A stretch of DNA of 64,000 nucleotides from Bacteroidota bacterium (lineage in GTDB: Bacteria > Bacteroidota > JABWAT01): assembly GCA_013360915.1 (NCBI GenBank), contig JABWAT010000011.1, positions 1-64,000 on the forward strand, written 5' to 3'. Both the position numbers and the translations under genes were made by a program. Positions 1 to 64,000 of the stretch are shown in pieces. The notes below the pieces were generated by a model that saw nothing but the letters and a program-made list of their open reading frames with translations, searched no databases and was not told the DNA's origin. The first letter of the stretch is position 1; each line of letters begins with the position of its first letter.

Positions 1-1
1 C

Positions 2-2101
2 CAGGCTCACCTGATGTGGACAGATTTCGGTACCACCGGAGATCCTCCTGTTGTAGCCGGAACCAACCCTGCTGCTATTTACTACCTCGGACCTCAGATC
101 GAGTTAGAAGCTTATGAAAGCGGTGAACCAGGCGGAGCCCTGACTTTCATCGTGAACACTGCATTCGTTCAGGATATCGTTGATGCTGATTACGGCTCAA
201 CCGTTTCCATCCGAGGTGGTGGAATATTCGGTGATGGGTCTGAAGAAATGGCTCTGAAGCTGACCAATATCGGCGGGGATTACTGGAAAGGAACGATTGT
301 CACCGATCAGACCCAATCAGGTGGGACCGCTAAGATTGTGACTATAACAGAGACAGGAACGGGGGTGGATCCGGTTACGATTCCGGATTTTGCAATTACC
401 GGCAACAAAACCATCCGGTTGTTCACCTCCGGTCTTAAAACCACCTATACCGATCCCGTAACGGGTCTTGAACAAACCCGTGATATGAATTGGAATCCGC
501 TCGAAATTGCCAAGGGAGAGTCCAACAACATCGCCGTTCATTTTCGGGTGAATTTAAGTGGAAACGTTTATTTTTCTCGTGAAACAGCAGAAGTCTATGT
601 GCGTGGCTCCATACTGGATGACAGCTGGTCAGTGTTACCAGAAGGCCGTCTGTATCCTGAGGTGCGTCATGATGATCTGACGGGAGGGTATGAAGCCGAA
701 AAATTCTTTTATAGTCGTACGGTACTGGTTGATCCTTCTAAAGCCGGAAAAAATCTGGAGTATAAATTCACCTTCAACTCTGCTGGTTCAACCACCTGGG
801 AAGCAATTTCTAACCGGAAAGTAACCCTCTCTGGAAAAGACACCACCCTCGCATGGGTGTATTGGCCAGGCGGTGGAGACCCTTTTCCTCCTTCTACTGC
901 TACCTATGACATCAATTTCGAAGTGGACCTGTTCAATGCAATCAACACCAATGGATTTGATCCTGCAATCGATACCGTGGTTGTTCGTGCAGGTTACGCT
1001 GGTTCATCAGGTGAAATTCAAGAATTGACTCTGACAGCTCCATTATTCGGAACGGTCTATACGGGTACCATGGAAGATTTTGATGGATATAATAACCGGT
1101 ATGTTGCTTATCAATACTATAAAGTGAACGGAAGCCTGGACCAAGAAGAGTTCTATTTCGATAACTACGATGAAACCGGTATCATCACGGGTCCGAAGTT
1201 CCGGAAGATTCTGACACCGGCCGATACAGCCGGATTCCTGCTTGCTTCCGATCTTCTGGACGATGCAGTATCCACACACCGGATGCCATTCTTCAGGAAC
1301 TTCAATCCTGTCGGTGCAAATACCTCCCTTATTGTTGAGGCGGATCTGATGCCGGCCATATGTTTTGTGACCGTGGGTGAGGGTTCTCTGGAAGACCTGC
1401 ACGGAGGAAGTCTGGTGATAAATGCGGCCAACATTGCAGATTACCCAGTCTATATCAATGGTCCGGCCACGGGCGGTTGGGCGGATTGGGATTCGGTTTC
1501 CCTTGGAGACTCGCGCAGAATGAGTGATGATGGGATCACCAGGGGTGACAAAGTGGCCGGTGACAACATCTGGACCATTACACTTCAATTTGATGCATCA
1601 TCAACAATTTCGCAAGAATATAAACTGAGTATCGGGGGAGCTGATAATGAAGGCGGTTTCGGAAACAACCATGTGGCCAATCTATTTCCAAAGGATGTGA
1701 ATAACGTAAGTGTTCAATTCGGAGAAATTCATCCGTCGAGGTATGAGAATCCAGGAACAGGATACTGGGATTTTAGTGATCATATCGGTCCTTGCTCTCC
1801 AGGTGTTGGAGTTGATGATGATCCGGCGAAATCAATAAATGACTTCCTTCTTTTGCAAAACTACCCAAACCCATTCAATCCGAGCACGATGATTTCGTTC
1901 ACCGTTGCCAAGGCGGGTGTTGTTAACTTTACGGTTTACAATGTGCTGGGGCAGGAAGTGGCTGCCTTTGATGCTGAAGTGCCTTCTGCAGGTACACATC
2001 AGATTCCGTTCACTGCCCGGAATCTGGCGAGCGGCACTTATCTGGTTAAGTTACAGGTTGGAAACCATACCGATATCATCCGGATTCTGCTGACGAAATA
2101 A
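2..2101 (+). CDS. T9SS-secreted modular surface protein, paralogue 1 (5' partial)
   Basis: The reading frame is open to the left edge and shows no signal peptide, so the true start lies outside the window; 699 residues are visible. The N-terminal half matches the next gene, including the phrase VYVRGSILDDSWSVLPEG. The middle block (FEVDLFNAINTNGFDPA) is closer to the third gene. The last 80 residues are a T9SS type A sorting tail (QNYPNPFNPST, then YNVLGQEVA and SGTYLVKLQVG), which in this group directs export across the outer membrane and surface attachment. The beta-rich VxVRGS modules resemble starch-binding modules of extracellular amylases; that is inference, supported by the sugar importer and amylase downstream. 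The tail is identical to gene 2 except for one residue, pointing to recent gene conversion. Confidence 0.85.
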   Translation, partial: QAHLMWTDFGTTGDPPVVAGTNPAAIYYLGPQIELEAYESGEPGGALTFIVNTAFVQDIVDADYGSTVSIRGGGIFGDGSEEMALKLTNIGGDYWKGTIVTDQTQSGGTAKIVTITETGTGVDPVTIPDFAITGNKTIRLFTSGLKTTYTDPVTGLEQTRDMNWNPLEIAKGESNNIAVHFRVNLSGNVYFSRETAEVYVRGSILDDSWSVLPEGRLYPEVRHDDLTGGYEAEKFFYSRTVLVDPSKAGKNLEYKFTFNSAGSTTWEAISNRKVTLSGKDTTLAWVYWPGGGDPFPPSTATYDINFEVDLFNAINTNGFDPAIDTVVVRAGYAGSSGEIQELTLTAPLFGTVYTGTMEDFDGYNNRYVAYQYYKVNGSLDQEEFYFDNYDETGIITGPKFRKILTPADTAGFLLASDLLDDAVSTHRMPFFRNFNPVGANTSLIVEADLMPAICFVTVGEGSLEDLHGGSLVINAANIADYPVYINGPATGGWADWDSVSLGDSRRMSDDGITRGDKVAGDNIWTITLQFDASSTISQEYKLSIGGADNEGGFGNNHVANLFPKDVNNVSVQFGEIHPSRYENPGTGYWDFSDHIGPCSPGVGVDDDPAKSINDFLLLQNYPNPFNPSTMISFTVAKAGVVNFTVYNVLGQEVAAFDAEVPSAGTHQIPFTARNLASGTYLVKLQVGNHTDIIRILLTK

Positions 2102-2122
2102 CCCAAGGTTTTTTTCAAAAGA

Positions 2123-2160
2123 GGGCCTGGTTTCCGGAAGGGAACCGGGCCTTTTTATTT
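2123..2160 (+). terminator. Rho-independent terminator of cassette 1
   Basis: The arm GGCCTGGTTTCC pairs with GGGAACCGGGCC (two G-U pairs) and is followed by a run of T. Near-identical copies follow the second paralogue and occur again near 6547, where no gene is attached. Confidence 0.85.
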
Positions 2161-2279
2161 TAACCAGCCAGTCCCGTTAAGAGTGTTTGCACTGGAATCA
2201 CACCCGTCAAGAATCCTCAACCTGCCATCCCGACGGAAGCGGGGATCTGAGAACAACCCCATTCCGATTATAATTTTCC

Positions 2280-2308
2280 TTGTCATTCCGGACCTGCTTG
2301 TATCTTTT
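2280..2308 (+). promoter_or_regulatory. Candidate Bacteroidota-type promoter of cassette 2
   Basis: TTG at 2280-2282, an 18-base spacer, then TATCTTTT at 2301-2308, close to the TAnnTTTG -7 element. It lies about 70 bases upstream of the start at 2380. The surrounding 20 bases recur upstream of the third paralogue, so the promoter was duplicated with the gene. Confidence 0.5.
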
Positions 2309-2379
2309 GTTCCAAACCCTTACCTTTTCTTAAGGATAATGTATTCTCTGACTTACATCTGATACCCGATGGAGGTTGT

Positions 2380-4476
2380 ATGAAAAAAACAGTGGTTTCG
2401 CTTCTGGTTGTCTTACTGGTAACTCCATTCATTTATACGTTAAACGCCCGTACAACCCCTTCTTTAACGAATCTGGTTGGACAGATGGGTGACAGCTCAG
2501 TGATCACCTTTATCGTAAACACGGCTTTTGTACAGGATACCGTCTCTGATTTTTACAAAAACACTGTTTCCATCCGTGGCAGTGGCATTTTCGGTGACTG
2601 GTCCTATGACGAGGGTGTAAAGCTGACCAACATTGGCGGTGACTACTGGATGGGAACCCTGACAACCGATCAAAATAATTCAGGTGGAGCGGCTAAGGTG
2701 GTAACTTCAACCAACAGTGGCACTGGCTGGGATCGCGTTGAGATCGCTCCATTCGATATTGAAGGTGATGAAACCATTGAAATCTTCACATCCGGACTGA
2801 AAGTAAACTATCCGGATCCTGTTACAGGTGACACCATCACCCGTGGAATTGACTGGAATCCGCTTGAAATTGCCAAGGGAGAAACCAACAACATCGCTGT
2901 TCACTTCCGTGTTAATTTCGAAGACCTGCAGACTTTTCCAAGAAACACCGCAGAAGTGTATGTGCGTGGTTCCATGCTGGATGACAGCTGGTCGGTTTTA
3001 CCAGAAGGACGTCTGTATCCGGAAGTCCGTCATGATGACCTCTGTTGCGGCGCTGGAATTTATGAAGCTGACAAGCATTTCTACAGCCGTACCGTTCTGG
3101 TAGATCCATCCAAAGCCGGAAAAAATCTGGAATATAAATTCACCTTCAACTCTGCTGGTTCAACCACCTGGGAAGAAATTTCTAACCGGAAGGTAACCCT
3201 CTCTGGTAACGATACCACTCTTGCCTGGGTATGGTGGAACAATCAACGCGTAATTTGCATTTGCGAGCCAGCTATTTATGACATCAATTTCGAGGTGGAT
3301 CTTTTTAATGCCATCAATACCAATGGGTTTGACCCTGCAAAAGACAATGTGGTTGTTCGTGCCGGATATGCAGCCTCAGGACCAAAAATTCAGGAAGTAC
3401 AACTGGATGCCCCCCTTTTTGGTACCGTTTATAACGGGACACTCGAAGCGTTCGAGGGGGTTCCCAACAAATACGTAGCCTACAAATATTTGAGAATACG
3501 GGATGGGGTGGAGCAGGAAGAGTATTATTACGATTTCCTTGATGAAACCGGTACCACCACAGGTCCGAAGTACCGGAAAATTTCCACTCCTGTAGATACC
3601 TCTGGCATTCTGATTGCTTCCGATCTTCTGGATGATCCCATATCCACTCATCGGACTCCATTCTTTAGAAATACCGATTCGGTCGGAGTGCCCACCATCC
3701 TACGGATAGAAGCTGACATGCGATCGGCTCATTATACCACCAAAACACTGGGAGGCGAGCTTAATGACATTCTGGGAGGTCCCCTGAAGGTGACGGCCGC
3801 CAATATTGATACCCTCCCTGTTTTCATTCATGGTCCGGCATCCAGATGGGGGTGGTGGCTTTTATCCATGACACCCTGGTACCCGGATAGCGTTCAGCTG
3901 TTTGATGACGGAGTTACCTATGGGGATGCAGTGGCCGGTGATCTGATTTACACCATTGAAATTCCTAAAAACGCAACGAGTCAGATATCTCAGGAGTTTC
4001 AACTGAGTATCGGATACGCTGCAAATGAAACAGGACTTACTTTCAACCACGTGGCGAATCTGTTTGCAAAACCTCTGAATGTTCACCGTGTTCAGTTTGG
4101 GGTGACGGACCCTAACCGGTATTTCATCCCCGATAAGGGATCGTGGTTTCTGACTTGTGAAAGCGGAAACGGATTCTGTGTAGGTGTCGAAAATGAGACA
4201 AATAAAGAAGTTACCGGATTCCGGTTGCAGCAAAACTACCCAAATCCATTCAATCCGAGCACGATGATTCCGTTTACCGTTGCCAAGGCGGGTGTTGTTA
4301 ACTTTACGGTTTACAATGTGCTGGGGCAGGAAGTGGCGGCCTTTGATGCTGAAGTACCTTCTGCTGGAACACATCAGATTCCGTTCACCGCCCGGAATCT
4401 GGCAAGCGGAACTTATCTGGTGAAATTGCAGGTGGGAAACCATACCGATATCATCCGGATTCTGCTGACGAAATAA
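2380..4476 (+). CDS. T9SS-secreted modular surface protein, paralogue 2
   Basis: A 698-residue exported protein. The start is fixed by GGAGG at 2371-2375 and by a typical signal peptide (MKKTVVSLLVVLLVTPF, cleavage near residue 24). Three beta-rich blocks follow: residues about 40-180 (TFIVNTAFVQDTV), 185-290 (VYVRGSMLDDSW) and 300-420 (FEVDLFNAINTNGFDPA). A less similar region and an 80-residue T9SS tail (QNYPNPFNPSTMIPFTV) complete it. The repeated FxVxxxN...VxVRGS pattern resembles carbohydrate-binding modules of secreted amylases, so a role in binding alpha-glucan at the surface is plausible but unproven. It carries its own promoter and terminator, so it is probably transcribed alone. Confidence 0.85.
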   Translation: MKKTVVSLLVVLLVTPFIYTLNARTTPSLTNLVGQMGDSSVITFIVNTAFVQDTVSDFYKNTVSIRGSGIFGDWSYDEGVKLTNIGGDYWMGTLTTDQNNSGGAAKVVTSTNSGTGWDRVEIAPFDIEGDETIEIFTSGLKVNYPDPVTGDTITRGIDWNPLEIAKGETNNIAVHFRVNFEDLQTFPRNTAEVYVRGSMLDDSWSVLPEGRLYPEVRHDDLCCGAGIYEADKHFYSRTVLVDPSKAGKNLEYKFTFNSAGSTTWEEISNRKVTLSGNDTTLAWVWWNNQRVICICEPAIYDINFEVDLFNAINTNGFDPAKDNVVVRAGYAASGPKIQEVQLDAPLFGTVYNGTLEAFEGVPNKYVAYKYLRIRDGVEQEEYYYDFLDETGTTTGPKYRKISTPVDTSGILIASDLLDDPISTHRTPFFRNTDSVGVPTILRIEADMRSAHYTTKTLGGELNDILGGPLKVTAANIDTLPVFIHGPASRWGWWLLSMTPWYPDSVQLFDDGVTYGDAVAGDLIYTIEIPKNATSQISQEFQLSIGYAANETGLTFNHVANLFAKPLNVHRVQFGVTDPNRYFIPDKGSWFLTCESGNGFCVGVENETNKEVTGFRLQQNYPNPFNPSTMIPFTVAKAGVVNFTVYNVLGQEVAAFDAEVPSAGTHQIPFTARNLASGTYLVKLQVGNHTDIIRILLTK

Positions 4477-4500
4477 CCCAAAGGGTTTTTTCAAAGGAGG

Positions 4501-4535
4501 GCCTGATTTCCGGAAGGGAACCGGGCTTTTTTATT
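4501..4535 (+). terminator. Rho-independent terminator of cassette 2
   Basis: GCCTGATTTCC pairs with GGGAACCGGGC (one mismatch) and is followed by T-rich sequence. It is a diverged copy of the hairpin at 2123. Confidence 0.8.
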
Positions 4536-4674
4536 TTAACCATCCAGTCCCGTTAAGAGTGTTTGCACTGGAATCACCTCAATCATGAATCATCAACCTG
4601 CCATCCCTAAGAAAGTCGGAATCTGGGAATAAAACCGATGCAATTCCAGTTTTTTTCCATTCCGGACCTGCTTG

Positions 4675-4682
4675 TATCTTTC
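4675..4682 (+). promoter_or_regulatory. Candidate -7 element of cassette 3
   Basis: TATCTTTC sits in the same duplicated context (CATTCCGGACCTGCTTG) as the -7 element at 2301, about 70 bases before the start at 4754. It differs from TAnnTTTG only at the last base. Confidence 0.4.
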
Positions 4683-4753
4683 CCTATAATTGATTACCTT
4701 TTTTTAAGAAATTGTTTCCCCGGTATCGTAATTCCATTTCTTACGGAGGTTTT

Positions 4754-5995
4754 ATGAGGCGACTGATCCCATCTTCACTGCTTCTTCTCATCTCAGTTGC
4801 CTCATTTGCAGGAAACGATGTTCTTCTAAACTTCTCCCAACCTCCTGATTCTGCCGTCTATGATATATTTTTCGAAGTAGACCTGTTCAATGCCATTAAC
4901 ACCAATGGGTTTGATCCTGCAACCGATACTGTGGTTGTTCGTGCAGGTTACGCTGGTTCATCAGGGGAAATTCAAGAATTGACTCTGAAGGCTCCCTTAT
5001 TCGGAACTGTCTATACGGGTACCATGGAAGATTTCGCTGGTATTGAAAACAAGTATGTTGCATACAAGTACTACAAAGTGAACGGCAACCTGGATCAGGA
5101 AGAATTTTACTTTGACAACTTCGATGAAACCGGTACTATTACAGGTTCGGCTTATCGTAAAATTCTAACTCCCGATGAAAAATCGGGTACATTGAATGCT
5201 TCCGATCTACTGGAAGATGCAGTCTCATCCCACCGGATGCCGTATTTCAGGAATACCAACCCGGTTGGTGTTGCCACCTCGCTGGTTATTAAAGTTGACA
5301 TGTCGATGGCCATAAATTTCCTGGAAAATCTGAACGGAACGCTCGATGATGTTTCCGGTGGTTCATTGGTCATCACAAAAGCCAATTATAAAGAATACCC
5401 GATCTACATCAACGGACCTGCCACAGGAGGGTGGGTACCATGGAATCAGGATTCGTTGGGAGAAAACCGCCGGATGAGTGATGATGGAACCACCAAGGGA
5501 GACGAAGTGGCTGGTGATAGTATCTGGACCATCACCTTAACCTACGAAGCTTCCGACTTTTCCGGTCAGGAGTACAAATTCAGTATCGGGGGTGCTGATA
5601 ACGAAGCTGGTAATGGAAACCACCATCTCACAAACCTTGCAGCTAAAGAGGTTAACACTGTTACCAATTGGTTCGGTGATATCGAACCTTCGCGTTACAA
5701 TGCCGTCGCAGACCAAAATCCTGGTGCTCCTCATGAAGTCCGGTTGCTGCCAAACTATCCGAATCCATTCAATCCGAGCACGATGATTCCTTTCACCGTT
5801 GCCAAGGCGGGAATTGTGAACTTTACAGTTTACAATGTGCTGGGGCAGGTGGTTTCAACCTTCAATTATGACGCTAAATCTGCAGGTCTGCACTCGGTTA
5901 ACTTCCAGGCTAACAACCTGGCAACCGGTTCTTACCTGGTTAAGATGACTGCCGGCAATTTCAACAAGACCATCAAGATGGTATTCGCGAAATAA
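4754..5995 (+). CDS. T9SS-secreted modular surface protein, paralogue 3 (short form)
   Basis: A 413-residue protein. The start at 4754 is preferred over an in-frame ATG at 4712 because GGAGG at 4745-4749 is well spaced and the product then begins with a signal peptide (MRRLIPSSLLLLISVASFAG). It lacks the first two modules of paralogues 1 and 2 and begins at the FEVDLFNAINTNGFDPA block, which is almost identical to paralogue 1. The T9SS tail starts at NYPNPFNPSTMIPFTV; its last 45 residues differ from the other two copies (for example GQVVSTFNYDAKSAG). It is therefore either a deletion derivative or the ancestral short form of the family. Confidence 0.85.
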   Translation: MRRLIPSSLLLLISVASFAGNDVLLNFSQPPDSAVYDIFFEVDLFNAINTNGFDPATDTVVVRAGYAGSSGEIQELTLKAPLFGTVYTGTMEDFAGIENKYVAYKYYKVNGNLDQEEFYFDNFDETGTITGSAYRKILTPDEKSGTLNASDLLEDAVSSHRMPYFRNTNPVGVATSLVIKVDMSMAINFLENLNGTLDDVSGGSLVITKANYKEYPIYINGPATGGWVPWNQDSLGENRRMSDDGTTKGDEVAGDSIWTITLTYEASDFSGQEYKFSIGGADNEAGNGNHHLTNLAAKEVNTVTNWFGDIEPSRYNAVADQNPGAPHEVRLLPNYPNPFNPSTMIPFTVAKAGIVNFTVYNVLGQVVSTFNYDAKSAGLHSVNFQANNLATGSYLVKMTAGNFNKTIKMVFAK

Positions 5996-6020
5996 GCCAA
6001 CCGGGGTTTAACCCTCTTAA

Positions 6021-6056
6021 AGCCGGATTCCTGCAAGGGGATCCGGCTTTTTTTTT
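6021..6056 (+). terminator. Rho-independent terminator of cassette 3
   Basis: AGCCGGAT (6021-6028) pairs perfectly with ATCCGGCT (6041-6048), followed by a long T run. Its sequence is unrelated to the hairpins after paralogues 1 and 2. Confidence 0.85.
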
Positions 6057-6120
6057 GCACTACTTTTACTCCATGGGGTTTTATTTTTCAATGGTTCTAT
6101 TGGCTTGATATGAATGAATT

Positions 6121-6462
6121 TCAACCACATAGTGGAGAAATCATATCAGTCAACTGGTTAAAGATGTCAGGGCTACGCCCCTTAAATACAAACCACGATA
6201 TTGCCGAATAACAATGATTTCAATGTTTCACTACGGAGATGTCAGGGCTACGCCCCTTAAAAGGCAAATTCCAATGGCAGAACCTCCCATATTTTCAAGG
6301 AAACGTTCATGAAAACCAGAGAAGATCAGGTCAATGAAGGAATTTGAGCCACGTAGTGGTGACATCTTCGTAGCACGGAAGTGCATACAGGAAGCATTGA
6401 GCCACGTAGCGGTGACATCTCATCAGACAGTTGGTAAAAGATGTCAGGGCTTCGCCTCTGAT
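6121..6462 (+). repeat. Cluster of REP-like palindromic repeats in both orientations
   Basis: This is the main content of the 665-base gene-free stretch 5996-6660. Forward units read GATGTCAGGGCTACGCCCCT at 6163 and 6238, with a diverged one at 6440. Reverse units (GAGCCACGTAGTGGTGACATC type) lie at 6346-6366 and 6399-6419, with a degenerate one near 6123-6140. Each unit holds a short hairpin with a TAC/GTA core (GGGC-TAC-GCCC or CCAC-GTA-GTGG). Two pairs (6123-6182 and 6399-6462) form reverse-spacer-forward composites with alignable spacers, like REPIN/BIME elements. No REP-associated transposase is present in the window. Confidence 0.65.
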
Positions 6463-6485
6463 AATAGAAAACTCAGAACCTGAAA

Positions 6486-6583
6486 ATCATCCGGGTTCCG
6501 CCTGTTGCGATTGACGAAATAACACAAAGGTTTTTTTTTCAAAAGAGGGCCTGGTTTCCGGAAGGGAACCGGGCCTTTTTTAT
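6486..6583 (+). pseudogene. Orphan 3' end and terminator of a lost fourth paralogue
   Basis: The segment aligns with the end of paralogues 1 and 2: ATCATCCGG, then TGACGAAATAAC with the stop TAA at 6520-6522, then AAAGG, a T run and the same GGCCTGGTTTCC / GGGAACCGGGCC hairpin (6548-6575) with T tail. No reading frame leads into it. It looks like what remains after a fourth cassette was deleted, with REP-like repeats now immediately upstream. The hairpin could still act as a terminator for read-through from the left. Confidence 0.7.
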
Positions 6584-6647
6584 TTAGTCCCGATACCTGT
6601 GGTTTCCTGCCGGATTGAGTTGACCGATGCGGTTCTTTTTGATATTT

Positions 6648-6655
6648 TACCTTTT
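6648..6655 (+). promoter_or_regulatory. Candidate -7 element of the sugar importer operon
   Basis: TACCTTTT ends five bases before the ATG at 6661, the same spacing seen at several other genes here. No convincing upstream element was found. Confidence 0.3.
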
Positions 6656-6660
6656 TTTAC

Positions 6661-7923
6661 ATGGGATACACAATGACCCGGGTTTTACTGGCACTTGTTC
6701 TGGTAGTAAGCATGGCCGGCTGTGTGCGCCACAGTCCGAACCGAATCATCATCTGGAATCAGATGCAGCCCATGGAACGGGATATTCTGGATAAACATCT
6801 GGCCTTGTTTGGTCAGAAATATCCTGACTGGGAATTTAAGCAACTCTATTATGAAACCGAGGAACTCAGAACCAATTATCTGATCGCCGCTCTCGGTGGC
6901 AGTGGTCCGACCATGATCCACGGTCCATCCGACCAGATTCCCCCCATGCTGGAACTGGACGTGCTTCGGCCCATGGAAGACTTGTTTGATTCGTCCTTCC
7001 TGTCATTGTTCATCGATACCACCGTCAATACACTGACATGGCTGAAAAATCCGCGATCGGGTGAAACGCATCTGTACCAGATTGCCGATCAGGTGGGCAA
7101 TCACCTTTGTCTGATTTACAACAAGAAACTGATCGCCACGCCTCCCGATTCTCTGAGTGAATTGCTGGAACTCTCGAAACGAATGACTATCGATCAGGAT
7201 GGGGATGGCCGTCCTGAGCAGTATGGCATTGTGTGGAATTACATCGAACCCTACTTCTTCTTTCCGTTTTTTACCGGTTACGGCGGACGGATTTTTGATG
7301 AAAACCGGAATCCGCAACTGAACTCACAGGCTGCCATTGAATCCATCCGGCTGATTGATGCCATGCGGAACACGTACCGGATCATTCCGCTGGAAAGCAA
7401 TTACGATCTGGCCAAGTCGATGTTTAAAGAAGGCCGGTCAGCGATGATCATTGACGGACCGTGGTCATGGGGAGATTACATCAAATCGGGAATGGATATC
7501 GGCATTGCGCGGATCCCTTACATTGAAAGCAGCGGAAAATGGCCGGCCCCGATTGTGGCCACCCGGGGTTACAGCCTTAATCCGAACATGACACCCGAGC
7601 AGACCGAGAAGGCAGTGGAACTGTTGAAATATCTGAACAGCCCTGAGGTTCAACTCGAAATGTCGCTGGCGAATTTTACCATTCCATCCAGGAAGGAAGC
7701 CTTTTTCTCTCCCGAGATACAGAACAACCCCATTATGAAAGCCTCTATCGACCAGATTTCGGTGGGGACCCCCATGCCGCTGATCACAGAAATCCGGGCG
7801 GTCTGGGATGGCATGCGGCCGGGCTATCAGAGTATATTCGGGAATCCGCCCAACACGCCGGAAAAAGCAGCGGAAATGATGCAGGAACGGACGACCACCC
7901 TAATCAAGGATTTCAGGAAATAA
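6661..7923 (+). CDS. Sugar ABC transporter substrate-binding lipoprotein (MalE-like)
   Basis: A 420-residue solute-binding protein of the maltose/multiple-sugar family. The N-terminus is a lipoprotein signal with lipobox SMAGC (Cys21), so it is anchored in the periplasm. Family features include NRIIIWNQMQP at the start of the mature domain, the hinge region with YNKKLIATPPDSLSEL, a GRSAMIIDGPWSW segment and a C-terminal helix set. The ATG at 6661 is kept because the -7 element lies five bases before it; an alternative start at 6673 would shorten the signal by four residues. Two permease genes follow directly. The amylase downstream suggests maltodextrins as substrate, but this is inferred from context. 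Confidence 0.9.
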   Translation: MGYTMTRVLLALVLVVSMAGCVRHSPNRIIIWNQMQPMERDILDKHLALFGQKYPDWEFKQLYYETEELRTNYLIAALGGSGPTMIHGPSDQIPPMLELDVLRPMEDLFDSSFLSLFIDTTVNTLTWLKNPRSGETHLYQIADQVGNHLCLIYNKKLIATPPDSLSELLELSKRMTIDQDGDGRPEQYGIVWNYIEPYFFFPFFTGYGGRIFDENRNPQLNSQAAIESIRLIDAMRNTYRIIPLESNYDLAKSMFKEGRSAMIIDGPWSWGDYIKSGMDIGIARIPYIESSGKWPAPIVATRGYSLNPNMTPEQTEKAVELLKYLNSPEVQLEMSLANFTIPSRKEAFFSPEIQNNPIMKASIDQISVGTPMPLITEIRAVWDGMRPGYQSIFGNPPNTPEKAAEMMQERTTTLIKDFRK

Positions 7924-7924
7924 T

Positions 7925-8824
7925 ATGAAACCTGGCATTTCCCTCACCAACGATCCGAAACGGCTGGCGTATCTGTACATCTTCCCGGCATTGCTTGTTA
8001 TGGCTCTGGTCATTGTCGGTCCGTTCCTGTACAATCTGGTGGTGTCCTTCTCGAACATGAACCTGATGAATTTCCGGGACTGGAAACTGACCGGAATCGA
8101 CAACTATCTGGAAGTGTTCACCGACCGGTATTTCTGGTACTTTTTCTTCAAAACCATCCTGTGGACGGTGCTGAACGTAACCGTTCACGTGGCCTTTGGG
8201 ATTTTCCTCGCCATTCTGATGAATCAGTACCTGGTGGGAAAAAACATCTTCCGCATTCTGATCATCCTTCCCTGGGCCGTCCCGCAGTACATCACGGCCC
8301 TTACCTGGCGGGGCATGTTCAATTACGAATACGGAGCGATCAACCTGATTCTGGAAACACTCGGCATGGGTCCGGTTCAATGGCTGGGAAGTGAGTGGGG
8401 CGCCTTTTTTGCGGCGCTGATGACCAACATCTGGCTGGGCATTCCGTTTATGATGATTGTGGCGCTGGGTGGGCTTCAGTCGATTCCCAATGATTTATAT
8501 GAAGCCGCCGAAATTGACGGAGCCAGCAAGTGGTTTCAATTCTGGAATATCACGCTGCCATTGCTACGGCCGGTGATGGTCCCGGCTATTACGCTGGGTG
8601 TCATCTGGACCTTTAACAATTTCAACGTCGTCTGGCTGGTGTCCGATGGAGGAAAACCATCGGATTCGACCCACATTCTGGTGAGCTGGGTGTATAAGGT
8701 TGGTCTGAACTATTTCCGGATTGGCTATGCGGCTGCGTTCAGCATGGTCATTTTCGGATTGCTGCTGATTTTCGGATGGAATTACATTAAACGGACACGC
8801 GGAACGGAGAGTGTGTACGAATGA
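7925..8824 (+). CDS. Sugar ABC transporter permease (MalF/UgpA type)
   Basis: A 299-residue inner-membrane permease with about six transmembrane segments. The EAA loop (YEAAEIDGASKWFQFW, near residue 192), which contacts the ATPase, is intact. The gene starts one base after the binding-protein stop. It overlaps the next permease by four bases (ATGA), so the three genes are one operon. It lacks the long periplasmic insert of enterobacterial MalF, as is usual for the MsmF/UgpA type. Confidence 0.93.
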   Translation: MKPGISLTNDPKRLAYLYIFPALLVMALVIVGPFLYNLVVSFSNMNLMNFRDWKLTGIDNYLEVFTDRYFWYFFFKTILWTVLNVTVHVAFGIFLAILMNQYLVGKNIFRILIILPWAVPQYITALTWRGMFNYEYGAINLILETLGMGPVQWLGSEWGAFFAALMTNIWLGIPFMMIVALGGLQSIPNDLYEAAEIDGASKWFQFWNITLPLLRPVMVPAITLGVIWTFNNFNVVWLVSDGGKPSDSTHILVSWVYKVGLNYFRIGYAAAFSMVIFGLLLIFGWNYIKRTRGTESVYE

Positions 8825-9666
8825 AAAAGAGCCCACGTGAAGCCTCGCTGGGTGGAAAAATCTTCACCTATGCGTTTTTAACCCTGTTTGTTCTCTGGTC
8901 GATTTACCCCATTCTGAATGTGATCACCGTGTCGCTGCGGCCCGGGGACCTGTTATGGAGCAAGGACCTGAGTATCATTCCCGAGAACTGGACACTGGAT
9001 GCCTACTATCAGCTGCTGTTCGATAAACCTTTCATGCGGTGGTTGTGGAATTCCATGCTGGTATCTTTTACGGTCACCCTGACCGGGGTGGCACTGGCAT
9101 CAACGGCCGGTTATGCATTTTCGCGGTATAAATTCCGCGGGAAGGAAACGGCTATGATCGGGATGATTGTGACCCAAATGTTTCCGGTGACCATGCTGCT
9201 CCTTCCCTTGTTCATTATGCTGATCAAAATGGGATTGTATGACACCTACATCGGGCTGATCATTGCCTACTCGGCTACCGCGCTTCCGTTCTGTGTCTGG
9301 CAGATGAAGGGTTATTACGATACCATTCCCAAATCGCTCGAAGAAGCCGCAGCCATCGATGGATGCAGTCAGTGGATGACCTTTTACCGGATCGTTCTGC
9401 CGCTGGCTGCACCGGCGCTGGTGATCACAGCCCTGTTCAGTTTCATGTCGGCCTGGAGTGAGTACCTGGTGGCTGCCGTGCTCATTCAGGATACCACGAT
9501 GTTTACGCTTCCGTTGGGTCTGAAGAGTTTTCAATCGAATTTTGCCACCGAGTGGGGATTGTATGCTGCAGCAGCCCTGTTTGTTTCGCTGCCGGTGGTC
9601 GTGCTCTTCATGGCGCTCAGCCGGTATCTGGTGTCTGGACTGACGCTGGGAGGCGTGAAAGAGTAA
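8821..9666 (+). CDS. Sugar ABC transporter permease (MalG/UgpE type)
   Basis: A 281-residue permease with about six membrane helices. Its EAA loop (EEAAAIDGCSQWMTFY) is near residue 174 and it ends in LTLGGVKE, typical for MalG-like subunits. It pairs with the upstream permease. No ATPase gene follows; importers of this family often share a general MsmX/UgpC-type ATPase encoded elsewhere, which must be assumed here. Confidence 0.93.
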   Translation: MKKSPREASLGGKIFTYAFLTLFVLWSIYPILNVITVSLRPGDLLWSKDLSIIPENWTLDAYYQLLFDKPFMRWLWNSMLVSFTVTLTGVALASTAGYAFSRYKFRGKETAMIGMIVTQMFPVTMLLLPLFIMLIKMGLYDTYIGLIIAYSATALPFCVWQMKGYYDTIPKSLEEAAAIDGCSQWMTFYRIVLPLAAPALVITALFSFMSAWSEYLVAAVLIQDTTMFTLPLGLKSFQSNFATEWGLYAAAALFVSLPVVVLFMALSRYLVSGLTLGGVKE

Positions 9667-9700
9667 CGGTGACGGGGTCCCTGGAAAAGAACGAAAACTG

Positions 9701-9727
9701 CTGGATTCCGGCCTGTGCCGGAATGAC
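9701..9727 (+). repeat. Dispersed palindromic repeat (IPACAGMT type)
   Basis: CTGGATTCCGGCC-TGTG-CCGGAATGAC contains the perfect palindrome arms ATTCCGGC/GCCGGAAT (9705-9724). In one frame it reads WIPACAGMT, a peptide known as the shadow of a very widespread intergenic repeat. Degenerate relatives may lie at about 2225-2290 and 4605-4670. Confidence 0.6.
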
Positions 9728-9835
9728 AACCATCATTTCAGCACCTAATCAAGGTGCAGTTTCCGTTAATGACCTGATTCAACAATCTGGTTTCTTTTTC
9801 GGACAGCTCCAATACCGCCCAGCCCTTCACACATC

Positions 9836-10705
9836 ATGGACCGTTTAGCCGATCTCATTGCCGATCTGCCGCTCAGGCTGAAAGCAGCCCGGGTGGTGGA
9901 AGGCTATCTTACCGGAATTCACGATTCTCCTTTTCACGGATTTTCGGCGGATTTTGCTCAGCACCGTCCCTATCAGCCTGGGGATGACCTGAGACATTTT
10001 GACTGGAAAGTCTGGGCCCGGAAAGAAAAGGCGGTTGTACGCCAGTACGAAGAAGAAACCAACCTGCAGGCCACCCTCATTCTGGATGCCTCTGCCAGCA
10101 TGTCACTGACCCACGACGGGCGTTCCAAGTGGGAGTATGCGGCGGTGCTGGCCGGATCACTCATTCACCTGATTCTGAGACAACGGGATGCAGCCGGTCT
10201 GATGGTGACCGATGAAACAATCCGGTCGGTGCAGTTTCCCCGCGGAGCTGCGTGGATCGAACCGGTTTTGTTTAAAACGCTGGAAACCGTTGAGCCCTCG
10301 GGAAAAACCCGTCTGGCCATTGGGTTGGAACAGGCCGCCCGTCAGCAAAGCCGCCGCGGATTGTTCATTCTGATTTCGGATTTCATGGAAGATCCCGACC
10401 AGTTCATTCCGGCGCTGCGGCAACTGGCCTCTCATGGGCATGATCTGATGGCGGTTCAGGTTCTCACACCGGGTGATCTGGAACTGGAACCGCTCCGTGA
10501 TGTCTGGGCGGAAGATTCAGAAACCGGCGAACGCCTGGCTACCCATTGGGTTCAGCTGGCCGGTGATTTTAAACAGCAGGCACAAGCCTGGCAGACCGAC
10601 CTCGGGAACAAATTCCGTAATCTGGGAATTGATTGGGTGGCTGCCCGCACCGATCAGCCATTTGCCACCACGCTCCGCTCCATTTTACAACACCGTCAGC
10701 GATAG
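9836..10705 (+). CDS. DUF58 domain protein with von Willebrand A-like fold
   Basis: A 289-residue protein of the DUF58 family. Diagnostic segments are the N-terminal PYQPGDDLRHFDWKVWARKEKAVVRQYEEE and, from about residue 83, LILDASASMS, which has the DxSxS metal-site pattern of vWA domains. Members usually sit beside a MoxR-type AAA+ ATPase and act in membrane-linked assembly or metal insertion; no such ATPase is visible here. The gene lies 14 bases before the amylase gene and may be co-transcribed with it. No Shine-Dalgarno sequence is seen before the start. Confidence 0.85.
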   Translation: MDRLADLIADLPLRLKAARVVEGYLTGIHDSPFHGFSADFAQHRPYQPGDDLRHFDWKVWARKEKAVVRQYEEETNLQATLILDASASMSLTHDGRSKWEYAAVLAGSLIHLILRQRDAAGLMVTDETIRSVQFPRGAAWIEPVLFKTLETVEPSGKTRLAIGLEQAARQQSRRGLFILISDFMEDPDQFIPALRQLASHGHDLMAVQVLTPGDLELEPLRDVWAEDSETGERLATHWVQLAGDFKQQAQAWQTDLGNKFRNLGIDWVAARTDQPFATTLRSILQHRQR

Positions 10706-10719
10706 GAGGATTCATCCGC

Positions 10720-12705
10720 ATGAGACTGCTTTTTCTGCTACTTCCGGTCCTGTTGCTCGCCGGATGCCGTGAGGAAGAACCGGGTTCTCTGTTTCCGCGA
10801 ATTGATCGGGAAACCGGTGAGTATTGGTTTTTTTACTATGACAGTTCAGCATCGGTTCAGTCTGTTGCACTGGCCGGCTCGTTCAATGGTTGGTCCGCCA
10901 CCGCAACTCCCATGAAAAAACGGACTGATCACTTGTGGTCAGCCAGCATCAAACTGGCTCCCGGAAAGCGGGAACAGTACAAAGTGGTTCTCAATGGCAC
11001 GAAGTGGATTCCCGATCCGAATGCACCGTATATCACCATGGATCAGTGGCGGAATTCGGTCATTCAGACCATCCGTCCCGACGAATTTGGTCTGATGTTC
11101 AGCTCTCCCATTGCCGATGGGGCGGCCATCCGTCCGGAATTTATCCGGCTGGTGTTTAACGATCCAAAATCGATTTTACCTGCCGCCAGTGTGGTGGTGA
11201 CACTGAATGGCCGGCCGGTCAGGGAGTTAACCCGGCTTGCCGATGGAGAAATCAGGGTGCCGGTTCATCCCGATCTGGACGGAGAAATTCAGGTGGAGAT
11301 TCAGATCGGACATCCCAACCTGAACTGGTATCACTCGTTTCTCGTCTTTGTCTGGAGTAAGCCCATCGACCTGAAAACGCCGCCGCAGAATGATGCCATG
11401 GTGTTATATGAGATTTACATCAGGCAATTTGCCGACAGCAATGACGATGGAACCGGTGATCTGAAGGGAATCACCGGGAAACTGCCGTACCTCGACTCGC
11501 TTGGCGTGACCGGTCTGTGGCTCATGCCGTTTAATGAATCTCCACGCGATCATGGTTACGCCATCAATGATTATCTGGCCATCGATCGGGAATACGGCAC
11601 CATGGAAGATTTCAGGCAACTGGCCATGGCAGCCGATGAACGCGGCATCGATCTCTGGATGGATTTCGTCATTAACCACACCGACACCACCCATCCGTGG
11701 TTTCTCGACATCCGGAAAAAGGGGAAGGAAAGCCGCTATTGGACCTGGTTTCAGATGACGGGCGATCAGCCGCTCAGCTGGAAATACTTCGGGATGGATG
11801 ATGGCATGCCCAAGCTGAATTTCCAGAATCCGGAGGTACAGGATTACTTCCTGAAAATGGCTGAATTCTGGATGGATCCTGATCAGGATGGTGATTTTTC
11901 GGATGGGGTGGATGGATTCCGGTGCGACGCCGCGATTGAAGTGCCGCACAGTTACTGGAAACGGTTCCGGGCACATGTGAAAAAGATACGGCCCGATGTG
12001 ACGATTCTGGGTGAAATCTGGGTGGCCGATCAACTGGCGCTTCTGCCGTTTTACGATCAGGAATTCGACATGACGTTTGATTACCCGTTGTACTACACCC
12101 TACGCGATGCCATTCATGAACAGAAGCCCGACCTGCTCATGCGGTTCTGGCAACCCATGCGCCAGGAAGTATTGCCATCGGGTGCACAATGGGTCACATT
12201 TACTTCCAATCACGACAATTTCCGGTCGTTGTCGCTTTTCAGAGAAAACCGGGCAGAGTGGAATCTGGCTCAGAATCTGCTTTTCGCCCTTCCGGGAACG
12301 CCCATGGTGTATTATGGTGATGAAGCCGGACTGACAGGGAAAAATCCGCCCGATACCAATGTGAGACAGAAAATGGTTTTCCCTGCACCAACCTCTGATT
12401 TCTACCAGACCTACCGGTCCCTCATTGCCCTCAGGAAAACCTTTCCGGTTCTGGCCGCCAGGGATTACAAGGAATCACCCACGCTTACCTTTTCAACACC
12501 CGAACCGGGATTGCTGATTGTTCACCGGTCGGATGGAAACCAGAAGCTGACAGGATATTTCAACCTGTCGCCCGCGGGTTTAACCTTTAAAAAGCCGTAT
12601 TCCGGAAAACCGGTGACCTGGAACGGGACAGCCTGGACGGTTGGTGAATCACGGCCGCTGACCGATCTGCCGGCATATGGTGTTTCCTGGCTGATCCCTG
12701 ACTGA
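10720..12705 (+). CDS. GH13 alpha-amylase family lipoprotein with N-terminal CBM48-like module
   Basis: A 661-residue secreted enzyme. The start at 10720 is chosen because AGGAGGA lies at 10704-10710 and the product then opens with a lipoprotein signal (MRLLFLLLPVLLLAGC). An early-set/CBM48-like domain follows (ALAGSFNGWSATATPM), then the GH13 barrel. Catalytic residues by family rule are Asp403 (DGFRCD), Glu432 (LGEIW) and Asp499 (SNHD), with VINHTD near residue 317. It should cleave or transfer alpha-glucosidic bonds at the cell envelope, producing maltodextrins for the importer encoded upstream. Exact specificity (amylase, neopullulanase or cyclomaltodextrinase type) cannot be read from sequence alone. 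Confidence 0.92.
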   Translation: MRLLFLLLPVLLLAGCREEEPGSLFPRIDRETGEYWFFYYDSSASVQSVALAGSFNGWSATATPMKKRTDHLWSASIKLAPGKREQYKVVLNGTKWIPDPNAPYITMDQWRNSVIQTIRPDEFGLMFSSPIADGAAIRPEFIRLVFNDPKSILPAASVVVTLNGRPVRELTRLADGEIRVPVHPDLDGEIQVEIQIGHPNLNWYHSFLVFVWSKPIDLKTPPQNDAMVLYEIYIRQFADSNDDGTGDLKGITGKLPYLDSLGVTGLWLMPFNESPRDHGYAINDYLAIDREYGTMEDFRQLAMAADERGIDLWMDFVINHTDTTHPWFLDIRKKGKESRYWTWFQMTGDQPLSWKYFGMDDGMPKLNFQNPEVQDYFLKMAEFWMDPDQDGDFSDGVDGFRCDAAIEVPHSYWKRFRAHVKKIRPDVTILGEIWVADQLALLPFYDQEFDMTFDYPLYYTLRDAIHEQKPDLLMRFWQPMRQEVLPSGAQWVTFTSNHDNFRSLSLFRENRAEWNLAQNLLFALPGTPMVYYGDEAGLTGKNPPDTNVRQKMVFPAPTSDFYQTYRSLIALRKTFPVLAARDYKESPTLTFSTPEPGLLIVHRSDGNQKLTGYFNLSPAGLTFKKPYSGKPVTWNGTAWTVGESRPLTDLPAYGVSWLIPD

Positions 12706-12707
12706 CC

Positions 12708-13472
12708 ATGGCATTTAATCCCGGCCGGTTTGGACGGCTGAATGCATCCGGTCTTGGTCAGACCCTGGTTTACCGGCCTGCCACCGGATCGACGAATACC
12801 GTTCTGAAGGAACTGGCTGGTGCAGCACCGGGAACCGTGGTCCTTGCTGATACTCAATCGGCCGGACGTGGCCGTCTCGACCGTGTCTGGGTGGATGAAC
12901 CGGGGAAAAACCTGCTGTTCAGTGTTCTCGATATCCGCCCGGTGACCGATAAAAAGTCAGGGCTGATTCCCCTGCTGACCTCTCTGGCCATCGTAAGAAC
13001 GATTGGTGACCGGGTGGCTGGTGCCGGAATCAAATGGCCGAATGATTTGGTTCACGATGGCCGGAAACTGGCAGGCATTCTGGTTGAAGCAAGAACCACC
13101 GGATCAACCATGGCCTTTATCATCGGAATCGGTCTGAATGTGAATCAGGTACGGTTTTCGGTTCCGGGCGGAGTGGAACCCGTTAGTCTGGCCCTACTGA
13201 CCGGGCATCCTGAAGACCGTGAGCGACTGCTGGCCGATCTGCTCATGAATCTGGAGCGGGTACTGCAGCAGGAACCGGTAAGTGATTTGCTCATGGCTTA
13301 CCGGTCGGCCTGCGTGACAACGGGTCAGACCATCCGGTTCACCCATCACGGCGAAGAGAAAGTCGGTTTTGCCGACTCGGTTGATGATGAGGGACGGCTG
13401 GTGATTCAGTCTGAAGGACACACACTGGCCTATCAGGGCAACGAAATTTTTCATATCCGGGTACAACCATGA
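12708..13472 (+). CDS. birA: Biotin--[acetyl-CoA-carboxylase] ligase
   Basis: A 254-residue biotin protein ligase that makes biotinyl-AMP and attaches biotin to carrier proteins. The biotin/ATP loop SAGRGRLDRVW (GRGR at 53-56), KWPNDL (109-114) and GRKLAGILVE are all present. There is no N-terminal helix-turn-helix, so it is a mono-functional (group I) enzyme that does not itself repress biotin genes. It starts two bases after the amylase stop and overlaps coaX by four bases. Confidence 0.95.
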   Translation: MAFNPGRFGRLNASGLGQTLVYRPATGSTNTVLKELAGAAPGTVVLADTQSAGRGRLDRVWVDEPGKNLLFSVLDIRPVTDKKSGLIPLLTSLAIVRTIGDRVAGAGIKWPNDLVHDGRKLAGILVEARTTGSTMAFIIGIGLNVNQVRFSVPGGVEPVSLALLTGHPEDRERLLADLLMNLERVLQQEPVSDLLMAYRSACVTTGQTIRFTHHGEEKVGFADSVDDEGRLVIQSEGHTLAYQGNEIFHIRVQP

Positions 13473-14245
13473 ATTATCTGCTGGCAATCGACATCGGAAA
13501 CACCAATACGGTGATTGGCATCATGAAAGATGGGGTGGTGCTTCATTCCTGGAGAATCACCACAGGAAACCTTCAGACCGTGGATGAACTGGGCATTCTG
13601 GTTCTCGAACTGCTCCGTAACCGCGGCTATCAGACAGCCGATATCCGGCATGTGGGCATCTGCAGTGTCGTTCCCGATGTCACCACCATTTACCAGGCGG
13701 TGGCCACCACTTATATCGGACGTGAATCCTTTACGGTCGGGCATCATCTCGATCTGGGAATAAAAATCATCTACGACGATCCGCGTGCGGTTGGTGCCGA
13801 CCGGCTGGCCAATGTGATTGCGGCCATGCATCGGTTTGGCGGACCGGGTGTGGTGATCGATCTGGGAACAGCGACCACCTTTGATGTCTATAACGACAAG
13901 GGCGACTATCTGGGCGGGGTGATTTCGCCGGGAATCGAGACCAGTGCGCTTTCTCTCCATCGCCGGGCCGCAAAACTTCCGCGGATTAATCTGGAATTGC
14001 CAGATACGATCATTGCAAAAAACACCACGGCGGCCATGCAGAATGGCATCTTACTCGGCTCACTGAAATCGGCCGAGGGTATCATCGGTGAAATTCAGAA
14101 GGAATTTGATCAGCCACTGAAACTGACCATTACCGGCGGATTCAGTACGTTTATCCGGTCGCATTCGGTTCTGAGCATGGAACAGGTTCCCGATCTGGTA
14201 CTGGAAGGCGTGTACCGGATCGGTCACCGGCTGGGTTACTGCTGA
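13469..14245 (+). CDS. coaX: Type III pantothenate kinase
   Basis: A 258-residue enzyme phosphorylating pantothenate in the first step of coenzyme A synthesis. It shows the ASKHA-fold phosphate loop AIDIGNTNT (Asp8), the GADRLAN segment and VIDLGTATTFDV, all typical of CoaX. The ATG overlaps the birA stop (ATGA); birA-coaX adjacency is common in bacteria. Its 3' end overlaps the convergent HAD gene by ten bases. Confidence 0.96.
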   Translation: MNYLLAIDIGNTNTVIGIMKDGVVLHSWRITTGNLQTVDELGILVLELLRNRGYQTADIRHVGICSVVPDVTTIYQAVATTYIGRESFTVGHHLDLGIKIIYDDPRAVGADRLANVIAAMHRFGGPGVVIDLGTATTFDVYNDKGDYLGGVISPGIETSALSLHRRAAKLPRINLELPDTIIAKNTTAAMQNGILLGSLKSAEGIIGEIQKEFDQPLKLTITGGFSTFIRSHSVLSMEQVPDLVLEGVYRIGHRLGYC

Positions 14246-14901
14246 ACCAGATCCATTACCACAGGTTTCAACTGTCCGGTTTCCACATCGAAAACATCCG
14301 ACAATTCCAATCCGCCCGTCATGTGAATGGTGGGAATGCCAGCCAGCCTTGATCCCGCCACATTGGCCGGATTGTCATCCATAAACAGGGTTTTCTGCGG
14401 ATCGAGCCCGTTTTCTTCCAGCACATGCCGGTAAATGGCCACATCGGGTTTCCGCAGGTGAACCTCGTAAGAATAGTACATTTTATGGAACAGGTCAGAC
14501 AGATCCTTCAGTCCGAATGAAGAATGGACGTATTCATTGAACAGCCGGATGTGGCTTTCATTCGTGTTGCTCAGAAGAAAGGTCTGGTAACGGGACTTCA
14601 CCTTTCTGATCAGGTCAATCCGGTAGGGAGGAATGTCTTTTACCATGGTGTACCAGGCGCGGTCGAATTCCGCATCGGGTAAGGAACGGTTAAACTGCCG
14701 GTTCAGACGGGAGCGGAATTCCGCAGAGGAAATCAGTCCCATTTCATACTGATCGAAGACATCCATCTGCTGATGGAAGGAAAAATGCTGATCGAAACCG
14801 GTAAAGCCCAGGTCGTGAAAGGCCAGCACGGTATCGTGATAGTCGATGTTGACGATGACACCGCCGAGATCGAAGATGATGGTGGTAAATGGTAGATTCA
14901 T
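14236..14901 (-). CDS. HAD-superfamily hydrolase (IA type)
   Basis: A 221-residue phosphatase-like protein. Motif I is FDLGGVIVN (nucleophile Asp11), motif II FLLSNTNES, and motif IV FMDDNPANV. The long C1 cap helix region suggests a sugar-phosphate or nucleotide phosphatase of the YihX/HAD-IA kind. An in-frame ATG at 14943 exists, but a promoter -7 element (TACCTTTG) lies between the two, five bases before the ATG at 14901, so the shorter form is preferred and the mRNA may be leaderless. The substrate is unknown. Confidence 0.88.
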   Translation of the reverse strand: MNLPFTTIIFDLGGVIVNIDYHDTVLAFHDLGFTGFDQHFSFHQQMDVFDQYEMGLISSAEFRSRLNRQFNRSLPDAEFDRAWYTMVKDIPPYRIDLIRKVKSRYQTFLLSNTNESHIRLFNEYVHSSFGLKDLSDLFHKMYYSYEVHLRKPDVAIYRHVLEENGLDPQKTLFMDDNPANVAGSRLAGIPTIHMTGGLELSDVFDVETGQLKPVVMDLVQQ

Positions 14902-14906
14902 GGGTG

Positions 14907-14937
14907 CAAAGGTACATTCAGGCAGGTCGGGTATAAA
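14907..14937 (-). promoter_or_regulatory. Bacteroidota-type promoter of the HAD gene
   Basis: On the minus strand, TTTA, 19 bases, TACCTTTG, CACCC, then ATG. The -7 element matches TAnnTTTG exactly and its end lies five bases from the start codon. Confidence 0.55.
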
Positions 14938-14957
14938 GTTCATCCCGGCCCCCGTTC

Positions 14958-14989
14958 TTTGAAATCGACCTGTCAGCGCGTTACTTTTA
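14958..14989 (+). promoter_or_regulatory. Bacteroidota-type promoter of the multiheme lipoprotein gene
   Basis: TTTG at 14958-14961, a 20-base spacer, then TACTTTTA at 14982-14989, one base off TAnnTTTG and four bases before the ATG at 14994. It lies back to back with the HAD promoter. Confidence 0.5.
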
Positions 14990-14993
14990 ATCC

Positions 14994-16262
14994 ATGAGAC
15001 TCCTGAGTGTACTTCCGATTATTATTTTCTCGTCCCTCTTCACCGCCTGCGACTGGTTCACCCCCTCGCATACCATTGTGTTTACCCACAATACCAATGG
15101 ATATCTGGAAGATTGCGGGTGTTCGGGGCATAAAAACGGCGGCCTTCACCGGCGGATGGCCATTTTTGCCACGGCTTCTGTTGCCGACCGGGATGCCATC
15201 TACCTGGATGGCGGCGATGTGCTTTCTACTTATTACCGGTTTCCGCTTCGCGATAAATATGTGGCTGAGATCATGATGATGCTGCAGTATGACGCCATCG
15301 GGGTTGGTGAGCAGGATCTGATTAACGGACTTGGATTTTATGATCGGTGGATGGCGCCGCTTCCCATGACCTCGGCCAATCTGACAAACCTGGGTAAAAG
15401 TGCGCGTGTCGTTAAACGAAAAGGCGAACAGGTGGCTATTATCAGCCTGATCGACCCGCAACTGCTCGATATCCTGCCCGATTCGACCCGCAGCCAGCTG
15501 ATTGTGGCCGATCCTTCCACCATTCTGGCAGCCGTTCTGGCCGAACTGGAAAAAAAGGAGATACGAAACGTCATCCTGCTCTCGCATCTGGGATTGTTTC
15601 AGGATAAACAGATGGCGGAACAGTTTCCGCAGTTGTCTCTGATCATTTCGGCTCATGATCAGGATGTGCGGGATTCCCTGTGGGTGGTGAATGAAACGCC
15701 GATCGTTCAGAACGGACCTGATGGAGAACGGGTGGGTGTTCTGGAAGGGAAATTCATCGACGGGAAATTCCGGATGGATCATTTTAACCGTATTCTGCTC
15801 GATTCGACGATTTACGGCGATTCACTGGTCTGGGCCAAGATCAATAAATACTATGCCGAGACCGATTCGGTTCAACCCGACCTTAAACCGGAATTAATGG
15901 GCAATGTGTCGGTGGAAAATTGCGGAAGCTGCCACAAGGCCATCACCGATCAATGGCTGACTTCTGGCCATGCACATGCCTTCGAAACTCTGAAAAATGC
16001 CGGCATGGAAAAAGACAGCGATTGTCTGACCTGCCACACAACGCATTATGGCGATGTGAACTACTTCAGGAATACGCAGGAAACCTCCGGCTGGGTGAAT
16101 GTGCACTGCCAGCAATGCCATGAAGTGCATGTGGATCCCACCGCCAAACGCTGTACCGTCACCCGCGATCGCACAGCCGAAAAAGATTGCCGTACCTGCC
16201 ACACCCCGGAAAGAAGTCCGGCCTTTGACTACAAGACGTATCTGTTAAAGGCGCATGGGTGA
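14994..16262 (+). CDS. Tetraheme c-type cytochrome lipoprotein with 5'-nucleotidase-like domain
   Basis: A 422-residue envelope protein. The signal ends in lipobox LFTAC. Residues about 25-300 resemble the metallophosphoesterase/UshA-like fold found in SoxB relatives (IVFTHNTNGYLEDCGCSGHKNGGL, then LDGGDVLS), although the classic metal-ligand motifs look eroded. The C-terminal part carries four CxxCH heme sites: CGSCH (310), CLTCH (344), CQQCH (372) and CRTCH (399), arranged like cytochrome c554-type domains (SGHAHAFETL). The YLEDCGC motif with C-terminal hemes is known from uncharacterised proteins of anaerobic or sulfur-cycling bacteria. Electron transfer at the envelope is likely; the substrate is unknown. 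Confidence 0.85.
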   Translation: MRLLSVLPIIIFSSLFTACDWFTPSHTIVFTHNTNGYLEDCGCSGHKNGGLHRRMAIFATASVADRDAIYLDGGDVLSTYYRFPLRDKYVAEIMMMLQYDAIGVGEQDLINGLGFYDRWMAPLPMTSANLTNLGKSARVVKRKGEQVAIISLIDPQLLDILPDSTRSQLIVADPSTILAAVLAELEKKEIRNVILLSHLGLFQDKQMAEQFPQLSLIISAHDQDVRDSLWVVNETPIVQNGPDGERVGVLEGKFIDGKFRMDHFNRILLDSTIYGDSLVWAKINKYYAETDSVQPDLKPELMGNVSVENCGSCHKAITDQWLTSGHAHAFETLKNAGMEKDSDCLTCHTTHYGDVNYFRNTQETSGWVNVHCQQCHEVHVDPTAKRCTVTRDRTAEKDCRTCHTPERSPAFDYKTYLLKAHG

Positions 16263-16353
16263 GTGGGATATGGCTGGGAAAAACGTGATCTGATCCTGAA
16301 GCTATTCTGTTCTTCCGATTCTTCTGATACTTAATTGGTTGAAACCAGTAGCG

Positions 16354-16377
16354 TAAGTATACTTGCAAGTATACTTA
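16354..16377. promoter_or_regulatory. 24-bp perfect palindrome, likely toxin-antitoxin operator
   Basis: The site is two copies of AAGTATACTT (16355-16364 and 16367-16376), each itself a palindrome, together forming one perfect 24-bp palindrome. It lies 44 bases before the antitoxin gene, as expected for autoregulation by a ribbon-helix-helix antitoxin. Confidence 0.7.
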
Positions 16378-16421
16378 TATTGACTTACCTTTAGGTGAAA
16401 GATTAAAAATCAGAGTAAACC

Positions 16422-16652
16422 ATGCCACAGATTTCCTTATACATAGACGAGGCAACTTTAAGGAAGATAGTGGGAGCTGCTGCCCGGGAAAAGGTTTCCA
16501 TTTCAAAATGGGTGAGTGATCAACTTAAGTCCCATATTGATCCGCAATACCCCAAGGACTTTGAAAAGCTGTTCGGATCCATTACGGATGAGACTTTTAC
16601 AGATCCCGGTGATCAAGGATTATCTACTGATCACCTTCGGATGGATTTATGA
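16422..16652 (+). CDS. Antitoxin, ribbon-helix-helix type (VapB-like)
   Basis: A 76-residue protein. It opens with a beta strand (QISLYIDEATLRKI) followed by two helices (AAREKVSISKWVSDQLKSH), the pattern of ribbon-helix-helix DNA-binding antitoxins. The acidic, unstructured tail (ITDETFTDPGDQG) is typical of the toxin-neutralising part. It overlaps the toxin gene by four bases (ATGA), and the palindrome at 16354 fits as its operator. Confidence 0.82.
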   Translation: MPQISLYIDEATLRKIVGAAAREKVSISKWVSDQLKSHIDPQYPKDFEKLFGSITDETFTDPGDQGLSTDHLRMDL

Positions 16653-17050
16653 TTTATTTTTTAGATACAAATACATGTATCTACTTTTTGAATGGGACAA
16701 GCACCTCAATCAGAGACAAACTACTTTCCACTATTCCTTCCACTGTAAAAATTCCATCGATTGTAAAAGCGGAGTTGATTTTTGGAGCATATAAAAGCAA
16801 ACGAAAAGAGGAAAACCTGATTAAAATCAGGACATTTCTCGAACCATTTGAGGTGATTTCCTTTTCAGAATCGATGGCGGATATTTATGCAGAAATTCGT
16901 AGTTCCTGTGAGAAATCGGGTAAACCTGTTGGGCCCAATGATTTATTAATTGCCTCAACCGTTCTTTTTTACTCTGGCATCCTTGTGACAAATAATCAGT
17001 CAGAATTCGAAATGGTTTCAAACCTTCAGGTTGTTAACTGGTTTCAATAA
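16649..17050 (+). CDS. vapC: PIN-domain ribonuclease toxin (VapC-like)
   Basis: A 133-residue PIN-domain protein expected to cut RNA when freed from its antitoxin. The acidic metal ligands are visible: Asp6 (FLDTNTC), Glu42 (KAELIFGA) and Asp98 (GPNDLLIA). The fourth position (VTNNQSEFE) has Asn and Glu instead of the usual Asp, a common variation. It is translationally coupled to the antitoxin. Lower GC than its neighbours suggests lateral acquisition. Confidence 0.9.
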   Translation: MIYFLDTNTCIYFLNGTSTSIRDKLLSTIPSTVKIPSIVKAELIFGAYKSKRKEENLIKIRTFLEPFEVISFSESMADIYAEIRSSCEKSGKPVGPNDLLIASTVLFYSGILVTNNQSEFEMVSNLQVVNWFQ

Positions 17051-17244
17051 AATAGATTCAATAAATCGTTATTTTCTGGTTTTCTGTAAAGTTGCCAGTC
17101 AAAGGTGCTTTTACCCCGGCGTTTTTCTGTCAGGAGATTCAACCGGACTGTTAGTTGGTGGAACCAATAGCCAGGTAAAGGTCAGGATATTTTTAATCAG
17201 GTTAATATATTGATGACACCACGTCATTATCAGGGAAATCGGGT

Positions 17245-18279
17245 ATGATTCAGCAAGCGTTAAAGAAAATTGTCGAGGGGCATCACCTCAGCCGGAATGA
17301 AGCGTATCAGGTGATGAATGATATCATGTCGGGGCAGGCATTGCCAACCCAGATTGCCGGGTATTTAATTGCCCTGCGCATGAAGGGGGAAGTGGTCGAT
17401 GAAATCGTCGGGTCGGCACAGGCCATGCGCGATTTTGCCACGGTGGTGAAACCAACCGTTTCGCCGCTGGTTGATACCTGCGGAACGGGTGGGGATGCTT
17501 CGGGAACGTTTAACATTTCCACCGCGGCCGCCTTTGTGGCAGCCGGTGCCGGCGTGAAAGTCGCCAAACATGGCAACCGGGCGGTTTCGTCGAAATCGGG
17601 TAGTGCCGACGTGCTTCAGGCGCTTGGAATCAACATTTCCCTGAATGCCGACCAGATGGCCCGTTGTGTCGATGAAACCGGAATCGGATTTCTTTTCGCC
17701 CAGACGCTTCATCCTGCCATGAAACATGCCATCGGTCCACGGAAGGAAATGGGAGTCCGCACAATCTTTAACATGCTGGGTCCGTTAACCAATCCGGCCC
17801 GTGCCCGCAGGCAGGTCATCGGGGTGTTTCATCCCGGTCTGACTGAGTTGTTTGCTGAAGTGCTTCAGGCCATGGGGTCTGAACATGTGCTGGTGGCTCA
17901 CGGAACCGGTGGCTATGATGAACTGTCGGTGACCGGTCAAACCGTGCTGACCGAACTGAAATCGGGCGAAATCCGGACGTACCGCATCAATCCGATCGAA
18001 TTTCATCTGCCGGACTACCGTCATGAAGACCTGCTGGGCGGAACGCCGGAGGACAATGCGGCCATCATCCGGGATATTTTTGCCGGCAGGCGCGATGGTG
18101 CCGGGCGGGCCATGGTAGCTTTGAATGCCGGGGCTGCCATTTATGTGTCGGGTCTGACTGGCAGTCTGTTCGAAGGATATGAACTGGCACAGGCCTCGAT
18201 CAGTGACGGACTGGCGCTGGATAAAATGGAAACATTGGCTAACTTCAGTCAAACCTTTACTGAGGGGAAACCGGTATGA
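17245..18279 (+). CDS. trpD: Anthranilate phosphoribosyltransferase
   Basis: A 344-residue enzyme joining anthranilate and PRPP in tryptophan synthesis. The PRPP/anthranilate loops are clear: VDTCGTGGDASGTFNIST, KHGNRAVSSKSGSADVLQALG, and the HPAMKHAIGPRKEMGVRTIFN segment with the conserved Arg/Gly. Length is normal for the family. No other trp gene is adjacent; it leads a small operon with a four-base overlap into the next gene. The 194 bases upstream hold no clear promoter. Confidence 0.97.
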   Translation: MIQQALKKIVEGHHLSRNEAYQVMNDIMSGQALPTQIAGYLIALRMKGEVVDEIVGSAQAMRDFATVVKPTVSPLVDTCGTGGDASGTFNISTAAAFVAAGAGVKVAKHGNRAVSSKSGSADVLQALGINISLNADQMARCVDETGIGFLFAQTLHPAMKHAIGPRKEMGVRTIFNMLGPLTNPARARRQVIGVFHPGLTELFAEVLQAMGSEHVLVAHGTGGYDELSVTGQTVLTELKSGEIRTYRINPIEFHLPDYRHEDLLGGTPEDNAAIIRDIFAGRRDGAGRAMVALNAGAAIYVSGLTGSLFEGYELAQASISDGLALDKMETLANFSQTFTEGKPV

Positions 18280-18566
18280 CATACATGGTGACTGCGCATA
18301 TTCCCGAGCTGACCGATCGGATGATCGATCTGATTCCGGACCACCGTGCCAGGGTGAACGGACACATGCTCAACCGCCGGATCATCGGCTATACACTGGC
18401 GGCCGACCGCAGCATGCTGTGGATAGTCATCCTTGCTGATAGTCTGGAAAAAGCCGATGACATCATGCAGTCCCTTCCGCTGACTCCGTATCTGAAGTAC
18501 ACCATTCATGAAACCGTTTTTCATGAAGTGATCCCCGGCGGGGTTCCCGCCATTTCGCAGAATTAA
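18276..18566 (+). CDS. Small conserved protein, possible ferredoxin-fold (YciI/muconolactone-isomerase-like)
   Basis: A 96-residue protein starting at the ATGA overlap with trpD. The alternation of strand and helix (TYMVTAHIP, HRARVNGHMLNRRIIGYTLAADRSMLWIVILADSLEKADDIMQSLP, YTIHETVFHE) resembles dimeric alpha/beta-barrel proteins of the YciI or muconolactone isomerase kind. No catalytic set could be identified. Tight coupling to trpD does not reveal a function. Confidence 0.65.
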   Translation: MTYMVTAHIPELTDRMIDLIPDHRARVNGHMLNRRIIGYTLAADRSMLWIVILADSLEKADDIMQSLPLTPYLKYTIHETVFHEVIPGGVPAISQN

Positions 18567-18590
18567 TCCTTTCCCCAATCCGGAGGTCCG

Positions 18591-20948
18591 GTGGTTCCCT
18601 TTCTTCCCGCCCTGATCCAGATGGCCAGGTGGCTGTTCCCCGGCATGAAACTGGAGCAATCGGGGCCGTTTCTTGAACTGGCTGCGAAATACGGACAGCC
18701 GGCCGATCATGCCTTGCCATCGGAAATTCTGAGTCTCGGACTTAAAATGTTTGGCCGCGGTTTATACACCCAACTGGCCTGGCAGACGCGCACTCACTGG
18801 AAATGGCCGTACTGGCTGATGCGTCAGGGGAATCCGGCCGATCCGCAGTTTCAGGCGGTGGCCCATCTGATCATCTGCCAGAACCGGGTTTTCAGAAATT
18901 GGACCCTGCTCGGTCTGCCAAACCACACCGAACGTCTGGTGGTCGATCCTGGCATGATGATGACCCCCTTGCGTGACGGCTTTTCCATCGAGTTCTGGTT
19001 GCAGGAAGGCGATCATCTGGTTCCGCTGTTCGATGGCCCGCCCGAACCTGACAGTTACATTTCCAACCGGTTTCCGTTAATCCGCCGGCAGATGACCACT
19101 GCAAAGGGCGTGGGAATCCGCCAAAATGTGTTTGTCTCGACGGTGGCAGGTTTTGATTTCGGATTCACCCGCCTGAAAATCCGCAATACCACTCACCGGA
19201 TGCAGTCGGTTAAAATCTGGATGTCAGTCCGGCCGTACAACCCCGAAGGGATTTCCCCGGTCTACGACGTGCGTTACGAAGAGGGAAGGCGGTTGTGGTG
19301 GGTGAATCAGCAGCCGGCGGTGATTTCACCAGATACCCCAACGGTGGTTCTGGCCGGCAGTGACAAGGCGGGTGATGTCTGGAACATGCCCATGAAAAAG
19401 CGTCCGGTGATGAAGGATTCCTGTCCGATGGGGCTGGCAACTGCGGCATCGGTCTTTCACCTGAATATCCTGGCCGGTGACATCGAGAATCTGGATTTTG
19501 CCTTTCCGCTGGCGGTTTCGGATGGTTTGCAGGCATTGGATTGGGAAGATCCAGAGATGTTTAACTACAGCCGGGCTAAGAACCGGTTTTACTACCGATG
19601 GAACCGGGAATGGGATCATGCGCTGTCGATTTCGATTCCGGATGAACAACTTCAGCCGGTGACGACCTCGGCGATCGGTTATCAATCGTTATTTGTGCAG
19701 GGGTCTGCCCTGATTCCGGGCTACCTGATTTATCAGGATTTCTGGTTCAGGGATGCCGCCTTTCTGGGAATGGTCCTGCTGAAATCGGGACAGGCAGCAC
19801 CCGTGAAGGCGTTGCTTCTGGCAGCACCTGCCCGGCAAAAGCCCGATGGCTTTTTTGAAAGCCAGGAAGGAGAGTGGGATTCGAACGGACAGTTGCTCTG
19901 GTTAGCCGGTCAGTACTGGAGGTATACCCGGGATCAGGAAACCATCCTTCACATTTGGAATGAGCTGGTTCAGGGCGCACGATGGATTCAGAAAAAACGC
20001 ATTCAGGCCGGACCCGACCACGAGATCAGGGGCTTGCTACCTGCCGGATTCAGTGCCGAACATTTCGGGGCAAATGATTTTTACTATTGGGATAATTTCT
20101 GGAGCCTGGCCGGTCTGGATTCGCTCGCTATGCTGGCTGCACAAACCGGACAACCGGCCCAGCTTCAATGGTTGGACCGGGAAAGGGAGGAATACCGGAC
20201 AACCCTTTTCCGATCGGTCCGATTGGTCGCGCGGGATGGAAACGGAGCGGTTCCGGCTTCACCCAAGCGACATGCCGATGCAGGTTCAATCGGCATTCTG
20301 GCAGCTTTGTACCCGCTTCAGCTGGTTGAGTTTTCCGATCCGCTCATCACGGAATCCTGTCGTTTTCTCATCAGCCGGTTTATGACCACGGGACGGTTTT
20401 TTCATCCGGTGGCGCATACTGGAGTGAATGTCTATCTCTCACTTCACCTGCTTCGGTTTTATTTGTACCAGCGGGATCCGGTCCTGTGGACTCATTTACG
20501 TTCTCTGGCAGAAACAGCCACACCGACGTACACCTGGCCTGAAGCGTTTCATCCGACACTCGGAGGCGGGGTGATGGGAGAGGGCCATCATGGATGGGCC
20601 AATGCAGAATGGGTTTCCATGGTACGAGATTGTCTGGTATGTGACTGGCAGGATGAACTCTGGCTGACACCCGTAACCGATCCGGAATGGTTTGCCAGGC
20701 CGGATGGTCTGGTCGAAATAAAAAACACGGGAACTCCGTTCGGAACGGTCAGCTGCCGGTTGGAATGGACCGAAACGGCTCTTTTCCTGAAATGGTCCTG
20801 TGAGTTTCATCAGACACCGTCGGTCATCCGGTGGTTTTTACCGGACCGGGTCAGACAACAACTGACCGATTCAGAGCCTTTTCCTGCGGACGGATTACGG
20901 ATCGGGGAACCCTCGGGAAGTCTGAATCTGCGTCGGCAGATCCCTTAA
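18591..20948 (+). CDS. Six-hairpin glycosidase-like protein
   Basis: A 785-residue protein with a GTG start preceded by GGAGG at 18582-18586. There is no signal peptide, so it is probably cytoplasmic. The N-terminal half is beta-rich; from about residue 370 the sequence takes the form of an (alpha/alpha)6 barrel (FWFRDAAFLGMVLLKSGQ, DGFFESQEGEWDSNGQLLW, DFYYWDNFWSLAGL). The GGGVMGEGHHGWANAEW segment near residue 660 recurs in uncharacterised bacterial glycoside hydrolases related to amylo-alpha-1,6-glucosidase and GH15/GH63 enzymes. A role in glucan turnover would fit the amylase and importer nearby, but the substrate is unknown. Its stop overlaps the convergent transglycosylase stop in the shared sequence TTAA. 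Confidence 0.7.
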   Translation: MVPFLPALIQMARWLFPGMKLEQSGPFLELAAKYGQPADHALPSEILSLGLKMFGRGLYTQLAWQTRTHWKWPYWLMRQGNPADPQFQAVAHLIICQNRVFRNWTLLGLPNHTERLVVDPGMMMTPLRDGFSIEFWLQEGDHLVPLFDGPPEPDSYISNRFPLIRRQMTTAKGVGIRQNVFVSTVAGFDFGFTRLKIRNTTHRMQSVKIWMSVRPYNPEGISPVYDVRYEEGRRLWWVNQQPAVISPDTPTVVLAGSDKAGDVWNMPMKKRPVMKDSCPMGLATAASVFHLNILAGDIENLDFAFPLAVSDGLQALDWEDPEMFNYSRAKNRFYYRWNREWDHALSISIPDEQLQPVTTSAIGYQSLFVQGSALIPGYLIYQDFWFRDAAFLGMVLLKSGQAAPVKALLLAAPARQKPDGFFESQEGEWDSNGQLLWLAGQYWRYTRDQETILHIWNELVQGARWIQKKRIQAGPDHEIRGLLPAGFSAEHFGANDFYYWDNFWSLAGLDSLAMLAAQTGQPAQLQWLDREREEYRTTLFRSVRLVARDGNGAVPASPKRHADAGSIGILAALYPLQLVEFSDPLITESCRFLISRFMTTGRFFHPVAHTGVNVYLSLHLLRFYLYQRDPVLWTHLRSLAETATPTYTWPEAFHPTLGGGVMGEGHHGWANAEWVSMVRDCLVCDWQDELWLTPVTDPEWFARPDGLVEIKNTGTPFGTVSCRLEWTETALFLKWSCEFHQTPSVIRWFLPDRVRQQLTDSEPFPADGLRIGEPSGSLNLRRQIP

Positions 20949-22864
20949 TCCCGGTCGTCCTCACTCAGGTCGATGGTTGTGGCTGAATCGGTCACCGTGG
21001 GCAGAATGGCCACTTTGGCGGGTCCGGTGATCTGAATCGATTCCCAATTCAATCCGCTGAAATTAGCAGAATCCAGCCGATCGGCCCGGACCATTTTCCC
21101 TGCAATAAAATCCATCGTTTCCACAACGGCGGGTGACAGGGTGCCTGAACGGAAACGGCGGGCATATTTCTTAGGAGAGGGAACTAGTGTTGCCAGGAAG
21201 AAGCTTTCTTCCGGCGTGAGGGTCGTTGCCGGTTTATTGAAGTAGAACCGGGCGGCCGGACCGATTCCGTACACACCGGGACCCCATTCAATCATGTTCA
21301 GGTAGATTTCCAGCATTCGTTCCTTACTCACCGGCCGCTGATACTCGAGCAGCCAGGTAATGACCAGTTCCTGAAATTTCCGGGCCAGGTTTTTCCGCCG
21401 GTTCAGATAGAGATTCTTAACCAGCTGCATGGAAATGGTGGAGGCACCCCGGCGGAAACCCCGGCTTTCCAGATTGGCGATCAGGGCCAACCGGAAGGCT
21501 TCCGGATTGAATCCGCGATGATTGAAAAACTGACCATCTTCATTGGTCAGAACAGCACCGGTCAGATGTGAAGGAATGGCTGAAAAGGGAACAAAGTCCG
21601 GGTTCTGTGTACCAATCAGAACGGTTCCGGCCGAATCGGTTCCGTCGTACACGGTCTGATAAAAGGTGGTATCCAGCCGGTTGAAATCCACACCCGGTGA
21701 GAGCACACTGAATTGACGGGTCAGAACCGTTCCTTCCAGTTTAAGACTATCCAACTGATTAAAATCGACCTGTATGGACAGGTCATACCCCAGTTCACCA
21801 GAAAATCTGAACTCGGTAAGCGGACCCAGGATGGCATCGGGCAGGGACCGGCGGAACAGGACCATGCCGGCAGGTTCAAGATTCAGGCCAGAGGTGATCA
21901 CCGGTTTATCCTGATTTTCATCCAGTGTAAAGTCATGGTTCACCTGAAGATCGCCGGGGTTGAATTCGGACCGGATTTCCATCAGATTTCCAGAAGGAAA
22001 GGACACCGTTGTTTTGCCCCGGAAGGCCCGGAACAGAACAGGCTGAACGGCCAGACCGGGATGAGAAAACATCAGCTGCTGATAGCCGCCTTCGAAAGTG
22101 AAACTGGATGATCCATCCGATGTCATGGTAAATGCACCGGCTTTGCCCGTAAGGACGAGGGGTTTTTCGATGGGCAGGGGAAGCGTCAGCCGGAACGGAT
22201 CGTTGATCAGAATGGAAAGCGAATCCCCGTGAATAGTCCCGGTTGCCTGAAGCACATTCTGCGGACTTTTCAGCCGGATGGACAGTTGGTTGTTTCCGAT
22301 AAGAGTAACCAGCGAGTCGAGCCGCCAGTCATAATCGGGAGTCTGAATGCGCATGCGGGTATTGGTGACCGATACCTGCGGAATCTGATCGGCAGAAAGC
22401 CGGTTGAGCAACCAACGAAGGGGACCGGTGATTTTGGGGAAACCCGTTGCAGTTGTGTCGGAAGGCAGGTCTTGTTGTCTTATGTCTGAAAAATTCCAGC
22501 GTCCCGATGCATCGCGTACCAGATAAATGCTGGCACTATCCATCCGGAAGGAGTCGGGAATGCGGCTGAAAGTCCAGAACTGACTCCAGGAAAGAGTGAC
22601 TTCGAGCAGCCGGGCGGACATGAGTGATTGTTTGCCGGATTGATTTCCTGAAAGATCCAGGCCCTTCAGTCGGATGGTGAGTCCATCGACCTCGAGAGAC
22701 TGGTAAGTGGCCGTTCCGTTCCATCTTGCTTCAAGAGAGGTCAGCTGACGATCGAGGACGTACCGGATGGCTGTTGGCCACAGCAGAACCGCTGCCAGAA
22801 ACAGAACCAGCAGGCTCGAAAACAGGATCAGACTGATTTTGATCAGAAAATGTGTATTTTTCAT
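20945..22864 (-). CDS. Biosynthetic peptidoglycan transglycosylase (GT51) with AsmA-like N-terminal region
   Basis: A 639-residue membrane-anchored protein: one N-terminal transmembrane helix (IKISLILFSSLLVLFLAAV), then about 380 residues resembling the AsmA/DUF748 beta-rich repeats, then a C-terminal GT51 domain that polymerises lipid II. The GT51 signature is complete: TNEDGQFFNHRGF (catalytic Glu442), RGASTISMQLVKNLYL, and KERMLEIYLNMIEWGPGVYGI. There is no transpeptidase domain, so it is a monofunctional MtgA-type enzyme, much larger than the usual 230-270 residues. The start at 22864 is preferred over 22891 because the -7 element TAACTTTG lies five bases before it. Confidence 0.88.
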   Translation of the reverse strand: MKNTHFLIKISLILFSSLLVLFLAAVLLWPTAIRYVLDRQLTSLEARWNGTATYQSLEVDGLTIRLKGLDLSGNQSGKQSLMSARLLEVTLSWSQFWTFSRIPDSFRMDSASIYLVRDASGRWNFSDIRQQDLPSDTTATGFPKITGPLRWLLNRLSADQIPQVSVTNTRMRIQTPDYDWRLDSLVTLIGNNQLSIRLKSPQNVLQATGTIHGDSLSILINDPFRLTLPLPIEKPLVLTGKAGAFTMTSDGSSSFTFEGGYQQLMFSHPGLAVQPVLFRAFRGKTTVSFPSGNLMEIRSEFNPGDLQVNHDFTLDENQDKPVITSGLNLEPAGMVLFRRSLPDAILGPLTEFRFSGELGYDLSIQVDFNQLDSLKLEGTVLTRQFSVLSPGVDFNRLDTTFYQTVYDGTDSAGTVLIGTQNPDFVPFSAIPSHLTGAVLTNEDGQFFNHRGFNPEAFRLALIANLESRGFRRGASTISMQLVKNLYLNRRKNLARKFQELVITWLLEYQRPVSKERMLEIYLNMIEWGPGVYGIGPAARFYFNKPATTLTPEESFFLATLVPSPKKYARRFRSGTLSPAVVETMDFIAGKMVRADRLDSANFSGLNWESIQITGPAKVAILPTVTDSATTIDLSEDDRD

Positions 22865-22869
22865 GGCTT

Positions 22870-22901
22870 CAAAGTTACTCAATCCCTGCAAGGATGACGA
22901 A
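22870..22901 (-). promoter_or_regulatory. Bacteroidota-type promoter of the transglycosylase gene
   Basis: On the minus strand, TTCG, 20 bases, TAACTTTG, AAGCC, then ATG at 22864. The -7 element is an exact TAnnTTTG match. Confidence 0.55.
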
Positions 22902-23503
22902 TGAACGCCGGTTTTTGGAATGATCGATACAGTCAGACCTCCTTTCTGTACGGGGAAGAACCCAATGAATTCCTGCGTGAGGCTGCGGTGGTTCTGAAAT
23001 CAGGTTCACATGTGTTGAGTCTCGGAGAAGGTGAAGGGCGGAATGCGGTCTGGCTGGCTCGCAACGGTTACCGGGTAACGGCGGTTGATCAGTCCGTCAT
23101 GGGACGCGACAAGGCGCTTCAGCTGGCTTCAAAACACCAGATCCGGCTCGATTACCAGATTCAATCAGTTCAATCGGGTCCGTGGATGGCTGATTCCTGG
23201 GATGGCATCGTGAACATTTTCTGTCATCTGCCTTCTGCGGACAGGCATCTGGTCTATGCAGGTATCCATCAATCACTCAAACCGGGTGGCTATTTTATTT
23301 CAGAGCAATTTTCCCCTGAACAGTTATACTATCAGTCGGGCGGACCCAAAGATGCGGACATGCTGGTGACACCAGAAGAGATCCGGCGTGAATTCGGAAC
23401 CGGTTATGAGATCATCCGGTTAGAAGGTTGTGTGATTCAACTTGATGAGGGCCATCATTCAGGTCCCGGATCGGTAACCCGTGTGGTGGTGCGGAAACAA
23501 TGA
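22901..23503 (+). CDS. Class I SAM-dependent methyltransferase
   Basis: A 200-residue Rossmann-fold methyltransferase. It begins FWNDRYSQTSFLYGEEPNEFL, the start pattern of the TehB-like family, followed by motif I SLGEGEGRNAVWLA and the acidic residue in TAVDQS that binds the ribose. AAGGA before the ATG supports the start. The acceptor is unknown; family members include tellurite-resistance and thiol methyltransferases. It overlaps the next gene by four bases. Confidence 0.88.
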   Translation: MNAGFWNDRYSQTSFLYGEEPNEFLREAAVVLKSGSHVLSLGEGEGRNAVWLARNGYRVTAVDQSVMGRDKALQLASKHQIRLDYQIQSVQSGPWMADSWDGIVNIFCHLPSADRHLVYAGIHQSLKPGGYFISEQFSPEQLYYQSGGPKDADMLVTPEEIRREFGTGYEIIRLEGCVIQLDEGHHSGPGSVTRVVVRKQ

Positions 23504-24261
23504 ATAAACTGATTCTGCTCGGAGCCGGATTTGCAGCCGAGGCCATTCGTGACCGGTTTCTTGAAACCCCGGTCGAGATTCATGGGACCTCCCGGCATCC
23601 GAAATCAGATTCCTGGATCAATCTTCGGTTTGATCTCTCCGATAAAGGCACGTGGTCTTCCATCCCGGAAGGCAGTGATCTGATATGGACGTTCCCGGCG
23701 GTTCCTGAAGAGCAGGTTCGGGAGTTTCATGCCTTTTTAAAAAGCCGGGATTCGGTGATCCGTGTGGTGCTCGGGACCACCAGTTGCTACCTGCCTGAAA
23801 CCGGGGAAATTACCGAGCTATCCCCGGTCAATCACTCTACGGAACGGGTCCGGTCCGAACTGTTTCTGAAGGAACAGGGTGCCAACTGGCTGGTTTGTTC
23901 CGGTCTGTGGGGGTATGGCAAACATCCGTATGAATGGTTGGCCAAGGGGCTGATCAGGAACCGGAACAAGACCGTCAACCTGATTCACGTCAGCGATCTG
24001 GCTGAGTACATTCAGCGGTTGCTGGTGACGGGAGATCAGGGTCTGCAGTTAAATGTATCGGATGGAAAAGCCTGGTGGTGGCGCGATCTGGTTGCGAATG
24101 CACGCCGGTCCTACCTGTTTTTCGGTGAAAACCCCGATGATGGTCCCGAGCAATACCGTCTGATCAGGAACGATCGGTTGGTGGCCCTTCTCGGGCAGCA
24201 CCATTTTCATACCCCATTTCTGGTTGAGGACGAAGGCCTTACGCCGGATCTTCCCAAGTAA
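23500..24261 (+). CDS. NAD(P)-binding epimerase/dehydratase-like protein (YeeZ type)
   Basis: A 253-residue Rossmann-fold protein of the extended SDR class. The nucleotide loop is LILLGAGFAAEAI. Sequence continues with TWSSIPEGSDLIWTFPA and VLGTTSCYLPETGEI, as in YeeZ-like proteins. The classical YxxxK pair is not evident, so catalysis is uncertain. It is translationally coupled to the methyltransferase, and its end overlaps the convergent ABC ATPase by 23 bases. Confidence 0.75.
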   Translation: MNKLILLGAGFAAEAIRDRFLETPVEIHGTSRHPKSDSWINLRFDLSDKGTWSSIPEGSDLIWTFPAVPEEQVREFHAFLKSRDSVIRVVLGTTSCYLPETGEITELSPVNHSTERVRSELFLKEQGANWLVCSGLWGYGKHPYEWLAKGLIRNRNKTVNLIHVSDLAEYIQRLLVTGDQGLQLNVSDGKAWWWRDLVANARRSYLFFGENPDDGPEQYRLIRNDRLVALLGQHHFHTPFLVEDEGLTPDLPK

Positions 24262-25018
24262 ACTCAATATCGGGTTCATCGTCCATGTCGGTGGACGACA
24301 GAAAAATACTTTCCAGATCGGTTTTCTGCTGCAGGGATTGCAGCTCGGAGCGGATGGTTCCGATTTCACCCGACAGAACCAATTCACCATGATGGATAAT
24401 GGCCAGATGGGTCATCACGGCCTCGAGTTGTGAGAGGACGTGACTGGAAAGAAACACCGTTCCGCCCGCCTGTGCATAACTGGTCAGCAGACGTCTGATC
24501 CGCCGGGTTCCTGCAGGATCAACCGATTCGAAAGGTTCATCGAGGATCAGCAGTTTCGGGTGGGCCATCATGGCGCAGAGCAGGCCGAGTTTTTTGCGCA
24601 TGCCCGAAGAAAAATCACCAGCCAGTTTCGAATCGGCTGTATCGACTCCCAGCCACCGTCCCAGCCGTGCCATCCGCTGATTAATGGAACGTTCATTCAA
24701 TCCGGAGAGGCGACCAAACCAGGAGGCATTTTCACCGGCGGTCATCAGATCATGAAGGGCGGGTTCAGAAAACAACACGCCGACAGCCTGGCGGTCTTCT
24801 GCCGTCAGATTGTCAACCGATTTGCCAAAAATCCGGATAGAGCCAGAAGTCGGTTCGGTCAGACGGCTGATCATCCGGATGGTGGTGGTTTTTCCGGCCC
24901 CGTTTGGTCCCAGAAAACCAAAAATGCATCCGGTGGGAACGGTCAGATCGAGGTGGTTCACAGCGGTTCCCGACGGCCACGATTTGGTCAGACCGGAGAG
25001 TTCAATGGCAGGAATCAT
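24239..25018 (-). CDS. ABC transporter ATP-binding protein
   Basis: A 259-residue ATPase. Walker A GPNGAGKTTT, signature FSSGMRKKLGL, Walker B LLILDEPFESVDP and switch SSHVL are intact. The start at 25018 is chosen because it overlaps the permease stop (ATGA) and has GGAG upstream; a longer frame to 25141 runs inside the permease gene. The C-terminal extension (SELQSLQQKTDLESIFLS) fits ATPases of ABC-2 type exporters such as the Nat or bacitracin-efflux kind. It works with the permease encoded just upstream. Confidence 0.9.
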   Translation of the reverse strand: MIPAIELSGLTKSWPSGTAVNHLDLTVPTGCIFGFLGPNGAGKTTTIRMISRLTEPTSGSIRIFGKSVDNLTAEDRQAVGVLFSEPALHDLMTAGENASWFGRLSGLNERSINQRMARLGRWLGVDTADSKLAGDFSSGMRKKLGLLCAMMAHPKLLILDEPFESVDPAGTRRIRRLLTSYAQAGGTVFLSSHVLSQLEAVMTHLAIIHHGELVLSGEIGTIRSELQSLQQKTDLESIFLSSTDMDDEPDIEFTWEDPA

Positions 25019-26535
25019 GTAAGCTCCGTGTATCGCGAAATGAAAGCATGTCTGCCCCTGTACCAGATCTGAGCCAGCAGGTAAGGCATGGCTGCAAACG
25101 ACAGGGCCAGATAGATCAGGCAGGATGCGAGGACCATCCACAGGTTTGGTGAACCGGGTCCCATCAGTGTCAGCAGCGATTGTCCGCCCAGCATGACCAG
25201 CACACCCCCGAAAAGGATCAGATTAAAAATCATGGTTCCTGCTGTTCTGGGAGACCGGCCTGACCGCGAGGGGAACCGTGGGAACAGCCATGGGTTCAAC
25301 AGAAGCAGTCCGTCGGCAATGAAAAGAGCCAGTGCCACAGCCAGCAGAATGCGGGTGGTCAGAAATTCGATCAGAACCGATCCGGCAAGTCCCGGCATGG
25401 TGGGCAGATTGATCAGAATGGCGATGATTATAACCACCGGAATCTGCACCAGTTTAAAGGGAATCATCAGCGTGCGCAGTTTATCGGGATGGGTGAGGTG
25501 CGTCAGGCCAAATGAACCGAGTAATCCGAGACCGTAGGCCCAGAATCCAGCGGCGAACACCAAAACCACCGACCGGCCATCGGTTTCCATCAGTTGTTGA
25601 AGCGGACTCAGATTCCATGCGTCGCGGTTGCTGACCAGAGCGATGACGGGAAAGACCAGCATCATCAGACCAAAGGTGGGATGCCGGAACAGGATGGCCA
25701 GCCAGGGGGAGCCAATGGGTGTTCGTCGCACAACCGATCCGGGTGCAGAGGGTTTGCTGCTCATGGACTCTTCGGTGGTTGAAAGGGAAAGAAACGCCTT
25801 CCAGTCCAGCCAGATCAGGCCGGTCCAGGCAAGGAAGATCCAGAAAATACCGGAAAGTGCTGGTTCCATCATGGAATTCACCACCGGCCGGCTGAACCAC
25901 CAGGAAGTGATGGATTCGACCCGGTACTCGCTGGTGCTGCGGTCACCGGTCCAGAATACGAATCCGAAATATAAAATCAGAAATGCAGCCAGTAACCCCC
26001 GCTGCTGGTTCCGGGTGCGGGTAAATCCGATCACAAGGCTGGTAACCAGGCGTGACAGCATGGAAAGCAAGGTCACCCATAAAAACAACAGGAACATGGC
26101 CGGAAGTACCTTTTCCGGGGGGAAAAAGGTCAGTGCCAAGCCGGAAAAAAGGCTGAAGGGGAACCAGAAGGAGGTTTGCATCAGACGGTCGGCCCAATCG
26201 GCCAGATACCAATTCAAATCGGGCACGGGCAGGTACCGGAACTGCAGATCACGCGGAATCATCATGGTGGGTGACCGAAGCGGAAGCAGCAAGGCAAACA
26301 GCGAGGAGAGAAACAGGAGAAACCCCCAGAAGGCATGACCATCCAACTCTCTGATGGAGGCGATGGCATTTCCGGCGAAGGCACCGGCAATCCACTGAAA
26401 ACCAATGAACAGCAGACTGAGAACGGCCATGACCACCAGACCCCACCGTTTCCGCCGGACGATCTGGTTTTTCAGCAGCAGAAACCGACCCTGAATCAGG
26501 GTTACCAGCAGGTGGGGATGAATGGAGTTTCTCAT
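25015..26535 (-). CDS. ABC-2 type transporter permease
   Basis: A 506-residue integral membrane protein with roughly ten to twelve hydrophobic segments, such as WGLVVMAVLSLLFIGF and HAFWGFLLFLSSLFALLLPL. It matches no single-function family that I can name; size and topology suit large ABC-2 permeases in Bacteroidota. It overlaps valS by four bases at its start and the ATPase by four bases at its end, so the three genes form one operon. The substrate is unknown. Confidence 0.8.
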   Translation of the reverse strand: MRNSIHPHLLVTLIQGRFLLLKNQIVRRKRWGLVVMAVLSLLFIGFQWIAGAFAGNAIASIRELDGHAFWGFLLFLSSLFALLLPLRSPTMMIPRDLQFRYLPVPDLNWYLADWADRLMQTSFWFPFSLFSGLALTFFPPEKVLPAMFLLFLWVTLLSMLSRLVTSLVIGFTRTRNQQRGLLAAFLILYFGFVFWTGDRSTSEYRVESITSWWFSRPVVNSMMEPALSGIFWIFLAWTGLIWLDWKAFLSLSTTEESMSSKPSAPGSVVRRTPIGSPWLAILFRHPTFGLMMLVFPVIALVSNRDAWNLSPLQQLMETDGRSVVLVFAAGFWAYGLGLLGSFGLTHLTHPDKLRTLMIPFKLVQIPVVIIIAILINLPTMPGLAGSVLIEFLTTRILLAVALALFIADGLLLLNPWLFPRFPSRSGRSPRTAGTMIFNLILFGGVLVMLGGQSLLTLMGPGSPNLWMVLASCLIYLALSFAAMPYLLAQIWYRGRHAFISRYTELT

Positions 26536-29180
26536 CCCAATTGGCGATAGGCCTCGGCCAGTTTTTCCAGATTTTCGCGCACCGACTGGGCTTTTTCCTT
26601 TTCTGCATCCAGCACTGCAGCAGGTGCTTTTGCCAGAAATCCCGGATTGTTCAGTTTGGCCTCGGTACCTTTCAGAATGCCGGTCAACCGGTCGATCTCC
26701 TTCTGAAGACGGGCTTTTTCGGCACCGGTATCGATAAGTCCTTCAAGCGGAATAAACAATTCCTGCCCGGCTACCACAATGGACCCAGCCTTTTCGGGTT
26801 TTACCATCGACGGATCGGCTTCGATGGATGCCACACGGGCCAGTTTTTCGAAATAGATTTTGTTGTCGAGAAACAGAGAGGTGAATCCGGCGTCGGTTGT
26901 TCTGACCTGCAGACTGATGGGTTTTCCCGGCGGCACATTCATTTCCACACGGACATTCCGGATGGAATTGATGCACTGCTGAATAAAGGCCATGTCGCGT
27001 GCAGCGATTTCGTTGGTATATCGCTCATCTGAAACCGGGTATGCATCGTACAGAATGGTGGCTCCGGCCGGACGAGTTTTGAGATTTTGCCAGACTTCCT
27101 CGGTGATGTAGGGCATAAACGGATGAAGCAGTTTCATCAGATCGCCGAAAATGCGGATGGCCAGACCCAGTGTCTGGTTTTTTACATCGGGATCCTGACC
27201 ATACAGTCGCGGTTTGATCAGCTCAAGATACCAGTCGCAGAAATCACCCCAGATAACCTCATAAATGGTATTGATAACCTCATTCATCCGGTAACGGGAG
27301 TAAAGAGACTCGGTTTCTCTGATGGCCATCTGCAGTCGGTGAACCATCCAGCGATCGGCCAGGTCGGAAAGGGAAGCCGGCAACTGATCATCGAACCGGT
27401 TGGACTCATCGGTAAACTGATCCAGAAACCGGAAGGCATTCCAGATTTTGTTGGCAAAATTTCGTCCCTGTTCCAGACGTTCTTCATCGAAATGAACATC
27501 GGTTCCCTGGGGAGCCATCTGCATGATACCAACCCGTAGTCCGTCGGCGCCATACGTTTTAATCAGGTCGAGCGGTTCGGGGGAATTTCCGAGGGATTTC
27601 GACATTTTGCGGCCGATTTTATCCCGGATAATGCCGGTGAAATACACGTTTCTGAACGGGACTTTTCCCGTGAAGTACAGGGAGGACATGACCATCCGGG
27701 CTACCCAGAAGAAAATGATGTCGGGTCCGGTGACCAGATCATTGGTCGGGTAGTAGGATTTCAGGTACAGGGAGTCTTCCGGCCAGTCCAGTGTGGAAAA
27801 TGGCCATAACTGCGAGGAAAACCAGGTGTCGAGCACATCTTCATCCTGACGGATGCTGGTGGACTTACACGATTCGCAGACGGTCGGATCTTCCATGGCA
27901 CAGGTAATATGACCACAGGAATCGCAGTACCAGACCGGAATTCTGTGTCCCCACCAGAGTTGCCGGGAAATGCACCAGTCTTTGATATTGGTCATCCAGT
28001 GTTCGTAGGTCTTCACCCACCGTTCCGGGTAAAATTGGATATCGCCATTCCGGACAGCCTCGAGGGCTGGTTTGGCGAGGGGTTCCATTTTCACAAACCA
28101 TTGGTCACTGAGCCGGGGTTCAATCACCACATCGGCCCGTTCTGAATAGCCGATTTTATTGGGGTGATCCTGAATTTTTTCGAGCAGACCGGCTGCTTCA
28201 AAATCGGCAACCACCTTTTTGCGGGCATCGAACCGGTCGAGTCCGCGGTAGGCTGGCGGTACCTCCTCATTCAGACTGGCATCGGGATTCATGATGTTGA
28301 TCATGGGCAAGTGATGCCGCAGTGCCATTTCATAGTCGTTGGGGTCGTGAGCCGGGGTGATTTTTACCACGCCGGTTCCAAAGGCCGGATCGACATAACT
28401 GTCGGCTATGACCGGAATTTTCCGTCCTGTGAGTGGCAGATCAATCTGTTTGCCAATCAGGGCCGTGTAGCGTTCGTCGGATGGATTAACGGCCACGGCT
28501 GTATCACCCAGCATGGTTTCCGGACGGGTGGTGGCCACCACCACGTGACCCGATCCATCGGCCAGCGGATACCGGAAAAAATACAGTTTCGAGTTCTGCT
28601 CTTTGTAAATCACTTCTTCATCGGAGAGCGCCGTCATGGAAGCGGGGCACCAGTTGATGAGCCGGTTTCCGCGGTAAATCAGGCCGGCCTGGTACCATTC
28701 CACGAAAACTTTCCGGACGGCACGGGACAGTCCTTCATCCATGGTAAACCGGCTGCGATCCCAATCGCAGGAAAGTCCCAGGTTCTGAAACTGGTTAAAG
28801 ATGATTCCGCCGTACTTTTCCTTCCATTGCCAGACACGGGCAATGAATGCATCGCGTCCGAGATCGTGGCGGGTTTTCCCTTCTTCCTGACGGAGTGTGC
28901 GTTCAACACGGGTCTGCGTGGCGATTCCGGCATGATCCATTCCCGGCTGCCAGAGTACATCCATTCCTTTCATGCGTGCTTTGCGGCTCAGAACATCCTG
29001 AATGGTCAGGTTGAGCACGTGACCCATGTGAAGCACGCCGGTGACATTCGGAGGGGGAATCATGATGCAGTATTTTTCCTTTGAAGAAGCAGCATCTGAC
29101 CGGAAATGACCATTCTGTAGCCAGGCGGAATAACGGGTGGTTTCGACCTGACTGGGATCGTAAATTTTTGCAGTACTCAT
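26532..29180 (-). CDS. valS: Valine--tRNA ligase
   Basis: An 882-residue class I synthetase that charges tRNA-Val and edits threonine. The HIGH-equivalent HMGH is at 51-54 (PNVTGVLHMGH), and KMSKS lies near residue 525 (GRKMSKSLGN). The CP1 editing domain contains TTRPETMLGDTAVAVNP. The C-terminal coiled coil (EKARLQKEIDRLTGIL) is present, so the protein is complete. It is the first gene of an operon with an ABC exporter. Confidence 0.97.
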   Translation of the reverse strand: MSTAKIYDPSQVETTRYSAWLQNGHFRSDAASSKEKYCIMIPPPNVTGVLHMGHVLNLTIQDVLSRKARMKGMDVLWQPGMDHAGIATQTRVERTLRQEEGKTRHDLGRDAFIARVWQWKEKYGGIIFNQFQNLGLSCDWDRSRFTMDEGLSRAVRKVFVEWYQAGLIYRGNRLINWCPASMTALSDEEVIYKEQNSKLYFFRYPLADGSGHVVVATTRPETMLGDTAVAVNPSDERYTALIGKQIDLPLTGRKIPVIADSYVDPAFGTGVVKITPAHDPNDYEMALRHHLPMINIMNPDASLNEEVPPAYRGLDRFDARKKVVADFEAAGLLEKIQDHPNKIGYSERADVVIEPRLSDQWFVKMEPLAKPALEAVRNGDIQFYPERWVKTYEHWMTNIKDWCISRQLWWGHRIPVWYCDSCGHITCAMEDPTVCESCKSTSIRQDEDVLDTWFSSQLWPFSTLDWPEDSLYLKSYYPTNDLVTGPDIIFFWVARMVMSSLYFTGKVPFRNVYFTGIIRDKIGRKMSKSLGNSPEPLDLIKTYGADGLRVGIMQMAPQGTDVHFDEERLEQGRNFANKIWNAFRFLDQFTDESNRFDDQLPASLSDLADRWMVHRLQMAIRETESLYSRYRMNEVINTIYEVIWGDFCDWYLELIKPRLYGQDPDVKNQTLGLAIRIFGDLMKLLHPFMPYITEEVWQNLKTRPAGATILYDAYPVSDERYTNEIAARDMAFIQQCINSIRNVRVEMNVPPGKPISLQVRTTDAGFTSLFLDNKIYFEKLARVASIEADPSMVKPEKAGSIVVAGQELFIPLEGLIDTGAEKARLQKEIDRLTGILKGTEAKLNNPGFLAKAPAAVLDAEKEKAQSVRENLEKLAEAYRQLG

Positions 29181-29305
29181 GTGGATCGATTTAATTGAGA
29201 GGAAAGGCAGTCCGGTATGCGGAATGCATCCGGTGAAAGCCGGTCCGTTCTGCAGCGATCAGCCGTAAATCGGGTGATCACTGCAGCGGGAAATCCGGAA
29301 AAAAA

Positions 29306-30028
29306 TCAGGGAGTCACCACCCCTTGTGTCTTAAGGGTATCGGTGGTTGCCTGAACCAGGGAATCTTTGTATTGCTGAAGCACCTTTTGAGTTTCACGGG
29401 CAATCTGCTCGCGACGGATGGAGTATTTGTATTTATTCGGTGAAACCGGTGCGGTTCCCTGGGTAACGAAGGTTCCGAACGTACCATCATTGTAGTACAT
29501 CCACACATCAAATCCCGGAACCAGTTCATCGATCAGCATGGTTTTTTCTGCCAGATCGCGGGCGGTTTTTTCATCGAGACTTTTCTCGTTTTTAAGATAC
29601 AGCATCACCAGATCGAAGTGCGTATCACCAGCTTTAACGCGGCGTGGTACCGGTAATTTATCGCGGAGTTCGGCAACCTGGCCGGCCAGATCCCAGACTT
29701 CGGCATTTTTATCAACAATCTGCTGCAGAAGACCGCGGTAACTCACGTTTTCTTCCATCTGAAGCAACTCGGAAAGCACCTGTTGCTGCTTTTCACTGAA
29801 ACCGAGCGAATCGACGCCGGTCAGTGCCACCCGCTGAGAGGGAGGTACCTGGGTGTTGTATTCCCGGACCAGTTGTCTGATTTCCTGGTTCACCGATACA
29901 ATCTGATTGTTTTTGGCATCCAGTTTCTGAACCAGTTCCTGAAACTCCTGAACATTGGCCGGTTCTGATGAACAGGCGGTCAGAATGGCAAGACCAGCCA
30001 GAGCGAGAAATGAAGAGAAAGTTTTCAT
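29306..30028 (-). CDS. Coiled-coil lipoprotein with LysM-like segment
   Basis: A 240-residue lipoprotein starting at MKTFSSFLALAGLAILTACSS; this start is chosen over 30100 because the lipobox LTAC is then in place. Residues about 25-130 are mostly helical and coiled-coil-like (ELVQKLDAKNNQIVSVNQEIRQLVREYN). The segment VKAGDTHFDLVMLYL near residue 140 is like the start of a LysM peptidoglycan-binding motif, and a second helical region follows. A -7 element (TATATTTG) lies 41 bases upstream. It may link the outer membrane to the cell wall; the family is not recognised. Confidence 0.75.
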   Translation of the reverse strand: MKTFSSFLALAGLAILTACSSEPANVQEFQELVQKLDAKNNQIVSVNQEIRQLVREYNTQVPPSQRVALTGVDSLGFSEKQQQVLSELLQMEENVSYRGLLQQIVDKNAEVWDLAGQVAELRDKLPVPRRVKAGDTHFDLVMLYLKNEKSLDEKTARDLAEKTMLIDELVPGFDVWMYYNDGTFGTFVTQGTAPVSPNKYKYSIRREQIARETQKVLQQYKDSLVQATTDTLKTQGVVTP

Positions 30029-30069
30029 GGTTGTAATGATCCGTTTATGGAAAAAAGGTGATGAACCTG

Positions 30070-30077
30070 CAAATATA
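30070..30077 (-). promoter_or_regulatory. Candidate -7 element of the coiled-coil lipoprotein gene
   Basis: On the minus strand TATATTTG is an exact TAnnTTTG match between the M28 gene and this lipoprotein. No clear -33 element was found. Confidence 0.45.
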
Positions 30078-30121
30078 GAAAAAAGATAGGGACTGATCAT
30101 TTTCTGAACGGTCGGGGCGTT

Positions 30122-31543
30122 TCAGTTCTGATCGAGGCGTCCGACCAGGGTCAGAATCCAGTTACTCACCCGGCTGATCTTTTCATAGTCGAGCAGGTCG
30201 GCCGTGTCATCGGACCGGTGATAATCATTGGCCGGAGAATACCGGAACTGGTTTTCACCCATTCCATCGGTGATAAAAACCACAGGGATTCCCTTTTCGG
30301 CAAAGGGGTAGTGGTCGCTCCGGTAATACACATCGGCCGAACTGCGATCCGAGTTCATCCGGTAAGAGTGATGAAGGGCCAGTTTTCCGTTTAGTGATTC
30401 GACCTGTTTCTGAAAATCGGCTTTCAGTCGGTCATGGCCTACCACTTCGATGGAATCGGGGTGCTCACGACCCACCATGTCCGCATTGATCATGGCAACA
30501 ACCTGACTGAGGGAAGGCAATACCGGTGTGGGGTCGGCTGCAAAGTGAATGGCTCCCATCAAACCCTTTTCCTCCCCGCCAAAAAAGACGAATACCAGAT
30601 TGTGCCGGTGTTTCCAGCCAGATTGCCTGATCTGACGGATGGATTCGATCAGTGCCGCAACACCCGATGCATTGTCATCGGCTCCCGGATAGTAAACACC
30701 CCCCGGCCTGGACCCCAGATGATCGAGATGGGCACCAATGACGATGGTCTTTGGATCCGGATCCTGACCGGGTAACTGAACCACCAGATTGGCATACTCT
30801 TTTTCGTTCTGGCGTATTCTGATCTGAACGGCCGCGGTAAAACTGGTATCCGGTTGCCGGATGAAGGCTTTGCCGAGTTTTTCCGACACCAGTTTCGACA
30901 GAACGACGGCCGGGAAAGGATCTTCCACAAAGTCGGTCCCGGAAAAGGAAGCCGGATTCATGGTAAACCACGACAGGTTTTCGGGCCAGTCGTGAATTTC
31001 ATCGGGGGATTGAAGCAGAAATACCACTTCGGGGTTAACGGAAACGGATTTACCCAGCATGGAATGATAGGACCGGAACCAATCACCCGATTCGGTTACC
31101 GGCATGATCACCATCGGAAGGTTGATTGCTTCACCCGTTGGTTCAGCGAAAAAGCGAAGGGGTCCCTGCTGATCCACCACCATCGGACCGGGAGGGTTAA
31201 ACAGATAATAATCAGTGCCGAAGAGGAGGGAGTGATCTCCGATTGTGATCAGCGTCGAATCGGTATTGGTGGTGAGTTCCTGTACCCGGAAGGGCTGCAT
31301 GGTGATGTTGGAATCGTTAATAAACGGAGTCATCAATCCATGAAGGGTATCAAGCGTAATTTTTTCGAAAGGGCTGCCGCTTTCACGTCCACCGAGGGCT
31401 GGTGAGGTCAGAACCTGCACATATTTACGGATTGAATCGGGTGAGGATGCCCACGGAATGTCGGGTGGTGCATCGGACCGAAACTGGGAGGAACACCCGG
31501 TCATCAGCGCAATGAACAACCACTTAAGCCTTCTCATCACCAA
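30122..31543 (-). CDS. M28-family zinc aminopeptidase, lipoprotein
   Basis: A 473-residue envelope peptidase. A lipobox-like sequence (ALMTGCSS) follows the N-terminal hydrophobic stretch. All M28 metal and catalytic motifs are present: GAHLDHLG (His), GADDNASG (Asp), GGEEKGLMG (catalytic Glu pair), NADMVGR (Asp) and NDYHRSDDT (His). Members remove N-terminal amino acids from peptides. The start overlaps the preceding ABC ATPase gene by 20 bases; a second ATG two codons later is equally possible. It is the last gene of the tyrA-led operon. Confidence 0.9.
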   Translation of the reverse strand: MVMRRLKWLFIALMTGCSSQFRSDAPPDIPWASSPDSIRKYVQVLTSPALGGRESGSPFEKITLDTLHGLMTPFINDSNITMQPFRVQELTTNTDSTLITIGDHSLLFGTDYYLFNPPGPMVVDQQGPLRFFAEPTGEAINLPMVIMPVTESGDWFRSYHSMLGKSVSVNPEVVFLLQSPDEIHDWPENLSWFTMNPASFSGTDFVEDPFPAVVLSKLVSEKLGKAFIRQPDTSFTAAVQIRIRQNEKEYANLVVQLPGQDPDPKTIVIGAHLDHLGSRPGGVYYPGADDNASGVAALIESIRQIRQSGWKHRHNLVFVFFGGEEKGLMGAIHFAADPTPVLPSLSQVVAMINADMVGREHPDSIEVVGHDRLKADFQKQVESLNGKLALHHSYRMNSDRSSADVYYRSDHYPFAEKGIPVVFITDGMGENQFRYSPANDYHRSDDTADLLDYEKISRVSNWILTLVGRLDQN

Positions 31544-32147
31544 TCCGGATCACGGTGGAAGAAAGCTCAAAATCAGCCGGGTCATTCGTTGCCAGAAAGA
31601 TAAGCGTGGAAGACCGCATATCTGCCAGGATGGATTCAAACCAGTTCCTGCCGGACTGATCTAGATTTGAAAATGGTTCATCAAGTAACAGCAGGTGAGG
31701 TGCATGCATACAGGCTGTCAGCAATTTCAATCGCTGGGTCATGCCGGAGGACCATTGGCGAACGGGTTTATTCCAATCAGAGGCCGACAGTCCGGAGGAT
31801 GCCTTCCAGGAGTCAAGCCGTGCATCTGGGGTAAGCTGCCGGGAGTCAGCAGCCAGTCTCAGGGTTTCCTCTCCCGTCAGTTCGGCATACAACCTCACGG
31901 GCGGACTCACATACCCGCACCAGAGATGGCGGTTCAGTTTCGTGTATTGACCGGAAGGGGACAGATGTACTTTTCCTTCGAGGGAATCGGCCAGTAAACC
32001 GGTCATGCGTAACAACGTCGACTTGCCTGCTCCGTTGCGGCCGGTGACCAAAACAAAATCTCCGGTCTGAAAGTGACCATTCAGGTGACGGAAGAGCCAG
32101 TTCCTGCTGAACCGGTGACCAAGATCCTCGAAGGAAACCGCGATCAT
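31524..32147 (-). CDS. Stand-alone ABC ATPase (CcmA-like)
   Basis: A 207-residue ATPase with Walker A VTGRNGAGKST, signature WSSGMTQRL and Walker B LLLLDEPFSNLD. The length and GRNGAGKSTLLR resemble the heme-exporter ATPase CcmA, but no CcmB/C gene is adjacent and other short ABC ATPases look alike. The switch position that normally has His reads LATND, so the H-loop His seems replaced by Asn, which would weaken hydrolysis. It overlaps both neighbours in the operon. Confidence 0.8.
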   Translation of the reverse strand: MIAVSFEDLGHRFSRNWLFRHLNGHFQTGDFVLVTGRNGAGKSTLLRMTGLLADSLEGKVHLSPSGQYTKLNRHLWCGYVSPPVRLYAELTGEETLRLAADSRQLTPDARLDSWKASSGLSASDWNKPVRQWSSGMTQRLKLLTACMHAPHLLLLDEPFSNLDQSGRNWFESILADMRSSTLIFLATNDPADFELSSTVIRIGDEKA

Positions 32148-33727
32148 GGACGGATCACGGCCAGTTTGGCAAACAGGGGTTTCCGGTCACCCGATTCGAC
32201 CCGGATGAGGTACATGCCAGTTCCCGCCTGAGCAATCCAGGAGGTAACCGGAATGGAAATGCGGTCAGAAAACGGTTGGGTGGTCTGATCATACACCACA
32301 TGCCCATCGACAGTGGCGATGGTAACCGACACCGGTTTCATGGGGGTTACGTTCAGAATATTAATGAATGGGGTGGATCCGGCAATAACCGGATTGGGTC
32401 CGATAATCATATCGGGAATAAATGTGGGTGGATTGAACCGGAAGATCGGGACCGACTCGACCTGGTTTTTGTCCGGGTTGTAAATTCCGGCCCGCAAATA
32501 GGTGCCCAGTGATTTGCTTTCCAATCCAACAACCAGTCGTGTGGATGCATCCAGGTAAAAGCCTTCACCGGGGCCATATTCAAAATATAAATTTAGTGTA
32601 TCGGACTGAACAGAAAATCCTTCGGAAGAAAACCGGATAAAATCGCCATTGGTTACAGCCAAAGGCCATGTTTTACCGTTGTGTTTCACCCATTTAATGG
32701 TATAACCGGTTGGGAATAACCTTGAAAAAGTAATTAAACCAGAATCACTGCGCAGTGTATCGCTGTTATTGGTCCGGAAAGAGGGAAAAAACGGGCTTTC
32801 AGCCATCAGGTTTTTCCCGATGGCAGCAGTCCCGGTGATGCTAGCCGAGACGGCAAAGTCATTGTAGAGATCTTCCATGGACCGGCCGAAAGTGGAAATA
32901 GCCGATTGTGCCATGGCCACCGACGGAGACCGGGTTTTCAGGTTTCGCAGAATCGAGGTACAATAATCGAGGGATTTTTTTACGCCGTACCGGTCACGCA
33001 GATACTGAAAAAAAATGGTCATGGAATAAATCAGATTCGAGGTCTTTCCATGAATGTATTGGCTGGGTGTTGAATAAAATCCGTTACGCAGATAAAACCG
33101 GTAATCGTTGATTGAATCGTACACCACTTCCTCAAAAAATGTGGCGCTCATTTCATAGTAGAAAAGAAAATCGGATGTGGATCCCATCCAGATTCCGGAT
33201 TGCATATGAAGAACGTGATAGAATTCATGGGCCAGGGTTACCCTGATCATATCCATTCCGGTGGTGTTCAGGATATTCAGTTTGGAATTGATTTCAATGT
33301 AATCAGCCTTTACCTGTTCAGGATAGGTTGATCCCGTTGTATAAACGGTTTGCCCATAGGTTCCGCCGCCCAGATTCCTGAAATAAACCGGGATAGAGTC
33401 GAGAAACGTCAGGGGTAAATTCTGGTCGGTGACTTCGATCTTGAAAATGTTCTCGATCTCGACCAGTGAAGAATCGATAAAATCATTGATTCCGTTAAAA
33501 TTTTTGTCTGCAACCGGCAGGGCATCGGTTCCCGATTCGGTGTAGTACAAACGGAAACGTCCCGATGAAGAAACCACCCGTTTCATTCCCTCAAGAACCG
33601 GAGTCTGAATTTTACTGAAGGCAGAATGAGAAATCAGCCGGCACTTTCCAAAGTCGGTGGTATCGGCTTCATGCGCAGAAACCGACAGAGGAATCAGGAA
33701 GGAAAGAAAAAGTACCAGTCTGATCAT
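32144..33727 (-). CDS. Secreted MXAN_6640-type metalloprotease with T9SS-like tail
   Basis: A 527-residue exported protein with signal peptide MIRLVLFLSFLIPLSVSA. The zinc site HEFYH is at 167-171 (LAHEFYHVLHMQ). The preceding IPVYFRNLGGGTYGQTV and the aligned Glu-rich helix after it (FFEEVVYDSINDY) match the MXAN_6640 family of putative metalloproteases. A C-terminal domain of about 80 residues (IIGPNPVIAG to GTGMYLIRVESGD) has the form of a T9SS sorting tail, so the mature enzyme should be exported to the surface. It overlaps the thioesterase gene upstream and the ABC ATPase downstream by four bases each. Confidence 0.85.
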   Translation of the reverse strand: MIRLVLFLSFLIPLSVSAHEADTTDFGKCRLISHSAFSKIQTPVLEGMKRVVSSSGRFRLYYTESGTDALPVADKNFNGINDFIDSSLVEIENIFKIEVTDQNLPLTFLDSIPVYFRNLGGGTYGQTVYTTGSTYPEQVKADYIEINSKLNILNTTGMDMIRVTLAHEFYHVLHMQSGIWMGSTSDFLFYYEMSATFFEEVVYDSINDYRFYLRNGFYSTPSQYIHGKTSNLIYSMTIFFQYLRDRYGVKKSLDYCTSILRNLKTRSPSVAMAQSAISTFGRSMEDLYNDFAVSASITGTAAIGKNLMAESPFFPSFRTNNSDTLRSDSGLITFSRLFPTGYTIKWVKHNGKTWPLAVTNGDFIRFSSEGFSVQSDTLNLYFEYGPGEGFYLDASTRLVVGLESKSLGTYLRAGIYNPDKNQVESVPIFRFNPPTFIPDMIIGPNPVIAGSTPFINILNVTPMKPVSVTIATVDGHVVYDQTTQPFSDRISIPVTSWIAQAGTGMYLIRVESGDRKPLFAKLAVIRP

Positions 33728-34179
33728 TTGGCCTGGAGTCTGAGTTCACGCCGCTGAAGGGCTTTTTCGAATCGACGGCGTTCTTCGTCGGTTTCCGGTT
33801 CGATCGGGATGATGCGTACCGGGTGATTGTCGGCATCGAGTGCTACAAAAGTCAAATAGGCCGAGTTGGTGTGTTTGCGGTCGCCGGTCATGAGGTTTTC
33901 GCTGTAAATTTTCACACCGACTTCCATGGAGGAATTGAACACTCGGTTCACACTGGCTTTAATCACCACAGCCTGTCCGAGCCGGATGCTGTTATTGAAC
34001 GAAATAGAATCGATGGAACGGGTTACCACCGGCCGGTTGCAATGTCTCATGGCTGCCATGGCGGCGGCGATATCAATCCAGTGCATCAGCCGGCCACCGG
34101 ACAGGTTGCCGTGGTGATTGGTATCCTGAGGAGTCACCAACTCGGTCATTTCAACGATGGAATCTTTTACTTTTTTCAT
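33724..34179 (-). CDS. Acyl-CoA thioesterase, hot-dog fold (YciA/BFIT type)
   Basis: A 151-residue hot-dog protein. The active-site stretch TNHHGNLSGGRLMHWIDIAAAMAA and the later VNRVFNSSMEVGVKIYSEN are characteristic of acyl-CoA hydrolases of the YciA/ACOT group. It would hydrolyse acyl-CoA in the cytoplasm. It lies 11 bases after tyrA and overlaps the metalloprotease gene by four bases. Confidence 0.9.
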   Translation of the reverse strand: MKKVKDSIVEMTELVTPQDTNHHGNLSGGRLMHWIDIAAAMAAMRHCNRPVVTRSIDSISFNNSIRLGQAVVIKASVNRVFNSSMEVGVKIYSENLMTGDRKHTNSAYLTFVALDADNHPVRIIPIEPETDEERRRFEKALQRRELRLQAK

Positions 34180-34190
34180 GTGGGGTGTGT

Positions 34191-35273
34191 TTAAAGTCGC
34201 TGTGACTGGAATCCGTTTTCGTTCAGTAACTGGTTGGCACGGGTCCAGTCTGTTTCAGTGGAAAATGAAAGCCGGAATGCGCCTTGTAACCCTTCCCGGA
34301 CTTTGATCAGTTCCATGTCGCGGATGTTGATCCCGTTTTCATAAAGCAGCTTGCTCATGGTAAAAATAACCCCGGGCTGGTCTTCGACCAAAACCATCAG
34401 GTCAAACAGCGGATGGATGAACCCTTTGGTGTTCCTGGGGATGCTGTCACGGGTGAACCGGGCTTCGGAAAACCGCTTCATCAGGTCGGTGAGATCTCCG
34501 GTTTCCAATTGCTGCTCCATGCCGGAAAGGAAACGGATAAAACCACTCAGTTTCTGCTGAATCACCGGCCGGTTTGCCGAGAGAATGTCCTTCCAGATTC
34601 CTTCCGGACTTGAGGCGATGCGGGTCATGTCGCGGAATCCGCCGGCTGCCAGTTGAAGGTAGGCCGGATTGTCTTTCTGATGGGCCGCCACAAAACCCAC
34701 CAGAGCGACGGCCAGAAGCTGGGGCAGATGGGAAATGGTCGCGGCAATCTCATCGTGGATCGCCGGTTCCAGAATCAGGGGAAGGGCCCCGACCGACTGA
34801 AGCAACCGCTCGAAGTCGTTCAGAATGTCCCAGTCCCCATTGACCGGCGGGGTCAGCACATACACCGCATTTTCATACATGACAGGATTGAAGTGACGCG
34901 CAGATTGTTTTTCAGACCCGGTCATGGGATGGCCACCGAAATATTTCAATCCGAGTGAACCAGCCTGCCCGTGAAAGGACGATTTAACGCTTCCGATGTC
35001 GGTGATCCACCCCGGATATCCCAGGGCATTTAACCGCTGAAGTTCCTTTGAAATCACGGTGACCGGGGTGGCAATGATCACCAGACAGGAGTCCGGATGG
35101 GAAATGCCTTCAACCGTCAGCGCTGAATCCAGGATGGCTTTTTCTACGCCGAAACCGGCACCATCATCAGCCGATTCTGCGGTTAACCGTATGGCCGGGT
35201 GGGATCTGCGGATGGCCGCCGATAAGGACGAAGCCATCAGACCAAATCCGATAAAGTGGATATGCTGAATCAT
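34191..35273 (-). CDS. tyrA: Prephenate dehydrogenase with ACT domain
   Basis: A 360-residue enzyme for oxidative decarboxylation of prephenate in tyrosine synthesis. It has the Rossmann start IHFIGFGLMASSLSAAI, the conserved GGHPMTGSEKQSARHF substrate segment, and HDEIAATISHLPQLLAVAL. A C-terminal ACT domain (LMVLVEDQPGVIFTMSKLLYENGINI) indicates feedback control by an amino acid, probably tyrosine. The start lies four bases after a GAACTTTG promoter element. It is the first gene of a five-gene operon ending with the M28 peptidase. Confidence 0.93.
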   Translation of the reverse strand: MIQHIHFIGFGLMASSLSAAIRRSHPAIRLTAESADDGAGFGVEKAILDSALTVEGISHPDSCLVIIATPVTVISKELQRLNALGYPGWITDIGSVKSSFHGQAGSLGLKYFGGHPMTGSEKQSARHFNPVMYENAVYVLTPPVNGDWDILNDFERLLQSVGALPLILEPAIHDEIAATISHLPQLLAVALVGFVAAHQKDNPAYLQLAAGGFRDMTRIASSPEGIWKDILSANRPVIQQKLSGFIRFLSGMEQQLETGDLTDLMKRFSEARFTRDSIPRNTKGFIHPLFDLMVLVEDQPGVIFTMSKLLYENGINIRDMELIKVREGLQGAFRLSFSTETDWTRANQLLNENGFQSQRL

Positions 35274-35277
35274 CGGG

Positions 35278-35308
35278 CAAAGTTCACCTTCGGGGGCCCG
35301 AATATCAA
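35278..35308 (-). promoter_or_regulatory. Bacteroidota-type promoter of the tyrA operon
   Basis: On the minus strand, TTG, 20 bases, GAACTTTG, CCCG, then ATG. The -7 element differs from TAnnTTTG only at its first base. Confidence 0.5.
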
Positions 35309-35379
35309 TCTGTGAGGGATTCCAGGCTGTCTGCCAGACGGTTTCTTTCTGAAAACCTGTTCATTCTGCATCCGATCTG

Positions 35380-35387
35380 TATCTTTG
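35380..35387 (+). promoter_or_regulatory. Candidate -7 element of the NTF2-like lipoprotein gene
   Basis: TATCTTTG, an exact TAnnTTTG match, lies 74 bases before the start at 35462. Confidence 0.45.
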
Positions 35388-35461
35388 CCCCTGTTTTAAA
35401 GAGCCGGGAAGGGAACGATCTGCTTCCCGTGTCGTCCCAACCGTGTTTATCAGGACTTGTT

Positions 35462-36406
35462 ATGAAATTCATTGCCTATCTGTTTCCCATCCTCCTTTTT
35501 TCGGCATGTTCACCCGGTCTGGAAACCTCCCGCCCGACACCCGAGAACCGGGAAGCCAGCCTGAAAAGTCTGGTGGCCACCGAAATCCGGTTCGACAGTC
35601 TTTCCGTGTCTGGTGGACACAAGATGGCCTTCCTGCGATTTCTTGCCGATTCATCCATTCTGTTCCGGCCCGGACCCGTGAACGGAAAAAAATGGTATGC
35701 TGCCCAGAAGGAATCTAAAGGTACCCTGAAATGGACACCCGATCTGGCGGATGTATCCGCATCAGGCGATCTGGGCTATACGGTTGGTCCGTTTTCGTTT
35801 CAACCCGATACGATTCCCTGTTCCAACCGGATGGCTGGCTGTTCCTGGGGGTACTATGTGGGCATCTGGCAGCGTACCAATCCGGGCGACTGGAAACTGG
35901 TTCTGAATTACGGAGTCCGTTCGTCCCATGAGGAAAAAATTGAACATCCCGATATTCATCCGCTGGTGGTCCCGGATACCACCATGACACCGGGCCTGCC
36001 ACAGGCATGGACCATCGATTCGGTTTTTGCCTTAGAATCATCCTGGCCAGATACATCAAAGAAGGATAAATGGACGTTTAATGACCGGATGGTTGCAGCC
36101 ATGCATCCGCAGGCAAGTCTCTACCGGACCAATCAGCACCCGAAAAAGGTGGAGTTCAATAATCAGGATTTTGATTGGTTTATTTCTGGGACGGCCGGAT
36201 TTCCCACCATTGAACCCATGGGAGGTGCCATGTCGGCTGCCGGAGATCTGGCTTATACTTACGGGCTGATTACCGTGTATAACAGCAATTATGTGCCGTA
36301 TCCCGAGCCGTATTATTATGTGAACATCTGGCAGAAGGATTCATCGGGAAAGTTCCGCCTGATTTTTAATCTGGCCAACCGTCAGCCGGCGATGAAAAAG
36401 AAATGA
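35462..36406 (+). CDS. Lipoprotein with two NTF2-like (DUF4440-type) domains
   Basis: A 314-residue lipoprotein; the start at MKFIAYLFPILLFSACSPG gives a clean lipobox (FSAC), whereas the longer frame to 35312 adds a non-signal extension. Residues about 30-160 and 180-314 look like two copies of the same NTF2-like fold: an initial helix, then SAxGDLxYTxG and a closing YYVxIWQ...WKLVLN / YYVNIWQ...FRLIFN. DUF4440/SnoaL-like proteins bind small ligands or have isomerase-type activity; the function here is unknown. The stop overlaps the acetyltransferase start by four bases. Confidence 0.75.
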   Translation: MKFIAYLFPILLFSACSPGLETSRPTPENREASLKSLVATEIRFDSLSVSGGHKMAFLRFLADSSILFRPGPVNGKKWYAAQKESKGTLKWTPDLADVSASGDLGYTVGPFSFQPDTIPCSNRMAGCSWGYYVGIWQRTNPGDWKLVLNYGVRSSHEEKIEHPDIHPLVVPDTTMTPGLPQAWTIDSVFALESSWPDTSKKDKWTFNDRMVAAMHPQASLYRTNQHPKKVEFNNQDFDWFISGTAGFPTIEPMGGAMSAAGDLAYTYGLITVYNSNYVPYPEPYYYVNIWQKDSSGKFRLIFNLANRQPAMKKK

Positions 36407-36915
36407 GTAAGCAACCGGTTTACCGTCCGGTGACCCGGGCAGATTCGGACCGGCTCCAGAAACTTTACCGGGAAGTCGCCGCCTTCCCGGGTGGAATCGC
36501 CCGCCGTCCGGATGAAATCACCTCTTCCTGGTGCGATCAGGTGATTCTGCACTCCTCCACCCGGGGAATTTCACTTGCCATTGAAGATGAAGCCGGTGAC
36601 TTCCTGGCCGAGATTCATGGATGGAAACCAGGACCAGAGGCTTTTTCGCACGTGATCGGCGATGTGACCATGGCTGTGCATCTTTCGGCACAGGGAAAAG
36701 GGTTGGGCCGTCTGATTCTGAATGGCTTTATTGGGGAAATCCGTAAAAAATTCCCAGATGTGTGCCGCATTGAACTGGCCGTCAGGGAAAGCAACCGTCG
36801 TGCGCAGGAGTTGTACGCTTCTGTCGGATTTAAAAGAGAAGGGGTGCTCGAAAAACGGATTGTATCGGCAAAGGGAACCCTTGAATCGGATTACCTGATG
36901 GCACTGGTCTGGTAA
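36403..36915 (+). CDS. GNAT-family N-acetyltransferase
   Basis: A 170-residue acetyltransferase. The acetyl-CoA loop is VHLSAQGKGLGRLILNGF (Q/RxxGxG/A type), followed by ELAVRESNRRAQELYASVGFKREGVL, the usual C-terminal half of RimJ/RimL-like members. The acceptor (amine, antibiotic or protein N-terminus) cannot be told. It is coupled to the upstream lipoprotein gene and ends seven bases before the convergent microcompartment gene. Confidence 0.9.
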   Translation: MSKQPVYRPVTRADSDRLQKLYREVAAFPGGIARRPDEITSSWCDQVILHSSTRGISLAIEDEAGDFLAEIHGWKPGPEAFSHVIGDVTMAVHLSAQGKGLGRLILNGFIGEIRKKFPDVCRIELAVRESNRRAQELYASVGFKREGVLEKRIVSAKGTLESDYLMALVW

Positions 36916-36922
36916 CTGGTTC

Positions 36923-37483
36923 TCAGATCATGTCGCGCATGAGCTCGGGACGTGGTTGGGCAATGACCAGTTTATTTACCAGTGCACCTTTTTCAGTCAG
37001 AACCGCTGCCCCGGTTTCCACCGCAGTTTTTACCGAGGAAACATCGCCGGTAACTGAAAAAAACGCCTTCCCGCCCAAAGCCATGGCCAGCCGCAATTCA
37101 ATCAGATCGACCGACGCCGATTTCACAGCCTGATCGGCCGCTTCGATGAGTGCTGCAATGTTGAAGGATTCACAGATTCCCAATGCATCGAGGAAAGTGG
37201 CGGTGGACTGACCCGATATGCCACGAAGGACTGACGGGTCGACATTGGGAATGACGAAATGATCGATGAGAAAGAACTTCACTTCGGCGCAGGCATTTTC
37301 CACGGCAGTTTTCACCGCTGCAACTTCTCCCGAAATCAGCACCATGTATTTTCCCGAACAGATGGTACGTGAGAGCATCAGGTTTACGTTGGCCGATTTC
37401 AGCATCACATCGGCTGCCTGATAGCCGGCTGTAATGCTGCTGAGTTCAATGAGTCCGATCGATGTGGCAGGATAAGTGATCAT
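36923..37483 (-). CDS. pduT: Tandem-BMC-domain shell protein, PduT-like
   Basis: A 186-residue protein with two bacterial microcompartment domains: residues about 1-90 (SIGLIELSSITAGYQAADVMLKSA) and 95-186 (ALGICESFNIAALIEAADQAVKSA). Such proteins form pseudohexameric trimers in shell facets. TICSGKYMVLISG holds a Cys at the place of the Fe-S-binding Cys in PduT (CPGKY context), so an iron-sulfur cluster in the pore is likely. The start at 37483 is chosen because the fold begins there; the longer frame to 37639 lies inside the upstream gene. It follows the PduS-like gene by 37 bases. Confidence 0.88.
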   Translation of the reverse strand: MITYPATSIGLIELSSITAGYQAADVMLKSANVNLMLSRTICSGKYMVLISGEVAAVKTAVENACAEVKFFLIDHFVIPNVDPSVLRGISGQSTATFLDALGICESFNIAALIEAADQAVKSASVDLIELRLAMALGGKAFFSVTGDVSSVKTAVETGAAVLTEKGALVNKLVIAQPRPELMRDMI

Positions 37484-37520
37484 AAAACCAATTTCTTTTT
37501 CAGATTCTGAATGTTTCCGG

Positions 37521-38837
37521 TCAGGCCGGATTGATAATGAGCCATTTTGCGTTGATTTCACCAACGGTGCCGCTGATGCTGGCATGGATTCCGGCACCCA
37601 ATTGACCGGCGGGCGGACTGGCGAGCAAATCACCTGCACGGACCTTCTGGCCGGATTTTACCACCGCCTCTGCAGGAATGCCGGCGTGTTGCTTAAGTAG
37701 AATTTTTACGCTGCCGGCTGGCTGATTCCAGGTTTTCAGTGGGGTGTGATGATCAAATTCTTCGAGCCCGAGGCGTTTGATCAGCCGCTTTAACGGTACA
37801 CGACGGCCTTCCTTCATGGGGTGCACTTCAGGAGCAGTGGGTTGCTGAAATTTAAATCCCGACTGCCGGTTGGCCGCCTTTGACTGGTCGCAGGCTTCTT
37901 TTGGAAACAAGTCTTCCGGGCAGGCATAAAGTGTGCAGAGACCGCAGGCACAGCATAAATCAGCATAGGCATTCCACCGGTTATCCTCCGATCCGGTAAA
38001 ACCAAGCGACCGCATCACCTTGTGCGGCAGAACCTGATAACCCAACAGATATCGCGGACAGTAATCGGTGCAGTAACTGCACTGATCGCAGGCAGACTGC
38101 CCGATTTTATGCTTCACTTTATCGGGTAAGGACTTTCGTTCAATCAGACGGTGGGAACGTGGAAGCACAATCAGTCCGGCGGTTGTTTTTGTTACCACTT
38201 CCGTGAGGTCAAAGGTGAGTGATCCCATCATGACTCCGCCCACGAACACTCCCCAATCGGAGACCGTGGGTCCGCCTGCCATTCTGATCAGGGAGCCGAA
38301 ATCGGTTCCGATGGGAACCCAGGCCGAAAAGGGTTCTTTCACAGCACCGGTTACGCAGAGGAATTTTTGGGTAACTGATTTTCCTTCTGCTGCCATGCCG
38401 GCCTGAAAGCACGATTCGGTGTTGTTGACCACACAACCGACCTGAAGAGGAATGCCACCAGGCGGAATCAGCCGGCCGGTGGCCGCATAGACAATTTCGT
38501 ACTCATCACCCGACGGATAGAAATCACCCAATTCAAAAATGGTCATCCGGTCGTCGGGCAGTTCTTTCCGGATGGCATCGATGGCCGCTTTATTTTTCGA
38601 TTTGATGCAAAAAAATCCGCGCGAGGCACCAACCGATTCCATCATCCGGTAAGCTCCCCTGACGATCGGTCCGGGGAAGTGCACCATCAATTCGAAATCT
38701 TTATGAATAAGGGGTTCACATTCGGCCCCGTTTACCAGGAAGGTATCGGCCTTTGAATTGGCTTTGATGTGAGTGGGGAATCCGGCTCCTCCGGCTCCGA
38801 CCACTCCGGCAGCTTGTAACTGTTCAGTAAAGGTCAT
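37521..38837 (-). CDS. pduS: PduS/RnfC-like iron-sulfur flavoprotein of microcompartments
   Basis: A 438-residue protein resembling PduS, the cobalamin-reductase-type electron carrier, and the RnfC family. The N-terminal GVVGAGGAGFPTHIKA and VNGAECEPLIHKDFELM segments form the NADH/flavin-type region. Two Cys clusters follow (CDQCSYCTDYCP and CCACGLCTLYACPEDLFP), suitable for two 4Fe-4S centres. The C-terminus has a lipoyl-like sandwich (VKSGQKVRAGDLLASPPAGQLG). It would pass electrons across a shell through the PduT-like pore protein encoded next. The start at 38837 (MTFTEQLQAAG) is favoured; the frame is open to 38945 but would overlap a small gene. Confidence 0.87.
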   Translation of the reverse strand: MTFTEQLQAAGVVGAGGAGFPTHIKANSKADTFLVNGAECEPLIHKDFELMVHFPGPIVRGAYRMMESVGASRGFFCIKSKNKAAIDAIRKELPDDRMTIFELGDFYPSGDEYEIVYAATGRLIPPGGIPLQVGCVVNNTESCFQAGMAAEGKSVTQKFLCVTGAVKEPFSAWVPIGTDFGSLIRMAGGPTVSDWGVFVGGVMMGSLTFDLTEVVTKTTAGLIVLPRSHRLIERKSLPDKVKHKIGQSACDQCSYCTDYCPRYLLGYQVLPHKVMRSLGFTGSEDNRWNAYADLCCACGLCTLYACPEDLFPKEACDQSKAANRQSGFKFQQPTAPEVHPMKEGRRVPLKRLIKRLGLEEFDHHTPLKTWNQPAGSVKILLKQHAGIPAEAVVKSGQKVRAGDLLASPPAGQLGAGIHASISGTVGEINAKWLIINPA

Positions 38838-38898
38838 GCCGGAAGATACGGAACGGTCCGGATAAAGGGTAGATGGAACCGCGGTCTGTGCGGTCTGG

Positions 38899-39078
38899 TT
38901 ATTTTGCTGGTTCCCAATAACACCGTTTGGGAGATACAATAGCACCTTCCGTTTTAAGTTTGGTCATCAGTTTATCAACCTCTTTCCGGTCAATGCCGGT
39001 CAGGTCGGCGATTTGTCCGTTGCTGACGGGAGTCCCAGCCTTTTTCATGGCGTCGAGAATTCTGGCTTTGCTATCCAT
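38899..39078 (-). CDS. Small winged-helix-like protein (59 residues)
   Basis: A short gene reading [20 protein letters not shown]..., with helix-turn-helix spacing ([25 protein letters not shown]) and a C-terminal wing-like end [20 protein letters not shown] before the ATG is a good ribosome-binding site. It lies 61 bases upstream of the PduS-like gene on the same strand, so it probably heads the operon and may regulate it. The single Cys in SPKRCYW could serve as a redox or metal sensor; that is speculation. The fold assignment rests on pattern only. Confidence 0.75.
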
Positions 39079-39181
39079 GATGAAGTCCTTTTAAATGGAA
39101 AATTCAAGAATACAAAGGATTGGGAAAATGAAGAAAGCCGGGAGGATTAGAATTGGGTTAAAGCCGGGGATTGACGGGGAC

Positions 39182-40153
39182 CTATTCCTCCATCCGGACT
39201 TGTGTGGTATCACCCTTCCATCTGGAGTCGAGCCAATCACGGCTGATTCGGACCAGTCGTGATGTGAGGTCTTTTTTTCGTGGATGCATGTGACCTTCAT
39301 TGAGGTTAATGATGGAGGTGGGTCCGCTGGCCTGTGCCTGCATCCTGAGTGCCAGATCAAAGGGAATCAGATCATCCTGTTTACCATTGATAAATAACTT
39401 TTCCGCTTTCATCCCGGGCAGGTAAAGATCCGGATCGATGGGATGAATACTGAGGGCTGCCAGCCAGGAAACCGGTGTGCGTTGCCAGTCGGGGAGTTTT
39501 TTCATGTTGTGCCGGATAATGGCATACAAATCAGATCCGCCATACGCAATAACCGCCGGGCCTGTCGGAAGGTGTGCTTCTTCCATCAACCGGTAAGAAG
39601 CCGGAATAAAAAATGCACCGAAGGAGTAACCCAATACGGAAAGGGCGGTGGTATCGGCCCAGGATTGTCCTGCCGCCCAGTTCATGATGGTGGCCACCTG
39701 ACCGGGAACGGCCAGAATGGCATTCCGGATGGCAGGAATTTCTTCAATCACCGTTCCCTCGTACCAATAGGTGGGGCTGTACGGATATTCATAGGCCAGC
39801 AGGGCAACAGGTCCGTGCTGCTCAATGTAAGTGAGGCTGGCCCGGCCGATCTCCAATCCACCCAGAATCAGAACCACTGGAATCCGGCCGGAAAGTGAAT
39901 CGGGCAGAGAGACCGTCCATCGGATGGTATCCCCCGTTGAAACCGGCATGTCGTAATCGGTGTAAGTCCGGATATCTCCCGGCAGTTCAACGGAGTAGGG
40001 TGTTGGATTTTCGGTTGGCTGAAGTGAATAACCGGGACGGATAGCATCCAACGGATCGCGCACCAGTTGCCAGGAAATCCAGACCACTGCAGGAATCAGA
40101 AGGACCAGAAGAAAAAGTCCGGTCCAGGACAGATACCTGAGCAGACGTTTCAT
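39182..40153 (-). CDS. Alpha/beta-hydrolase, membrane-anchored
   Basis: A 323-residue protein with an N-terminal signal anchor (TGLFLLVLLIPAVVWISW) and an alpha/beta-hydrolase domain outside the membrane. The nucleophile elbow is LGYSFGA (Ser), the acid is in INGKQDDLIP and the His in NEGHMHP. VILGGLEIGR near residue 95 forms the oxyanion region. The substrate is not evident; peptidase or esterase types are possible. It starts five bases after the DUF2269-like gene. Confidence 0.8.
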   Translation of the reverse strand: MKRLLRYLSWTGLFLLVLLIPAVVWISWQLVRDPLDAIRPGYSLQPTENPTPYSVELPGDIRTYTDYDMPVSTGDTIRWTVSLPDSLSGRIPVVLILGGLEIGRASLTYIEQHGPVALLAYEYPYSPTYWYEGTVIEEIPAIRNAILAVPGQVATIMNWAAGQSWADTTALSVLGYSFGAFFIPASYRLMEEAHLPTGPAVIAYGGSDLYAIIRHNMKKLPDWQRTPVSWLAALSIHPIDPDLYLPGMKAEKLFINGKQDDLIPFDLALRMQAQASGPTSIINLNEGHMHPRKKDLTSRLVRISRDWLDSRWKGDTTQVRMEE

Positions 40154-40158
40154 GGGAA

Positions 40159-40596
40159 TCAGCCCCAGAGTTGCCTGACGACCATCAGAACAAGAATGAC
40201 CAGTTTAAGGGCGTGCTCGATCCCGTTGGCTACTGATAATTTACCGAGCAGAGCCTCTGAACGAAACGCATCGGCTTTGAGTTTTCTCCAGGTTGGGTAG
40301 GTCATTCCATGAGAAATTCCGAGGAGTACAATGGTCAGAAGCAACCCGATATGGATGCCCGGGTGAACGGCTTTAAACCCGCCCAGAACAAAAATCAGAA
40401 CAAATCCGGTAACAAACGTGATCAGACCTGACCATAAAGTCAGCCGGTTGAGCGCATCAATCCGGTTGGTCAGGCTGTTGGTTTCGCCGGCTGCAATGGC
40501 CGAGCGGATGTCGCGGCCCAGAAGAAGAGGGGCACCGATCCAGATGGCCATGGAAAAAACGTGAATGAGTTTCAGCAGCGGATACAGTAAGTCCAT
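40159..40596 (-). CDS. Four-helix integral membrane protein (DUF2269/CopD-like)
   Basis: A 145-residue protein with about four transmembrane segments, beginning PLLKLIHVFSMAIWIGAPLLLGR. Conserved His and Trp in the first helix and TLWSGLITFVTGFVLIFVLGG resemble DUF2269/CopD-like proteins, some of which bind heme or copper. GGGAG precedes the start. It is probably co-transcribed with the hydrolase that follows. Confidence 0.75.
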   Translation of the reverse strand: MDLLYPLLKLIHVFSMAIWIGAPLLLGRDIRSAIAAGETNSLTNRIDALNRLTLWSGLITFVTGFVLIFVLGGFKAVHPGIHIGLLLTIVLLGISHGMTYPTWRKLKADAFRSEALLGKLSVANGIEHALKLVILVLMVVRQLWG

Positions 40597-40665
40597 AGAG
40601 CTCCCGGTTTTATTTCACCCCGATAAGTCAGAAATGGTCTGAATGGTTCCGGAAAGACCTGTTTA

Positions 40666-42606
40666 TCAGCGGAGAAAGACCAATTTTCCGGTCCGGACCA
40701 GATTCTGATGTTCCACATGTATGAAATAAATCCCGGAGGAACAGGAAACGCCCTGTTCATTTTTACCATTCCATCTGATCATGGAACCCGTCACATTCAG
40801 AGTGACGATTTTCTGACCGGTTACCGAATAAATGGCCGCAGAAATGGCCTCGCCGCTGTTTACTCCGCTCAGACCGATGTGAACTTCCGGATTGAAAGGA
40901 TTCGGCCAGATGGTATCAATCCTGAAACCGGTGGGCCTGTCCGGACTTTCCTCTGTGTGCGTGTGAATTCCATCGGTGATTTCAATGTCATCCAGCCAGA
41001 TAGTCTCACCCGTCATGGCTTTTTGTTCGGCCACAATTTCCAGTTTATCGATGGATTTCCAGTCGAACAATCCCTTCGGATCATGCCATGCATTTTCATC
41101 CCAGGAACCCGATTCCTGAAAAGAGGAAAGCGGAATCTTCACCGTTTTCCAGTCGGTTCCCCAGTTGACTGTGGGAGCTTGCAGAATAACCCGGTTCCGC
41201 CAGGGATGATCCCCCGTTCCTGTTTTGGTGTCGATGAATCTGACTTCCAGCTGATTGACACCTGCGGTTCCTTTGATCTTCATCTTCAGGTAATACCCGC
41301 CGGTCCTGAGTCTGGAAAAATCCCTGTTTCCTGCGAACCGGAATCCGAAGGTTCCGTATTGTGGCAGGTTTTTCATTTCGATGGCATGCATGCCGGTTCC
41401 TCCCGTATTTCGGGTATGAAGGGAAACCGTGCCAGTGGGGGACCAGCTGGTGTTATCCAGTCCATGATGAAGGAAATCACTGTAAATGGAAACCGGCAGC
41501 GTATCAGGTCGCTGAATCCAGGCTGTTTGGGGTGGGGCTGTGAATCCCAGCGCTTCAACCAGCGGCAGATTCAGATCATGATGGAACCGTTCGGCAGAAC
41601 CGGGAACGAACAGTCCGAATCCGCCCTGATAGTCCCAGATGGTCCAGGCGATGGAATCGGCTTCGAGTTGTTTCCGGACTGTTTCATACCAACGTGCCCG
41701 GTCATCGGTGGTTGAAAAATGGTTTAAAATGCCAAATTCACCACAATACAGAATCTGGTTTTTTGTGCGTCGGTAACTGGCAGGAATTTCCAATTTTTCC
41801 TGAACCCAGCTGTCTTTTCCTTCGTTTTTATAGTTGTTAAAGCTGGATTCAATCCAGGTTCCCTTATAAACATCCGGCAGCACCGGCATTCGTCCCGCAT
41901 CATAGGGGTAGGGAAGTCCGCCCAGATGTTCAAGTGACGGATCGGTCCAGTTGGCCCCCTGATGAGTCAGCAGAAACGGATCATAAAAATGAAACGTCAC
42001 GATTACCTTCGGATCGGTAAAAACCGGCAGGGTTGAAAGCTGATTATATGAATTGAAATCAACCGGACCGGCGATAATCCACCGGTCGGAATCAATGGCC
42101 CGGATGGCGGAAAGAACGTCATTCTGAATCAGATTCCACGTAGAAGCGCTGATTGCGTGCGGTTCATTCAGGATTTCGAAAACCACCTTTGGCCAGGATC
42201 CTTTATATCGGGTTGCGATGGATTTCCATGCTGGCTTCATCCAGTTGATCACTGTCGGAGGGGTGGGAATGGATGGATCGAACGTGTGGTTATCGACAAT
42301 CAGGTACAGGTCAAGGGAATCGGACCAATGAATCACCTGATCAAGAAAGAAAAGGAAGGTTGAATCGGGCTCATAGCCCGGGCCCGGACCCAACATCATC
42401 TGCAGGTCGATGGGCAGCCGGATGACATCGGCACCCAGGCTTTTTATTTCTTCGAAGGTGTGACGGTTATATTTTCCGAATGAAATGGTCTGTGGTGTGA
42501 CCCACTGAAACCATCCGGTCAGATTGACTCCGCGGTGAAAGGGAGGTTCCTGCGCCGCGGAGGAACCGGAAGCAAGTAATAAAACGGTCAGTATGAAGGA
42601 TTTCAT
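40666..42606 (-). CDS. Secreted GH5 endoglycanase with T9SS tail
   Basis: A 646-residue enzyme. The start at 42606 gives a signal peptide (MKSFILTVLLLASGSSAAQ); the longer frame to 42669 does not. Residues about 20-350 form a GH5 domain: FHRGVNLTGWFQWV, the acid/base Glu148 in FEILNEPHA and the nucleophile Glu290 in LYCGEFGI. A beta-sandwich region follows (about 380-550, with FDWKSIDKLEIVAEQKA) that looks like a CBM11/galactose-binding-type module. A T9SS tail (WPNPFNPEVHIGLSGVN) ends it. It should cut beta-glucan or mannan at the surface; specificity is not clear. Confidence 0.92.
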   Translation of the reverse strand: MKSFILTVLLLASGSSAAQEPPFHRGVNLTGWFQWVTPQTISFGKYNRHTFEEIKSLGADVIRLPIDLQMMLGPGPGYEPDSTFLFFLDQVIHWSDSLDLYLIVDNHTFDPSIPTPPTVINWMKPAWKSIATRYKGSWPKVVFEILNEPHAISASTWNLIQNDVLSAIRAIDSDRWIIAGPVDFNSYNQLSTLPVFTDPKVIVTFHFYDPFLLTHQGANWTDPSLEHLGGLPYPYDAGRMPVLPDVYKGTWIESSFNNYKNEGKDSWVQEKLEIPASYRRTKNQILYCGEFGILNHFSTTDDRARWYETVRKQLEADSIAWTIWDYQGGFGLFVPGSAERFHHDLNLPLVEALGFTAPPQTAWIQRPDTLPVSIYSDFLHHGLDNTSWSPTGTVSLHTRNTGGTGMHAIEMKNLPQYGTFGFRFAGNRDFSRLRTGGYYLKMKIKGTAGVNQLEVRFIDTKTGTGDHPWRNRVILQAPTVNWGTDWKTVKIPLSSFQESGSWDENAWHDPKGLFDWKSIDKLEIVAEQKAMTGETIWLDDIEITDGIHTHTEESPDRPTGFRIDTIWPNPFNPEVHIGLSGVNSGEAISAAIYSVTGQKIVTLNVTGSMIRWNGKNEQGVSCSSGIYFIHVEHQNLVRTGKLVFLR

Positions 42607-42746
42607 GATTGTCTGCAGTAAAGGGTTGGTCTTTGGTTCAGAATCAGCGAATGAATTCACCATTGTCAATTCCGGAAAACGGGTTTAGTCTACTTCCCGG
42701 AACTGTGATGGACTTTGACTGGTTCTCAGGCAATATCGGACATTTG

Positions 42747-42754
42747 TATCTCTG
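42747..42754 (+). promoter_or_regulatory. Candidate -7 element of the phosphodiesterase gene
   Basis: TATCTCTG (one mismatch to TAnnTTTG) ends 13 bases before the ATG at 42768. Confidence 0.35.
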
Positions 42755-42767
42755 AAAGAATAAAAAA

Positions 42768-43676
42768 ATGATTGGTCTGCATAAAACCCCTTTTAAAGGA
42801 TTGATTGCCGTTCTGATTTTGCTGGCTGGTCTTTCCTGCAGCCAGAAGCCACCCCAATCCGGGGGAAAAGTTGACTGGCAGGGTCATCGCGGGGCGCGGG
42901 GATTGGCTCCGGAAAACACCATTCCCTCCTTTCTCAAAGCACTGGATCTCGGTGTGAATACGCTGGAATTGGATGTGGTTATTTCAGCCGATTCAGTTGT
43001 GATGGTGTCTCATGAACCGTGGATGAATGCAGCCATCGCTTCCTGGCCCGACGGGCGCCCGGTATCTGAAACCGACGGACCTTCATTGAACCTGTACCGC
43101 ATGACAGCCGATTCCATTCAGAAATTTGATGTGGGCCGTCGGGGGAATCCGGAGTTTCCCGGGCAGGTGGCAATGCCCGCCATAAAGCCGTCCTTGTATC
43201 AGGTATTCGCTGCAACCGAAGCGTATCGTGTGGAAAAATCCCTTCCGAAAATGTTGTTTAACATTGAGATCAAATCCACCCCGGAAGGAGATGGTGTTTT
43301 TCATCCGCATCCCGATGAATTTGCCCGTCTGGTTGTCGATCAGATCCGCTGGACTGGATTCACCGATCGGGTGATTATTCAATCATTTGATCCGCGGGCC
43401 CTGGTTGCGGTTCACCGGTTAACCGAACAGATACCGCTTGCCTTGCTGGTGTGGGAAAAAAAATCGGTGTCAGATCATCTGAAATCCCTGCCCTTCATAC
43501 CAGATATCCTGAGTCCGCATTACAAACTGGTGACGCATGAACTGATCAGCGAGGCAAAAAAGAAGGGGATGAAAGTGATTCCCTGGACGGTCAATGAACC
43601 TGCCGATATGACCCGTCTGGTTGCTATGGGGGTGGATGGTATTATTACTGACTATCCCGACCGGATTCCGCGATGA
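42768..43676 (+). CDS. Glycerophosphodiester phosphodiesterase, lipoprotein
   Basis: A 302-residue envelope enzyme that splits glycerophosphodiesters into glycerol-3-phosphate and an alcohol. A lipobox-like end (LLAGLSC) follows the hydrophobic stretch. GDPD motifs are HRGARGLAPENTIPSF, LELDVVISADSVVMVSHEP (metal and catalytic residues) and VIPWTVNEPADMTRLVAMGVDGIITDYPD. Its stop is directly adjacent to the convergent regulator gene, with no terminator between. Confidence 0.93.
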   Translation: MIGLHKTPFKGLIAVLILLAGLSCSQKPPQSGGKVDWQGHRGARGLAPENTIPSFLKALDLGVNTLELDVVISADSVVMVSHEPWMNAAIASWPDGRPVSETDGPSLNLYRMTADSIQKFDVGRRGNPEFPGQVAMPAIKPSLYQVFAATEAYRVEKSLPKMLFNIEIKSTPEGDGVFHPHPDEFARLVVDQIRWTGFTDRVIIQSFDPRALVAVHRLTEQIPLALLVWEKKSVSDHLKSLPFIPDILSPHYKLVTHELISEAKKKGMKVIPWTVNEPADMTRLVAMGVDGIITDYPDRIPR

Positions 43677-45026
43677 TCAGGGTTTCGTGATGGCGTACCG
43701 TTTCATTTTTTTGAAGAGGGTGGTACGATTGATTCCAAGCGCATCAGCGGTTTCACCAATGGCCCAATGATGGTATTCCAATGTCGCCACTATCTGCTGT
43801 TTTTCGGAGTCATCCCTCGTTGACTTCAGGACAGAATCCGATGGGTGGTGTTCCTTCTCTGATTGTGGTAACCCCATTGCAGATTTTACCTCCTTGTCGG
43901 ACACTATGGAAGTTTTGGTGAAAATGACCAATCGCTCCATGAGATTCTTTAACTCGCGAACATTGCCGGGCCACGAATACGCAGCCATTTCATGAATTGC
44001 AGAATCCGCAAGTGTCAGAATTGGCTTGTTGTATTGATCACAAAACTTCCTGATGAAAGTATTTGCCAGAAATCCGATATCCTCCGGGCGGTCACGAAGC
44101 GCAGGAGCTGTGGTGGAAACCACATGCAGACGGTGGTAAAGATCTTCCCTGAACTGATGATTCCGGATCCGTTGGGGCAAATCCTGATTGGTTGCTGCAA
44201 TCACCCGGACATTAATTTTTCGGGGTGTCGGGTCCCCGATCAGATCAACTTCGCCTTCTTCAAGAACCCTTAGCAATTTTGCCTGAAGATCCATGCTCAT
44301 ATCACCGATTTCATCGAGAAAAAGTGTTCCCTGATCAGCCAGAAGGAATTTTCCTCTCTGATCACGACTGGCACCGGTGAAAGACCCTTTCCTGAACCCG
44401 AACAACTCACTTTCCAATAATTCCGAAGGAATCGATGCACAATTAAGTTTAATAAATGGCTTATTAACACGTTTCGAATTCAAATGAATACTACGGGCAA
44501 TTAATTCCTTACCCGTCCCGGTTTCTCCATAAATTAAAACCCTTGCATCTGTCGGTGCCACAGTGCCGATGAAATCGTGCAGTGAAACTATTGCATGGCT
44601 TGTACCAAGGATTTCATACTCCTTTTTTATTTCAGTCAGAAACGTGGTTTGATTCACATTCAACGACTTCGACTCGGTGGCGTTTCTCAGAGCGATCAGC
44701 AGGCGGTCCGGATCGATTGGTTTTTCGATGAAATCGAAGGCTCCCTGTTTGATACAGTCCAAAGCAATGGTGATGGTGCTTTCTCCGGAAATCATGATAA
44801 CCGGGACTGCAGGCCAACCCGATTTGACCGATCGCAATACATCAATGCCAGATCTTCCAGGCATCTTTACATCAAGCAGAACACAGTCTGTTTCCTGTTT
44901 TCGAAGGTGATCTTCGAGTAAATGCGGGTTGTTTTCTATGGTCATTGTATAACCAAGCCGGGAAACCAGATTCCTTAATGATGTGAGGAACCTTAAATCG
45001 TCATCAATTGCAAGCAGATGTGGCAT
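43677..45026 (-). CDS. Sigma-54-dependent response regulator (NtrC family)
   Basis: A 449-residue activator. The receiver domain is residues 1-115 with phospho-acceptor Asp52 (VLLDVKMPG) and Lys102 (IEKPID). The AAA+ domain has Walker A GETGTGKE (167-174), the sigma-54-contacting loop GSFTGA (214-219, a variant of GAFTGA), and LFLDEIGDM. A Fis-type helix-turn-helix ends it (ETADALGINRTTLFKKMKRY). It lies 16 bases after the histidine kinase gene, so the two form a two-component system. A candidate sigma-54 promoter and a dyad lie beyond the kinase gene. Confidence 0.95.
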   Translation of the reverse strand: MPHLLAIDDDLRFLTSLRNLVSRLGYTMTIENNPHLLEDHLRKQETDCVLLDVKMPGRSGIDVLRSVKSGWPAVPVIMISGESTITIALDCIKQGAFDFIEKPIDPDRLLIALRNATESKSLNVNQTTFLTEIKKEYEILGTSHAIVSLHDFIGTVAPTDARVLIYGETGTGKELIARSIHLNSKRVNKPFIKLNCASIPSELLESELFGFRKGSFTGASRDQRGKFLLADQGTLFLDEIGDMSMDLQAKLLRVLEEGEVDLIGDPTPRKINVRVIAATNQDLPQRIRNHQFREDLYHRLHVVSTTAPALRDRPEDIGFLANTFIRKFCDQYNKPILTLADSAIHEMAAYSWPGNVRELKNLMERLVIFTKTSIVSDKEVKSAMGLPQSEKEHHPSDSVLKSTRDDSEKQQIVATLEYHHWAIGETADALGINRTTLFKKMKRYAITKP

Positions 45027-45042
45027 AGTTTTCCTGGTTTGT

Positions 45043-47499
45043 TTAGCAGGGAATATAAATAGTAAAGGTGGTTACAAGGCCGGGAGTGGATTTTACCTGG
45101 ATCGTTCCGCTATGGTCTTCAACAACTTTCTTCACAATTGCAAGGCCAAGCCCGGTACCTTCACGTTTGGTGGAAAAGTAGGGTTCAAATATCTGATCCT
45201 GATTGTCTTCAGAAATTCCCTCACCGGTATCTGAAACCTGTATTTCAATCATGGGTTTAAAATCCAGATCGACCCTGTGAATGGTGCTGACAGATATGGT
45301 GAGTGTTCCCTTGTTACCAAGCGCATCGATGGCATTCTCAACCAATGTCTGAAAAACAAAATCCCATTGTCCATGGTCCAGATTAACATTAACGGGTTCA
45401 TCCGGAAATTCAAGTACCAAATCGGTGCCATTATTAAAAAAGGCAGAAAAACGACCGCACACCTTTTCAATCAGATGTTGTAAAATGACCGTTGATAGTT
45501 TGGGTGGATCGAGGTTTACCATCCGGAGAAACTGGCGTGACTGGTCTCTGAGGCGGTTTATTTCCGATTCCATCATCTGGATTTCCGGCTGACTGTGACT
45601 TTCAGGCAGGTGAAGATCTTCCAGTTTCAGTTTTAAAGTCCGAAGGTTCAGAGACAGGGAAGAAAGCGGTGTTTTCAGGTCGTGAACCAATTTCTGCATT
45701 ACTTTTGCCCAAATCTGAAGTCGTTGGTCCCGTGTTGTTGAGTTGATCTCAACCTTCCAGGCAATAACTCCCCAGGTACGAAAGAGTGCAATTGGTTTTA
45801 GAGACACCACACATGATTTCAGTTCGTCCATATCGGCAGTTAAGTTGACAGGGCTTCCTTTGGCATCAAGAATCTGATCACGAATCCAACCCGACTGTCC
45901 ATTTGTGGTAAGGAAGTTGACAGCAGGTTCCCAGTAGGTTTGGTGATTGTACCAGGAAATCAGTCTGCCATCCGGTGCGAAGAAGCCAATTAGCCCGGGA
46001 CTGAAGGTCCTGTAGGCAGCAATCGTTTCAGTGGAAATTCGGTGGCTGGTGATTCGGGAAAATCCGGTATTCAATCCAAGAAAGGCAAGCCCTCCGATCA
46101 AAAAGGGCAGAATAAAAAGCGGATAGTACCAGGGATTTGGGAGGTAGGAGAGTTCGTAGGCAGATTTTTCAGTTCTGAAAAACAGCGTGGGGTTGCTTCC
46201 CCCATTTAACTTCAGGTAAGCATTCTTACCCAGCATCTGGGTTTTCACATAATCGACTTCGAACAGGTAAGTATGTTTTAGGTCTTCACTCAGCAGTCCG
46301 TATAGTCTTGGATTCTTGGTCCGGAATAAATATTCAGGGCGGCCATCCGATTCCAGGTCAGCAGAAAACTCAACAACCGGATCACCAAGCCCAGAATGAT
46401 CAATCTGATCAGTTTGAATCAGGTTGGCATCAAAAATTCTGATCACACCGTCATTTCCCAGAACCCACAGGCCGGTTGGTTCATTATTCGAGTGCATAAT
46501 AGCTGAGGATAAAACACGTGAATTCTCCAGGTTTACTTCGCGTCCCGGTACAAAATTCTTGTCAAGAATCTGGATTAGTCCACTGGATCTCTGTGCATTG
46601 TATGTGCTTACAATCATAAAAAATTGATTATTATTAAATGGATGAAATTGGCTTTCACCAAAACTCCCTGGATATTCCTTTTTAAATAATACCGTTGTCA
46701 GGTCACCAGTGAATATGATTGCCCAGTTTGACCCATCACTGAATGGATTTGTTTTTCCCCGGTCATTTGATGGGGATAAAGTATGTAATAAAATGCATTC
46801 AGATTTTCCGTCCTGATTAATGTCTCTGAAATCAAATTGTCTGGTGGCAAATCCCATTGGCTTTGAAATGAATATCTGCTGCTGATTTTTAATATCCATC
46901 ACTATAAAGTGCCTTGGATTAACACCAAAACCGGCCTGAATATAAACGACTAGGTCAAAATCCTGATCTGAGTTATATTGGGTAAACCCGGTTGTAAAGT
47001 ATACATCCGGTGTATTACCTCCTTTTACATACTCATTATCTCCGACGTATTGACAAAATAACCGGTTCACCAGAATTGAAGGATCGTGTAACGGATCAAT
47101 TACCCATAAAAACAGAGAATCGCTTTCCATGGAAAACATATACAATTCATCAATCTGATTCTGATCGAAATCAAACACCGATACGAGGTGTCGGTATAAT
47201 ACAAATGGCAAGTTAATCTGGTTGATTGTATGATAATCGGAGGATTGGGTAATGATTTGTGTTCGCTTGGGTTTAATCCACCCATTCTTATCCTTTTCAG
47301 ATATTATTTGTACGTCAACAATCTCGGAACGTCCATCATGATCAAAGTCAGAGGCCAGTGTAGAATACTCAGCCTGAGAAATCCGACTTTTTATATCGGC
47401 TTTCATTGGTTTGTTAAAGGAAAACACAAGGTATTCAAGAAAAGAAACCAGAACCAGGCAAATAAACAAGGAAAGAAATCTGAAAAACAATGGTATCAT
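45043..47499 (-). CDS. Histidine kinase with extracytoplasmic FG-GAP/propeller-like sensor
   Basis: An 818-residue membrane kinase. An N-terminal transmembrane helix precedes about 420 residues with repeated calcium-loop-like motifs (DFDHDGRSEI, DFDQNQIDEL, DINQDGKSEC, DLESDGRPEY), the pattern of FG-GAP/VCBS beta-propellers. A second membrane helix (PLFILPFLIGGLAFLGL, near 465) is followed by a PAS-like segment, HisKA with phospho-acceptor His606 (KLVHDLKTP), and an ATPase domain (VENAIDALGN, DTGEGISEDN, GTGLGLAIVKKV). A propeller sensor suggests binding of a polysaccharide or surface ligand in the periplasm. It is the first gene of the operon with the sigma-54 activator. Confidence 0.92.
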   Translation of the reverse strand: MIPLFFRFLSLFICLVLVSFLEYLVFSFNKPMKADIKSRISQAEYSTLASDFDHDGRSEIVDVQIISEKDKNGWIKPKRTQIITQSSDYHTINQINLPFVLYRHLVSVFDFDQNQIDELYMFSMESDSLFLWVIDPLHDPSILVNRLFCQYVGDNEYVKGGNTPDVYFTTGFTQYNSDQDFDLVVYIQAGFGVNPRHFIVMDIKNQQQIFISKPMGFATRQFDFRDINQDGKSECILLHTLSPSNDRGKTNPFSDGSNWAIIFTGDLTTVLFKKEYPGSFGESQFHPFNNNQFFMIVSTYNAQRSSGLIQILDKNFVPGREVNLENSRVLSSAIMHSNNEPTGLWVLGNDGVIRIFDANLIQTDQIDHSGLGDPVVEFSADLESDGRPEYLFRTKNPRLYGLLSEDLKHTYLFEVDYVKTQMLGKNAYLKLNGGSNPTLFFRTEKSAYELSYLPNPWYYPLFILPFLIGGLAFLGLNTGFSRITSHRISTETIAAYRTFSPGLIGFFAPDGRLISWYNHQTYWEPAVNFLTTNGQSGWIRDQILDAKGSPVNLTADMDELKSCVVSLKPIALFRTWGVIAWKVEINSTTRDQRLQIWAKVMQKLVHDLKTPLSSLSLNLRTLKLKLEDLHLPESHSQPEIQMMESEINRLRDQSRQFLRMVNLDPPKLSTVILQHLIEKVCGRFSAFFNNGTDLVLEFPDEPVNVNLDHGQWDFVFQTLVENAIDALGNKGTLTISVSTIHRVDLDFKPMIEIQVSDTGEGISEDNQDQIFEPYFSTKREGTGLGLAIVKKVVEDHSGTIQVKSTPGLVTTFTIYIPC

Positions 47500-47512
47500 T
47501 TGTGGATCCTAT

Positions 47513-47544
47513 GGTATACATAATTCTTAAGCAATTTGTATACC
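47513..47544. promoter_or_regulatory. Inverted repeat, candidate activator-binding site
   Basis: GGTATACA (47513-47520) and TGTATACC (47537-47544) are a perfect inverted repeat with a 16-base spacer. It lies just upstream of the kinase gene and about 135 bases upstream of the candidate sigma-54 promoter for the divergent gene, a usual distance for an enhancer site of an NtrC-type activator. Confidence 0.5.
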
Positions 47545-47677
47545 CATTCATTTGGACTGCTATTCATTGATGGTTTAGTCACAACCGGTTTACAATAGTC
47601 AACTGGAATGGATTTGTATGTTGCCAAAGGTAAACAACAATCAGGTAAAATGAGCGGATAGTAAACAATTGGAAGGT

Positions 47678-47692
47678 TGGTATGAGTTTTGT
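47678..47692 (+). promoter_or_regulatory. Candidate sigma-54 (-24/-12) promoter
   Basis: TGGTATGAGTTTTGT matches the TGGCAC-N5-TTGCA frame: GG, ten bases, then GT in place of GC. It ends 33 bases before the ATG at 47726, with AAAGGAG between, which fits a transcription start near 47704. Confidence 0.5.
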
Positions 47693-47725
47693 CAAGAAAA
47701 AAACAACCAAACCAAAGGAGTGCGT

Positions 47726-49504
47726 ATGAAAAACATGGTTCTCGTTACGTCGATTCTATTAATCAACCAATTGTTGTGTGCTCAGCGGATTGCGGTGAAT
47801 CCGGATAACTGGGAAGGTAACTGGTGGACCTTTAATGCCAACATGGGGTACTATTTCCCCACACAAAATGGTGACACTACGATTTTCGGAATTGACAATT
47901 ATTCGCAGTCTGAAATACGAACAATCCATACCTATAATGGGACATCAGAATTCAAAGTCAGTCTGATTCCTTATCTGAATACCACCGGGACTAATGGCGA
48001 TGGAATGCGAATTGGTTTTACAAACCAATGGTCAGAATATTTTGATCAGTTTCCATCGGCGGATGATTCATTTATTGGATTGTGGGTCACCGATGGGTTT
48101 ATTTATTTCCGCAATCAAATTGAGGGTGATCAATATACTTCCCCCGAACCGATTGCAGTTTATTCGGTTGGGGAGAGGGTAGATTGGTTCATTTCTTATT
48201 CCCCTGAAGGAACGTTAAAACTCCATGGAACTGGAATTTCTGATACAGTTGAATTTACTGGGTCAGTAAATCTGAATTCCTACAAATTCACGATTTCATG
48301 CCAGAATGCCACACCTGGAAATGGTTTTGATCTGCTGACTGTATTTAAAGTGGACACCTCCATTAAGGTCAATTCGGATAATTGGGAAGGGAATTGGTGG
48401 TCATTCAATGTGAATATGGGATCCTACTTTCCAACACAAAATGGTGACACCACAATTTTTGGAATCGATAATTACTCTCAGGCTGAAATACGTACAATCC
48501 GAACCTTCACTGGGATGTCTGAATTTAATATCAGTCTGATACCTCATCTAAATACAAGCGGATCCAATGGTGATGGTATGCGAATTGGTTTTACAAACCA
48601 ATGGTCAGAATATTTTGATCAATTTCCTTCTACTGATGACGCATTTATCGGATTATGGGTTTCGGATGGACAAATTTATTTTCGGAATCAGATTGAAAGT
48701 GATCAATATACATCACCTGATCCTGTGGCAGGATTTTCGGTTGGCCAAAATGTAGATTGGACCCTTTGTTATTCACCGAGTGGTGTTGTAAAACTGTATG
48801 GAACAGGTATTACAGATACAATAGAATTTACTGGTACTGTTAATCTGAATTCGTACAAATTTACTATTTCCTGCCAAAATGCAACACCTGGCAATGGTTT
48901 TGATCTGTTTGCTGTGTATTATAATCGATTAGATTCTTCCTGGACTTCAGTCCCGGTTGAATTATTTTCTTTCAGGCACGAATCAGATTTTGGTCAGGTT
49001 AAACTGATATGGTCAACGAAGACGGAATCCGACAATTTTGGATTTGAAATACAGAAATCTGAAAACCAACTGAGCTGGATGAAAGTGGGTTTTGTAGAAG
49101 GGAAAGGAAATACATCTGTTCAACAGGACTATAATTTTATTGATAGTAAACCTTCCCTGAAGGCTTACTATCGGCTGAAACAAATGGATACAAATGGTGA
49201 GTTTTCTTACTCGGATATTCTGGAAGTTTCGACAGTACCCACTGCCTTTTCACTCTTACAAAACTACCCCAACCCGTTTAATCCCCTTACAACCATATCA
49301 TTCACTATTCCGGCAGCATCACGCGTGGAAATATTAGTGTACGACATAACCGGAGCGGTTGTTGGTAAGGTGACTGATGCGTTTTACCCGGCTGGGTATC
49401 ATAAAGCATCGTTTTCTGCAACTTCTCTTGCAAGTGGAATCTACTATTACCGCATGAAAGCAGGGAACTCGGTAAAAACTCAGAAAATGGTTGTTCTCAA
49501 ATAA
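47726..49504 (+). CDS. T9SS-secreted protein with duplicated ~190-residue domain
   Basis: A 592-residue exported protein. The start at 47726 has AAAGGAG upstream and a signal peptide (MKNMVLVTSILLINQLLCAQ). Two consecutive copies of a beta-rich domain follow, each opening with DNWEGNWW and containing FPTQNGDTTIFGIDNYSQ and GFTNQWSEYFDQFPS; the copies differ at only a minority of positions. They resemble jellyroll/concanavalin-like folds, but I do not recognise the family. An Ig-like linker (VELFSFRHESDFGQVKLIWSTKTES) and a T9SS tail (QNYPNPFNPLTTISFTIP) complete it. Its position next to a two-component system with a sigma-54-type promoter suggests regulated production. Confidence 0.85.
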   Translation: MKNMVLVTSILLINQLLCAQRIAVNPDNWEGNWWTFNANMGYYFPTQNGDTTIFGIDNYSQSEIRTIHTYNGTSEFKVSLIPYLNTTGTNGDGMRIGFTNQWSEYFDQFPSADDSFIGLWVTDGFIYFRNQIEGDQYTSPEPIAVYSVGERVDWFISYSPEGTLKLHGTGISDTVEFTGSVNLNSYKFTISCQNATPGNGFDLLTVFKVDTSIKVNSDNWEGNWWSFNVNMGSYFPTQNGDTTIFGIDNYSQAEIRTIRTFTGMSEFNISLIPHLNTSGSNGDGMRIGFTNQWSEYFDQFPSTDDAFIGLWVSDGQIYFRNQIESDQYTSPDPVAGFSVGQNVDWTLCYSPSGVVKLYGTGITDTIEFTGTVNLNSYKFTISCQNATPGNGFDLFAVYYNRLDSSWTSVPVELFSFRHESDFGQVKLIWSTKTESDNFGFEIQKSENQLSWMKVGFVEGKGNTSVQQDYNFIDSKPSLKAYYRLKQMDTNGEFSYSDILEVSTVPTAFSLLQNYPNPFNPLTTISFTIPAASRVEILVYDITGAVVGKVTDAFYPAGYHKASFSATSLASGIYYYRMKAGNSVKTQKMVVLK

Positions 49505-49551
49505 AGGATCGTACCTTTTCTCAAGTAAATCGTTGCCCCACCCTCACCTCT

Positions 49552-49588
49552 CAAAACCGGAGCCTTTAAAGTTCCGGTTTTGTTTTTT
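49552..49588 (+). terminator. Rho-independent terminator
   Basis: CAAAACCGG (49552-49560) pairs with CCGGTTTTG (49574-49582), followed by T-rich sequence, after the duplicated-domain gene. Confidence 0.85.
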
Positions 49589-49664
49589 ATGAGAATCTGC
49601 CTCTTTTTGCAATCCCTGTAAGGATTCCCCCCGTCAACCGACAGATTCAGAAAAGGAAATTTTT

Positions 49665-50267
49665 ATGCGTTTACATCTGCTGGCCGCCTTCACCCTGTTC
49701 CCGCTGACCCTGCTGTCTCAACCGTTTTATCTGGATGGTGCCTTGCTGAAAAGTCAGTTCGGATCGGGGGTGAATCTGTCTGCCGGTTGGAAAGTATGGT
49801 CCTGGTTCGATAATCAGCTTCAGGTAACCACAGGGGTGCGGGTTGGTTTCTGGACCAGTGGTCCGGTGGAGGCCAAAAACATTTCCGATGATGCCGTAAA
49901 AACAAAAGGTACGGTCCGGGTGGGTTCTGCCAACCTGCTGATCGGCGCTGAAGGACAGATCACTTCTGCCTTTTCGGCCGGATTCAACATCGACGTGGTG
50001 GGCGCTTCCCTTGGGGAGTGGAACCCTGAAAACGCAACGGAGAACGCGTCTGTGACACCACTTAATCTGCTCTTAGGAGGCAATCCGGATCTCGGAACCC
50101 TGAATTCAGAATTCTGGCTCGGGTGGACCATAAATGACCAGTGGATGATCCGGGGCGGACTGAATCATCATTTCACCGAGAGTCGGACCAGAAACACCTT
50201 TGCGCAGGCTGATCGGTTCCGGGTTATTGAAAATCCGGTTTTTCTGGCCATCCGCTGGAAGTGGTGA
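49665..50267 (+). CDS. Outer-membrane beta-barrel-like protein
   Basis: A 200-residue exported protein with signal peptide MRLHLLAAFTLFPLTLLS. The mature part is alternating amphipathic strands (GSGVNLSAGWKVWSWFDNQLQVTTGVRVGFW, SEFWLGWTINDQWMIRGGLNHHF) and ends in aromatic residues (FLAIRWKW), a feature of outer-membrane barrels recognised by BamA. The family is not recognised. It stands alone after a terminator. Confidence 0.7.
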   Translation: MRLHLLAAFTLFPLTLLSQPFYLDGALLKSQFGSGVNLSAGWKVWSWFDNQLQVTTGVRVGFWTSGPVEAKNISDDAVKTKGTVRVGSANLLIGAEGQITSAFSAGFNIDVVGASLGEWNPENATENASVTPLNLLLGGNPDLGTLNSEFWLGWTINDQWMIRGGLNHHFTESRTRNTFAQADRFRVIENPVFLAIRWKW

Positions 50268-50291
50268 GGGGAGAACTGCCACCCCCGCATC

Positions 50292-50323
50292 TTTGAAGAT
50301 TCCGACCCAGATTGGTATCTTTG
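50292..50323 (+). promoter_or_regulatory. Bacteroidota-type promoter of prfB
   Basis: TTTG at 50292-50295, exactly 20 bases, then TATCTTTG at 50316-50323. Both elements match consensus; this is the clearest promoter of the kind in the window. The prfB start follows 28 bases later. Confidence 0.65.
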
Positions 50324-50351
50324 CAGGTTTTACAGGAAAGTCTCCTTCATC

Positions 50352-51447
50352 ATGCTGGAACCACAGAAAGAACAGTTAAAAGACCTTCAATCAAGAACCT
50401 CTGATCTGCGGAGGTTTCTTTGACCTCGACAACAAGACAGCTCAACTGGCCAAATTAGAAGCCTCTACCGAAGCGCCGGGTTTCTGGGATGATAACCGGA
50501 AGGCCAAAGCGCACATGAAAACCATCGATGAAGTCAAATCCTGGGTAACCAGTTTTAAGTCGGTCAGCCGGTTGGTTGATGATGCACAGGCGTTTTATGA
50601 ACTGGCCATTGAATCGGAAGACGAATCGCTGGCAGGCGAATTGGATGGCGAAATCCGCAAAGCTGAAACGGCTTTGAAAGATCTGGAACTCCGTCAGATG
50701 CTGGCAGGTCCCGATGACAACCGGAATGCCCAGATGGTGATCAACGCCGGTGCCGGCGGAACCGAAGCACAGGATTGGTCCGAAATGCTGATGCGGATGT
50801 ATGTGAGGTGGGGTGAGAAACGCGGATACACCGTTAACATTGCCGATATTCTCGAAGGCGACGGTGCCGGTATTAAATCGTGTACCATCGAATTTGAAGG
50901 TCCCTTTGCTTACGGATATCTGAAAGCCGAAATCGGAGTTCACCGGTTGGTTCGTATCTCTCCCTTCGATAGCAACGCCCGTCGTCATACGTCCTTCTCA
51001 TCGGTTTTCATCTACCCTGAAGTCGATGACGATGTCGAAATCACCGTCAATCCGGCCGATATCGAAATGGATACCTTCCGGTCGGGAGGAAAAGGCGGAC
51101 AGAACGTGAACAAGGTCGAAACGGCCGTGCGTCTGCGGCACCTTCCAAGCGGAATCGTGGTTTCCTGTCAGCAGGAGCGAAGCCAGTTACAGAACCGGGA
51201 ACGGGCAATGAAAATGCTCAAAGCACGGCTGTATCAGGCCCGCCGCGATGAAGAACAGGCCCGGCTCGATGCCATTGAGGGAACGAAGAAGAAAATTGAG
51301 TGGGGAAGTCAGATCCGGTCATACGTGTTTCACCCCTACAACCTGGTGAAGGATCTGCGAACCGATTTCGAGACCAGCGATGTGCAGGGTGTCATGGATG
51401 GTGATCTGGATGAGTTCATCAAAGCCTACCTGCTGGCCGGTAAATAA
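50352..51447 (+). CDS. prfB: Peptide chain release factor 2, with programmed +1 frameshift
   Basis: RF2 ends translation at UGA and UAA. The first 23 codons run from ATG at 50352 to an in-frame TGA at 50421. The rest (341 residues) continues in the +1 frame from GAC at 50422, giving 364 residues, the normal RF2 length. Signature motifs are SPF ([18 protein letters not shown]) for stop-codon reading and GGQ ([15 protein letters not shown]) for peptide release. The frameshift allows autoregulation: low RF2 raises frameshifting. The gene lies 32 bases before alr. Confidence 0.96.
50411..50424 (+). other. prfB programmed +1 frameshift site
   Basis: GGAGG (50410-50414) acts as an internal Shine-Dalgarno three bases before the slippery CTT TGA C (50418-50424). 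The classic site has TAT before CTT; here it is TTT. This matches the known RF2 autoregulatory frameshift. Confidence 0.93.
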
Positions 51448-51479
51448 ACGGATTTTTACGGGAAACCAACCAAAGCCTC

Positions 51480-52622
51480 ATGGATAAACGCACCTGTGCA
51501 GTGGTCAATCTGGGAGCTATCCGCAGCAACCTCAGGCAGGTGAGATGGTGGATTGGTGCCGGCCCGAAAATCATGGCGGTCGTAAAGGCCAATGCCTATG
51601 GTCATGGCATCGAAACCGTCAGTCGGGCGCTGGCCGATGCAGGAGCCGATTATCTGGCCGTGGCCAGTACCGATGAAGCCCGGCGCATCAGAGAATTCGG
51701 CGTCTCCAGACCCATTCTGGTTTTCGGAAATCCCGATCCGCTCTGTATCAGGGATTATTTCACCCTTGATCTGGAAGTCTCCGTTTCTGATTATGAAACG
51801 GCCCGGTTTGTGAGCGATGAAGCCATCCGCGCAGGCCGCAAACCCGATGTTCATCTGAAGATTGATACCGGCATGGGACGGTACGGACTCATGCAGCGCG
51901 AACTGGAACGGGAACTTCCAAAAATTGCCGCTTTGCCGGGAATCCGTTTAAAGGGTTTGTGGAGTCACTTTCCGAACGCAGATGATGCCTCGCCCGATTT
52001 TACCATCAGTCAGATCAGGCGTTTTCAGGATTGTCTGGAGATTGCCGACCGGCTGAAGGTGGAAGTGGAATTGAAACATGTCGCCAATTCGGCGGCGACT
52101 CTGTATTATCCTGATGCCCATTTTGACATGGTTCGTCCGGGATTGCTGTTGTACGGGTATGCACCCCAGGGTCTGATCAACGCACCGATCATTCTCACCC
52201 CAGCCTTGTCGCTGATTTCGCACGTGAGTCTGGTGAAACGGATTGCAGCCGGAACGCCCGTTTCTTATGGCAGTTCCTGGAAATCCTCGGCTGAAACCGA
52301 TCTGGCCGTCGTTCCCATCGGCTATGCCGACGGAGTGACCCGTGCTGTCAGCAACCGGCTGAAAGTGGTGATCAATGGAAAGCGGTATCCGCAGGTGGGG
52401 AATGTCACCATGGATAATATCATGGTGAATCTGGGCCTGAATCACGATGTGAAAAAGATGGATGAAGTGGTCATCTTCGGTGAACAGATGGTGACCGCCG
52501 CCGATGTGGCACGGTGGAGCAATACGATCCCCTGGGAAGTTCTGTGCGGAATCACCGGACGGGTTCCACGGGTCTACACCGACAAAGAACCGGCCATTGT
52601 GCAACCGGTTCTGGAAAAATGA
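51480..52622 (+). CDS. alr: Alanine racemase
   Basis: A 380-residue PLP enzyme making D-alanine for peptidoglycan. The PLP lysine is Lys36 in AVVKANAYGHG. The catalytic Tyr lies in PVSYGSSWKS, and VPIGYADGVTRAVSN and GNVTMDNIMVNLG follow as in the family. The C-terminal domain is complete. It is followed after one base by the nucleotidyltransferase gene. Confidence 0.96.
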   Translation: MDKRTCAVVNLGAIRSNLRQVRWWIGAGPKIMAVVKANAYGHGIETVSRALADAGADYLAVASTDEARRIREFGVSRPILVFGNPDPLCIRDYFTLDLEVSVSDYETARFVSDEAIRAGRKPDVHLKIDTGMGRYGLMQRELERELPKIAALPGIRLKGLWSHFPNADDASPDFTISQIRRFQDCLEIADRLKVEVELKHVANSAATLYYPDAHFDMVRPGLLLYGYAPQGLINAPIILTPALSLISHVSLVKRIAAGTPVSYGSSWKSSAETDLAVVPIGYADGVTRAVSNRLKVVINGKRYPQVGNVTMDNIMVNLGLNHDVKKMDEVVIFGEQMVTAADVARWSNTIPWEVLCGITGRVPRVYTDKEPAIVQPVLEK

Positions 52623-52623
52623 G

Positions 52624-52977
52624 ATGATAACGATCGACCTGACGAATGGATATAAAGTTCCGACCGCGGAAGAAGCGCTCATCCTGATTAAAAACAAGGT
52701 GTTGAGCGTTTTTCCTGCCGACCGGTACACGGTTTTTTTATTCGGAAGCCGCGTAACCGGACATGCCAACCAATTTTCAGATTATGATATCGGCGTGATC
52801 GGACCCGAACGGATTCCCATCACGATTCTGGGTGATCTGAAGGAACAATTGGATGAGTCGATTATTCCGTGTTTTTTTGATGTGGTCGATTTCAGTCGCG
52901 TATCAGAGAGATTTTACCGCACAGCAACAGAGCAGGTGGAAATATGGCAGCAAGGCCCGGTTACACTGAAAGATTGA
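52624..52977 (+). CDS. mntA: MNT-domain nucleotidyltransferase (MntA-like antitoxin)
   Basis: A 117-residue minimal nucleotidyltransferase. GSRVTG (41-46) and the metal-binding DYD (Asp53, Asp55) in FLFGSRVTGHANQFSDYDIGV are the catalytic signature. In MntA/HepT systems the protein AMPylates a Tyr of the HEPN toxin to silence it. It starts two bases after the alr stop and overlaps the HEPN gene by 34 bases. The frame extends upstream inside alr but GAG-ATG at 52624 fits better. Confidence 0.9.
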   Translation: MITIDLTNGYKVPTAEEALILIKNKVLSVFPADRYTVFLFGSRVTGHANQFSDYDIGVIGPERIPITILGDLKEQLDESIIPCFFDVVDFSRVSERFYRTATEQVEIWQQGPVTLKD

Positions 52978-53354
52978 ATGATTTAAACCGGTTGATTCAT
53001 ACTCTATCAGGTATGAATGACCTGTTAAGTCAGGAATCGGATGAAAAGGTTCGGGATTTATTAAAGACCGGATTTATCAAACAATTTGAAATGTCGGTTG
53101 AACTGTCATGGAAAGTCTTGAAATCGATCCTTAGCGCACAGTTTGGAGTAGAACTTGCCAGTCCGAAACCGATTGTGAAGGAAGCCAACAGGCAGGGCAT
53201 TTTATGCAAAGAGGATTTCGAAATTCTTTTTCAGGCCATTGATTTAAGAAATCAGGCCGCTCATCTGTATCAGGATGAACTTGTGGATGAGATTCTCGAC
53301 TTTATTCCGGGTTATTGCACCCGAATGAAAAGCTGGATCAATCAACTGAAGTAA
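52944..53354 (+). CDS. hepT: HEPN-domain toxin (HepT-like)
   Basis: A 136-residue all-helical HEPN protein. The RNase/AMPylation motif Rx4HxY is exact: Arg102, His107 and Tyr109 in LRNQAAHLY. With the MNT gene it forms a two-gene toxin-antitoxin unit. Related proteins (HI0074 type) were first called nucleotidyltransferase substrate-binding proteins. The pair sits between housekeeping genes alr and lysS. Confidence 0.9.
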   Translation: MAARPGYTERLNDLNRLIHTLSGMNDLLSQESDEKVRDLLKTGFIKQFEMSVELSWKVLKSILSAQFGVELASPKPIVKEANRQGILCKEDFEILFQAIDLRNQAAHLYQDELVDEILDFIPGYCTRMKSWINQLK

Positions 53355-53393
53355 CAATTTTTATTTAACATTTTATCGAAGACAGGAATCAAC

Positions 53394-54890
53394 TTGAGCC
53401 AGGAATTAAACGATCAGATGCTTCAGCGCCGCAAATACCTGCAGGACCTGCGGGAAGCCGGTGTGAATCCCTTTGCTTATGAATGGGAAATCACTGCTAA
53501 ATCGGCTGAGATTATTCAGTCGTTCCAGGATGACCAGCAACCACCCCGTGAAGTATCGGTGGCCGGACGCATCATGGCGATCCGTCAGATGGGAAAAGCC
53601 TCCTTCTTTCATCTGATGGATTCGGATGGCCGCATTCAGGTCTATCTGAAAAAAGATGAAATCGGCGAGGAAAAGTATCAGCAGTTTCACATGTATGATC
53701 TGGGTGATATCGTCGGCGTGAAAGGCTACGTCTTCCGCACCCGGACCGGTGAAATTTCCATCCATACCCGCGAAATTGCCCTTCTGACCAAGACCCTTCG
53801 TCCGCTGCCCATTGCCAAGGAAAAGGAAGTGGATGGCCAGAAAGTCGTGTATGATGAGTTTTCCGATAAGGAAGTCAGATACCGCCAGCGGTATGTCGAT
53901 CTGGTGGTGAACCCCGACGTTCGGAAAGTGTTTCAGAAACGGTCGCAAATTGTTCAGACCCTGCGTGATTACTTCAACAAGGCCGGGTACCTCGAGGTGG
54001 AAACACCGATTCTTCAGCCGATTTATGGCGGCGCCGCAGCCCGTCCGTTTACCACCACGCACAATGCGCTGGGAATGACGCTGTATCTGCGGATTTCAAA
54101 CGAATTGTACCTCAAACGTCTCATCGTGGGCGGATTCGATGGCGTCTATGAATTTTCCCGCGATTTCCGGAATGAAGGCATGGACCGGTTCCACAATCCG
54201 GAATTCACTCAGGTGGAATTGTACGTGGCGTATAAAGACTACAACTGGATGATGGAATTTGTTGAAAATGCCATTGAGACGGTTTGCCTCGCACTGAACG
54301 GAACCACCCGCATTTCCTATCAGGGGAAAGAAATCGATTTTAAAACACCCTGGCGCCGGGTGACCATGTTCGATTCCATTGCCGAAAAAATCGGCGTGAA
54401 TCTGGAAGGGAAATCCGAAGCCGAGTTGCGCAAAATTGCCAAAGAAAAGGGACTCGATCTCGATCCGAAAATCGGAGTGGGGAAAATCATTGATGAGTTT
54501 TTCGGAACTTTCGTCGAGAAAACCCTGATCAATCCGACTTTTATCACCGACTACCCGGTTGAAATGTCTCCTCTCGCCAAGAAACACCGTTCTAAAGAAG
54601 GTCTGGTTGAACGGTTCGAGGCCATTGTAGGCGGGAAGGAACTCTGCAATGCATTTTCCGAATTGAACGATCCCATCGATCAGCGGGAACGATTCGAAGA
54701 ACAGGGCCGGCTGGGCGAGCGGGGTGATGATGAAGCCATGGTGATGGATGACGATTTTATCCGGGCGCTGGAATATGGCATGCCTCCCACAGCCGGTCTC
54801 GGAATCGGAATTGACCGTCTGACCATGATTTTGCTCGATCAGGAATCAATCCGCGATGTGTTATTCTTTCCGACCATGAGACCCGAATGA
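53394..54890 (+). CDS. lysS: Lysine--tRNA ligase, class II
   Basis: A 498-residue class II synthetase. The N-terminal OB-fold binds the anticodon ([22 protein letters not shown]). Motif 2 is [20 protein letters not shown] and motif 3 [15 protein letters not shown]. The start is TTG at 53394, preceded by AGGAATC; an ATG at 53418 is a weaker alternative. It ends 43 bases before the permease pair. Confidence 0.97.
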
Positions 54891-54933
54891 GTGGCAGCGC
54901 CGGCAATGAGTTAAGTCGGAAAGCCTGATCTTC

Positions 54934-56151
54934 ATGCTGGTTTTTGAACGGCTGATTGCCGGCCGGTTTTACCGGTCCCGGAAAAGCGAGGGATTCCTTT
55001 CCTTCATCACGGCTTTTGCCATTGGCGGCGTTGCCATCGGTTCTGCAGCCCTGATTATTACCCTGGCCATCGTTAACGGGTTTTCTGATGAAATTCAGAA
55101 AAAACTGGTCGCCTTTGGTTCTCACATTTCGGTCACGGCCTTTTCCGGAGAGGTTTTTCAATACCCAAATGAAAAACTTCAGGCCCTCGATACCACCCGC
55201 TTTATCACTTCTGTTTCTCCTGTCTTTGCCCGACAAGGACTGGTTCGCTGCGGGAAAAACCTGGAAGGTGTGCTGGTTAACGGGGTATTAAACGGTCCGC
55301 TGGTGGCACGTTTAGGTCCGTACATGACCGACGGCCGGTTCTTTGATGATACCGATTCGGTGAAACATCCGGTGGTTCTGGGCAGAACCCTGGCACGGCT
55401 TCTGGGTGCGGAACTGAACAGCCGGATCACCTTTTTTGGAATCAGCGGAATGCCTTCTCCGGGCAATTTGCCCAACATCATTCAGGGCCGGGTGGTTGGC
55501 ATTTTCGACACAGGCATGCAGGGATTTGACGATTTATTCGTGTATGTTCCGCTGGAATCGGCCCGTGAATTATTTTCCAGCCCCGGTCTGCTCACCGAAA
55601 TCAGTCTGGAAACCGATGATCTGATGCTGGCCAATGACCGCACGGATGAACTTCAGAATGCATTGCCCTGGCCGTTTTTCGTGCGGAGTATTTTTCAGAC
55701 ACAGGCCAATCTCTTCGGGTGGATCGGATTGCAGCAGCAGATGATCCCCATCATTATTCTGGCGCTGATCATGATTGCGATCATCAACATTGTCGGAACC
55801 ATTCTGATGATGGTGGTCGATAAAACCCGGGAAGTCGGCATTTTAAGATCGATGGGCGCAACAGGCAATCAGATTCTGCGGATTTTCATCGGTCAGGGTG
55901 TGCTGATTACCACCACGGGTCTGATCATCGGCAACGTGATTGGCATCGGATTCTGTCTGCTTCAATACTATTTCCAGATTATCCCGCTTCCGCCCGAATC
56001 CTATTTCATGGATACCGTTCCCATCCGGTTATCCCTGACCGATGTGGTCCTTGTCAACGTGCTGACGCTTTCCTTGTCGGTGCTGGCTGCCTGGGCACCT
56101 GCATGGGTCGCATCCCGGTTGCCGGTTTCTGATACAGTGAGGTTCGGATGA
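54934..56151 (+). CDS. LolC/LolE-type ABC permease, first of a pair
   Basis: A 405-residue permease of the FtsX/MacB fold. One N-terminal membrane helix (FLSFITAFAIGGVAIGSAALIITLAIVNGF), a periplasmic domain of about 220 residues, then three helices (MIPIIILALIMIAIINIVGTILMMV, TTTGLIIGNVIGIGFCLLQYYF and a last one) make four in all. In Gram-negative bacteria such pairs with LolD extract lipoproteins from the inner membrane. It overlaps the next gene by four bases. No LolD-type ATPase is nearby. Confidence 0.88.
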   Translation: MLVFERLIAGRFYRSRKSEGFLSFITAFAIGGVAIGSAALIITLAIVNGFSDEIQKKLVAFGSHISVTAFSGEVFQYPNEKLQALDTTRFITSVSPVFARQGLVRCGKNLEGVLVNGVLNGPLVARLGPYMTDGRFFDDTDSVKHPVVLGRTLARLLGAELNSRITFFGISGMPSPGNLPNIIQGRVVGIFDTGMQGFDDLFVYVPLESARELFSSPGLLTEISLETDDLMLANDRTDELQNALPWPFFVRSIFQTQANLFGWIGLQQQMIPIIILALIMIAIINIVGTILMMVVDKTREVGILRSMGATGNQILRIFIGQGVLITTTGLIIGNVIGIGFCLLQYYFQIIPLPPESYFMDTVPIRLSLTDVVLVNVLTLSLSVLAAWAPAWVASRLPVSDTVRFG

Positions 56152-57386
56152 ACCGCTTTGAATGGTTAATCGCCGGACGGTATGTGTTTTCGCGTAAGCG
56201 AATCAACCTGATCAACATCATCTCGGTGATTTCCATTGCCGGCATGACGGTCGGAGTCGCCTCCCTGATTGTGGTTCTCTCGGTGTTTAACGGATTTTCA
56301 ACGTTGGTGGGGAGTTTGCTCAAAGGGCTTGATCCCGATATCCGCATCGAATCGGCTACCGGTGACCGCTTGTCTGTCAGTGATTCGGTTTTAATTCAGG
56401 CCCTCCGCGAAGAAAAATCCATTGTGCTTTCAGCGCCGTTTATCGAAGAAAAGGGCTTGCTGGTCAGAGGACAAAACCATCAGGTTGCCTGGCTCTACGG
56501 CATGGATGACAGTCTGTTTAAGAAAATGGTCAGTCTGGATCTCCACATGGTGGCCGGTTTACAAAATGTGGCCGGGAATGAACAGGATCAGCGCGGAATG
56601 GTCATGGGGATCGCACTGGCCGATCAGTTGGATGCCATGGTTCATGATACCATTGCGGTATTGTCACCGGTTGGTTTGGATAAAGTGTTTACTCAGATGC
56701 AGGCCCCCCGTACCAAACGGTTACAGATGACCGGTATGTACCAGGTTCAGCGCGTGTACGACATCGGGTTTTCCTACATCAGCTTTGAAGCCGCCGCCGA
56801 CTTATTCCGTTACCGCGATGAAATGACCGGTGTGGCGATCAGGCTGTCACCTGAAGCCGATGCAGCCGACGTGAAAGAACGGCTTCAGTCCCGGCTGGGC
56901 TCCGATTATGAAATCAGAACCTGGTATGATCTTCGCCGGAACATGTACAGCATCATGCAGTTCGAAAAATGGGGAGCTTATTTCATTCTCACCCTCCTGA
57001 TTGTGATAGCTGCCTTTAACGTGGTCGGTACGCTCATGATGACCGTACTCGAAAAACGCCGGGATATCGGTATTCTCATGTCCATGGGAAGCTCACGTGA
57101 ACAGATTTACCGCATTTTCCTCAATCAGGGTTTGCTGGTCGGACTGTCGGGTGTGGGAATGGGCTCACTGCTGGGTTATGGCGTGGTCTGGCTGCAGCAA
57201 CTGACCGGATGGTATAAAATCCCGAATTCCGAAAACTTTATCATTGATTCCTTCCCGGTCGCAGTCGAATGGACCGATTTTCTCGCGGTTACCTCTATCT
57301 CCCTCATTCTTGCGGTTCTCTCCGCCATTTACCCGGCCCGGATGGCCACCCGCCTCGATCCCATCGAAGCGATTCGTTATGAGTGA
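56148..57386 (+). CDS. LolC/LolE-type ABC permease, second of a pair
   Basis: A 412-residue homologue of the preceding gene with the same layout: MNRFEWLIAGRYVFSRKRINLINIISVISIAG, the first helix with LIVVLSVFNGF, a periplasmic domain, and the FtsX-type end with LIVIAAFNVVGTLMMTVLEKRRDIGILMSMGSS. Together they could form a LolCE-like heterodimer for lipoprotein export. The many lipoproteins in the window make the need for this system clear. It ends 70 bases before the convergent hsdM. Confidence 0.88.
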   Translation: MNRFEWLIAGRYVFSRKRINLINIISVISIAGMTVGVASLIVVLSVFNGFSTLVGSLLKGLDPDIRIESATGDRLSVSDSVLIQALREEKSIVLSAPFIEEKGLLVRGQNHQVAWLYGMDDSLFKKMVSLDLHMVAGLQNVAGNEQDQRGMVMGIALADQLDAMVHDTIAVLSPVGLDKVFTQMQAPRTKRLQMTGMYQVQRVYDIGFSYISFEAAADLFRYRDEMTGVAIRLSPEADAADVKERLQSRLGSDYEIRTWYDLRRNMYSIMQFEKWGAYFILTLLIVIAAFNVVGTLMMTVLEKRRDIGILMSMGSSREQIYRIFLNQGLLVGLSGVGMGSLLGYGVVWLQQLTGWYKIPNSENFIIDSFPVAVEWTDFLAVTSISLILAVLSAIYPARMATRLDPIEAIRYE

Positions 57387-57390
57387 GAAG

Positions 57391-57426
57391 ACAGGAGTCA
57401 GGAGACAGGAGTCAGGAGACAGGATG
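57391..57426 (+). repeat. 14-bp tandem repeat at the defence-island border
   Basis: ACAGGAGTCAGGAG occurs twice in direct tandem (57391-57404, 57405-57418) with a partial third copy (ACAGGATG). The reverse complement reads SPDSCLLTPVF in one frame, a shadow of a widespread intergenic repeat type. Confidence 0.7.
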
Positions 57427-57456
57427 CGGAATTCGGTCATGTTCCTGATTCCCGTC

Positions 57457-59070
57457 TCAGGGCAACAACTCCAACCCCAGCTCCTTTAGGAAGCCGTTGT
57501 GTGTGTCCTTCGCCTTACGGATTTCCTGCTCGATCTGAAGCAATGAGCGGTTGGTTGCCTCAAGGTCAATTTCCTCCTCACCAACGGCGGTGCTGATGTA
57601 GCGCGAGATGTTCAGGTTAAACTCGTTTTTCCCGATCTCTGACATCGGTACACGACGGGAGTAACGGTCTTCTTCCGTGCGGTATTGGTAGGTGTCGACG
57701 ATTTTGCGAATGTGCTCCGGCGCGAGTTGGTTCTGACGTTTGCCTTTGACAAAATGCCCGGCGGCATTGATGAACAGCACGTCGTCCGGCTTTTTGCACT
57801 TTTTGAGCACGAGAATGCAGACGGGAATGCCGGTAGAGTAAAACAGGTTGGCTGGCAGACCGATGACGGTGTCGATATGGCCGTCTTTGAGCAGCTTGGT
57901 GCGAATGCGTTCTTCGGCTCCGCCACGGAACAGCACGCCGTGGGGCAGAATGATGGCCATGACGCCTTCGTCTTTCAGGAAGTGGAAGCCGTGCAGCAGA
58001 AAGGCGAAATCGGCGGCAGACTTGGGCGCCAGACCGTGACTCTTAAAACGCACATCGTCGGCAAGGGCATCGGTCGGTTCCCAGCGGTAGCTGAATGGTG
58101 GGTTGGCTACAATGGCATCGAAACTGGGCTTTCTGGCCGGATTTTCTTCGCGCATCATGCCCCATTCGTTGAGCAGGGTGTCGCCGTGGAAGATGTCGAA
58201 CTCGGTGTCCTTCACCCCGTGCAGCAGCATGTTCATGCGGGCCAGGTTGTAGGTGGTGATGTTCTTTTCCTGACCGTAGATTTTGCCGATGGTGCCACCT
58301 GCTTTGGACACCTTTTTTCGCACATTGAGCAGCAACGAGCCAGACCCGCACGCAAAGTCCATCACATTTTCCAGGCGCTTCCTGGGGCCTGTTTTGGGTT
58401 CCTGGCTATCGAGCGTAACAATCGCTGAAAGGATATCGGAAATCTGTTGCGGGGTATAAAACTCGCCGGCCTTTTTGCCCGACCCGGCGGCAAACTGACC
58501 GATCAGGTATTCATACGCATCGCCGAGGGCATCGATGTCGGTGGAGAACTCAGATAGCCCTTCTGCGATTTTCTGGATGATGGCACACAGCTTGGCATTG
58601 CGCTCTGCGTAGGCTTTTCCGAGCTTCGGTGAAGCAAGGTCAATCTCAGAGAACAGCCCTTGAAACGTGCTCTCGAAGGATTCTTCTTCGATGTACTTGA
58701 AGCCGGCTTGCAGCGTGTTCAGCAGCTCCGCGTTCTGGGTACGGGCCATGTTGGCAATGCTGTTCCAAAGGTGCTGGGGCTGGATGACGTAATGCACCTT
58801 ACGCCGCATCTGCTTCTCGAACTCCGGTACGTCGGCCACATTGTTGGCATACCAGATAGCCAGCGGTACTTTGCGGGCATCTCCGCCTGCGTCGGGGTAA
58901 TCCCGCCCAAGTTCTTTTTTTGCCGCCGTTTCGTAATTATCGGAGAGGTAGCGCAAGAAGAGGAAGGACAGCATGTAGTCGCGGAAATCGTCTGCATCCA
59001 TTGCTCCGCGTAGTTGGTCGGCGATGCTCCAGAGGGTGTTACCCAGTTGTTTTTGGTTGGTGGCGGTCAT
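57457..59070 (-). CDS. hsdM: Type I restriction-modification DNA methyltransferase subunit
   Basis: A 537-residue N6-adenine methyltransferase. The HsdM N-terminal domain (QKQLGNTLWSIADQLRGAMDADDFRDYML) and the methyltransferase domain are complete, with SAM loop DFACGSGSLL and catalytic motif NPPF (VANPPFSYRW). The C-terminal helical region probably contacts HsdS (LEATNRSLLQIEQEIRKA). It is the last gene of the leftward operon and starts 41 bases after the helicase gene. No HsdR gene is in the window. Confidence 0.94.
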   Translation of the reverse strand: MTATNQKQLGNTLWSIADQLRGAMDADDFRDYMLSFLFLRYLSDNYETAAKKELGRDYPDAGGDARKVPLAIWYANNVADVPEFEKQMRRKVHYVIQPQHLWNSIANMARTQNAELLNTLQAGFKYIEEESFESTFQGLFSEIDLASPKLGKAYAERNAKLCAIIQKIAEGLSEFSTDIDALGDAYEYLIGQFAAGSGKKAGEFYTPQQISDILSAIVTLDSQEPKTGPRKRLENVMDFACGSGSLLLNVRKKVSKAGGTIGKIYGQEKNITTYNLARMNMLLHGVKDTEFDIFHGDTLLNEWGMMREENPARKPSFDAIVANPPFSYRWEPTDALADDVRFKSHGLAPKSAADFAFLLHGFHFLKDEGVMAIILPHGVLFRGGAEERIRTKLLKDGHIDTVIGLPANLFYSTGIPVCILVLKKCKKPDDVLFINAAGHFVKGKRQNQLAPEHIRKIVDTYQYRTEEDRYSRRVPMSEIGKNEFNLNISRYISTAVGEEEIDLEATNRSLLQIEQEIRKAKDTHNGFLKELGLELLP

Positions 59071-59111
59071 GTCTTCAATATATATGTGAGTCGGTCGGGA
59101 CGAATTGTCTA

Positions 59112-60845
59112 TTACGGCGCGAATTCTGAGACATTCTCTGCTCCAAACCAGTTTTGGAGCGTTTCTAAAGCTGGCACAGAGAGGCTCTGCGTAAATAGTA
59201 GTACCAATTTATTCTTTGGCCGAGAACAAGCCACATAAAACAGATTTCTATTTCGTAGGTAGGTTGCTTCTTTATCGCCGGGAAAACGATTAGGAAACCA
59301 CTCAAGAAATTGGCTCCAGTTGTAGTGATTCCATCCCCGGCCAAAAACTACGAGGACGTTTTCGAACTCAGCGCCCTTAACACCATGTTTTGTTGCAAAC
59401 GGAGTATGGTCATTAATGAAAGCCGCCAATGAAATCAATTCGGTATATGGAATTAGCTTTAACCTATTTATCTGCTTAAGTGTAACTGAACTCTCTATCT
59501 CCTCTGGAGTAGATGATTCAAGTTTTTGCTGAGTCCTAAGCACAGAATCTGGGAGTTGCGGTTTTCTTGTTTCCTTTAAGAGTTGAAGAACTTCACCAAT
59601 TGTCCCGGTCTCCCTGACTTGAATAAGTTGACGCATATCTCGCGCCCATTCAAGCTTTTCTAACTGGTTAGTCAGCCTACCGGCTTTATTTCCAAGAATA
59701 TCAAACATCTCACCAAATCTACCGGCACAAAATGCTGCACAAGCTGGTTCTACCGTATCCACCAAAAAAGCAATATGCGGATCCTCTTTCCTAATTAATC
59801 CATCGGTAAAATCAAAGGATCCAAGAATCTGACTGTAGTTTTGCTCAGATGCTAGGACATTGTGGGTCAGCATCAGAATCTTTGTGTTTTTTGGTGAAAA
59901 ATCCCAACCTACGCTTGCCAGTTGCCTACGTAAAGCCTCAAGGTGGTTGTGTGCATCAGTTGCAGGAAGATCCCCCCCCCAGTGACCTCCGGTTTGACGC
60001 TGACCTGCAAAACTATTGGTATGAAATACTTTAGCAGAACCAATTGCGGCTGGATTGCTGACTTGTTGGGGGAGCTCAGGTCTAATCCGATTCAAAACAT
60101 CTACTATCGCTGGGGCTGATCGAAAATTCGCCTCTTTTCCTATTGCGCGGAGTTTTGGATGATCTATACTGCCAGCGCCAGTTGGATAGATTTTCTGCCA
60201 ACTGTCACCGAAAAGCCCGATGAGTGGCCCGCGCTCAGTTTCCACAAAGTTTCGAATTATACTGTCAGCGAAATCTTTGTCTGTATCCTGATATTCATCA
60301 ATAAAGAGCACTGGAAACCTTGAACTGAGAATTCTGCGAAACTTACGGTTCTCCATCAGTGCCACTGTAAGCTTTAAGACATCATCATGATGCAAAAGTA
60401 TCTCGTTGTCGGTGACCCGCCGATGCCCTAATTCATAATTGATTCGTCGCCGTCTAATCCCACCAGCCTCATTAATTTTCTCAGCCAATTGAGGAATATT
60501 CAGAACCTCAGTTCGCAGCGCCGATTGGAAACTTTTGCACAAATCCCAACAAAATGAATGTATCGTTGACGCTTGGATGATAGGATTGCCGTCTGTGCGT
60601 CTCACAATTTCGGCTGTCGCTACATTGGTATAAGTAATACAAGCCACTCGCTTGTTTTGGCGTACAAACTGAGATCCGTTCTCTTCGATTAGTAGATTTA
60701 GCGCCCTTACGAGGGAATATGTTTTACCCGCCCCGGCTCCCGCTTCGAGCCTAAAACTTTTTTTCTCCCGAATACACCGGAATACCTCATCCAGAGCCCT
60801 TTGTGAAGCAAGCTCTGCTGGATTCAAAAGCGCTACGTCAAACAT
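59112..60845 (-). CDS. UvrD/Rep-like helicase, GajB-like
   Basis: A 577-residue superfamily 1 helicase. Walker A is EAGAGAGKTYSL, motif II IDEYQDTD, then GDSWQKIY (motif III) and FYVACSRPKNKLVLLF (motif VI). In Gabija, GajB senses DNA or nucleotide depletion and works with the GajA nuclease. The start at 60845 overlaps the upstream nuclease gene by eight bases. A run of nine G on the coding strand (59972-59980) falls in HWGGDLP near residue 290. Its composition is AT-richer than the surrounding core genes. Confidence 0.85.
   Translation of the reverse strand: MFDVALLNPAELASQRALDEVFRCIREKKSFRLEAGAGAGKTYSLVRALNLLIEENGSQFVRQNKRVACITYTNVATAEIVRRTDGNPIIQASTIHSFCWDLCKSFQSALRTEVLNIPQLAEKINEAGGIRRRRINYELGHRRVTDNEILLHHDDVLKLTVALMENRKFRRILSSRFPVLFIDEYQDTDKDFADSIIRNFVETERGPLIGLFGDSWQKIYPTGAGSIDHPKLRAIGKEANFRSAPAIVDVLNRIRPELPQQVSNPAAIGSAKVFHTNSFAGQRQTGGHWGGDLPATDAHNHLEALRRQLASVGWDFSPKNTKILMLTHNVLASEQNYSQILGSFDFTDGLIRKEDPHIAFLVDTVEPACAAFCAGRFGEMFDILGNKAGRLTNQLEKLEWARDMRQLIQVRETGTIGEVLQLLKETRKPQLPDSVLRTQQKLESSTPEEIESSVTLKQINRLKLIPYTELISLAAFINDHTPFATKHGVKGAEFENVLVVFGRGWNHYNWSQFLEWFPNRFPGDKEATYLRNRNLFYVACSRPKNKLVLLFTQSLSVPALETLQNWFGAENVSEFAP
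59972..59980 (-). repeat. Poly-G9 tract inside the GajB-like gene
   Basis: The coding strand has nine consecutive G (TGG GGG GGG GAT, W-G-G-D). It is the longest C/G run noticed in the window and a possible slippage site. It could also be an assembly-sensitive point. Confidence 0.7.
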
Positions 60846-62898
60846 CCGCTTGCTCCTCGGCTGCGGGGAGGATCTCGCCATCCGCTGGTAATGGTAGGGT
60901 TGTTTCATCAATTTGACCAAGCCACCGAAGCCCTTCTTCTATATAACGCGGAATCACCCAATCCGTCTCATTGATCGCATATTTCAGAGCAAATTCACTC
61001 TTTTTGATATCAAGGGACATATCCCACGCATGAGTTTCCATCTCCTGCACGGTCGAACCGTTAACAGTAAACTTATCTGTATTGGCTAGTATGAAAGCGT
61101 CCTCAAAGCTTCGCCCGCAGGCTCCGCCATCTAGATGAGGAATCTGGAATGCAATTCGACGGCACCCAAAAGCCTTATCAGCACTAGATTTGGACAACAA
61201 ATCCCGGATAGCGGGGCTGTTCTCACCGCTTGGGTCAAACCATCGGTTTATCGAAGTGTTGCTTGATTTGCGCCCTTTGGAAACGGGGCATTTCGTCCAG
61301 CGAGTCTTGCCACTATCAGCGGTAGTTTGTTCGACTGCATCGAGATCGGTTATGACAAGGGTTCGGAGTTCTAGGAAGTCGATCAAATGGTAGAACAGAT
61401 GAGCATAGGCCCCCCCGACCTCCATTATTGAAAGGTATTTACCACCGATATTGCGTCCGTTTTGTATGTCGAATTTTTCAATCGCCTTTGGTAAAATGAG
61501 ACGTTCCGAAGTGCCTTCTACCAAGATTGCCGCATCTGCGAAGAACAAGTCGCAGCGGGTTAGCGTCATATATTGATGGAGAAATTTCAAATTATCTGGC
61601 TCTTCACTAGTCAATTCAGTGCGAAGATCTTTTGAACGGGTACTTAGAATGCTAGAGCCTTCCTCACGCGGTTTGGTAAGGAAATATCGCATTGCGCTAA
61701 AAGATGCTTCATTAGCAATGTGTGATGAATGGGTCGTCAACACGAATTGCACGGGCCATGTGGTCCCACCATTATAATTTGACTCAAACATCGCGCGAAT
61801 TTTGTTGAGTTGTCGGATGAAAACCGACTGCATTTGTGGATGCAAGTGTGCTTCAGGCTCCTCTATGAAAATAAGTTGAACTCCAGCTTGTGGCTGCCGA
61901 GTAGCGAATTCACGAAAGAGTTCAAAGAGCTTGAGTAATATGAAAATCAAATTTCTAGGACCAAGTCCATTGTAGGACTCCGGTAAATTGACTCCTTCAG
62001 GAATCGGCCCAGCATAAGTCACTGTTGTATGGTTGGAGAGTAGCTGTTGGACATCGAATTGCGTTTCTGTCCGGAGTTTGGGATCTGAAAGTCCAGGGTA
62101 CCCAAACAGTTCAAAAGTAGGAGCAAGCGCTTGTAACTGTCTATTGAAATTTGAGTCTATTTCGGTCTGGACTTCTTCGACGGCTTCTTTCAGTTCCCGT
62201 GCTCGTACCTGGTCGTCAGTACCCGTAGATGCGTAAGAAGCGGAAGTAAATATTCGCTCGAAAACCTTTCCCAAAACCGCCTTTTCTTTATTCGAAGCAT
62301 CGTCTAATGCTCGTTGAGCGTTAATAAACCCAAACTGTAAAACGGCCCTTAAATCAGCGCTGTCTACGACCTTTGTATTGGTTGGATCGTTCGGGTCTTG
62401 AGCTTCAATCCTAGCCTCAAAAAGCTTAGGAACTCTGTCGCGAAGTTCACGAAAAAAGGCCAGACGATCGTTGCTAAGATCGGCAAAAAAATTTTTGATC
62501 TTGCCAGAGGCAACCTCATAGATGACTTGAACTTTTGCTGTTGTACATGTCTCGTTGATATCAACGATAAATTCGGAAAGAGTTCCAAAATCTATATCTC
62601 CCGAATAGTCAATTAAGAGCGAAACTGAAATCGCAGGCAGTCGTTCCCTAACCACTGCGTCTTCTTCGCTATTTCTGAAAAGCTCCCGTGCTTCCCAAAA
62701 CTTCTCGTGCATTCCTAGTGAGAAATCTTCAAGGCGGAATTTTGGGGCGCTTTCTGCCAATAGGCGCCGGAATAACTCAGTAAGTGATGTTTTGCCGCTA
62801 TTGTTACGCCCAACGATGAGCGTCGTATCGTTCTCGAGACAAATCGTAACGTCCTCGAGAAGTCGAAAATTTTTAACGGTGATTTCTTTGATTTTCAT
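60838..62898 (-). CDS. OLD-family ATP-dependent endonuclease, GajA-like
   Basis: A 686-residue protein with an N-terminal ABC-type ATPase (Walker A VGRNNSGKTSL; Walker B FIEEPEAHLHP) and a C-terminal TOPRIM nuclease (AILVEGTSERLILP with the metal Glu, and VITDLDAVE). This is the layout of class 2 OLD nucleases such as GajA of the Gabija anti-phage system, and the next gene is the matching helicase. It is somewhat longer than typical GajA. The start at 62898 (MKIKEITVKNFRLLEDV) is two bases after the hsdS stop. A G7 run lies at 61410-61416. AT-rich codon use suggests lateral origin. Confidence 0.87.
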   Translation of the reverse strand: MKIKEITVKNFRLLEDVTICLENDTTLIVGRNNSGKTSLTELFRRLLAESAPKFRLEDFSLGMHEKFWEARELFRNSEEDAVVRERLPAISVSLLIDYSGDIDFGTLSEFIVDINETCTTAKVQVIYEVASGKIKNFFADLSNDRLAFFRELRDRVPKLFEARIEAQDPNDPTNTKVVDSADLRAVLQFGFINAQRALDDASNKEKAVLGKVFERIFTSASYASTGTDDQVRARELKEAVEEVQTEIDSNFNRQLQALAPTFELFGYPGLSDPKLRTETQFDVQQLLSNHTTVTYAGPIPEGVNLPESYNGLGPRNLIFILLKLFELFREFATRQPQAGVQLIFIEEPEAHLHPQMQSVFIRQLNKIRAMFESNYNGGTTWPVQFVLTTHSSHIANEASFSAMRYFLTKPREEGSSILSTRSKDLRTELTSEEPDNLKFLHQYMTLTRCDLFFADAAILVEGTSERLILPKAIEKFDIQNGRNIGGKYLSIMEVGGAYAHLFYHLIDFLELRTLVITDLDAVEQTTADSGKTRWTKCPVSKGRKSSNTSINRWFDPSGENSPAIRDLLSKSSADKAFGCRRIAFQIPHLDGGACGRSFEDAFILANTDKFTVNGSTVQEMETHAWDMSLDIKKSEFALKYAINETDWVIPRYIEEGLRWLGQIDETTLPLPADGEILPAAEEQADV

Positions 62899-62900
62899 TT

Positions 62901-64000
62901 TTATTGTATTCCAGTCTGTGTGTTTGTAGAAGGAAACAACCCCTGCATAAGCCCTTTTTTGTGCGTCTTGAGAGCGTCCATCTTTTGGGTTTCGGCGGTG
63001 ATAAATTCGTCTAGTTTGCTCAGGCAATCCGCGATTCGTTGTTGTTCAGTCGCGTTGGGGAAGAACAACACAAACTCTTTAAGATGATCAAGTTCAATCT
63101 TTCCAGCACCGATTCCAGTTTCGTTGATTGAGAAACGGGATTGAAAAGCTAAAAGCTGGTAAAGAAGAAATCCGGTTTTAATAGAACTATCCAAGTCAAG
63201 CGCTTTAACATCTTGATTGAACGCCACGTCAATTCCAGCAACGCAAATAGGTACGCGCTTAAACAGCATGCTCCCGCGAACAAGAATCAAAATTGATCCC
63301 TTCTTAGCGATTCGAGTACCGTTGCCAATAGCAAGCGGCGCCACGTAATGGTCAGCCTTTTCGACTACAAGATCATACATCGACGAAGCACTGACCCACG
63401 GAATAGTTCCATTCCAATACTCTGGATTGTCTTTCGATGGTGTCCCCCCTGAAGAAAATGACGCAATGCTACCAAGAGGCTTCATCTCCCACTCCCCATC
63501 ATCCTGAAACTCCGGAAAGCGCAGTCTTGGCACGGTTTCGCCTTCGCGGGGGAAAAGCTGCTGCATCAGGCCTTTTTTATGGGTTTTGAGCGCGTTCACT
63601 TTCCGGGCTTGGGCGGCAATCAGCTCGTCCAGCGAACTCAGGCAATCGGCGATTTTTTGTTGTTCGGGGAGGGATGGGAAACCTAAGCAAAGCGAGGCGA
63701 TATTGTCTTTAGTGAAGCCTTTGATAGATGTTCCTTGATTGAAAGACAGCAGAGTCTCTTTATTAGACTTCAACAAATAAGCTAAGAACAACGTCAACGT
63801 CTCTGCATCGGTAGTTGTGAAATTCGTGAAGTCTTGACTCGTGCAAAGAGGGAATGTTGAAACTGCGAGCTTTCCAACACCCACCCTTGAAACAAGGAGA
63901 ATGCTTTTCGCAGGTAATATCTTTGTCGCCGATTCTTGAACTGCCTGTTTTGTGATAAAGCGGGATATGTTGATTTGAGAAAGCGAGTCCTCATTCAAGT
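62901..64000 (-). CDS. hsdS: Type I restriction-modification specificity subunit (5' partial)
   Basis: The last 366 residues or so of HsdS, running off the right edge. The visible part starts within the first target-recognition domain, then the central conserved helix (LPEQQKIADCLSSLDELIAAQARKVNALKTHKKGLMQQLFP), a second target-recognition domain (EWEMKPLGSIASFSSGGTPSKDNPEYW), and the C-terminal repeat of the helix (TEQQRIADCLSKLDEFITAETQKMDALKTHKKGLMQGLFP). The two helices are near-copies, which allows domain shuffling. It lies directly upstream of the GajA-like gene. Confidence 0.93.
   Translation of the reverse strand, partial: LNEDSLSQINISRFITKQAVQESATKILPAKSILLVSRVGVGKLAVSTFPLCTSQDFTNFTTTDAETLTLFLAYLLKSNKETLLSFNQGTSIKGFTKDNIASLCLGFPSLPEQQKIADCLSSLDELIAAQARKVNALKTHKKGLMQQLFPREGETVPRLRFPEFQDDGEWEMKPLGSIASFSSGGTPSKDNPEYWNGTIPWVSASSMYDLVVEKADHYVAPLAIGNGTRIAKKGSILILVRGSMLFKRVPICVAGIDVAFNQDVKALDLDSSIKTGFLLYQLLAFQSRFSINETGIGAGKIELDHLKEFVLFFPNATEQQRIADCLSKLDEFITAETQKMDALKTHKKGLMQGLFPSTNTQTGIQ

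Follow-up and report, generated by a model that had tools for sequence, protein, structure and literature searches.

The question raised by this locus is why a nuclease/helicase pair resembling the Gabija defence system lies between the specificity and modification genes of a type I restriction–modification (R-M) operon, and whether the pair came there with the operon or separately from it. The stretch of DNA analysed, here called the window, comprises bases 1–64,000 of a 72,511-base contig, the remaining part of which was also read. All six genes of the operon are located on the minus strand, in the transcription order hsdR, a DUF1016/YhcG nuclease gene, hsdS, gajA, gajB and hsdM (Table 1). 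The original prediction had given the leftward order hsdS, nuclease, helicase, hsdM with gaps of 2, −8 and 41 bases, and this proves exact with start codons supported by homologues: hsdS and gajA are separated by 2 bp, gajA and gajB overlap by 8 bp, and 41 bp lie between gajB and hsdM. It had also remarked that HsdR is missing from the visible part, which is correct for the window. Rightward extension finds hsdR on the same contig, 1.4–4.5 kb past the window edge, so the gene is not truly missing, and it likewise places the start of hsdS outside the window. In effect, the type I set is complete, with hsdR, hsdM and hsdS intact on one strand and in one operon, and every reading frame of the operon is intact.

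Farther upstream, hsdR overlaps the DUF1016 gene, which is followed by hsdS after 97 bp. Chance does not account for overlaps and 2-base gaps among large conserved open reading frames that share a strand. Because the junctions are nearly coupled, the operon genes are likely co-transcribed, as had been proposed for the four genes visible in the window. Scans for promoters and terminators, internal ones included, gave chance-level matches only, and a single promoter is therefore an assumption. As regards base composition, the nuclease and helicase genes are indeed AT-richer than hsdM, as claimed (GC content of 45.6% and 44.6% versus 55.0%); hsdS, at 46.9% GC, is AT-richer than hsdM as well, so that AT-richness alone cannot mark gajAB as the sole foreign part. 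The corresponding values for hsdR and the DUF1016 gene are 54.3% and 53.4%.

Table 1. Coordinates of the operon genes and of the cargo slot between hsdS and hsdM
Feature	Coordinates	Strand	Position in operon	Evidence
hsdR	contig 68518-65438	-	first gene of operon, beyond window	EcoR124_C 1.5e-68 + HSDR_N
DUF1016/YhcG PDDEXK nuclease gene	contig 65478-64297	-	beyond window, between hsdR and hsdS	YhcG_C 4.1e-56 + DUF1016_N
hsdS, 432 aa, two target-recognition domains	64199-62901; window part 62901..64000	-		Methylase_S 3e-41, two stretches; PADLOC Specificity_I 2e-85
gajA, class 2 OLD-type ATPase/TOPRIM nuclease, 686 aa	60838..62898	-		PADLOC GajA PDLC00063 5.5e-267
gajB, UvrD-like SF1 helicase, 577 aa	59112..60845	-		PADLOC GajB PDLC00113 1.8e-251; ATG at 60845 homology-supported
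hsdM, type IC methyltransferase subunit, 537 aa	57457..59070	-	last gene of operon	N6_Mtase 2.1e-102, HsdM_N, PADLOC MTase_I 1.4e-156, EcoR124II M 7.4e-85
S-M cargo slot	59071..62900	-	hsdS stop to hsdM start	slot census; homology with kin back at hsdM ATG

Two further features of the window are worth recording. At 52621-53354, a nucleotidyltransferase gene (Polbeta/NTP_transf_2) overlaps a gene for an NTase substrate-binding (HepT-like) protein, forming a pair that resembles toxin–antitoxin systems of the MNT/HEPN type. The gene prfB (release factor 2), at 50353-51447, carries the classical signal for programmed frameshifting, GGAGGTTTCTTTGAC, which ends at 50424, and the ORF caller reports only a 310-aa part of it.

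The R-M frame is assigned to type IC and is EcoR124-like, because HsdR bears an EcoR124_C domain and HsdM matches the M subunit of EcoR124II. Additionally, the part of the contig beyond the window (the hsdR and DUF1016 genes) gave a PADLOC PDC-S02 match at 7.9e-130. The location of the pair inside a type I operon, as originally described, is thereby confirmed and specified.

The identity of the pair was examined by defence HMMs, by motifs and by predicted structure. GajA contains AAA_15 (4e-54) and C-terminal OLD-like_TOPRIM (3.9e-16) Pfam domains, and GajB contains a UvrD domain. The catalytic motifs of GajA, namely the Walker A sequence GRNNSGKTS (K36), the TOPRIM glutamate E461 and the DxD residues D518/D520, are invariant in 29 homologues, and the Walker A sequence GAGAGKT and DEYQD box of GajB are invariant in 25. 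These motifs are the counterparts of the active-site motifs described previously (PMC10781630, PMC8136825). AlphaFold2 models (GajA: pLDDT 82, pTM 0.78; GajB: pLDDT 86) were compared with the PDB. For GajA, the best matches of the model are the GajA structures 8x5i and 8u7i (E values of 2e-19 to 3e-19; TM-scores by target length of 0.55–0.64), and the OLD nuclease TsOLD (6p74) is matched at 2.5e-18. The GajB model is nearer to UvrD/PcrA/Rep folds, with solved GajB ranking 29th. A profile search retrieves both the GajA (5e-14) and the GajB (4e-12) chains. Identity to the characterised Bacillus cereus proteins is only about 15%, and no sequence feature sets GajA apart from other class 2 OLD nucleases (PMC8136825), from whose non-defence members the PADLOC assignment was the sole discriminator used; on account of both points, “Gabija-type” is the safe name. 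A non-Gabija nuclease/helicase family was considered and rejected on the PADLOC models. In summary, the pair is of Gabija type by HMM and motif and, for GajA, by predicted fold as well, in agreement with the original prediction, and we regard the operon anatomy and this identity as practically certain. No second GajA-like gene was found in the genome, in which the OLD/AAA_15 search gave three weaker matches elsewhere.

The meaning of this position becomes apparent from relatives of the operon. A search with the window's HsdM through 395 genomes of the same phylum gave matches in 63, and the neighbourhoods of the best loci were annotated; the class-level search took in only 4 genomes, and beyond the phylum plasmids were compared. 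The order hsdR-[x]-hsdS-[y]-hsdM is the rule in this HsdM subfamily, with interval y acting as a cargo slot. Among 28 same-phylum loci in which hsdS to hsdM is contiguous on one contig, slot y is occupied by the anticodon nuclease PrrC, a tRNA-cutting suicide enzyme, in 15, by SIR2-HerA in 2 and by Gabija in 1, which is the window. DUF1016 is found in another and one slot is empty, while a 214/217-aa protein accounts for 2 loci and small zeta-, DUF559- or transposase-like genes for the remaining 6. Seven of the 15 PrrC calls were confirmed with the PADLOC model (E values of 1e-98 to 1e-134), and the rest are based on a GKTRLS-type motif and length. PrrC was also confirmed in slot y of all six plasmid loci tested (Pseudomonas, Sediminicoccus, Methylomonas, Hymenobacter, Synechococcus and Tistrella). 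On the Methylomonas and Hymenobacter plasmids a PDDEXK nuclease is located in slot x as well, and these loci correspond to the operon of the window with PrrC replacing Gabija. PrrC itself is absent from the genome of the window. The slot is thus the usual seat of PrrC, a feature overlooked by the original prediction, which had pointed to the hsdM–hsdS loci of relatives for comparison. This suggests that slot y is a swappable socket for back-up defences.

Some individual loci of this census deserve mention. SIR2-HerA pairs occupy the hsdS–hsdM slot in two lineages (L149:9655-12500 and L163:5565-8473), with a RhuM gene following the pair in L163. In L167 (8191-11042) the slot is empty and hsdS overlaps hsdM directly, the R-S-M operon being otherwise normal. 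The 214/217-aa slot protein of L166 and L173 was read by eye as RAYT-like, a reading that was dropped for lack of a Pfam match.

How Gabija came to this slot can be approached through the phylogeny of the frame. On the HsdM tree, the clade of the window (support 99/98) has three members and three occupants: the nearest complete frames carry PrrC+RhuM (L148, HsdM 85% identical) and SIR2-HerA (L149, 83%), and the window carries Gabija. The tree as a whole requires at least 10 changes of occupant; L035 is too distant to serve as a root, L175 forms a long branch and backbone support is low, for which reason only supported clades were used. At the DNA level, homology with the nearest kin, L148, reaches to within about 30 bases of the hsdS end, and homology with kin begins again with the hsdM ATG or with the base that precedes it. 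These limits indicate that the exchanged piece was the slot itself, and Gabija was very probably swapped into it. The Gabija pairs closest to that of the window (L022, L023 and L038, with about 72% GajA identity) lie amid unrelated genes, outside hsd loci. Because the closest pairs and the closest hsd frames are found apart, the two parts have separate histories and were very probably joined by cargo exchange. Transfer as one unit, which had been suggested as an alternative to joint regulation, is not supported as the origin of the arrangement, and an ancient unit of this kind is rejected on the same evidence. The association of the pair with the R-M frame is therefore young compared with either lineage, and from now on the two may move together.

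Traces of such exchange are preserved in relatives. Beside the cargo, upstream of the full hsdM, fragments duplicating the hsdM 5′ end are present in L148 (2605-2741; 137 bp, 92%), L176 (2720-2865; 146 bp, 95%) and L153 (5762-5827; 68 bp, 85%). Such relics are as expected if cargo is brought in together with the start of an hsdM gene and then recombines into the locus, and they would represent the scars of this process. The window contains neither a PrrC relic in its 41-bp gajB–hsdM gap nor a duplicated hsdM 5′ end. With one locus of this exact frame carrying Gabija, selection for the combination is indistinguishable from chance acquisition at an insertion hotspot.

Gabija is also found next to R-M genes in other contexts. 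Among about 97 Gabija loci scanned for recurrence, gajA directly follows hsdS in three unrelated ones, namely the window (L002), L035 and L114. Locus L035, from genome G342 of the same phylum, has the order hsdM-x-x-hsdS-gajA-gajB-hsdR with junction overlaps of 1 and 5 bp, and its GajA is 33–34% identical to that of the window, which indicates an independent event. In Alishewanella agri BL06 (L114:1985-13734), the order is hsdR, an rmuC family gene, hsdM, hsdS, gajA and gajB, with 23 bp from hsdS to gajA. In four further loci (L034, L044, L095 and L100), Gabija comes after an Eco57I-type methyltransferase gene, and in L113 after a BrxL gene. Taken together, these neighbourhoods present Gabija as a portable neighbour of R-M genes, but most Gabija copies stand elsewhere. 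Within one genus, the GajA proteins of L034 and L035 are 86% identical, the former beside an Eco57I-type R-M system and the latter within a type I operon.

The biochemistry of the two slot occupants offers a basis for a functional reading. Phage end-binding or recombination proteins license Gabija on linear DNA ends that RecBCD has not processed (PMC12407980, PMC12904381), and GajB senses DNA termini (PMC10822852). PrrC, invariably linked to type IC R-M (PMC2610378), is embedded in EcoprrI, where it acts as a back-up released once T4 Stp blocks R-M (PMC3874165). The reading that we favour, with modest confidence, is that of a type IC operon whose PrrC position holds Gabija as a second line. 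A single promoter upstream of hsdR would drive all six genes, and the R-M enzyme would form the first line by cutting unmodified phage DNA. GajAB, produced from the R-M transcript, would replace PrrC in the role of second line, acting on linear DNA ends unprocessed by RecBCD (the trigger published for Pseudomonas aeruginosa Gabija) and catching phages that protect or re-join ends or disarm the first line. In other words, the slot would select back-up effectors that fire when the first-line DNA-handling complex fails, with PrrC answering blocked R-M and Gabija answering blocked end processing. This explanation does not involve a physical control of GajAB by the Hsd proteins. A second-line role of Gabija through co-expression may be given about an even chance. 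Direct Hsd control of GajAB is less likely, as GajAB is independent elsewhere.

Other explanations must be weighed against this reading. A serious rival, which we consider possible but would not expect to prevail, holds that Gabija is a passenger at a hotspot: the S–M gap would tolerate insertions, spread by recombination between hsd loci, and Gabija, present because defence genes travel in company, would act independently and gain nothing from its position. The slot also houses genes without a known defence role (zeta-like, PDDEXK_2 transposase-like and DUF559), most relatives of this Gabija are not part of an R-M locus, and recombination at this point seems to be frequent, to judge from the duplicated hsdM 5′ ends. 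Against this view, PrrC occupies the slot in most kin across several phyla, the best-studied PrrC being functionally tied to its R-M enzyme (PMC3874165). Moreover, known defence modules dominate the slot, and Gabija comes right after hsdS in L002, L035 and L114, which are mutually unrelated. A mis-assembly fusing two loci is scarcely credible; the assembly consists of 51 contigs and the operon is close to the end of one of them, but the junctions fall at gene boundaries with a 2-bp gap, homology breaks exactly at the hsdM ATG, all genes are on one strand with frames intact, and analogous arrangements are present in unrelated genomes.

A PrrC-like control of the pair, in which HsdRMS would bind or silence GajAB and release it when an anti-restriction protein of the Ocr, Stp or ArdA type blocks R-M, would account for the position of GajAB, which is identical to that of PrrC in kin. 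It would also fit a statement, made in a review, that Ocr, an inhibitor of type I R-M, triggers Gabija (PMC10286901). Nevertheless, this mechanism is improbable. Characterised GajAB forms a 4:4 complex that is active by itself (PMC10781630), close relatives of this Gabija have no linked R-M, no Hsd-binding part was found in the pair, and GajA has the same length as its free-standing homologues. A broader version regards the S–M slot as a general socket for R-M-guarding effectors, with GajAB under PrrC-like Hsd control, silent while restriction works and freed once a phage blocks it, and perhaps with a tRNA-cleaving role; tRNA cleavage is reported, as cited in PMC12904381, for an OLD relative of phage P2. 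We consider this version a touch more doubtful still.

Compared with known systems, the reading of a type IC operon with Gabija in the PrrC position has its closest parallel in EcoprrI with PrrC. Both have a type IC frame with the gene of an accessory effector, here a putative second line, embedded in the hsd operon, and the PrrC of the closest relatives lies in the S–M slot. Unlike EcoprrI, the operon described here lacks PrrC and carries a two-gene ATPase/TOPRIM nuclease and helicase instead of a single tRNA nuclease, and control of this pair by the R-M enzyme is improbable. With Gabija of B. cereus VD045 the pair shares overlapping gajA–gajB genes, domain order, motifs and the GajA fold. 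The proteins differ in length (GajA 578 aa versus 686 aa here; GajB about 494 versus 577 aa), and the B. cereus system stands alone, whereas this pair is embedded in an R-M operon.

The RptR-RMS-DarTG2 (RRDM) island of EPEC is likewise a type I R-M operon that houses a known defence module. In that island the module, DarTG2, is located between hsdS and hsdR and subject to the repressor RptR (PMC12255303), whereas here Gabija lies between hsdS and hsdM and the hsdR–hsdS interval is occupied by DUF1016. Upstream of hsdR on this contig, the ORFs encode 175 and 202 aa and are thereby longer than the gene of the 79-aa RptR, the first of the RRDM island. Campylobacter jejuni rlo/mlo loci have ORFs in both the hsdR–hsdS and the hsdS–hsdM intervals (PMC5183652), but these are other genes, mostly of uncharacterised function, in another type I family. 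Locus L035 shares a Gabija right after hsdS, overlapping junctions and a type I operon, and differs in R-M subtype and in its use of the S–R slot. Type I operons with embedded defence genes are already known from PrrC, DarTG2 and rlo/mlo; what is new here is the occupant, Gabija, and not the kind of socket. No published description of Gabija in the PrrC slot was found in a search that did not extend to the Payne 2024 preprint on embedded defences.

The slot census is the more useful part of the finding, since through it one unusual operon leads to a rule that can be tested. The near-constant hsdR-x-hsdS-y-hsdM frame, with PrrC, SIR2-HerA or Gabija alternating in close relatives, represents a natural cassette-swap experiment. 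Should slot y select for second-line effectors, other uncharacterised slot genes would be good candidates for new defence systems, and occupants compared on one frame would tell regulatory coupling from mere shared transfer.
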